Source: an uncultured Bacteroidota bacterium (GTDB lineage: Bacteria; Bacteroidota; Bacteroidia; Bacteroidales; CG2-30-32-10). From it: 32,745 nucleotides of DNA. Below the pieces are notes generated by a model. That model saw only the letters and a program-made list of their open reading frames with translations, ran no database searches and was not told where the DNA came from. The translations under genes were made by a program, and so were the position numbers. The stretch lies in assembly GCA_903889915.1 (NCBI GenBank), contig CAISZK010000022.1, positions 1 through 32,745 of the forward strand, read 5' to 3'. Numbering within the stretch: the stretch's first letter is position 1; the number at the start of each line of letters is the position of its first letter. Shown here in pieces: positions 1-32,745 of this stretch.

Positions 1-144
1 GATAGGATAAAAGGTTGCTTCTAAATTCTGGTGAGCTATCTTTTGACCAATCCTTTATATCCTGCACCTTTTAACAATCAATTTCGGGAACCGTTTCATA
101 ATTTCATTTACCTTTATCCGCTTAATTCTTTTAAATTTTATACT

Positions 145-3000
145 ATGAAAAGAGTATTGGTATATTTTGTTTTAGTGCTGCTTGTTTGTGTGGCAGAATT
201 TTCATTTTCGCAGGAAGTTGACAACCCTATTGCAAATAGTGTTTTTGCCGGTAAGAAAGAGGTTTACTTCAAATTCAATATTGCATCACGGCTGGAGATA
301 CTCACGCTTACAAGGATTATCTCTATTGATAATGTTACCAGCAACAATGTCGTTTATGCTTATGCAAATAAAAAAGAGTTCACGCAGTTCCTTGATTTAA
401 ATTATCAATATACACTACTAACAAATCCCGGGGATCTGATCACAAATCCTGCGATGTCCGGTGTTGTCAGATCAAAGCAGATTCAGGCAGCATGGAATGC
501 TTATCCCACTTATGCTGCTTATGAAGCCATGATGTATCAGTTCGCAACAGATTACCCTGCTTTATGCAAAGTTTACAATATCTGTACCCTTGCAAGTGGC
601 AGAAAACTTCTGCTTGCAAAAATTTCGAACAATATAAATACTCATGAAAATGAACCGCAATTTCTTTACACTTCTACAATTCATGGCAACGAACCTTCGG
701 GATTTGTTCACATGCTTCATCTGATAGATACCTTACTTTCATCTTATGGAACGAACGCCAGGATCACGAATATTCTTAACAATACTGAATTGTGGATATG
801 CCCTCTTGCCAACCCTGATGGTACTTTTGGAGCTTCCGGTGGCGCAAGCATCACCGGTGCCACCCGTGCCAATGCGAATGGTGTTGATATGAACAGAAAT
901 TATCCAGACCCATTACAAGGTCTGCATTCTGATGGCAATGCATGGCAGCCGGAAACACAGGCTTTCATGGGTTTTGCGGATACGATGAACTTTGTGATGG
1001 CTGCTAACTTTCATGAAGGTGCTGAAGTTTGTAATTACCCATGGGATTGTAAAACAGGTGGCACTGCTGATGAAAGCTGGTGGGAGCTTGTTTCGCATGA
1101 ATTTGCCGATTCAGCCCATGTTTATGGGCCATCAGGGTTTTTTACAAATCCTTATTCGTCCGGGATAACCGAAGGATATGATTGGTACGTAGTCAATGGA
1201 GGAAGACAGGATTATATGAATTATTATCATCATTGCCGTGAACAAACTATTGAGATTTCAGGGACACAGTGTCCGGCAGCAAGCGCATTGCCTGGACTAT
1301 GGAATGGTTGTAGAAGGTCATTCTTTAATTATATCGAGCAATCACTAAAAGGTATCAGAGGTGTTGTCACTGACTCTTGCACAGGGCAAGGGATTAGGGC
1401 AAATGTGTTCATCACCGGTCATGATGTTGACAGTACAAATGTTTATTCTGCACTTCCTGTTGGCAATTACCACAGACCTATTTATGCAGGGACATACAAT
1501 CTGACTTTTTCCGCTCCGGGTTATCAGAGCAAAACTATTAATAACATAACTGTCGCTAATGGAAGTACGGTTGTACAGAATGTCGTTCTCAGGCCAAATC
1601 CTCCGGTAGCATCATTTACTGCTGACAACAACAACACCTGTAGTGACAGCATTACTTTTACAGATAATACCGGAGGAGTTACTGCATGGCATTGGAATTT
1701 TGGTGATGGAACAACTTCTTCATTGCAAAATCCCATTCATCAGTACGCTACAGGCGGGGTTTACACTGTACAATTGACTGTATCCAACTGCGCAGGATCC
1801 GACACGATGATAAGAACAAACTATATCACAGTGTCAAGGCCTCCGGATCCTGTTGTAAATTCAGTTTCAAATTGTGGCCCTGATTCTTTCACTCTTAATG
1901 CTACCGGAACTACCAATATCACCTGGTGGGATGCAGCAAGTGGAGGAAACCTTTTGGATACTGGCGCTACATTTACCACACCGGTTTTGAACGCGACCAC
2001 AACATATTATGTGCAGGCAAATAATATTCCGGCACCTGTTAGTGCTGCAAAACCTGATAACACAGGTGGGGGAGGGAACCTGAGCAGCACAACCCAATAT
2101 CTGATATTTGATAGTTATGTACCTTTCACTCTGCTTTCGGTTGTCATCTATCCTTCAAATACCGGAACATTTACGATTGATTTAAAGAACAGCGCCGGAA
2201 CAATTTTACAGACATCATCAAATATCACAGTTGCAGCAACCGGTCAGCAGACAGTCAACCTAAATCTAAACGTACCTGCAGGAACTGCTATGAGACTTGA
2301 ATTACATACAGGAGCAACAATAAGTTTATACAGGAATAATGCAGGGGTTACTTATCCTTATACTACCGCAGGGATGTTGTCAATTACAGGGAGCAGTGCA
2401 GGAGCAAATTATTATTACTTTTTCTATAACTGGCAGGTTCAGGGAGCAGGTTGCAGCAGTGCAATGGTTCCTGTAATTGCAGCCATAAATGCTGCACCAC
2501 CTGTAGCTGCCTTCACTTATTCAGCTAACGCCGGAGCAGTAAACTTTACCAACACTTCCACTAATGGGGTTACATACTCATGGAACTTTGGTGATGGAGA
2601 TACCAGTAATGTTGAAAACCCAAATCATAATTATGCTGCAAACGGTAGTTATACAGTGCAACTCATTACAGTTAATGGATGCGGTTCAGATACAGTTTCA
2701 ATCCTGATCAATATTGTGGGTGTTGGCATTGACGAACATTCAATCAATTGTTCATTTACTGTATATCCAAACCCTTCTGCAGGTTTGTTCAATTTACTTA
2801 TTAATGCTGACAAATCAGAAAAAGTGAAGGTTTCAATTTTGGATGTTGCAGGAAATATTGTTCAGTCAGCAATGAAGAATATCAAAGCAGGTGAAAATGT
2901 ATTTCCAATTGATCTGGTCAACAACAGTAGGGGTTTATATTACCTGATGATTCAAACAGCCGCGGGAAAGAAATACGGAAAAGTGCTTGTGAAAGAATAA
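145..3000 (+). CDS. Secreted M14 zinc carboxypeptidase with PKD domains and T9SS sorting domain
   Basis: This is a zinc-dependent peptidase predicted to be exported and then secreted or anchored by the type IX system. The frame is open from 31, but the ATG at 145 is chosen because it gives a clean signal peptide (MKRVLVYFVLVLLVCVAEFSFSQ region, residues 1-22), for a product of 951 aa. Visible M14 motifs are HGNE (zinc ligands H180 and E183), NR at 250-251 (substrate carboxylate), H290 in NFHEG (third zinc ligand) and E370 in TIEIS (catalytic base). A carboxypeptidase regulatory-like beta domain follows (about 403-485). PKD domains with WNFGDG lie near 490-570 and 800-870, and an Ig-like stretch lies between them. 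The last 75 or so residues (YPNPSAGLF to GKVLVKE) are a type A sorting domain. It resembles secreted Bacteroidetes metallocarboxypeptidases such as P. gingivalis CPG70. The exact substrate is unknown. Confidence 0.93.
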   Translation: MKRVLVYFVLVLLVCVAEFSFSQEVDNPIANSVFAGKKEVYFKFNIASRLEILTLTRIISIDNVTSNNVVYAYANKKEFTQFLDLNYQYTLLTNPGDLITNPAMSGVVRSKQIQAAWNAYPTYAAYEAMMYQFATDYPALCKVYNICTLASGRKLLLAKISNNINTHENEPQFLYTSTIHGNEPSGFVHMLHLIDTLLSSYGTNARITNILNNTELWICPLANPDGTFGASGGASITGATRANANGVDMNRNYPDPLQGLHSDGNAWQPETQAFMGFADTMNFVMAANFHEGAEVCNYPWDCKTGGTADESWWELVSHEFADSAHVYGPSGFFTNPYSSGITEGYDWYVVNGGRQDYMNYYHHCREQTIEISGTQCPAASALPGLWNGCRRSFFNYIEQSLKGIRGVVTDSCTGQGIRANVFITGHDVDSTNVYSALPVGNYHRPIYAGTYNLTFSAPGYQSKTINNITVANGSTVVQNVVLRPNPPVASFTADNNNTCSDSITFTDNTGGVTAWHWNFGDGTTSSLQNPIHQYATGGVYTVQLTVSNCAGSDTMIRTNYITVSRPPDPVVNSVSNCGPDSFTLNATGTTNITWWDAASGGNLLDTGATFTTPVLNATTTYYVQANNIPAPVSAAKPDNTGGGGNLSSTTQYLIFDSYVPFTLLSVVIYPSNTGTFTIDLKNSAGTILQTSSNITVAATGQQTVNLNLNVPAGTAMRLELHTGATISLYRNNAGVTYPYTTAGMLSITGSSAGANYYYFFYNWQVQGAGCSSAMVPVIAAINAAPPVAAFTYSANAGAVNFTNTSTNGVTYSWNFGDGDTSNVENPNHNYAANGSYTVQLITVNGCGSDTVSILINIVGVGIDEHSINCSFTVYPNPSAGLFNLLINADKSEKVKVSILDVAGNIVQSAMKNIKAGENVFPIDLVNNSRGLYYLMIQTAAGKKYGKVLVKE

Positions 3001-3046
3001 AGAACTTTTTATCACAATGGCATTCATTGCGCGAAGCAATAATGTC

Positions 3047-3086
3047 AAAAAAAAGCCCTGTCCTTAATCAGACAGGGCTTTTTTTA
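3047..3086. terminator. Bidirectional intrinsic terminator
   Basis: A perfect 9-bp stem AGCCCTGTC / GACAGGGCT (3054-3062 and 3071-3079) has an 8-nt loop. It is preceded by a run of A and followed by a run of T. It lies between the convergent peptidase and clpC genes, so it can terminate transcription from both strands. Confidence 0.9.
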
Positions 3087-3105
3087 TAAAGAAATATTTT
3101 GGAAT

Positions 3106-5694
3106 TTAATTTTCAGTTTCTGCTCCGGCTTCAGACTTTTTAACCTTTGCAATCCTTTTTGCTTTTGCTATTTTAATTGACAACTCATCCTTTTTTGCAT
3201 CAAAGCAGATATTGATAGTGTCGCCTGCTGAAATTTTATTCTTGATGATTTCTTCTGCAAGACTATCCTCAATATATTTTTGGATGGCTCTTTTCAATGG
3301 ACGTGCACCAAACTGTTCATCCCAACCTTTTTCAAGAATGAAATCTTTGGCTTCAATACTTACGTCAATTTCATAACCCATGCCACGTATGCGAGAATAC
3401 AATCCTTTTAATTCGATGTCAATGATCTTATGGATATCTTCGCGTTTCAATGAATCAAATAGAACCACATCGTCAACCCTGTTCAGAAATTCAGGAGCGA
3501 AAGCTTTTCTTAAAGCATTTTCAATAACTCCTTTTGCATAATCTGCTGCATAAGTTTTTTTAGCGCCGGTAGTAAATCCAACACCCTGTCCAAAATCTTT
3601 AAGCTGTCTTGAACCAATGTTAGAAGTCATGATGATAATTGCATTTTTAAAATCAACACGCCTGCCCAGGCTGTCAGTCAAAATACCATCATCAAGCACC
3701 TGCAATAAAATATGGAAAACATCGGGATGAGCTTTTTCGATTTCATCAAGTAATATCACAGAGTAGGGTTTCCTTCTGACTTTTTCTGTTAGTTGTCCGC
3801 CTTCTTCATAACCCACGTATCCCGGAGGCGCTCCAATCAAACGTGACACTGCAAATTTTTCCATGTACTCACTCATATCAATACGTATAAGTGCTTCGTC
3901 GGAATCAAATAAATATTTTGAAAGAACTTTTGCCAAATGGGTCTTGCCAACACCTGTTGGACCAAGGAAAATAAATGAACCAATTGGTTTGTTGGGATCT
4001 TTAAGACCTGCACGGTTTCTGCGAATGGAACGAACAACTTTCTTTATTGACTCATCCTGTCCGATAACCAAATTTGCCAGCTCTGCTTCCATGTTAATAA
4101 GCCGCTCGCCTTCGTTCTTTGCGATTCTCTGTACAGGAATTCCTGTCATCATTGCCACCACTTCGGCAACATTTTCTTCTGTTACAATTTCCCTGTTTAT
4201 CTTAGCTTCATCTTCCCAGCGTTTCTTTTCTTTTTCTAGTTCTTCCTGCATCTTTCTTTCCATGTCCCTGTATTTTGCAGCCTCTTCATATTTCTGACTC
4301 TTGATAGCGTTGGTTTTTCCCTGTTTTGCTTCCTCTAATTTCGTTTCAAGATTTAATATTTCAATCGGGACATGAATGTTTGTTATGTGTACCCTTGCTC
4401 CGGCTTCATCCATTGCATCAATTGCTTTATCAGGAAGGCATCTGTCGCTGATATATCTTTGGGTAAAAGAAACACATGCTTTTACAGCTTCATCAGAATA
4501 GATAACGAGGTGATGATCCTCATACCTTGTTTTTATATTGTTTAAAATATCCACTGTTTCATCTGCTGATGTAGGATCAACAATTATCTTCTGAAATCTT
4601 CTTTCAAGTGCTCCGTCTTTTTCAATATACTGTCTGTACTCATCAAGGGTTGTAGCGCCGATGCACTGAATTTCTCCGCGTGAAAGAGCGGGTTTGAACA
4701 TGTTGGAAGCATCAAGAGAACCTGAAGCGCCACCGGCACCAACTATAGTATGTATCTCATCAATAAAAAGGATGACATCAGAATTTTTTTCAAGTTCATT
4801 GAGCACAGCTTTCATGCGTTCCTCAAACTGTCCGCGGTATTTTGTTCCTGCTACCAGTGAGGCTATATCAAGAGTGACAATTCTTTTATTAAACAATGCT
4901 CTTGAAACTCTTCTTTGCACTATTCGTAATGCCAAACCTTCTGCAATTGCTGATTTACCAACACCTGGTTCCCCAATTAAAATTGGATTGTTCTTTTTCC
5001 TTCTGCTGAGAATTTGTGCAATTCGCTCAAGTTCTTTTTCCCTTCCAACTACAGGGTCAAGACGATTTTCTTCAGCAAGACGAGTAAGGTCTCTGCCAAA
5101 ATTATCGAGTACCGGAGTTTTGGATTTTGAATCTCCCGGTTTCTTACTTGCAGTTCCGCCTAATCCGCCACTCTTGTCTTCCAAATCATCATCATCTTCA
5201 GAACTCCGCGGAAATTCATTTTTAATTTCGTTTGGCCTGTTGTTACTAAGAGGATTCTCATTCATTATTCCCTGAAGTTCGCCCTTGACATTGTCATAAG
5301 ATGCACCAAGTTTGTTGAGAGATTTTGTTGCAACATTGTCTTCATCTTTCAGAATAGACAAAAGTAAATGCTCTGTCCCGATCAAATCACTCTTGAAAAT
5401 TTTGGCTTCAAGATAAGTGATCTTTAAAATACGTTCTGCTTGCTTAACAAGTGGGATATTATCAAGGTTTCTGGCCTTGCCTCCATTTGGTTTTATTGAC
5501 AGTTCGATATTTTTACGAAGTTCCAGGAGGTCAACTCCGAGATAATTTAAAATTTTTATTGCCAATCCTTCACCTTCTCTGATGATTCCAAGCAAGAGGT
5601 GTTCAACACCTATATAATCATTTTGCAACCTCAGGGCTTCCTCACGGCTGTAGGAGATTACGTCTTTTACCCTTTGCGAAAATTTTGCTTCCAT
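3106..5694 (-). CDS. clpC: ATP-dependent Clp protease ATP-binding subunit ClpC
   Basis: This is a cytosolic AAA+ unfoldase that feeds substrates to the ClpP peptidase. The 862 aa match the family length. In order: a duplicated Clp N-domain (residues 1-145); an acidic/Ser linker (about 150-195); the first AAA+ module with Walker A GEPGVGKS (241-248) and Walker B LFIDEIH (309-315); a UVR-type motif in the middle domain (about 464-480, AIKSQKYEEAAKYRD), which separates ClpC from ClpB and ClpA; and the second AAA+ module with Walker A GPTGVGKT (578-585) and LLDEIEKAH. A VGF tripeptide (705-707) sits where the ClpP-docking loop is expected. It diverges from gyrA. clpP is not in the window. Confidence 0.96.
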   Translation of the reverse strand: MEAKFSQRVKDVISYSREEALRLQNDYIGVEHLLLGIIREGEGLAIKILNYLGVDLLELRKNIELSIKPNGGKARNLDNIPLVKQAERILKITYLEAKIFKSDLIGTEHLLLSILKDEDNVATKSLNKLGASYDNVKGELQGIMNENPLSNNRPNEIKNEFPRSSEDDDDLEDKSGGLGGTASKKPGDSKSKTPVLDNFGRDLTRLAEENRLDPVVGREKELERIAQILSRRKKNNPILIGEPGVGKSAIAEGLALRIVQRRVSRALFNKRIVTLDIASLVAGTKYRGQFEERMKAVLNELEKNSDVILFIDEIHTIVGAGGASGSLDASNMFKPALSRGEIQCIGATTLDEYRQYIEKDGALERRFQKIIVDPTSADETVDILNNIKTRYEDHHLVIYSDEAVKACVSFTQRYISDRCLPDKAIDAMDEAGARVHITNIHVPIEILNLETKLEEAKQGKTNAIKSQKYEEAAKYRDMERKMQEELEKEKKRWEDEAKINREIVTEENVAEVVAMMTGIPVQRIAKNEGERLINMEAELANLVIGQDESIKKVVRSIRRNRAGLKDPNKPIGSFIFLGPTGVGKTHLAKVLSKYLFDSDEALIRIDMSEYMEKFAVSRLIGAPPGYVGYEEGGQLTEKVRRKPYSVILLDEIEKAHPDVFHILLQVLDDGILTDSLGRRVDFKNAIIIMTSNIGSRQLKDFGQGVGFTTGAKKTYAADYAKGVIENALRKAFAPEFLNRVDDVVLFDSLKREDIHKIIDIELKGLYSRIRGMGYEIDVSIEAKDFILEKGWDEQFGARPLKRAIQKYIEDSLAEEIIKNKISAGDTINICFDAKKDELSIKIAKAKRIAKVKKSEAGAETEN

Positions 5695-5747
5695 TTTTTT
5701 TATTTCTTTAAATATTATTCAAAATTAAACATTCTTTTACTGATAAT

Positions 5748-5755
5748 CAAATTTA
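5748..5755 (-). promoter_or_regulatory. Candidate -7 promoter element of clpC
   Basis: The minus strand reads TAAATTTG, a full match to the Bacteroidetes -7 consensus TAnnTTTG, 53 nt upstream of the clpC ATG. No convincing -33 TTTG lies at the usual 19-21 nt spacing, so this is only a partial promoter match. Confidence 0.4.
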
Positions 5756-5840
5756 GACACAATATAAATATAACTGTGACTACAAAGCTAACTATTTTTC
5801 AACATCTTATTGTTAGTATAAAATTGCACTTTTTTATGTT

Positions 5841-5868
5841 TTTGGTTCGGTAAAAATTTGTACTTTCG
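5841..5868 (+). promoter_or_regulatory. Candidate promoter of gyrA
   Basis: TTTG at 5841-5844 and TACTTTCG at 5861-5868 resemble the Bacteroidetes -33 and -7 elements. The TTCG ending is a one-base variant and the 16-nt spacing is short. It would give a leader of about 55 nt before the gyrA ATG. AGGAG at 5922-5926 is the best ribosome-binding site seen near this gene, 4 nt from the start. Confidence 0.45.
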
Positions 5869-5930
5869 TGCAAAATTAAAACACTATCAAAAACTGTGCT
5901 TAAAATGATTTAACAGACAAAGGAGAAAAA

Positions 5931-8489
5931 ATGGCAGAAGGAGAAAAAATTGTACAGATAAATATTGAAGATCAAATGAAATCGGCCTACATTGACTATT
6001 CAATGTCGGTCATTGTGTCACGTGCTTTGCCGGATGTCAGAGACGGATTAAAACCGGTTCACCGCAGAGTACTTTATGGAATGCTTGAACTTGGCGTACT
6101 TTCAAACAGAACTTATAAAAAATCTGCAAGAATTGTTGGAGAAGTACTTGGTAAATATCACCCTCATGGAGATACCTCTGTTTATGATGCAATGGTGAGA
6201 ATGGCCCAGGAATGGTCACTCAGGTACCCATTGGTTGATGGACAGGGAAACTTTGGTTCTATTGATGGTGACAGTCCCGCAGCAATGCGTTATACAGAAG
6301 CAAGACTTAAAAAAATTGCCGAAGAAATTGTTGCCGACCTGGAAAAAGACACAGTGGATTTCCAGCTTAATTTTGATGACACGTTAAAGGAACCGGTTGT
6401 CATGCCTTCAAGGATACCACAACTTCTGATAAACGGAGCTTCAGGTATTGCAGTGGGGATGGCTACAAACATGGCTCCGCATAATATTGGTGAAGTTATT
6501 GACGGAACACTTGCCTACATTGACAACCACGATATCACTATCGGAGAACTTTCAAAGCTTGTAAAAGCCCCTGACTTTCCGACAGGCGGGATCATTTATG
6601 GTTATGATGGAGTACGTGAAGCTTTCGAAACAGGCAGAGGGCGAATTGTTATTAGAGGCGAAGCCACAATTGAGCAAAATGACCATGGCAGAGACAGGAT
6701 CATTGTAAATTCTATCCCTTACCAGGTCAATAAAGCTGAAATGATCAAAAGAACAGCCGACCTTATTAATGATAAAAAAATTGAAGGTATTTCAGACATA
6801 CGTGATGAATCCGACAGGAATGGAATGCGCATCGTTTATGAATTAAAGAAAGATGCTGTCACAAATGTTGTGCTCAATAATCTTTATCAAAACACAGCCT
6901 TACAAACAGCTTTCAGTGTTAATAATGTCGCTCTTGTAAAAGGCAGACCAATGACACTAAACCTGAAACAACTTATTGGTTATTTTGTTGAACACAGACA
7001 TGATGTTGTAATTAGACGGACAAAGTTTGATCTTGCAGAAGCTGAAAAAAGAGCACACATCCTGGAAGGTTTGCTAATTGCACTTGATCATCTTGATGAA
7101 GTGATCAATCTTATCCGTGCTTCGAAAACACCTGATGAAGCAAGGGTCGGATTGATGGAGAAATTCAGTCTTTCGGAATTACAGGCTAAGGCTATTTTAG
7201 CAATGCGTCTGCAACAGCTCACCGGTCTCGAAAGGGACAAACTGAAACAGGAGTATGATGAACTGATGAAGCTCATTGAATATCTCAAAAGCATACTTGC
7301 TGATGAAAATCTTCGCATGAAGATCATAAAAGATGAATTACTTGAAATTAAAGAAAAATATAATGACGAAAGACGTAGTAAGATTGAATATGCCGCTACT
7401 GATTTCCGTATTGAAGATACCATTCCCGACGATAGTGTTGTGATTACAATTTCCCATATGGGTTACATAAAAAGAACACTTTTAAGCGAGTATAAAGTGC
7501 AGAGTAGGGGAGGGCGTGGTTCAAAAGGAACTGAAATAAGAGATGAAGACTACATAGAACACCTGTATATTGCAACGCTGCATGAATATATGCTTTTCTT
7601 TACAGAAAATGGGAAATGTTTTTGGCTCAGAGTTTTTGAAATACCTGAAGGCACCAAAACCTCTAAAGGAAGAGCTGTTCAAAACATGATCAATATAGCT
7701 CCTGATGATAAAATCAAGGCATTTATTAATGTGAAGAGTCTGGATAAAGAAGAGTATATCAACAACAACTTTATCATTCTTTGTACGAAAAAAGGAACAA
7801 TCAAAAAGACATCACTTGAAGCATATTCCAGGCCAAGGGTAAATGGAATAAATGCAATTAATATCAAGGATGATGATCATTTGCTTGAAGCAAAAATGAC
7901 GAATGGCGAAAATGAAATTGTTCTTGCTATCCGCTCAGGAAGAGCAATTCGTTTTAATGAAAAAACTGTTCGTCCAATGGGCAGGAATGCAACAGGTGTT
8001 AGAGGTATCAGACTTTCAGGTCCTGAAGATGAAGTTATAGGTATGATATGCCTTGAAAAAGACATCTATGATGTGCTTGTAGTATCAGAAAATGGTTACG
8101 GTAAACGTTCCCCGCTTGAAGACTATAGAGTAACTAACCGTGGTGGTAAAGGTGTAAAAACTATTAATATCACTGAAAAAACAGGGAAACTGGTTGCCTT
8201 AAAAGAAGTTTTGGATACTGATGATCTGATGATCATCAATAAATCAGGATTGATTATCCGCATGGAAGTTGAAAAACTCAGAGTGATGGGACGAGCCACT
8301 CAGGGTGTACGTTTAATCAAAATGCGTGATGACGATTCTATTGCTTCTGTGACTCCGGTCGAAGAAGAAAAAATGAATAGTAATGGCAATGCCGAAATTA
8401 CTGATGAAACAGAATCGAATATTGAAGACGGTAATCTTCCTGCAACAGACTTTGAAGATAAACCAGGAGACAATAACGATTCTGAATAA
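5931..8489 (+). CDS. gyrA: DNA gyrase subunit A
   Basis: This is the breakage-reunion subunit of DNA gyrase, a type IIA topoisomerase acting with GyrB. Its 852 aa are normal for Bacteroidetes. The quinolone-determining region is intact: [20 protein letters not shown] (about residues 74-93), then AMRYTEARL with the catalytic tyrosine Y121. T82 corresponds to E. coli S83 and keeps a hydroxyl; D86 corresponds to D87. The GyrA-box [10 protein letters not shown] near residues 523-532 marks it as GyrA rather than ParC, and the beta-pinwheel repeats follow. The last 40 or so residues form an acidic tail rich in D, E and N. It is divergent from clpC and followed by a 175-nt gap carrying the promoter of the next gene. 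Confidence 0.97.
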
Positions 8490-8601
8490 AGAGTAATTTA
8501 CTGTTGTCTTTGAAAATAATAAAATTTATTTTTCGATAAAATACTAATAATCAAACAAAACCTTCGAACCATTAAATTTTATTAAAAACTTTGGCAATAA
8601 A

Positions 8602-8634
8602 ATTGTTGTTATATTCTTGAAAAATTTAATTTTG
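8602..8634 (+). promoter_or_regulatory. Promoter of the TPR protein gene
   Basis: TAATTTTG at 8627-8634 is a full TAnnTTTG match. Upstream, ATTG (8602-8605, spacing 21) or GTTG (8605-8608, spacing 18) can serve as the -33 element. The start codon lies 30 nt downstream of the -7 element. Confidence 0.55.
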
Positions 8635-8664
8635 TTCCGTTTTAATAATTTAATTTCATAAAAC

Positions 8665-10053
8665 ATGAAAAAAACCTTAATTTTACTCGCAATGGTTTTC
8701 GCAATTATGGTTGTGCAAGGCCAAAAACTGAATGTTCAAAGTGCCTATTCTAGCTTAACCAAAGGCTACTATGACAAGGCATTGAAATTTATTGAACTTG
8801 CTGCTGCAGATGCAGAAACCTCAACATGGTCTAAAACCTGGATGTATAGAGGAGATATTTATCTGGGAATACTTTTATCCAAGGATGATAAATACAGCAA
8901 ACTTGACTCAAATGCATTGCAGAAAGCATATGACTCTTACCAGAAAGCAATTGAATTAGACACTAAAAAAGAGTTTTATCAGGACATTATGCTTAAACTG
9001 TATGTGTGTGGAGAGCAGTATTATAACAAAGGAGTATCATTGTACTCAACTCAAAAGTATGAGGCTGCTATGAATAGTTTTGATAAAACAGCTTCAATCA
9101 ATGCAATCTTTAAAAAAGCTGATTCACTTGCTACATTTAACGCAGCTATTTGCGCAGAATATGCTAACAAAAACGATAAAGCAATTGAATACTACAAAAA
9201 CCTGATCAAGATTGATTACCGGAAGCCTGCCATTTATTCTAACCTGGCAAACATTTACAGGAAAAAATTCCTCGAAGATAACCCTTATAAAAATGTTGAT
9301 ATTGGCACTGACACAACCACAGTTGTGAAATTACTTGGCAAACCTTTACATAAAGGAAAAGCAAAGTACAACAAGACTGATTATGATGAGTGGAAGTACA
9401 AAAACAAATTATCAATGTTGTTCGAGTACGGTAAGGTTACTTTTTACAATACAGATTCAGTTGTTCCTGATACAGCTTCATTCCATGAAGGAATAAAAGT
9501 GATTAAGAAGGGGCTGAAGGCTTTTCCAGATGACAATACAATAATAATTGCAGAATCTAATCTCTACCTTACGGCAGGAAAATTTACAGAAGCTAAAGAT
9601 GCATTGGAAAAATTAAAAGCTAAGGACCCGACAAATCCTTCAGTATATTATGCTATCGGAAATGCATATTTTGACCAGTATAACAATGAGGCAAACACAC
9701 TTGCAATTCGCTTAAATGCTTATACAGAAGCTGTAAAATCTTTGCAGAAATCAATCGAACTTAAAGCTGACTATTTTGATGCTACATATATGCTGGGAGC
9801 TATCTATTTTAATGAAGGTATCAGGATAGAACAAACTGCTGAAGTAATCGGTACAACTGATATGACAAAATATGGTCAATTGAAAGAACAATTTGATGCT
9901 CTTTATAAAAGTGCAACAGAAAATCTTGAAAAAGCTTCTTTATTAAAACCGAATGATTGGAATACTTTAATCGCTTTGAGGAAACTTTATTCACGCTTAA
10001 ATATGATGGATAAATACAAAGAGGTAAATGATAAACTGACGAAGTTGAAATAA
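8665..10053 (+). CDS. Secreted tetratricopeptide-repeat protein
   Basis: This 462-aa protein has a signal peptide (residues 1-19, MKKTLILLAMVFAIMVVQG) and a chain of TPR-type helical pairs (SLTKGYYDKALKFI, YQKAIELD, NYLKA-like blocks, AVKSLQKSIELKADYFDATYMLGAIYF, ENLEKASLLKPND). It should act as a periplasmic or envelope scaffold; no catalytic motif is visible. About residues 210-264 interrupt the TPR pattern with a segment reading VVKLLGKP ... YDEWKYK ... LFEYGKVTFY, which recalls the fold of BamE/SmpA-type lipoproteins. That resemblance is an inference. There is no lipobox. It is transcribed alone from its own promoter to a terminator just past its stop. Confidence 0.85.
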   Translation: MKKTLILLAMVFAIMVVQGQKLNVQSAYSSLTKGYYDKALKFIELAAADAETSTWSKTWMYRGDIYLGILLSKDDKYSKLDSNALQKAYDSYQKAIELDTKKEFYQDIMLKLYVCGEQYYNKGVSLYSTQKYEAAMNSFDKTASINAIFKKADSLATFNAAICAEYANKNDKAIEYYKNLIKIDYRKPAIYSNLANIYRKKFLEDNPYKNVDIGTDTTTVVKLLGKPLHKGKAKYNKTDYDEWKYKNKLSMLFEYGKVTFYNTDSVVPDTASFHEGIKVIKKGLKAFPDDNTIIIAESNLYLTAGKFTEAKDALEKLKAKDPTNPSVYYAIGNAYFDQYNNEANTLAIRLNAYTEAVKSLQKSIELKADYFDATYMLGAIYFNEGIRIEQTAEVIGTTDMTKYGQLKEQFDALYKSATENLEKASLLKPNDWNTLIALRKLYSRLNMMDKYKEVNDKLTKLK

Positions 10054-10056
10054 ACA

Positions 10057-10095
10057 AAATAGGGAGGTATTGTAAAAATGCTTCCCTATTTATTT
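10057..10095 (+). terminator. Intrinsic terminator after the TPR gene
   Basis: An 11-bp stem pairs AAATAGGGAGG (10057-10067) with CTTCCCTATTT (10081-10091), with one G-T wobble, and is followed by a T-rich tract. It begins 4 nt after the TPR stop codon. Confidence 0.8.
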
Positions 10096-10263
10096 TTATT
10101 TACTATTTAACATAATACTAATTATGAGACCACAATATAGTGATAAATAAATAAGCTAACTAATAATGATTCAATAGCTTTTAAGGATTATAGGCTGACT
10201 AAATAATGAAACTACAAACAAAGAAATTATTGCAATTTCAGACAAAATTATTATAGAGATTTT

Positions 10264-10779
10264 TTACTCCATGGTATATTGCATACAAGTTTTGTCAGAA
10301 TAGAAAATAATTATTCTCTCAATTTTTTTCTCTTCAATTTTCCTTTCTTCAACTTTGTTTGTATGATCACTCAATCTTAATTCACTTTTCTCGGGGATTC
10401 TCTCCGTTGTTTTAATGATTTTTGGTCGTATTGGCTTTTCAGTCTCAATTTTTTCCTTCACTACCACTTTCTGTATTTCCTCAGGAATATCCTCTTCAGA
10501 ATCGTTTAAATCATCATCCACGGGCTCTGGTTCGTTTTTTGGCTCTGTAGCAGTGTTAAACAAATCAGGCTGCATGTACATGCTTCCTTTACCGGTCAAA
10601 ATCCAGTCAGGACTAATGTCTGGAAATTTCATTAAAGTTTTTTGTATAAAATCCAAACTAGGATTATTACGTCCGGAAAGTATATGAGAGATACTCGAAC
10701 GTTGTACACCAATTTCGTCAGCGAACTTGGAAGCTGAGATGTTTTTGGTCTTTAAAATAAGCTGAATTCTTGAGTTCAT
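10264..10779 (-). CDS. XRE-family helix-turn-helix regulator
   Basis: This is a 171-aa DNA-binding protein. Residues 3-60 form a Cro/C1-type helix-turn-helix (ASKFADEIGVQRSSISHILSGRNNPSLDFI), followed by DWILTGKGSM, a phrase typical of Bacteroidetes XRE proteins. The middle (about 75-145) is a charged, low-complexity linker rich in E, K and P. The C-terminal KKIERIIIFYSDKTCMQY matches a short conserved tail (ERIVIFYxDGTF-like) found on many Bacteroidetes regulators of this type. There is no peptidase or ligand domain. The upstream region holds a -7 element and several similar dyads, suggesting autoregulation. The role is unknown, and it has no operon partner. Confidence 0.8.
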   Translation of the reverse strand: MNSRIQLILKTKNISASKFADEIGVQRSSISHILSGRNNPSLDFIQKTLMKFPDISPDWILTGKGSMYMQPDLFNTATEPKNEPEPVDDDLNDSEEDIPEEIQKVVVKEKIETEKPIRPKIIKTTERIPEKSELRLSDHTNKVEERKIEEKKIERIIIFYSDKTCMQYTME

Positions 10780-10797
10780 GATTGTAAATTATTTCGG

Positions 10798-10886
10798 TGA
10801 CAAATGTAATACAAATATTGTTTACTTCTGTAACTTTATTTAGTTTACAAATAACAATTGTAATTTATGCAATGTTACAAATGTGA
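10798..10886 (-). promoter_or_regulatory. Promoter and operator-like dyads upstream of the XRE gene
   Basis: TACATTTG on the minus strand (10801-10808) matches the -7 consensus 22 nt upstream of the ATG. It is embedded in the dyad TGACAAATGTAA (10798-10809). A second near-copy, TTACAAATGTGA, lies at 10875-10886. Between them are ACAA-ATA-TTGT (10811-10821) and TTACAA-N7-TTGTAA (10845-10863). Overlap of a dyad with the -7 element fits an autorepressor operator. Further copies occur at 11130-11141 and 11169-11180. Confidence 0.45.
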
Positions 10887-11577
10887 TTAGTTGAATTATG
10901 AGTTTATGTAAACACATTTATTTATCTTTCTACCAATTTATTAAACTACATGATAATTGATAAATTCGTTCAATTTAGAAAACCAATTCATTGTTTTGAT
11001 TTAATACTTTAAATAAAAGTTGTATGCTACTGGTTTATAGTTTTTTAAAAAGTTATAAATGACTGCAATTACAAAAATAACTTCAAAATGATGTTATTCA
11101 CAATACTAACTGGAAATATTGATTAAACATTACAAATGTAACTCAATTTCTCGCTTTACTACCCATGTTTACATCTGTAGTTTTCTATTTTTCTGATCAA
11201 CCACTCCCCTATTAAATATTCAATGGCTCCAATTTTAATTAAAGTTTCTGAGGAAAAATGGCTACCATTTTTTAAGGTGAATTTAGATTATTGAATTTCT
11301 AGTTAGGAATTTTATTGTCAATAGCAATTTGCAAATCCTTATTCTTTAAAAATTATTCCTGATTAAATAGTTATTCCGGGTAATTCAGACTTCATTTGGA
11401 TTGACTATGTAACTAAAAGGTATGAAACGAATTAAGGGTAAAATCAGGGTTTAAACCGAATTAATATTCAATCTTAATAATTGTAAATTAATGAAAAATA
11501 TGCATTGTAAGTTTTCTATAGGTAAAATTGTCAGGACAATAGGTCTTCTAATTTCACATAATGATTCTGTTGATCAA
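10887..11577. other. AT-rich gene-free stretch between the XRE gene and the 21-bp array
   Basis: No supportable gene or RNA was seen here. It holds two more members of the dyad family: a perfect TTACAAATGTAA (11130-11141) and TTACATCTGTAG (11169-11180). The rest is AT-rich without clear structure. Confidence 0.6.
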
Positions 11578-11829
11578 CCTCAGGGTCGGGATAATGAACC
11601 CTTGGATTAAATTATTTTACCCAAGGGTTGGGTTGAAGAACCTTAGGGTTAGACTAATGCACCCTTTGGTTGAATTATTTTACCTTAGGGTTCAATTGAC
11701 GGACCTAAGGGTTGGAATGACGAACCCTTGGGGCGAATTATTTTACCTCAGGGTTCGATTGACAGACCTAAGGGTTGGGATGACTGAGCCTTGGGTTGAA
11801 TTATATTACCTCAGGGTTCGATTGACGGA
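11578..11829. repeat. Tandem array of twelve 21-bp units (63-bp higher-order period x 4)
   Basis: Twelve contiguous units of exactly 21 bp begin mostly with CCTNAGGGTT or CCCTTGGG-like cores. Unit types recur in a fixed order of three: one ending in AATGACGAA-like sequence, one ending in GAATTATTTTA, one ending in GATTGACGGA. The true period is therefore 63 bp, repeated four times. Because 21 is a multiple of three, the plus strand stays open and would encode heptapeptides such as LRVGMTN, PWGELFY and LRVRLTD. No start signal or known domain supports a protein. A partial thirteenth unit follows. Confidence 0.9.
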
Positions 11830-12055
11830 CCCTGAGATCAGGCAAAAATGTCAATTTATACATTATTTGTTTTAAAGGAATTCAGTGATTTTTACTATTA
11901 TCGGGTTTATAGATCATTAATTATAAAGATAATGACTACGATATCTTCTGATAGCAAATGTAAATTGGCACTATATTCCCCAAAAATTAATAACTTTATA
12001 AAGGAAGGAAAACAAAACTGCGGGGAAAATTAAAAAATTTTGACAGTCTGGACAA
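11830..12055. other. Gene-free stretch between the array and recN
   Basis: There is a partial repeat unit at the left end and then AT-rich sequence. A 61-codon open frame here has no ribosome-binding site or recognisable content and is not called. No GC-rich terminator for recN was found. Confidence 0.5.
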
Positions 12056-13708
12056 TTATTCAAGTAAAGCCTTGGCGTGCTCCATTGCTGCTTTGGTAAG
12101 TTCGTTACCACTAAGCATTTTAGCTATTTCAGTAATGCGTTCTTTTTCTTTCAGCATCCTTATTTTGGTGTAAGTCACATTTTGATCAGATTCTTTATAT
12201 ACTACACAATGGGAAGTTCCTTTACCGGCAATTTGGGGTAAATGTGTTATTGCGATCACTTGCATTGTAGCCGACATATTCTTCATAATATTGCCAACTT
12301 TATCAGCAATATCACCTGAAACTCCCTGATCAATTTCATCAAAAATAATCGTAGGCAGGAGTTTTTTTACTGAAATCAGTGATTTAATGCTAAGAATCAG
12401 CCTCGACAGCTCACCACCTGATGCAACTTTTGCCAGTTCTTTTATCTCACTTCCTTTGTTGGCATTGAACATAAAAGTTAATCTGTCTTTGCCATGTAAA
12501 TTATAATCTGGCAGCAATGCGTGCGAAATCTGAAATATTGCATTTGGCATTGCAAGCTTTTTAAGAATACCTGAAACACCTTTTTCAATCAAAGGGATCG
12601 CCTTTTTTCGGTTTTCTGTTATTTTCTTTGATAGTCCATCAAGATGTTTTTCTGTTTCAGCAAGCAGTTTCTTTACCTTTTCAATCTCTTTGTCCAAATT
12701 GGTTATCGAATTAAGTTTGTCTGATATTACATTCTGTATTTGCAACAATTCATTGATGGAATTCACACGGTGTTTTTGTTGCAAGTTATAGATTATATTC
12801 AATCGGTCGTTTATACCGGCAATTCTTTCAGTGCTATAAACGATCTTTTGTTCAGCCAATTCAATTTCCTTGGTAATATCTTTAATCTCTATATTGCAGC
12901 TATCAATTCTTTTTGACAATTCTTCGAGCCCGGGGTGCAATAAAACCAATTTACTGATAATATTTGTCACCTCTTTTAATCGCGAGCCAATGCTAAAATC
13001 ACCGGATGTCAATTCATCAGAGGCTTTGATAAGATTGATTTTTATTTCTTCTGCATGGTTAAGAATTTCAAGTTCCTTTTCAATTTCTTCCTGTTCTCCT
13101 TCAATCAGATTGGCATTGCTGAGTTCATCAAACTGAAACTGGTAATAATCCTGGTCGGCTTTCGACTGCTTTTCTTTTTGCAGCAGATTTTTTAGTTCTG
13201 CATTTGTTGTATTGAAGAAAATGAACTTCTCACTGAATTCACTGAGAAGTTTATCATGTCCGATATAAGCATCAACAAAAGCCATCTGAAACTTTGAATC
13301 CTGTAGTGTGATCGTGTTGTGCTGCGAATGGATATCAACAAGCAATTCTCCCAATTCTTTCAATAATTCAAGATTCACGGGAGTATCATTGATAAAGGCC
13401 CTGGATTTTCCATTTTTATTGATCTCTCTTCTGATCACAGAATGGTCATCATAATCGAGCTGGTTCAATTCAAAGAAATCCTGTAAACCATAATCTTTAA
13501 TCAAAAAGGTACCTTCAATAATGCATTTTTTTGATTTATCAAGCAGAACCTGTGTGTCTGCCCTTTGCCCGAGTATCATTGCAAGAGCGCCAAGTAGTAT
13601 AGATTTTCCGGCACCTGTTTCCCCTGTAATAATAGTTAGTCCTTCCCTGAAATCAATTTCAAGTTCATTGATCAGTGCATAGTTGTTTATGGAAAGATGT
13701 GTAAGCAT
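12056..13708 (-). CDS. recN: DNA repair protein RecN
   Basis: RecN is an SMC-like ATPase that acts in double-strand break repair. The 550 aa match the family. The N-terminal ABC half-domain has Walker A ITGETGAGKS (about 27-36). The middle (about 160-370) is a long antiparallel coiled coil rich in E, K and L. The C-terminal half-domain carries the ABC signature VASGGELSRL and Walker B TIIFDEIDQGVSG, followed by AITHLPQIA. It is the distal gene of the bamD-rpoZ-coaBC-DUF4835 cluster, but a 125-nt gap and a -7 element in front of it suggest some independent transcription. Confidence 0.96.
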   Translation of the reverse strand: MLTHLSINNYALINELEIDFREGLTIITGETGAGKSILLGALAMILGQRADTQVLLDKSKKCIIEGTFLIKDYGLQDFFELNQLDYDDHSVIRREINKNGKSRAFINDTPVNLELLKELGELLVDIHSQHNTITLQDSKFQMAFVDAYIGHDKLLSEFSEKFIFFNTTNAELKNLLQKEKQSKADQDYYQFQFDELSNANLIEGEQEEIEKELEILNHAEEIKINLIKASDELTSGDFSIGSRLKEVTNIISKLVLLHPGLEELSKRIDSCNIEIKDITKEIELAEQKIVYSTERIAGINDRLNIIYNLQQKHRVNSINELLQIQNVISDKLNSITNLDKEIEKVKKLLAETEKHLDGLSKKITENRKKAIPLIEKGVSGILKKLAMPNAIFQISHALLPDYNLHGKDRLTFMFNANKGSEIKELAKVASGGELSRLILSIKSLISVKKLLPTIIFDEIDQGVSGDIADKVGNIMKNMSATMQVIAITHLPQIAGKGTSHCVVYKESDQNVTYTKIRMLKEKERITEIAKMLSGNELTKAAMEHAKALLE

Positions 13709-13722
13709 AGAATAACTCTGTG

Positions 13723-13730
13723 CAAATTTA
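13723..13730 (-). promoter_or_regulatory. Candidate -7 promoter element of recN
   Basis: The minus strand reads TAAATTTG, matching TAnnTTTG, and lies 14 nt upstream of the recN ATG. Transcription would start only a few bases before the start codon. No -33 element is evident at the usual distance. Confidence 0.35.
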
Positions 13731-13833
13731 GATAAAAAAAAGAAAGAAAAAGTAAATGATGGAAATTAGAAATCAGAAATTCATCTAAAAGATGAAGTGG
13801 CAGCAGCAGTTGCAGTACTTAAACTTTAAACTT

Positions 13834-14733
13834 TTACTTGTTGATCTGGTTATATTTTGAAGAATTTGCCGGGTCAATAAGTTTGCATATTGCTACAACT
13901 TTAGCCTTTTCAACAGTAGTAGCTACAGAATAAAGGTTTACAATTTCATCAGCTTTGGAGCTAAAGAAAAGTTGCATCAGGTAAGAATCAGGTTTTTCTT
14001 CGTGAACTCCTTTTAGTTTATCAAAAACAGCCGTAATAGCGTTTTTACCAGTTGCAACATTGTCAACCAGCATATCCAACCCTTTCCTGTGGTAATTATA
14101 AATAGACTCCCTGATAGGCGCATAAATATTATTCATAAGGTTTTCAACAAGCCAATACCTGTTTTTTTCCTTTGAGCTTTCAAAAGCTTTCCATCCGGAT
14201 TCTGAGGCATTCTGGGCATTTGTAACAATAGTTTGTGCTTTCTCAAAATATGGTGTACCGCCTTTTAATGAATAAGAATCGAAATCCATTCCAATAATGA
14301 TGTAGGCATAGTAAGCAAGTACTGAAGTCAGGTTTGAAGTGAAGGAATTTTCATTAAAATCAAGTGCCTGAAATTCTACATAAGTAAACTGAAAATCTTT
14401 GTCAATCAGGTTAAGCATGACAGATTTGTAGGAGCTTTTATAAACCGGCCGTCTTGACTGTACCTGAATATTTGCACTGAAAACATCATTCGACCTGTCG
14501 GAAATGGTTATCATAATTGTACATTCTATTTTTTCTTCAACTGAATAGGTATAGTTTGTCCATTTCCGTGAATTCATAAACTCATAAATGGCAGTCTGCA
14601 GAGTTTCGTATATTTTCTTGTCAGTGCCTTGAATTTGCGGGGTTGCAACTGAAACAATACAATTAAGTTCCTGTGCTTTTCCAAAGAGTGATATTCCGAT
14701 GAAGAATAATATGAGGAGACTAACTTTTCGCAT
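13834..14733 (-). CDS. DUF4835 family protein (PorD-like), exported
   Basis: This 299-aa protein has a signal peptide (residues 1-20, MRKVSLLILFFIGISLFGKA, cleaved before QELNC). The body matches the DUF4835 family: the opening LNCIVSVATPQIQGTDKKIYETLQ, the WTNYTYSVEEKIECTIMI strand pair, and ALDFNENSFTSNLTSVLAYYAYIIIGMDFDSYS. Some Bacteroidetes annotations name this family PorD and link it to type IX secretion. I recall that association but cannot confirm it here. It is encoded 16 nt downstream of coaBC, the usual place in this phylum. Its presence fits the T9SS-targeted peptidase at the window start. Confidence 0.85.
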   Translation of the reverse strand: MRKVSLLILFFIGISLFGKAQELNCIVSVATPQIQGTDKKIYETLQTAIYEFMNSRKWTNYTYSVEEKIECTIMITISDRSNDVFSANIQVQSRRPVYKSSYKSVMLNLIDKDFQFTYVEFQALDFNENSFTSNLTSVLAYYAYIIIGMDFDSYSLKGGTPYFEKAQTIVTNAQNASESGWKAFESSKEKNRYWLVENLMNNIYAPIRESIYNYHRKGLDMLVDNVATGKNAITAVFDKLKGVHEEKPDSYLMQLFFSSKADEIVNLYSVATTVEKAKVVAICKLIDPANSSKYNQINK

Positions 14734-14749
14734 AATTTAAAGTTTGGTT

Positions 14750-15949
14750 TTATTTATAAAGCTCAGTGATTTTCTCAACAATATCTTTTGCAACTTCTCT
14801 TTTGTCTTTCAGTTCAAAAGTAGTGATTTTATTTTTCTTATCCACAATTGTGATCTTATTGGTATCATGACCGAAACCGGCACCTTTATCTTTTAAGGAG
14901 TTGATAACGATAAAATCGAGGTTTTTATTGTGCAGTTTCTTTTTTGCATGTTCAATTTCATCGTGAGTTTCGAGTGCAAAGCCTATCAGAAGCTGATTTT
15001 TTTGTTTCTTGCTTCCTAGTTCTTTGAGTATATCCGTTGTTGGTTCTAGTTCAAGATTGCTGACTTTTCCAGGTTTGCTTAATTTTTTCCCGGCAGGATT
15101 AACTGGTGCAAAATCGGCAACTGCAGCAGCCATCACTGTCACATCAGCATTTTTGAATGCTTTCATGCAGGCAGCATGCATTTCTTTGGCAGAAACAACA
15201 TCTACCCTTTTTATTCCCTGATTAAAAGTTTTTAGTTTATTTGGTCCGCAAACAAGAGTAACATCAGCTCCGCTGTCAGCAAGTTCCTCTGCAATACAAA
15301 ATCCCATCAGCCCTGAGGAATGATTGCCAATGAAACGAACAGGGTCAATGGCTTCGTATGTTGGTCCGGCAGTCACCAGAGCTTTTTTACCTGAGAGTTT
15401 TTGATGTTTTAAAAAATACTTTTCAACTTTTGAAAAAATAACCTCAGGCTCTTCCATTCTTCCTTTTCCTTCATAGCCGCAGGCCAGGTAACCTTCGGCA
15501 GGTTCAATGATACCTATACCATTTTCAGAAAGATAATGCAGATTCTTTCGAACTGAAAAATGTTCAAGCATTTTAACGTTCATTGAAGGAACGAGAAATA
15601 TCTTCTGGTTAAATGCAATCAGTGAAGTTGAAAGTGCATCATCGGCAATGCCATTGGCAAGTTTACCAATAATGTTGGCTGATGCCGGTGCTACAATAAA
15701 GATGTCGCCCCAGTCAGTAAGAGAAATGTGCTCTGTTGTATAATCATTATCATTGCCGAAAAGATCACTGTAAACTTTGTTTTGCGAAAGTGTTTCAAGA
15801 GTAACCCTCGTGATAAATTCAAGAGCATTTTTTGTGGCAACAACCTTGACTTCGGCGCCTGATTTTTTCAGAAGCCTGATCAGAATTGCCGATTTGTATG
15901 CAGCAATGCCGCCACTGATTCCCAGTATGACGCGTTTGCCTTTAAGCAT
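14750..15949 (-). CDS. coaBC: Bifunctional phosphopantothenoylcysteine decarboxylase / phosphopantothenate-cysteine ligase
   Basis: This enzyme catalyses two successive coenzyme A synthesis steps, joining cysteine to 4'-phosphopantothenate and decarboxylating the product. Its 399 aa are standard. The N-terminal CoaC flavoprotein half (1-185) shows the FMN-binding GISGGIAAYKS, the catalytic H74 in TEHISLTDW, APASANIIGKLANGIADDAL, the PSMN motif, and the substrate clamp ACGYEGKGRM with its reactive cysteine. The C-terminal CoaB half begins at KKALVTAGPTYEAIDPVRFIGNHSSG and contains AAAVADFAP and KKLSK. It lies 8 nt after the rpoZ-like gene and 16 nt before the DUF4835 gene. Confidence 0.96.
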   Translation of the reverse strand: MLKGKRVILGISGGIAAYKSAILIRLLKKSGAEVKVVATKNALEFITRVTLETLSQNKVYSDLFGNDNDYTTEHISLTDWGDIFIVAPASANIIGKLANGIADDALSTSLIAFNQKIFLVPSMNVKMLEHFSVRKNLHYLSENGIGIIEPAEGYLACGYEGKGRMEEPEVIFSKVEKYFLKHQKLSGKKALVTAGPTYEAIDPVRFIGNHSSGLMGFCIAEELADSGADVTLVCGPNKLKTFNQGIKRVDVVSAKEMHAACMKAFKNADVTVMAAAVADFAPVNPAGKKLSKPGKVSNLELEPTTDILKELGSKKQKNQLLIGFALETHDEIEHAKKKLHNKNLDFIVINSLKDKGAGFGHDTNKITIVDKKNKITTFELKDKREVAKDIVEKITELYK

Positions 15950-15957
15950 GAAAATTA

Positions 15958-16296
15958 TTACTTAATAATAGGTTCCTTGGAAGGATTTCTAAAATAGATC
16001 TGTCCGTTCAAAAATTCATGAATGGCAAGAAGAGTTGGTTTTGGCAGATGCTCGTAGAATTTTGCAATTTCAATCTGTTCCCTGTTTTCAAAAATTTCTT
16101 CGAGGTTGTCAGTTGCAGGAGCAAATTCAGAAAGTTTGCCATTCAATTCACCTTTAATTTCAAGGCCAATCTGGTTAGCGCGTTTTGACAATACTACAAC
16201 AGTTTCGTATAAATTCCCTGTTTGTTTTACAAATTCAGTAGTGTCGCGTGTTTCAGTATTTGTTTCGGTCTTGATCTTTTTATAATCTATGCTCAT
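15958..16296 (-). CDS. rpoZ: DNA-directed RNA polymerase omega subunit, Bacteroidetes type
   Basis: This is a 112-aa cytosolic protein of the divergent Bacteroidetes omega family, which supports assembly and stability of the RNA polymerase core. The core NLYETVVVLSKRANQIGLEIK (about 28-48) corresponds to the omega helix region where other bacteria have a VxxAxxRAxQL-like pattern. The rest (about 60-112) is lineage-specific. Its ATG overlaps the bamD stop by 4 nt (ATGA), and coaBC follows after 8 nt, a linkage seen across the phylum. Identity rests on the core motif plus this context. Confidence 0.85.
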   Translation of the reverse strand: MSIDYKKIKTETNTETRDTTEFVKQTGNLYETVVVLSKRANQIGLEIKGELNGKLSEFAPATDNLEEIFENREQIEIAKFYEHLPKPTLLAIHEFLNGQIYFRNPSKEPIIK

Positions 16297-17108
16297 GATT
16301 TTTTACTTTTTAATTTATCAATTTCTTTCTGTGAATTCTTATTTACATTTTCGGCATCTTTCAGATACTTTGTTTGTGGAAAAGATTCTAATAACGCCTG
16401 GTATGCAAGCATGGCAGCTTTAAACCTTTCTTCTTTTTTAGCAGGCACACTTTCGTTTGCATACGAATAGTATGATTTCATAATGCAGTACAGACATTCT
16501 TCTTTAAATTTTGTTTCAGGATAGTCCTTTAGTGTATTTTTAAAAGAAACAATAGCTGCTTTGTATTCCTGCATTTTATAGTATAGTTTCGAAACCTCAA
16601 ATTCTTTAACTTCCAGCTTGAAACGCAGGTCATCAATAAGTTTATTACAAATAACCACAGTATCGCTTTTCGGATACAGGTCAACAAACAATTGAAGATC
16701 CTTTATGGCTGTTAGCGTGTTTGTCTGATCAAGTGAAAAATCCGGTGAATCAAGATACGTGCAATAAGCATTCAGGTACTGTGCTTCACAGGCATATTTA
16801 CTATTGGGATAAGTTGACGCATAGGTTTTGAAATAGTAAGCTGCCGTAACAAAATCTTCCATTCCATAATAGCAGTAAGCATAGTAATAATAGATCTTTT
16901 CTGCTTCAGCAGTACCCCGGTAATATGTGATCAGTTCTTCAAATAATTGTTGAGCATGATAATAATCACCTTTAAGATAATAAGCCTGTGCGGCTTTATA
17001 TTTTTCTTCAAGGTTGGTGCTCTTTAATATCCTGTTGAAATTGCCACATGAAGATACGACAATCGTAATTAACAAGCCAGCTAAAATGTATTTGATTTTT
17101 TTTAACAT
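16293..17108 (-). CDS. bamD: Outer-membrane assembly lipoprotein BamD
   Basis: BamD is a TPR lipoprotein of the beta-barrel assembly machinery, inner leaflet of the outer membrane. The start is taken at 17108 rather than the upstream in-frame codon at 17141, because MLKKIKYILAGLLITIVVSSC is an ideal lipoprotein signal with lipobox VSSC (acylated cysteine at residue 21). That gives 271 aa. The body is TPR-type helical repeats (AAQAYYLKGDYYHAQQLFEELI, AEKIYYYYAYCYYGMEDFVTAAYYFKTY, YPNSKYACEAQYLNAYC), normal for Bacteroidetes BamD. It is the first gene of the bamD-rpoZ-coaBC-DUF4835-recN cluster. Confidence 0.9.
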   Translation of the reverse strand: MLKKIKYILAGLLITIVVSSCGNFNRILKSTNLEEKYKAAQAYYLKGDYYHAQQLFEELITYYRGTAEAEKIYYYYAYCYYGMEDFVTAAYYFKTYASTYPNSKYACEAQYLNAYCTYLDSPDFSLDQTNTLTAIKDLQLFVDLYPKSDTVVICNKLIDDLRFKLEVKEFEVSKLYYKMQEYKAAIVSFKNTLKDYPETKFKEECLYCIMKSYYSYANESVPAKKEERFKAAMLAYQALLESFPQTKYLKDAENVNKNSQKEIDKLKSKKS

Positions 17109-17112
17109 CGTG

Positions 17113-17142
17113 CAAAAGTAAACATTTTGATTGAATCGCAAA
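17113..17142 (-). promoter_or_regulatory. Promoter of the bamD-recN cluster
   Basis: The minus strand has TTTG (17139-17142), an 18-nt spacer and TACTTTTG (17113-17120), a full match to both Bacteroidetes promoter elements. The -7 element ends 5 nt before the bamD ATG, so the transcript should begin at or next to the start codon. It also covers the alternative upstream start, which argues against that start. Confidence 0.6.
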
Positions 17143-17347
17143 ACGAAATAATCTATAGTTTAGTATGTCATGCTAAAAATAATCTTCAACATGCACTGAA
17201 ATCAAAGCAGTATTAATGATAAATAGCACCACTATTGCATTGATTCTTACTAACAGTTAGAGGCAGTAACAAAGACAGAAAGAAATATTTCTGAGAATAG
17301 TGATGCTATTTTTTTATCTGATATTTGCAATAGGAATTATTGACTGT

Positions 17348-18235
17348 TTAACTATTGTACACATAAGCAAAGGTTTTCGCAAAATCTTCGATGCTTGTTG
17401 GTGTCGTGTTTTCAGGGGTTCTTTTAACTTCGCTACCCATCAAACCATTATTTAATCCTTCAGCCATATCGGTCATTGAAGTGGCAACATTTTCTGAGCA
17501 GAATCCTGATTCTACCATGCCTCTGATAGCATCTGCATAAGGAAACTGAACGTATTTCAGATCGGGTTTTCCAATTGCGTTGCCAATTATTTTTGCAATT
17601 TCATTGTAAGACAGATCCCGCGGGCCAAGAATGTATTCAACTGTGTTTCCTGTAAAATTCAAATCTGATAAGCGTTTTGAAGCTACCGCCACAATATCCT
17701 TAATAGCTACCATGGGTATTGCCAAATCACCTTTTACCGGTGAACCTGCGATCCCCATCTGCCTGATAATTCCAACCTGCCCGAGAATGTTTTCCATAAA
17801 ATATGTTGGCCGAAGATTCAAAACATTGACATCTCTTAATGCCAGGAATGATTCTTCCATATCGCCTAAACCATCAACAATGCCTGCACCATGACGCAAA
17901 TGAGCGCCAATACTGCTCAACAAAACAGCATACTTTACATTGTTTGCTTTTGCCGCATTGGCATAGTTCGTTGATATTTTTTTCTGTTCACTTCGAAAAT
18001 TATTTGAGTGAGGATTGGGTGGCAAAAGGCAAAACACAGCTTTTGCATTTTCAAATGCTTTTAATACAAATGCTGCATCGTTCACATCACCCACCGCTGC
18101 TTCTGCTCCTTGCGAAACGAATTCCTGCAATTTTTCGGCATTCCGGCCAACTACTCTTACTTTCTTGCCCTGGGCTAAAAGATTTTTGGTAACAACTTTA
18201 CCAATATTTCCTGTTGCTGCTGTTATAACATACAT
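17348..18235 (-). CDS. NmrA-like NAD(P)-binding oxidoreductase or sensor
   Basis: This is a 295-aa atypical short-chain dehydrogenase of the NmrA/QOR2-like group. The N-terminal Rossmann fold starts at MYVITAATGNIGKVVTKNLL (nucleotide-binding TGNIG near residues 8-12), with VRVVGRNAEKL, where an arginine after the second strand suggests NADP. GDVNDAAFVLKAFENAKAVFCLLPP and AVLLSSIGAH follow. The Ser-Tyr-Lys catalytic triad of classical dehydrogenases is not obvious, as is usual in this group; members bind NAD(P) as sensors or reduce quinones. The ATG at 18235 is preferred over an in-frame TTG at 18244. A -7-like TAATTTTG occurs at 18335-18342 on the same strand. It is single and not in an operon. 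Confidence 0.85.
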   Translation of the reverse strand: MYVITAATGNIGKVVTKNLLAQGKKVRVVGRNAEKLQEFVSQGAEAAVGDVNDAAFVLKAFENAKAVFCLLPPNPHSNNFRSEQKKISTNYANAAKANNVKYAVLLSSIGAHLRHGAGIVDGLGDMEESFLALRDVNVLNLRPTYFMENILGQVGIIRQMGIAGSPVKGDLAIPMVAIKDIVAVASKRLSDLNFTGNTVEYILGPRDLSYNEIAKIIGNAIGKPDLKYVQFPYADAIRGMVESGFCSENVATSMTDMAEGLNNGLMGSEVKRTPENTTPTSIEDFAKTFAYVYNS

Positions 18236-18675
18236 AATGTTCAATTTTTTTTAAAAGTTATACAATTTTGAAATTAATTTCTGCCGGATAATTCAACCAT
18301 GATTGAATATTTCTGACAATATTTTGAAAAAATGCAAAATTACAACAGCGAGATGCCGATTTACTAATCTGAATTCCTAAGGTTTGTTAATGCGGTATCT
18401 TATTTTTCTAAACAGCTATGTTTTTCATGGCCGACCTTCATGGGTTTGATTATTTTTTACCACTTAAACACAATAGGGATATAGGCTCCACATAGATTAT
18501 TCAATCAAAATCAAAAATCTTTTTACAGTTTTCCCAGGTAAAAAACTACGTATCTACTTTGCCTGTGCAGTGAACTTGATTAAAAAAGTAAGGCTATTAA
18601 AAAATATTTTCAGTCTCACACAATAAATACCATTTAACGAACGTTAGAATGAGAAACAATCAAAACTTTTAAAAC
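18236..18675. other. Intergenic stretch with a degenerate dispersed repeat
   Basis: No gene was seen. Positions 18453-18520 share about 60 bp with 20142-20202 (TTTTTTACCAC, ATAGG, CACATAGA, AATCAAAAATCT words). Positions 18546-18573 (CTACGTATCTACT core) match the left arm of the inverted-repeat element at 20099-20128. The same two blocks therefore occur on both sides of the next gene, in opposite order. Confidence 0.55.
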
Positions 18676-19575
18676 ATGAAAACACTTAAGTTCATCACCG
18701 TGCTCCTGCTTTTGTCGGCGTTATCAAGTGCTGTTTCATTAGCTAAATCAACAATGTCGCTTAAAGATGCATCTGACAAACAACTTGTCAGTGTGAAAAT
18801 TCATGGCACCAAATCCAATGCCGGAACTCCCACCAGCAGCAATCACTTCGGTGATTGTATTACCGTAGAGGTTCAAAACCTCACTTCAGACCCGCTAAGC
18901 CTGGAAATTGAAACAGGCCGTAAACTTACTTGTCATTTTGACAGTATTCAGAACATGATGTTCACCCAGTACCACCTGATTGCTTTGGCCGGAAAGCAAA
19001 CTACCACTTACAAAGCCTATGCTATGTGTATAAATGAACATAAAATAGGACCTGATGAGAACTCCACATATAATATTGGCGACATGGCCGAAGGAAAGTT
19101 GTTGCAACTTGCTTTGCTGATTGAAAAAAACAAATTCCAGGATAACACCGGACAAAACGCTGTGTGGGTTTTTACGGACAACAATGATTCTACTTCAATT
19201 TTTTCATCAAATACCAAAGAATTTAAAGCTCTGCGGGCATTTGTTTCATCAGCCAAATCAAAAACCACCATCAAATCCATTACTCCTGTGAATAAAACTG
19301 ATGAAACAGTTTTCATTCAAAGGAAGGAATACAAAATAGCCGGAGTGATTCAATGGAACATGAAAACTCAGGGTTACGCTTCATTGATAGTGTATGATGA
19401 ACAGGGAAATTTTATCACCAATATTTTTGATAAACGCAAATTCGCTGCCGGTGATCAGTCTTACGATTTCAATGTTGTAAGTTGCCGTATTGAACCCGGC
19501 CAGAAGTATCTTGTCAGGCTAAAGATAAAGGACCTGACGCAGGAGCAGCTTGTTTGTTTGTCGAAGGACAATTGA
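18676..19575 (+). CDS. Secreted protein of unknown function
   Basis: This 299-aa protein has a clear signal peptide (residues 1-23, MKTLKFITVLLLLSALSSAVSLA). I do not recognise the family. The N-terminal half looks like a beta-rich domain (VSVKIHG, DCITVEVQNLTSDPLSLEIETGRKL, HLIALAGKQTTTYKAYAMCINEHK), a pattern of a carbohydrate- or cofactor-binding sandwich. The C-terminal part (SLIVYDEQGNFITNIFDKRKFAAGDQSYDFN) resembles FlgD-type Ig-like beta folds, and the terminal KYLVRLKIKDLT is also strand-like. No lipobox, sorting domain or catalytic motif is visible. The gene stands alone between repeat-rich intergenic regions. The ATG at 18676 is supported by the signal peptide. Confidence 0.65.
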   Translation: MKTLKFITVLLLLSALSSAVSLAKSTMSLKDASDKQLVSVKIHGTKSNAGTPTSSNHFGDCITVEVQNLTSDPLSLEIETGRKLTCHFDSIQNMMFTQYHLIALAGKQTTTYKAYAMCINEHKIGPDENSTYNIGDMAEGKLLQLALLIEKNKFQDNTGQNAVWVFTDNNDSTSIFSSNTKEFKALRAFVSSAKSKTTIKSITPVNKTDETVFIQRKEYKIAGVIQWNMKTQGYASLIVYDEQGNFITNIFDKRKFAAGDQSYDFNVVSCRIEPGQKYLVRLKIKDLTQEQLVCLSKDN

Positions 19576-19765
19576 TAAATTTGTCAATGGTCATTAGTCA
19601 ATGGTCAATAGTCTTTAGAGCTTTCTAATTCAAAAATCAGAAATCTCAAATCAAAAATGGTCATAAGGTCATTGTTGGTCATTGGGTCATTCTAAATCTT
19701 AAATCAAAAATAGTTAAATGACTTTCAGTCATTTACAATCAGGGAAGACAATTTCCTCACAAAAC
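19576..19765. repeat. Low-complexity mosaic of GGTCATT and AAATC words
   Basis: There is no gene. Short words GGTCATT/GTCAATGG and AAATCTCAAATCAAAAAT recur irregularly. The same vocabulary reappears at 20184-20450, on the other side of the 21-bp array. Confidence 0.5.
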
Positions 19766-20017
19766 TTACATGTTTTTTGAAAGAACTCACATGTTTTTTG
19801 AAAGAACACACATGTTTTTTGAAAGAACTCAAGAGTCCCTTCACTTTACTCAATGGTTTTTTGAAGGAACTCAAGTGTTTTTTGAAGGAACTCACATGTT
19901 TTTTGAAGGAACTCAACAGTAGCGTGAATTTATTCACATGTTTTTTGAAAAAACACACAGGTTTTTTGAAAGGATTCACAGGTTTTTTGAAAGAACTCAA
20001 CAGTCGCCTCATGAAAC
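19766..20017. repeat. Tandem array of twelve 21-bp units with phased T6 tracts
   Basis: Twelve contiguous 21-bp units start at TTACATG (19766). Nine carry the core ATGTTTTTTGAA or a close variant. Units 4 (19829-19849), 8 (19913-19933) and 12 (19997-20017) are diverged and lack the T6 tract, so the array is three blocks of four units (84 bp). The T6 tracts recur exactly every 21 bp, two helical turns, which predicts intrinsic curvature. Both strands are open in one frame (heptads such as LTCFLKE and FKKHVSS), a consequence of the period. No start site or domain supports a gene. Confidence 0.9.
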
Positions 20018-20087
20018 TTAAAAGTCATTTACCATTGATGGTCATACTAAATCAAAAATCAAAAACTATATTTTACTGAATGATTCC

Positions 20088-20183
20088 CTATGTGCAAATC
20101 TATGTATCTACTGTGTCTATTGTGGTGATTTTTTTTTGATGTTTTTTACCACATAGGATCATAGGAACATAGGCTTCACATAG
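20088..20183. repeat. Imperfect inverted-repeat element of 96 bp
   Basis: The arms of about 39 nt begin CTATGTG (20088-20094) and end CACATAG (20177-20183). The inner ends GTGGT (20122-20126) and ACCAC (20148-20152) are also complementary, around a T-rich loop. The right arm has a relative at 18453-18520. It looks like a small dispersed intergenic element able to fold into a long hairpin. No transposase is linked to it. Confidence 0.6.
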
Positions 20184-20540
20184 ACTATTAAATCAAAAAT
20201 CTTAAATCTCAAATCTCAAATCTTAAATCTTAAATCAAAAATCAAAAATCAAAAATGGTCATTGGGTCATTTATAGTCATTAGTCATTAATGGTCATTTG
20301 CTTTGCGTCATTGATTGTCATTTGCTAAATCTCAAATCAAAAATGTTCGTTAGGTCATTAATGTAAAATACTAAATGCAAAATGTAAAATGTAAAAGTGA
20401 AGGTGAGAGTGAAGATGAATCACAAAATCTAAAATCTCAAATCACAAATAAAAAAAGGGATACAAACCACGCTTGTGTTTAAAATTCTAAACTCAGCCGG
20501 TCTGCACCCCTTAATCCCTGCCTGGTTCAGGGAAGTTTGC
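20184..20540. other. Low-complexity intergenic stretch
   Basis: Runs of AAATCTCAAATCTTAAATCAAAAATC and GGTCATT words occupy 20184-20450. Nearest the Fn3-like gene, TCCCTG and CAGGGA (20515-20520 and 20528-20533) form a 6-bp hairpin with a 7-nt loop. It could help end that transcript, although no T-run follows directly. No gene was seen. Confidence 0.4.
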
Positions 20541-21265
20541 TTAGACGATCATCAGTTTGATAGCTTCGCTCCACTCAGAAGGGCCTGCCTTCAGGATTGA
20601 GCGATACCGAAAAAAGAGAACTTTGCCTAACGGTAAATTTTTGACCACTGTGGTTGATTTCAGCGTGGGGTCAATTGGGTAAGTTGTCCACGTTGTGAGA
20701 TCATTCACATCAGTCAAACACTGCCACTGTGTGAAAGCTCTTGCAGCCTTAACCTTTGCTGACAATTCCACTTCGCCCGGATTACCTGTGTAGTGGGCTG
20801 TCCATTGCTTGTTCTGACGGGGATTGATCATCTTGATCGTCATCCCTGAATTTTTGGCAATTTCTGCAGCATTGGCAATATTGCCGTTAACTGTTGTTTG
20901 TACCATCACCCTCATTTGCTCAGCAAGAGTAAGCATTGTTTTGAGAGCGGTATTGCGTGCAGCAACAGCGCCGACTTCTTTGGTGAGTGCTTTGGCCTGG
21001 GCATCAATAAGCGTTAAAATGCTGGCTTTAAATCAGCAATTCCGGGAACCGGCGACGGCAGGTAGGAATTGGTGTTGATAAGGTTCAGCATTTCCTGCGC
21101 TTTGATGATAACATCAGCCAAACGCCTTGGGAACTTCATCACCACGGTGTTCTTATGCACCATTATTACCATAAACAACATCCCTGCTGTTCTTTTTTTT
21201 CTTCGTGCCTTTTTGGCGTCACGATTTGCAATGATCTTCATTGCTACCTTTTTTGTTTTTTTCAT
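20541..21265 (-). pseudogene. Fn3-like protein gene split by a -1 frameshift
   Basis: Two frames together form one gene of about 242 codons. The first (from ATG 21265) opens MKKTKKVAMK with a basic N-terminus, continues through FPRRLADVIIKAQEMLNLIN and PVPGIADLK, and ends at a TAA around 21014. Shifting back one base at T_TTA_AAG (about 21027-21033) continues smoothly as ASILTLIDAQAKALTKEVG into AARNTALKTMLTLAEQM. The C-terminal half resembles a fibronectin type III domain (QWTAHYTGNPGEVELSAKV, WTTYPI, LPLGKVLFFRYRSI, GPSEWSEAIKLMIV). The protein type is a recurrent Bacteroidetes one of unknown role. The break is a one-base deletion, an assembly error, or programmed frameshifting. It is probably regulated by the neighbouring LytTR protein. 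Confidence 0.75.
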
Positions 21266-21325
21266 GGTCTGAAAATTTTTGTTATTGATTTATTTAACGG
21301 AAACTCTGTTTTGAGTTTCGTGTTA

Positions 21326-21358
21326 CAAAGATACGAAAAACAGCACTAACAATGCAAT
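21326..21358 (-). promoter_or_regulatory. Promoter of the Fn3-like gene
   Basis: On the minus strand, ATTG (21355-21358) and TATCTTTG (21326-21333) with a 21-nt spacer match the Bacteroidetes -33 and -7 elements. The leader to the ATG at 21265 is about 55 nt. Confidence 0.6.
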
Positions 21359-21374
21359 AGTCAGACACTTGTTC

Positions 21375-21423
21375 TTTCATAAAACGCCGGAATCTTTCAT
21401 AAAAAGAACATGGTTTTCATAAA
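21375..21423 (-). promoter_or_regulatory. Three 9-bp direct repeats, probable LytTR binding sites
   Basis: TTTCATAAA (TTTATGAAA on the transcribed orientation) occurs at 21375-21383, 21395-21403 and 21415-21423, each exactly 20 bp from the next. The promoter-proximal copy is 16 nt upstream of the -33 element. LytTR-domain regulators (AgrA, ComE) are known to bind direct repeats of about 9 bp at 20-22 bp spacing, and a LytTR gene lies about 160 bp away. The assignment to that protein is an inference. Confidence 0.6.
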
Positions 21424-21481
21424 TGATTTTGGGAAAATATTGGTTGTTGGATGTTGGATGGTAGATGTTGGATGGTAGAAA

Positions 21482-21576
21482 AATAGAACACTGATAACAC
21501 AGATGAGACGGATTTACACGGATTTTTCAAAACGATCAGTTTTTATCAGTTGCATCAGTCCAATCAGTGTTCTATT
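21482..21576. repeat. Inverted-repeat element of 95 bp after the LytTR gene
   Basis: The outer 14 bp are perfectly inverted: AATAGAACACTGAT (21482-21495) and ATCAGTGTTCTATT (21563-21576). The complementarity continues imperfectly for about 18 more bases. The element ends 5 bp from the LytTR stop codon, so it may act as a 3' hairpin for that transcript. It includes the words ACGGATTTACACGGATTTTT. It is similar in size to the element at 20088-20183 but unrelated in sequence. Confidence 0.65.
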
Positions 21577-21581
21577 ACTTT

Positions 21582-21980
21582 CTAGGCCACCTGGCCTGCC
21601 TTATTAACCGAAATCTGACTCCTGATAGCCGTCAGCCTATCATCCAACTCATCCACCAACTTGCGTGAGCATTTTATACGCACACCGTTTGTAAGCTCTA
21701 CATAATATTCGCTATAACCATCGGTAGGTTTTACAATGTTTTTCACATGCAGCAGGTTCACTGAATATGAATCGTGGCATCGAAAGAAGTAAAGACAGTT
21801 CATTTTTTCCTGCACTATTCCAAGCCTGTAGGAAATAGTTATTTTTTCATTGTTTTCATCAAACACCTGCGTGTATGAGCCATCAGCCTTGAGGTAATAA
21901 ACGTTTTTAAATGGCAGCACATTCCGCACTGCGTATTTGTTCCTAAATGTGTCTTTTTTGATTGTGTAAAATCCGGGCAT
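21582..21980 (-). CDS. Stand-alone LytTR-domain DNA-binding protein
   Basis: This 132-aa protein is almost entirely one LytTR DNA-binding domain (about residues 18-120): FKNVYYLKADGSYTQVFDENN, ISYRLGIVQEKM, FFRCHDSYSVNLLHVKNIV, YYVELTNGVRIKCSRKLVDEL. This fold normally sits at the C-terminus of two-component response regulators. Here no receiver domain or membrane segment is present, so the signal input is unknown. It is upstream of, and in the same direction as, the Fn3-like gene, whose promoter carries three evenly spaced 9-bp direct repeats. The likely role is transcription activation of that neighbour. Confidence 0.88.
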   Translation of the reverse strand: MPGFYTIKKDTFRNKYAVRNVLPFKNVYYLKADGSYTQVFDENNEKITISYRLGIVQEKMNCLYFFRCHDSYSVNLLHVKNIVKPTDGYSEYYVELTNGVRIKCSRKLVDELDDRLTAIRSQISVNKAGQVA

Positions 21981-22744
21981 AAATTGGGGGTTTAAATGGT
22001 TTGTAGAGTTTGAAGGTTTAATATTAAAATTATGTTTTCAGTTTAAGTTTGTGTGTAAATTCATTTAATTGTAAAATTGTTTATGCGTTATAAAAATAAT
22101 TATACAAAAACTCATATAAATTTAAGTAAATGATTCATTGATTTATTTCAATGCAACGATGTCATTAAACTTTGTAAATTTACGAATAACTATGGTTAAT
22201 ATGCACAATTTAAGTTGAAAAGTTATTAACATTGTGGTTTAGTTTTTCTAATTTTATTGCTTGTTTAGTTGATATTTCAATATGTAAAATGATGTATTAC
22301 TAATCATTGCACATGTGTTAATAAATAATTCTGATTGTTGATAAAAATCTGTTATAAATTGAGTTATAATCATTAACTTTGCTTACCATAAAATTATATT
22401 ATAAAATAAATGAGATTCGTATTTTGACATAATGAAATTTTAGTAAAAATTATGCAATGTAAACACATGAAAATGAATTGAAAAAACTATAAACATTTTG
22501 AACCAAATAGTAAAAATTAAATTAAAAAATTATCAAAACATGTTCTGTGCAAAGATACAAATTTAGTATGACATAAACAACACTAATGATATTTTTTATT
22601 CTTAAATTAAGTGCAAACTAAAAATCAAAAAAATGAAACATGAATCAGACACAAAAAAAATGCAACATAAACATGAAAAAATGAACTTTTTAAGACAATT
22701 TTCAATAAACAATTTACTCACTTTTTTTTAACAAACAAAATAAC
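21981..22744. other. Very AT-rich gene-free stretch
   Basis: This 764-bp gap lies between the divergent LytTR and primase-like genes. It holds no supportable ORF, RNA or repeat. On the plus strand TAACTTTG (22374-22381) matches the -7 consensus and points at the primase-like gene. On the minus strand TATCTTTG (22550-22557) matches it and points at the LytTR gene, with a CAAC that reads as GTTG 18 nt upstream. Either would give a long leader. Confidence 0.4.
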
Positions 22745-24457
22745 ATGTACGAACTATACACAAAAAAACAAGATCCTTTATTCACAGAAGAGAATAAAGA
22801 TGAGAAATTCCTTAACGGAGAAAGTTTCGAAAGAAACAATAATGACGACTTGAGCTTTTCTTTTTTTAAAGCTCCTATTAATAGAAAAGAGAAAAAACCT
22901 GACAAGACAGTCTCAATTGCAATAGTTGCAGAGAAAATCAGAACTGAGTATGAAGAATTGACTGAGCAATTGCGAAAATTGCCAGCAGAAGAACAGGGAA
23001 ATTTTAAAAAGTCAAAATTTGATTTTGTAACTTATTCTGCTCAATGTTCAGTCAGGTCAAAAGCTGGCGTAACTTCCCGCTCAAATTATTTATACATCGA
23101 TATTGATAACATTGGTGATGATGAACAATTGACTATTTTAAAGAAACAAATACTGGGAAATTTTATTCCTGTCATGATGTGCGTTTCTTCAAGGGGCAAG
23201 GGCTTGCAGGTTGTTTGCAAAATTATTCCGGAAGTTGGGGAGCATGATGAATATTACTCTTCTTTTCAAAACTATTTCAACAATGATATTCTTAAAGGAA
23301 TAATGGATGCTGATGGAAACCCGTTGAAGATAGACTCTAGCTGTGGTGATGCTTCAAGAGCAGCATATCTTTGTCATGACAAAAATGTTTTTGTTAGTGA
23401 AGCTCCGACTGTTTTTGGAGTTGATCTGATTGACACTTATAAGAATTTTTCTAACCCCAAAAAGAAAGAATCTAATTCGAACTCAAAAAACAATTCAGTA
23501 ATGGAAACAGCATTGAAAATGATCAGAGATTCCCGGGATGGCGAAAAACATGATGTTTTACTAAAAGCAAGCAGGCTTGTAGGCGGTGGCATTGCCACAG
23601 GTTTCATTAACGAGAATGAAGCTATTGCATTACTGGAAGCAGAAATTAGCAAGAAGCCAATACGTAGCTTTGAAGTTGCTCAGAAAACAATCAGGGATGG
23701 AATTGAGTTTGGTAAAAAAACACCTATCGAAAAACCAAAGTATGAGAAGAAAAAAACCGAATATAACTATGTGAATTTCCCGATATGCTTAATCACCGGA
23801 ATATTTGAAGACAGTACAAGTGTGTTCAAAAATATTCTCGCTTATGCGGTTTATAAATGGTCTCTTGAGAAAAGCGTTGAAGAATTTGCTGAGAAGATAA
23901 AAAACGTATTGGATTCTTTTAAAATCCCTTTTGCAGATATTGATAATATCAAAGAGCAAGGAGAGGCATTACATAATAGCATTCCTGACACAAGTCCAAA
24001 GACAGGGATTAAATTAAGTATGCTGAATGACTATTACCTGCATAAAAAAACCGATTTTCAGATTGTAATACTTTGTGCTTTTTTGGCTTTAAAAAGCATT
24101 ATTTTTCGCAAACCATTAACCAAATGCACAAATGATTATTTGCTTTCCAGAATGGCTGGATTTAGGAGTACTGATCAAATAAATGATTTGCCAGCGACTT
24201 TGGCTAAATACAATAATCGTTATCAATTGGGGAAAATAAAAAATGAACTAATAGAACATTGGGGGTTGAAGTATGATGGTTATTATTTCCGTGGTTTTTT
24301 TGTTTCTTTTACAATGAGTGAGTTTGATTTGATAAGGGAATCAGAAAAAAAACGCAAAAAACATAAAGAGAAATTGGCAAGAACAATTCAAGCTGAAATA
24401 CGTAAACAGGTAATTCAACAACTCTATAAAGAACCAGTAGAAATAACAAAGTCATAA
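22745..24457 (+). CDS. BT4734-like primase-fold protein
   Basis: This 570-aa protein has an N-terminal domain of the BT4734/BF3469-like (formerly VirE N-terminal) family, related to archaeo-eukaryotic primases and primase-polymerases. Supporting motifs: YLYIDIDNI with metal-binding D119 and D121; SSRGKGLQVVCKI (148-160), equivalent to the sGkGlH-type strand, although Q replaces the usual H; and IDSSCGDASRAAYLCHD (197-212), equivalent to the third motif. The region after about 245 resembles the PriCT-type helical linker (DSRDGEKHDVLLKASRLVGGGIATG). The rest is unrecognised, with a lysine-rich C-terminal helix. Such proteins occur on Bacteroidetes mobile elements, often with helicases; none is present. 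It sits alone 427 bp upstream of hsdM. Confidence 0.75.
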   Translation: MYELYTKKQDPLFTEENKDEKFLNGESFERNNNDDLSFSFFKAPINRKEKKPDKTVSIAIVAEKIRTEYEELTEQLRKLPAEEQGNFKKSKFDFVTYSAQCSVRSKAGVTSRSNYLYIDIDNIGDDEQLTILKKQILGNFIPVMMCVSSRGKGLQVVCKIIPEVGEHDEYYSSFQNYFNNDILKGIMDADGNPLKIDSSCGDASRAAYLCHDKNVFVSEAPTVFGVDLIDTYKNFSNPKKKESNSNSKNNSVMETALKMIRDSRDGEKHDVLLKASRLVGGGIATGFINENEAIALLEAEISKKPIRSFEVAQKTIRDGIEFGKKTPIEKPKYEKKKTEYNYVNFPICLITGIFEDSTSVFKNILAYAVYKWSLEKSVEEFAEKIKNVLDSFKIPFADIDNIKEQGEALHNSIPDTSPKTGIKLSMLNDYYLHKKTDFQIVILCAFLALKSIIFRKPLTKCTNDYLLSRMAGFRSTDQINDLPATLAKYNNRYQLGKIKNELIEHWGLKYDGYYFRGFFVSFTMSEFDLIRESEKKRKKHKEKLARTIQAEIRKQVIQQLYKEPVEITKS

Positions 24458-24884
24458 CTGTTGACTTTAATAAAAACTTAAGGTTTTTAAAATCTGTTTG
24501 TGAAATTGAGAAAGGAAAATGCAATGATGTTTTTTACTAATTCTTTACATTTACTTTCTCAAATTTACAACACCTATAGAAATACAACAAACAATACTAC
24601 TAATAACAGATAGCCATTACTAAAAAATAAAATAAGCGAGCGCATCAGCATTGCCAGTTTTTAAGCATAGCAATAAACCTTGACATGTTTTACATTGTAT
24701 GAACTGAAAGTACAAATCTAAGTGAACGCTTAACTGTATGCTTCATCATTTGCTTTATCAAAAAATGACAACGCAAAAAAGTTAATAACTATTTATTTTC
24801 TTCCTCTCTTGCATACAGAAATTATTTTTACATTTACAGGCTCAAATATTAATACAAGTAGCACTTAAAAAAAAGGTTGTAATA
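24458..24884. other. Intergenic gap before the R-M locus
   Basis: Just after the primase-like stop, TAAAAAC (24471-24477) and GTTTTTA (24483-24489) form an AT-only hairpin, a weak terminator candidate. The rest is AT-rich. No gene and no full promoter match for hsdM was found. Confidence 0.4.
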
Positions 24885-27062
24885 ATGAATCCAAAAGTCC
24901 ATAATCAAATAGTAAGTTTCATCTGGGGTATTGCCGACGATGTATTGAGAGATGTTTTTGTAAGGGGCAAATACCGCGATATTATTCTTCCCTTTACTGT
25001 ATTGAGGCGTTTGGATGCTTTGCTGGTGACCAATAAGGAAAAAGTTCTGGAAGCAAATGCTTTTCTGATTGCACAGAAAATTGATGATAAAAAAGCTTTG
25101 GAAAACCAATCAGGAAAGCCATTTTGGAATATTTCAAAATTTACTTTTGAGTCACTTTTGAATGATGCCAATAATATCGACACCAACCTTGAAGCATATC
25201 TTGACGGTTACAGCCCGAATGTGCAGGAAATAATCAGCAAGTTCAAACTGAGGAATCAGTTGGAAACAATGAAAGAAGCTGGTGTAACATATTTGCTCAT
25301 TGAGAAACTCTGCAACAAGGAAATAAATCTTAGTCCCAATGAAGCAAAGAACAGCAAAGGCGAAGTGTTGCCTCCGTTGACAAATCTTGGAATGGGATAT
25401 GTGTTTGAGGAATTGATTCGCAAGTTCAATGAGGAAAACAATGAAGAAGCCGGAGAACACTTCACTCCGCGCGAAATCATCAAACTGATGACGCATCTTT
25501 TGTTTGTTCCTGTAAAAGACAAAATAAAAAAAGGAACTTACCTTGTTTATGACCCGGCCTGTGGAAGCGGGGGAATGCTTACGGAATCGGAAAATTTCGC
25601 ATTGGAACTCACAGGGCATAAAGCGGATTTTATGCTTTACGGGCAGGAAGTAAATCCTGAAACATACGCCATCTGCACAAGCGACATGCTTATTAAAGAG
25701 GACAAAACCGAGAACATCGCTTATGGCTCCACACTATCGAAAGATGGTTTCCCTCATTTGAATTTCGACTTTATGCTTTCCAATCCTCCTTATGGAAAAA
25801 CATGGAAAATTGATGAAGATGCCATAGTGGAAGACCGGGGGAAAAAGGGAAGTCAGAATATAAAAGACAAGCGTTTCCAGATTGGCTTGCCTTCCATTTC
25901 CGACGGGCAATTGCTGTTCCTGCTGAATATGGTGAGCAAAATGAAGCACAACACCGAATTGGGAAGCCGCATAGCCATTATCCATAATGGTTCAGCTTTG
26001 TTTACCGGCGATGCCGGAGGAGGTGAAAGCGAAATAAGAAAATATATTATTGAAAACGATTGGCTGGAATGCATCATTGCTTTGCCGAAAAATATATTCT
26101 ACAACACGGGTATACCAACTTATGTATGGATAGTTTCAAATAAAAAGGATGCAAAGCGAAAAGGCAAAGTGCAATTGATTAATGCAATGGAATTGTACGA
26201 AAAATTGCGCAAGAATCTTGGACAGAAGAATTGTGAAATGAAGCATGCACACATTGATACCATAACAAATCTCTACATGGATTTCAAGGAAAGCGACATT
26301 TCAAAAATTTATCCTAACGAATATTTTGGCTACAACAAAATAACTGTTGAACGCCCTTTGCGGCTTTCTTCACAATTTACCGCGGAAGCTATCGAAAGCT
26401 TGCGTTACGAAAAAAGCTTGCAGGAAGAAATGGAATGGGTGTACATGCATTTTAGAGATGATATTTATAAAGACATTAGTAAATACAAGGACCGAATTGA
26501 AGCACATCTGAACAAGCATGAAATTAAACTTGCAACACCCGCTAAAAATAAACTGCTGAGCGCTGAGCATTGGAAAAAACAATTAGAGTTAATGCAATCG
26601 GCGCAAAAAATAGCAGATAAAATGGGCAACAAGCAATTTGACGATTACAACAAATTTGTGCCTTTGCTTGGCAATGCTATTAAAGAGTTAAAGTTGGATA
26701 TTGATGCCAAAGGCTTGAAAAGTATATTGGATGCAGTGAGTTGGAAGAATGAAGATGCAGTGCCTGTGATAAAGAAAAAAGAAAAGGACGGCACCATCCT
26801 TTACGAACCCGACAGCGATTTGAGAGACACCGAAAATGTTCCCCTTGACCAGGACATACACGAATATTTTAAAAGGGAAGTGTTACAGCATATCCCTGAT
26901 GCATGGATAGATGAAAGCAAGACAGTGAAAGGCTACGAAATTTCGTTTACCCGTTATTTCTATAATTATGTTCCTCCACGCAGCATTGAAGAAATTACTG
27001 CGGAAATTATTGAACTTGAAAAGGAAACCGAAGGTATTTTAAATGAAATTGTAAATGACTAA
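24885..27062 (+). CDS. hsdM: Type I restriction-modification DNA methyltransferase subunit
   Basis: HsdM is an N6-adenine methyltransferase acting with HsdS, using S-adenosylmethionine. An HsdM N-terminal helical domain (about 10-140) precedes the catalytic domain. That domain shows EEAGEHFTPREIIKLM (188-202), motif I VYDPACGSGGML (221-232) and motif IV NPPYGKTW (300-307). Later come LLNMVSKM, IAIIHNGSALFTG and DWLECIIALPKNIFYNTGIPTYVWIV. At 725 aa it is longer than E. coli HsdM (529 aa). The C-terminal 200 or so residues are helical and charged, as in many Bacteroidetes HsdM proteins. The stop overlaps the hsdS start by 1 nt (TAATG), which suggests coupled translation. Confidence 0.95.
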   Translation: MNPKVHNQIVSFIWGIADDVLRDVFVRGKYRDIILPFTVLRRLDALLVTNKEKVLEANAFLIAQKIDDKKALENQSGKPFWNISKFTFESLLNDANNIDTNLEAYLDGYSPNVQEIISKFKLRNQLETMKEAGVTYLLIEKLCNKEINLSPNEAKNSKGEVLPPLTNLGMGYVFEELIRKFNEENNEEAGEHFTPREIIKLMTHLLFVPVKDKIKKGTYLVYDPACGSGGMLTESENFALELTGHKADFMLYGQEVNPETYAICTSDMLIKEDKTENIAYGSTLSKDGFPHLNFDFMLSNPPYGKTWKIDEDAIVEDRGKKGSQNIKDKRFQIGLPSISDGQLLFLLNMVSKMKHNTELGSRIAIIHNGSALFTGDAGGGESEIRKYIIENDWLECIIALPKNIFYNTGIPTYVWIVSNKKDAKRKGKVQLINAMELYEKLRKNLGQKNCEMKHAHIDTITNLYMDFKESDISKIYPNEYFGYNKITVERPLRLSSQFTAEAIESLRYEKSLQEEMEWVYMHFRDDIYKDISKYKDRIEAHLNKHEIKLATPAKNKLLSAEHWKKQLELMQSAQKIADKMGNKQFDDYNKFVPLLGNAIKELKLDIDAKGLKSILDAVSWKNEDAVPVIKKKEKDGTILYEPDSDLRDTENVPLDQDIHEYFKREVLQHIPDAWIDESKTVKGYEISFTRYFYNYVPPRSIEEITAEIIELEKETEGILNEIVND

Positions 27063-28477
27063 TGGCAATCAAAACACAACCATATACGGACTACAGACCT
27101 GTTAATTTGAATTTTACAAAAAAAATTCCTTCGGATTGGATTGTTAAAAGAGCTAAGTTTTTCTTCAAAGAAATTAGCGAACGTTCTATTAAAGGAGAAG
27201 AACAATTATTATCAGTTTCTGAACATAAAGGCATAGTTCCTCGAGATTCAATAAATGTTACAATGTTTCAGGCATTAAGTTACGAAGGTTATAAACTTTG
27301 TAATAAAGGTGACATTGTAATAAATAGTTTATGGGCATGGCATAGAGGCTTGGGTGTTTCGGAATATCATGGTATTGTCAGTACTGCATATGGTGTATAC
27401 CGCCCTCTAAAACCAGCACAATGGAACCACAGATACTTGAATTATCTGCTCAGAGATAAAGCTTATGTGGGCGAATGCTTGATACGATCGAAAGGCATTT
27501 GGGAGTCAAGATACCAATTGACAGGCAGCAATTTTTTAGATATTCCAATTATTAAGCCGCCTTTGGAAGTTCAAAACAGCATTGTAGAATATTTAGACAA
27601 AAAGAACAGCGAAATTGAAAAGTTTATTCGGAATAAAGAAAGGTTGATTGAGATTTTGGAGGATCAAAAAAAATCAGAAATTACTAGAATTATTGTTGAA
27701 GGAGTAGAAGGAAATGAAGCACTAAAAGAATTAGACCAGACTGATATTCCCTATATGCCTTTTAAAAATAAGAGCTCTGAAATCAAACGTCTGAAATATT
27801 TAGCTTCTTTGAAAGGAAGGATTGGATTTCATGGTTTAAAAACATCGGATTTTACTAATGAAGGGCCTTTTCTTATTACAGGTACTGACTTTATTGAAGG
27901 TAGAATAAATTGGGATACTTCTGTCCATATTACGATGAAGCGATATAAAGAAAACCCATATATTCAACTTAAAGAGGGTGATTTCTTAATTACAAAGGAC
28001 GGAACAATTGGTAAAACAGCAATTGTAGATAATCTTCCATATGAAGCATCTTTAAATAGTGGTGTTATGCTGGTTCGATCATTGAGAGGAGAATTTTTAA
28101 ATAAATATCTTTTTTGGATAATAAATTCAAGAATATTTGATGAATTTGTGGAGATTACTAAAACAGGTTCCACTGTGATGCATTTATATCAACATTCATT
28201 TGGAAATTTCAAAATACCAATTCCAGATTTAAATACGCAAGGTTTAATTGTTCAGGAAATTGAATTAGTTATTTCAAAATTGAATTCAGCAATTTCCAAA
28301 GCCCAAAAAGAAATAGCTGCCATTAAAGAGTACAGAGAGGCATTGATAACGGATTTGGTAACAGGGAAAAAACAAGTACCTTCAACTTATTCTGTAGGTG
28401 TTGCAGAAGAAAATATACTATGTGCTGCTGAAGAAGGTGCTACTTATAATGCAGATAATGATAAACAACAAGCGTAA
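27062..28477 (+). CDS. hsdS: Type I restriction-modification specificity subunit
   Basis: HsdS recognises the bipartite target and bridges HsdM and HsdR. Its 471 aa have two target-recognition domains. The first (about 20-175) ends in DIPIIKPPLEVQNSIVEYL, followed by the central coiled-coil spacer (KKNSEIEKFIRNKERLIEIL). The second (about 240-395) ends in FKIPIPDLNTQGLIVQEI, followed by the distal conserved helix (AQKEIAAIKEYREALITDLVTGK). Two different recognition domains imply an asymmetric split target, not readable from sequence. After the conserved end, a 30-residue acidic, Ala-rich tail is unusual. Base composition is AT-richer than in hsdM. It is translationally coupled to hsdM. Confidence 0.93.
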   Translation: MAIKTQPYTDYRPVNLNFTKKIPSDWIVKRAKFFFKEISERSIKGEEQLLSVSEHKGIVPRDSINVTMFQALSYEGYKLCNKGDIVINSLWAWHRGLGVSEYHGIVSTAYGVYRPLKPAQWNHRYLNYLLRDKAYVGECLIRSKGIWESRYQLTGSNFLDIPIIKPPLEVQNSIVEYLDKKNSEIEKFIRNKERLIEILEDQKKSEITRIIVEGVEGNEALKELDQTDIPYMPFKNKSSEIKRLKYLASLKGRIGFHGLKTSDFTNEGPFLITGTDFIEGRINWDTSVHITMKRYKENPYIQLKEGDFLITKDGTIGKTAIVDNLPYEASLNSGVMLVRSLRGEFLNKYLFWIINSRIFDEFVEITKTGSTVMHLYQHSFGNFKIPIPDLNTQGLIVQEIELVISKLNSAISKAQKEIAAIKEYREALITDLVTGKKQVPSTYSVGVAEENILCAAEEGATYNADNDKQQA

Positions 28478-28534
28478 TAACGATAACGACAATAATAATT
28501 AATAACTATAAGCCATCAGGGTTATATCATGCAC

Positions 28535-28584
28535 TTATAACCTCCATAGGTTATAATAGTACTAAATAACCTGAGGAGGTTATT
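28535..28584. promoter_or_regulatory. Twin perfect palindromes between hsdS and satD
   Basis: TTATAACCT-CCAT-AGGTTATAA (28535-28556, 9-bp arms) and AATAACCT-GAGG-AGGTTATT (28565-28584, 8-bp arms) share the core ATAACCT-N4-AGGTTAT. Their centres are 29 bp apart. No T-run follows, so they look more like protein-binding sites or paired RNA hairpins than intrinsic terminators. They lie 70-120 nt before the satD start, separating hsdMS from satD-DUF3307-hsdR. Confidence 0.7.
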
Positions 28585-28653
28585 ATTCAAGCTAAGGATG
28601 TAATTGATAAAAGAACCTATAATGATCATAATGAATAAACGAATAATAGACAC

Positions 28654-29346
28654 ATGGGAATAAACGCTGTTATTACAGGTGATTTGGTTAAATCACGTAA
28701 GATAATAAATGATGATATTGCACCTGTTATTAAATCATTAAAAGAAACGTTCAGTGAGATCAAGCATGAGCTACTGAACGGAAAAGGAACATTTGAAATA
28801 TTCAGGGGCGATAGTTTTCAGGGACAGATACCCAGGCCTGAGTTAGCTTTACTTGTTTCAATCATCATAAGAGCACGTCTTCGCAGTTATGAACCCTTAT
28901 TTGTTTCAATTGGCAGCAGAAAACAAGACAAGCCGATACTACATTCCTATAGTGATGCACGCATTGCAATAGGTATTGGTTCTGTCAGCTACAATGCAAA
29001 ACGGATAGCAGAGTCACAAGGCGAAGCATTCGAAAAATCAGGACATGCATTTGATGAAATGCAAAAGGAAAATGAACGCCTTGCCATTGCCACTCCGTGG
29101 GAAAACATAAACAACGAACTTGAGGTGGAGTGTAAACTTGCTGATGCAATTATCAGCCGCTGGACAGCAAGTACTGCCGAAGCCATGTATCATCATTTGC
29201 TGTATGGCAGCAACCAAAAGGAATTGGCTGCTCAATTAAAAATTTCGCAACCGGGAGTATATAAAAGACTTACTGTATATGGTAATGCCGGCACACTTCA
29301 GGTTCTCTTAAACAGGTATGCTGAATTAATTACTAAAGCAAAATAG
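28654..29346 (+). CDS. SatD family protein with C-terminal helix-turn-helix
   Basis: This 230-aa protein has the SatD-family opening NAVITGDLVKSRKI (4-17), plus FEIFRGDSFQGQI (47-59) and ARIAIGIGS (102-110), followed by AKRIAESQGEAFEKSGHAFDEM. The N-terminal domain pattern (paired Asp at D10 and D53 in GD turns, then an IGIG strand and a GxAFxxSG helix) recalls class III nucleotide cyclases. That is my inference, not an established fact. Residues 186-210 (SNQKELAAQLKISQPGVYKRLTVYG) are a convincing helix-turn-helix. SatD of Streptococcus mutans is linked to acid tolerance, with no known mechanism. Here it is 1 nt from the DUF3307 gene and sits inside a type I R-M locus, with two palindromes upstream. 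Confidence 0.8.
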   Translation: MGINAVITGDLVKSRKIINDDIAPVIKSLKETFSEIKHELLNGKGTFEIFRGDSFQGQIPRPELALLVSIIIRARLRSYEPLFVSIGSRKQDKPILHSYSDARIAIGIGSVSYNAKRIAESQGEAFEKSGHAFDEMQKENERLAIATPWENINNELEVECKLADAIISRWTASTAEAMYHHLLYGSNQKELAAQLKISQPGVYKRLTVYGNAGTLQVLLNRYAELITKAK

Positions 29347-29347
29347 T

Positions 29348-30091
29348 ATGGCTGCTTTAAATTTTGAATTATTACTGCGAATATTGATCGCGCATCTTTT
29401 GTCTGATTTTGTTTTCCAACCTACTTCATGGGCAAAAGAAAAAGATGAGCATGGTTTAAAATCCGGCTATTTCCTGCTTCACATTTTAATTAATATTGTC
29501 GTACTCGCTGTTTTTCTTTGGAATTTGCATTTATGGCTGATTATACTAATTGTCAGTGTTGGTCATTTAATTATAGATGCAATTAAAATCAAACTGCAAA
29601 ACAGTGGTGTGTGGATTTTTTTAGCAGATCAGTTTTTACACCTGCTGTTAATAGTGATGGTTTGGCTTGTTTATACAAATCAGTTTCAATTGTTTTGTAA
29701 TATTATTTCTGAATCATTAAATAACCAGAAACTTTGGTGGCTGTTTCTTGGTTATCTTTTATTAAGTCTTCCTGCAGCAGTATTGATTGGTAAACTAACC
29801 AGGAAATGGAGCGAAGAAATAGAAGGACTGGAAGAACCTGGGAAAAGTAAAGGATTGGAAAATGCAGGAAAGTGGATAGGCGTTTTGGAACGCTTATTGA
29901 TTTTTACGTTTATAGTTTTGAATAAATTGAGCATATTGGGATTTTTGCTTGCTTCAAAATCCGTATTTCGTTTTGGAGATTTGAAAAACTCATCACAGCA
30001 CAAAAAAACAGAATACATCATTATCGGAACATTTTTAAGTTTTTCAATTGCAATAGCAGTTGGTTTGATTTATAAATTCATAACAAAATAA
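29348..30091 (+). CDS. DUF3307 family polytopic membrane protein
   Basis: This is a 247-aa inner-membrane protein with about six or seven hydrophobic segments (near residues 5-24, 42-60, 62-80, 92-110, 130-148, 180-203 and 224-244). Polar residues inside the membrane segments form the family pattern: H16 and D20 in AHLLSDFVFQ, H45 in LLHILIN, H73 and D77 in GHLIIDAIK, and D94 and H98 in ADQFLHLL. These could bind a metal, as in membrane-embedded hydrolases of the YdjM type, but that is inference. DUF3307 genes are often seen beside satD. Here the pair is separated by 1 nt, and hsdR starts 4 nt after, so the three should be co-translated. Confidence 0.82.
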   Translation: MAALNFELLLRILIAHLLSDFVFQPTSWAKEKDEHGLKSGYFLLHILINIVVLAVFLWNLHLWLIILIVSVGHLIIDAIKIKLQNSGVWIFLADQFLHLLLIVMVWLVYTNQFQLFCNIISESLNNQKLWWLFLGYLLLSLPAAVLIGKLTRKWSEEIEGLEEPGKSKGLENAGKWIGVLERLLIFTFIVLNKLSILGFLLASKSVFRFGDLKNSSQHKKTEYIIIGTFLSFSIAIAVGLIYKFITK

Positions 30092-30095
30092 ACCC

Positions 30096-32702
30096 ATGCA
30101 ATTTACTGACACATCAGAAAAAGCATTTCAATTATTCATCACAAAGTTTCTGGTTGATGAACAAAAATATATCGAAGCCACACCAGCCGAGTTTGACCGT
30201 GAGTTTTGCATTAATTCCAAACAATTATTTTCTTTTATTGAAGCCACACAAAAGGAAACGTATGAAATGATACAGCGGAAAGGCGAGCGCAGTTTCATGG
30301 TCAGACTTGATGAGAAAATAAAAGAGTTGGGTGTAATTGAAGTGCTGCGCAAAGGGGTTAAGCATTATGATAAGACTGTGGAATTATTTTATCACAAACC
30401 TTCATCAGCTTATAATACCAAAGATGCTGCAAAATATAAAGCCAATATTTTTTCTGTCACACAGGAACTGAGATATAGTATTGATCATGAAAACCGTTTA
30501 GACCTCACAATATTTATTAATGGCATTCCGCTAATTACATGCGAACTGAAAAACCCGCTCAGCGGACAAACAGTTCATAATGGAATCAGGCAATATCAAA
30601 ATGACCGTGACCCAAAGGATAAAATATTTTCGTTTGCCCGCTGTATGGTTCATTTTGCCGCCGACACCGAATTGGTGTACATGTGTACAGAGTTGAAAAA
30701 GAAAGATTCGTTTTTTATTCCTTTCAATAAGGGAATGAATGATGGCAGTCCAATCCCTCCTTTCGGAGCAGGAAACCCTGTAAATCCAAAAGGATTGAAG
30801 ACGCATTATCTTTGGGAAAATGTGCTAAGCAAGGACTCGCTGAGCAATATCATTGATCAATTTGCATTAGTGATTGAAGAAACCAACGAAGACACAGGAA
30901 AGAAGAAAAAGAAAATGATATTTCCCCGTTATCATCAATTAACATCTGTAAAGCAGATACTGGCTCATGCAAAAACAAACGGGATAGGACAACGTTACCT
31001 TATTCAACATTCAGCAGGTTCGGGCAAATCAAAATCTATTGCATGGATTGCACATCAGTTGCATGGATTGTTTGACAACAGCGGCGAAAAAAATATTTTT
31101 GATTCAGTGGTAGTAGTCACAGACAGGACAGTTTTGGATAAGCAACTGCGGGATGATATTAAACAATTTTCACAAAAAGCAGGCATTGTTGAGGCGATTA
31201 CAGGAGAAGGCGAAAGCAAAACGAATCAGTTGCGGGAAGCTATTGTCAATAAAAAGAAAGTTATCATCTGCACTATTCAAACTTTTCCTCATTTATTAAA
31301 AGAAATGGAGGATTTAGGTTCGTTAAAATTTGCTATTATAATTGACGAAGCACACAGCACACAGAGCGGCGAAACATCAGCTAAAATGAATGCTGTGTTA
31401 GCCGACAAAAACACCAATGAAGATAATGATGCAGAGGACACAGAAGAACCAACACTTGAAGACAAGATAAATGATCTGATAGAAAACCGTAAAATGATTA
31501 AGAACGGCTCATACTTCGCTTTTACTGCAACACCCAAAAATAAAACACTTGAAACCTTTGGAGTGCACAGGAAATATATGAAAGCAGGTGAAGAAAAAAC
31601 CGCTTTCGATGCTTTCCATTTGTATTCGATGAAACAGGCAATAGAGGAAGAATTCATATTGGATGTGCTGGAAAATTACACCACCTATAATTCATTTTAT
31701 AAACTCATTAAATCAGTTGAGGAGAATCCTGAATACGATACCAAACAGGCACAAAAAAAACTGAGGGCTTACGTTGAAGGAATTGAATTTGCCATAGGTG
31801 AGAAAGCAAAAATTATGATTGATCATTTTCATCGTGAGGTGAAACATTTGATAAATGGTGAAGCAAAGGCAATGATAGTAACCAAAAGCATACATGCTGC
31901 TATAAAGTACAAACACGCATTTGACGATTATCTGAAAGAAATAAAATCACCTTTCAAAGCCATCGTTGCTTTTTCAGGAAAGAAGGAATACAAGGGTGTG
32001 GAGTATGACGAAACAAGCATGAATAATTTTGTAAGCTATAAATATGATATTCCAAAAAACTTTAAGAAAAATGAATATCGTTTTTTAATAGTAGCACAAA
32101 AATATCAAACAGGATTCGACCAGCCTCTTTTACATACAATGTATGTTGACAAAAAGCTAAGAGATGTGCAGACGGTGCAGACTCTTTCGCGCCTGAACAG
32201 GGCGTATAAACCTCACAAGAAAGATACTTTTGTACTCGACTTTTATAACACAACCGAAGAAATAAAAGAGGCTTTCGAACCTTATTATACTTCAACAATA
32301 TTAAGCGAAGAAACAAGTCCCAATAAACTTAACGACCTTGTAGATGCACTGGAGAAATTTGAAATTTATAACGAAGAAATTGTGAAGGATTTCTTCGAAA
32401 AGTATATCAACAAAGCAGAGAGAAATATTTTAGACCCTATCATTGATGCAGCAGCGCACATTTTTAAATTCGACCTTAACACTGACAAAAAAGTTGACTT
32501 TAAAGTAAAAGTAAAATCATTTTTGAGAACTTACAGTTACCTTGCAAAACTGCTCGATTTTAATAATCTTTATTGGGAGCAATTATGGTGGTATCTCAAA
32601 TACCTGTTGAAAATTCCGATGATTCGGCGCCACCCCTACCGGTCGAAACGGCGCCACCCGTACCGGTGCAAACGGCGCCACCTAAATTGGGCAAATTTGT
32701 GA
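30096..32702 (+). CDS. hsdR: Type I restriction endonuclease subunit R, C-terminally altered
   Basis: HsdR is the ATP-dependent translocase and nuclease. The nuclease domain shows DHENRLDLTIFINGIPLITCELKN with D136, E150 and K152 of the PD-(D/E)xK centre. The SF2 motor follows: Walker A HSAGSGKSKS (305-314), VVVTDRTVLDKQL, DEAH in IIDEAHSTQSG, FAFTATPKNKTLETFG, and the late motif VAQKYQTGFDQPLLHTMYVDKKLRDVQTVQTLSRLNRAY. The conserved helical region runs to YWEQLWWYLKYLL (about 832). After that the protein ends abruptly in three repeats (RRHPYRSK, RRHPYRCK, RRHLNWAN; residues 844-867) and stops at 868. Family members usually continue to roughly 950 residues or more with a helical domain that contacts HsdM/HsdS. 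It may therefore be truncated or inactive. The gene is 4 nt from DUF3307. Confidence 0.88.
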   Translation: MQFTDTSEKAFQLFITKFLVDEQKYIEATPAEFDREFCINSKQLFSFIEATQKETYEMIQRKGERSFMVRLDEKIKELGVIEVLRKGVKHYDKTVELFYHKPSSAYNTKDAAKYKANIFSVTQELRYSIDHENRLDLTIFINGIPLITCELKNPLSGQTVHNGIRQYQNDRDPKDKIFSFARCMVHFAADTELVYMCTELKKKDSFFIPFNKGMNDGSPIPPFGAGNPVNPKGLKTHYLWENVLSKDSLSNIIDQFALVIEETNEDTGKKKKKMIFPRYHQLTSVKQILAHAKTNGIGQRYLIQHSAGSGKSKSIAWIAHQLHGLFDNSGEKNIFDSVVVVTDRTVLDKQLRDDIKQFSQKAGIVEAITGEGESKTNQLREAIVNKKKVIICTIQTFPHLLKEMEDLGSLKFAIIIDEAHSTQSGETSAKMNAVLADKNTNEDNDAEDTEEPTLEDKINDLIENRKMIKNGSYFAFTATPKNKTLETFGVHRKYMKAGEEKTAFDAFHLYSMKQAIEEEFILDVLENYTTYNSFYKLIKSVEENPEYDTKQAQKKLRAYVEGIEFAIGEKAKIMIDHFHREVKHLINGEAKAMIVTKSIHAAIKYKHAFDDYLKEIKSPFKAIVAFSGKKEYKGVEYDETSMNNFVSYKYDIPKNFKKNEYRFLIVAQKYQTGFDQPLLHTMYVDKKLRDVQTVQTLSRLNRAYKPHKKDTFVLDFYNTTEEIKEAFEPYYTSTILSEETSPNKLNDLVDALEKFEIYNEEIVKDFFEKYINKAERNILDPIIDAAAHIFKFDLNTDKKVDFKVKVKSFLRTYSYLAKLLDFNNLYWEQLWWYLKYLLKIPMIRRHPYRSKRRHPYRCKRRHLNWANL
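32625..32696. repeat. Three 24-bp GC-rich direct repeats at the 3' end of hsdR
   Basis: Units start with CGGCGCCACC at 32625, 32649 and 32673. The first two are near-identical (3 differences) and contain ACCGGT. The third diverges after the first 10 bases. They are much richer in G and C than the flanking gene. The hsdR frame reads them as RRHPYRSK-type octapeptides. The frame one base back reads APPLPVET, APPVPVQT, APPKLGKF and stops at 32711-32713. Confidence 0.85.
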
Positions 32703-32745
32703 TGCAATATTAATCATTTTTTTTCATTTTTGTTTTTCTTAAAGA

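Follow-up and report, generated by a model that had tools for sequence, protein, structure and literature searches.

A SatD and membrane protein pair carried between hsdS and hsdR of a Bacteroidota type I restriction locus: a candidate autoregulated nucleotide-signalling module

The type I restriction-modification locus of an uncultured Bacteroidota bacterium (GenBank assembly GCA_903889915.1) carries, between hsdS and hsdR, a satD gene followed by a gene for a DUF3307 membrane protein, and this pair is one of many cargoes of that interval, a free-standing module that does not belong to the type I restriction machinery. We propose, giving the proposal about an even chance, that the pair is an autoregulated nucleotide-signalling module restraining a membrane effector and carried as cargo in the hsdS-hsdR slot. 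The proposal starts from computed features, namely the fold of SatD and its two-aspartate site, the near-obligate pairing with a membrane protein, the domain dissection of that partner, an operator array upstream of satD and the cargo position.

The stretch of DNA analysed, hereafter the window, is 32,745 nucleotides long and is one entire contig (CAISZK010000022.1) of a 5.55-Mb, 476-contig assembly in which DUF3307 is single-copy. All five genes discussed here lie on the forward strand: hsdM at 24885..27062 (type I methyltransferase subunit; Pfam N6_Mtase, E 1.5e-64, and HsdM_N; PADLOC MTase_I, E 9e-267), hsdS at 27062..28477 (type I specificity subunit; Pfam Methylase_S, E 4.9e-16; PADLOC Specificity_I), satD at 28654..29346 (230 aa; Pfam SatD, PF16264), the DUF3307 gene at 29348..30091 (247 aa; Pfam DUF3307, PF11750) and hsdR at 30096..32702 (type I restriction subunit; Pfam HSDR_N and SWI2_SNF2). 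The hsd genes belong to the host locus, outside the module. The order hsdM-hsdS-satD-DUF3307-hsdR given by the first-pass annotation was borne out by the ORF coordinates and by a Pfam match for each gene, and the coordinates likewise returned its gaps of 1 nt between satD and the DUF3307 gene and 4 nt between the latter and hsdR; hsdS and satD are separated by 176 nt. The C-terminus of hsdR is missing at the contig end. The window HsdR is 58% identical to that of another locus (L085) up to residue ~844 and divergent beyond, and the contig terminates (32607-32745) in a short G+C-rich repeat also present at the ends of, or within, contigs C392, C389, C45, C312, C176 and C174. Since this repeat is common to other contig ends, either a repeat element interrupts hsdR or the assembly has cut it short. 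Upstream of hsdM, a 570-aa BT4734-like/PrimPol-related protein is encoded at 22745-24457, and in locus L087 a DUF3987/PriCT-2 protein lies near the corresponding place; this may indicate that the hsd locus travels on a mobile element.

The window SatD scores barely above the PF16264 cut-off (32.4 bits against 29, E 9.1e-8), the same profile reaching 110.9, 53.5 and 51.6 bits in Haloplanus, Fusobacterium and A. tumefaciens respectively. Its AF2 model (pLDDT 91.7) shows a domain of the order beta-alpha-beta-beta-alpha-beta-alpha-beta and, after it, helical elements, among them a helix-turn-helix (HTH), giving a layout of an N-terminal, cyclase-like palm domain (approximately residues 1-150, with D10 and G52-D53) and a C-terminal HTH (approximately residues 172-215). 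The Foldseek matches listed for this model were GGDEF or class III adenylyl/guanylyl cyclases (E 4e-5 to ~2e-3), and VIA aligned ~115-160 residues (rmsd 2.6-3.8) with Z ~10-11 to GGDEF, to guanylyl/adenylyl cyclase and to the Cas10/Cmr2 palm, scores so closely tied that the subfamily of SatD is not separable by them. The best sequence-profile match among 177,635 PDB sequences was the adenylyl cyclase Ma1120, at an E of only 0.0044, and D10 and G52-D53 of SatD align on its Asp and Gly-Asp. The model places D10 at the end of strand 1 and D53 in the turn between beta2 and beta3, the positions expected of a two-metal palm site, and the protein thus displays both the fold of the palm superfamily and its two metal-type acidic residues.

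Among 194 homologues (median pairwise identity 26%) the two most conserved positions are these same aspartates, D53 at 99.5% and D10 at 99.0%; the remaining catalytic residues of class III enzymes vary, position 134 for instance being D, E or N. The conservation of D10 and D53 is good evidence that a metal site is maintained, whichever reaction, if any, it serves; SatD is likely to make a nucleotide or at the least to bind one. That SatD might be a degenerate pseudo-enzyme was rejected on the same conservation. The one clear loss of both aspartates is a homologue (L212, genome G057, 3977-4603) in which they are replaced by K and N and which is also without the membrane partner and the 28-29-bp array described below; it is a natural test case of decay.

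The partner of SatD falls into two parts. PF11750 matches the window protein with 82.4 bits against a cut-off of 23 (E 2.1e-23 to 3.5e-23), covering residues 8-115 only, and this N-terminal half (29348..29692, +) has conserved H16, D20, Q24, H45, H73, D77, F91, Q95 and H98 in alignments, the His, Asp and Gln residues suggesting that the DUF3307 domain may have a site of its own. The second part, delimited by alignment, is a C-terminal membrane domain (29729..30088, +) with the motif GxxIGxLER ... AAKSxxRF ... EYxLIGTLxS, for which no family over cut-off was found in Pfam, NCBIfam or PADLOC. The model of the partner is helical and without a beta-barrel, and comparison of the DUF3307 protein with the PDB by sequence and fold gave no clear match. 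In other lineages the membrane domain stands alone as a protein of ~105-160 aa (L166, L167 and many other loci): alphaproteobacterial satD is followed by a ~140-160-aa protein matching only the C-terminal part of DUF3307 proteins, and a search with the SatD profile added numerous Bacteroidota satD genes that lack DUF3307. Of these, 40 loci were retrieved, and in almost every one the next gene encodes the membrane domain, either by itself (~104-124 aa) or preceded by another N-terminal segment.

The membrane domain lies directly downstream of satD, on the same strand and with satD always first, in 189 of 195 SatD loci, a set spanning bacteria and a haloarchaeal plasmid and including close relatives, so that it does not represent 195 independent events. 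At 102 of the junctions the two genes overlap and at 78 they lie within 20 nt of each other; the exceptions to pairing comprise some loci at contig edges and the orphans L199 and L212. This constancy argues against a chance arrangement in the window, as does the return of the order hsdS-satD-DUF3307-hsdR in three other loci (L067, L085 and L087). Dissection of the domains across loci led us to reject DUF3307 as the constant partner: because many SatD loci have the membrane domain without DUF3307, the constant partner is the C-terminal membrane domain and DUF3307 is an optional addition. The earlier description of a regulator-like soluble protein beside a polytopic membrane protein was right but incomplete, as SatD has a cyclase-type palm and the constant membrane half is not DUF3307. 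Both window proteins score above the cut-offs of PF16264 and PF11750, and haloarchaeal and fusobacterial SatDs score strongly and adjoin DUF3307 proteins; the two are filed as separate families, neither of which covers the shared C-terminal membrane domain.

The 176-nt gap between hsdS and satD contains three tandem palindromes, TATAAGC-catcag-GGTTATA (28507..28526; 147 nt before the satD start and 29 bp from the next), TATAACC-tccata-GGTTATA (28536..28555; 118 nt before the start) and AATAACC-tgagga-GGTTATT (28565..28584; 89 nt before the start codon). No further site with one mismatch or fewer to the second and best of these (TATAACCTNNNNAGGTTATA) was found in the 5.55-Mb assembly. The arrangement is widespread in the family: in 141 of 195 satD upstream regions the best period combining repeat and palindrome is 28 or 29 bp, and in 145 it is 27-30 bp, a range found for 22 of 260 control genes. 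Strong arrays with a period in that range precede satD in 92 of 195 cases and none of the 260 controls. Under a stricter chain test the positives were 43% for satD upstream regions, compared with 0.7% for the 973 control genes and 0.2% for shuffles. The operator half-site varies by lineage while the spacing geometry is constant, with the same layout in a haloarchaeon (L165), as would be expected of an autoregulator coevolving with its site. Autoregulation by the SatD HTH is the natural reading of these predicted operators, and as hsdR lies downstream of them with no large gap, SatD may also set hsdR levels in the window. The upstream strand folds better than shuffled sequence (z -2.3), which is expected because of the palindromes. 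Just 3' of them a promoter-like match, TTGATA-17-CATAAT (28604..28632, +), is weak, such matches being no more numerous in the region than shuffling predicts; the Bacteroidota promoter consensus differs from the one scored here, and the match is no evidence of a promoter.

The first-pass annotation had connected the pair with the restriction subunit, and an accessory role in the type I system, either making restriction follow methylation or tethering HsdR to the membrane, would fit the 4-nt spacing to hsdR and the order shared by four loci, L085 and L087 (from a set of 80 named loci, ordered by how similar they are to the window) reading hsdM, hsdS, satD, DUF3307, hsdR and L067 sharing the hsdS-hsdR placement. 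A repressor of type I loci also has a real precedent in RptR (PMC12255303). The pair is real, its operon-like spacing with hsdR stands and its placement recurs beyond a single genome. Against a special tie, HSDR_N was found within 10 kb of the pair, among the matches listed, in the window and two other genomes (G124 and G152) of the 80 pair-bearing genomes (79 besides that of the window), where our own estimate from ~2 hsdR genes per genome gives ~1 by chance, and a constant association with hsd genes was accordingly absent. In G124 the pair (L067) occupies the same hsdS-hsdR slot as in the window. In G152 (L044) it is divergent from the type I operon, ~120 bp away, with the hsd genes transcribed away from satD, and is not embedded. 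Approximately 97% of the pairs examined do not adjoin hsd genes.

The interval itself was surveyed in 40 hsdR loci (L239-L278) from the pair-survey genomes, 38 of which had hsdS upstream on the same strand, and in 35 of these 38 Bacteroidota loci it held at least one other gene of at least 100 aa. Twelve of the 72 cargo proteins match GmrSD, and others belong to Fic, RhuM, AAA_21, Abi_2, Abi_C, HEPN, PD-T4-2 and SspE-like families. The hsdS-hsdR interval is therefore a general insertion or cargo slot in Bacteroidota, with unrelated and often defence-like content, and this is why the pair recurs in hsd loci, though rarely. Independent cargo inside type I loci has already been published (TgvAB, RloF, DarTG2; PMC11411939, PMC12255303). 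Four loci of the survey (L251, L252, L254 and L269) have an extra hsdS in opposite orientation beside hsdS, followed by a ~308-317-aa gene, and these opposed pairs are probably invertible and phase-variable. On a tree of 63 pairs the label 'in an hsd locus' needs four changes, gains being indistinguishable from losses in this count; L067 lies far from the other three loci, and the bootstrap is not fully settled. A single ancestral insertion into hsd loci was rejected on these four changes, and a functional tie to type I restriction on the absence of clear hsdR enrichment together with the slot survey. With nearly all pairs elsewhere, unrelated cargo in the slot and several tree changes, we regard the accessory role as very unlikely. 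Among the three roles initially guessed, a second defence module fits best, while a restriction-specific role finds no support.

The satD and DUF3307 genes of Bacteroidota nearly always occur together, and their presence is patchy, with DUF3307 in 77 of 296 Bacteroidota genomes and any SatD-profile match, some of them weak, in 118 of 296. Many Bacteroidota have a single copy of the pair per genome, among ordinary neighbours and at a chromosomal position that is conserved within the genus. It also occurs in Fusobacterium, on a haloarchaeal plasmid, on plasmids of Pseudomonas, Enterobacter, Vibrio, Salinivibrio, Segatella and Sphingomonas, and on Escherichia/Klebsiella plasmids of 3.77-4.4 kb whose main cargo, besides maintenance genes, it is. 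The immediate neighbours of the pair on a Sphingomonas insulae plasmid (NZ_CP048421.1, L081) are an annotated Pycsar system and a TIR-domain gene, together with an AAA ATPase/helicase pair; the satD module lies near HipA, AbiE and HEPN genes on pAt of A. tumefaciens and beside AbiE in Haloplanus, and toxin-antitoxin genes occur in the neighbourhood of the pair on pPFL. The pair most similar to that of the window (L082, 60% identity) neighbours Fic, RhuM and a HipA N-terminal domain; other neighbourhoods consist of ordinary genes. Searches for DUF3307 proteins in a phage collection, and for the pair by DNA in an E. coli genome collection, found none. One SatD-DUF3307 pair (L162) is on an IMG/VR contig classified as viral. 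A role of the module in phage defence is suggested by its neighbourhoods and the hsd slot; the conserved chromosomal positions in several genera allow a physiological one.

Catalysis, autorepression, toxicity of the effector, a phage trigger or defensive role and control of hsdR are the parts of the proposed scheme that we infer. The palm domain of SatD would make, or at least bind, a nucleotide, its HTH would occupy the tandem palindromes spaced by 28-29 bp and repress its own operon and, here, hsdR 4 nt downstream, and the invariant C-terminal domain of the membrane partner would be the effector or receptor, with DUF3307 as an N-terminal addition. The membrane protein of a resting cell would be held silent by SatD or by the nucleotide that SatD makes; phage (or stress) would remove the nucleotide or disable SatD, whereupon the membrane protein would act on the cell membrane, and the same trigger would derepress the operon and hsdR. 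A pangenome study of S. pyogenes reports satD as the only gene there that is accessory and nevertheless essential (PMC11323703), which by analogy resembles the signature of an antitoxin, an argument that depends on the partner being present in that species. Together the palm domain, the HTH with its operators, the near-obligate membrane partner and this essentiality point to a membrane effector kept in check by SatD, the essentiality favouring either restraint or, on the toxin-antitoxin model, direct neutralisation by the protein itself. Counting against the scheme are the lack of clear hsdR enrichment, of a PADLOC model for the window proteins and of a fixed residue at position 134, together with the acid-tolerance link of streptococcal satD; the conserved chromosomal place and single copy suit a housekeeping regulator no less than a defence gene.

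Direct neutralisation would make the pair a toxin-antitoxin system without a second messenger, SatD binding a toxic membrane protein and autoregulating on the tandem operators, with a palm that only senses a nucleotide. The locus has the layout of a type II system (adjacent genes, the DNA-binding partner first, operator-like repeats before them), and the overlapping two-gene operon, the palindromic operators, carriage on tiny plasmids, neighbourhoods rich in toxin-antitoxin genes and the essential accessory gene of S. pyogenes (PMC11323703) all agree with it; the near-absolute conservation of both metal aspartates, however, exceeds the need of a ligand-binding relic, and we hold this reading as possible, if on the unlikely side. 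Those aspartates, in a cyclase-type palm paired with a membrane protein, would also suit Pycsar-like activation, in which SatD would make a cyclic nucleotide only on infection and so switch the effector on. Published PycCs have class III catalytic motifs with two metal-coordinating aspartates (PMC11224242), and the pair adjoins a Pycsar locus in Sphingomonas. Loss of a pure activator should nevertheless be tolerated, yet satD is essential in the S. pyogenes strains carrying it (PMC11323703), and the HTH and operator array are without counterpart in the description of Pycsar (PMC11224242), which makes activation of this kind improbable in our estimation. We are similarly doubtful of a physiological operon for membrane homeostasis or acid/envelope stress that has come to lie in an hsd locus by accident: single copies at conserved chromosomal places within several genera, and the link of streptococcal sat genes to acid tolerance in the literature, speak for it, whereas the patchy presence in Bacteroidota, the occurrence on plasmids and the repeated placement in the hsdS-hsdR slot on different tree branches speak against it.

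The proposed restraining module has a close analogue in Panoptes, where a constitutive nucleotide restrains the effector and loss of the synthase is toxic (PMC12657218, PMC12657230), and toxicity of the same kind would explain an essential accessory satD. Both Panoptes (OptS/mCpol with OptE/2TM-beta) and the present module have two genes, for a palm-domain nucleotide cyclase (cyclase-like in SatD) and a membrane effector (a candidate one here); SatD differs in its C-terminal HTH and iterated operator array, and its partner model is helical without a beta-barrel. Neither window protein had a PADLOC match up to E 10, in a 2023 library that may have no Panoptes model, and the partner at L016 had one weak match to a 2TM effector (E 0.026). 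With Pycsar (PycC with PycTM/PycTIR), in which the nucleotide activates the effector (PMC11224242), the module shares a class III-type core with two metal aspartates and, in one Pycsar class, a membrane effector; it differs in the HTH of SatD and in the partner's own conserved motif set, and in PADLOC the PycC profile did not match the window SatD nor the Pycsar effector profile its partner. TgvAB, RloF and DarTG2 with RptR are independent defence or toxin-antitoxin modules inside an hsd operon (PMC11411939, PMC12255303), the window cargo differing from them as a cyclase-like protein and a membrane protein with their own iterated operator. More specifically, though we think it unlikely, the module could be a second inhibitory guard family: SatD would constitutively make a decoy cyclic nucleotide that closes a membrane killer, and would also repress its own operon on the iterated operator; loss of signalling nucleotides to phage enzymes or sponges (e.g. 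anti-Pycsar proteins) would trigger killing and derepression, here including hsdR. The authors of Panoptes speculated on possible guards of Pycsar or Thoeris nucleotide pools (PMC12657218).

The gene satD is named after acid tolerance in Streptococcus, and the literature found on it concerns acid tolerance or essentiality only, DUF3307 being touched on briefly in a single paper; in that search, with bioRxiv and most subscription journals outside its range, neither a connection of SatD to the cyclase fold nor a mechanism for satD was found. The anatomy described here gives satD a biochemical hypothesis, combining palm-domain nucleotide chemistry, a membrane effector and an iterated operator, in a module that ranges over Bacteroidota, Pseudomonadota, Fusobacteriota and haloarchaea. 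It also indicates that the family has been misfiled, its constant partner being an unnamed membrane domain and not DUF3307. If the inhibitory-signalling reading is true, the module would be a second example of Panoptes-like logic, one that incorporates transcriptional control.
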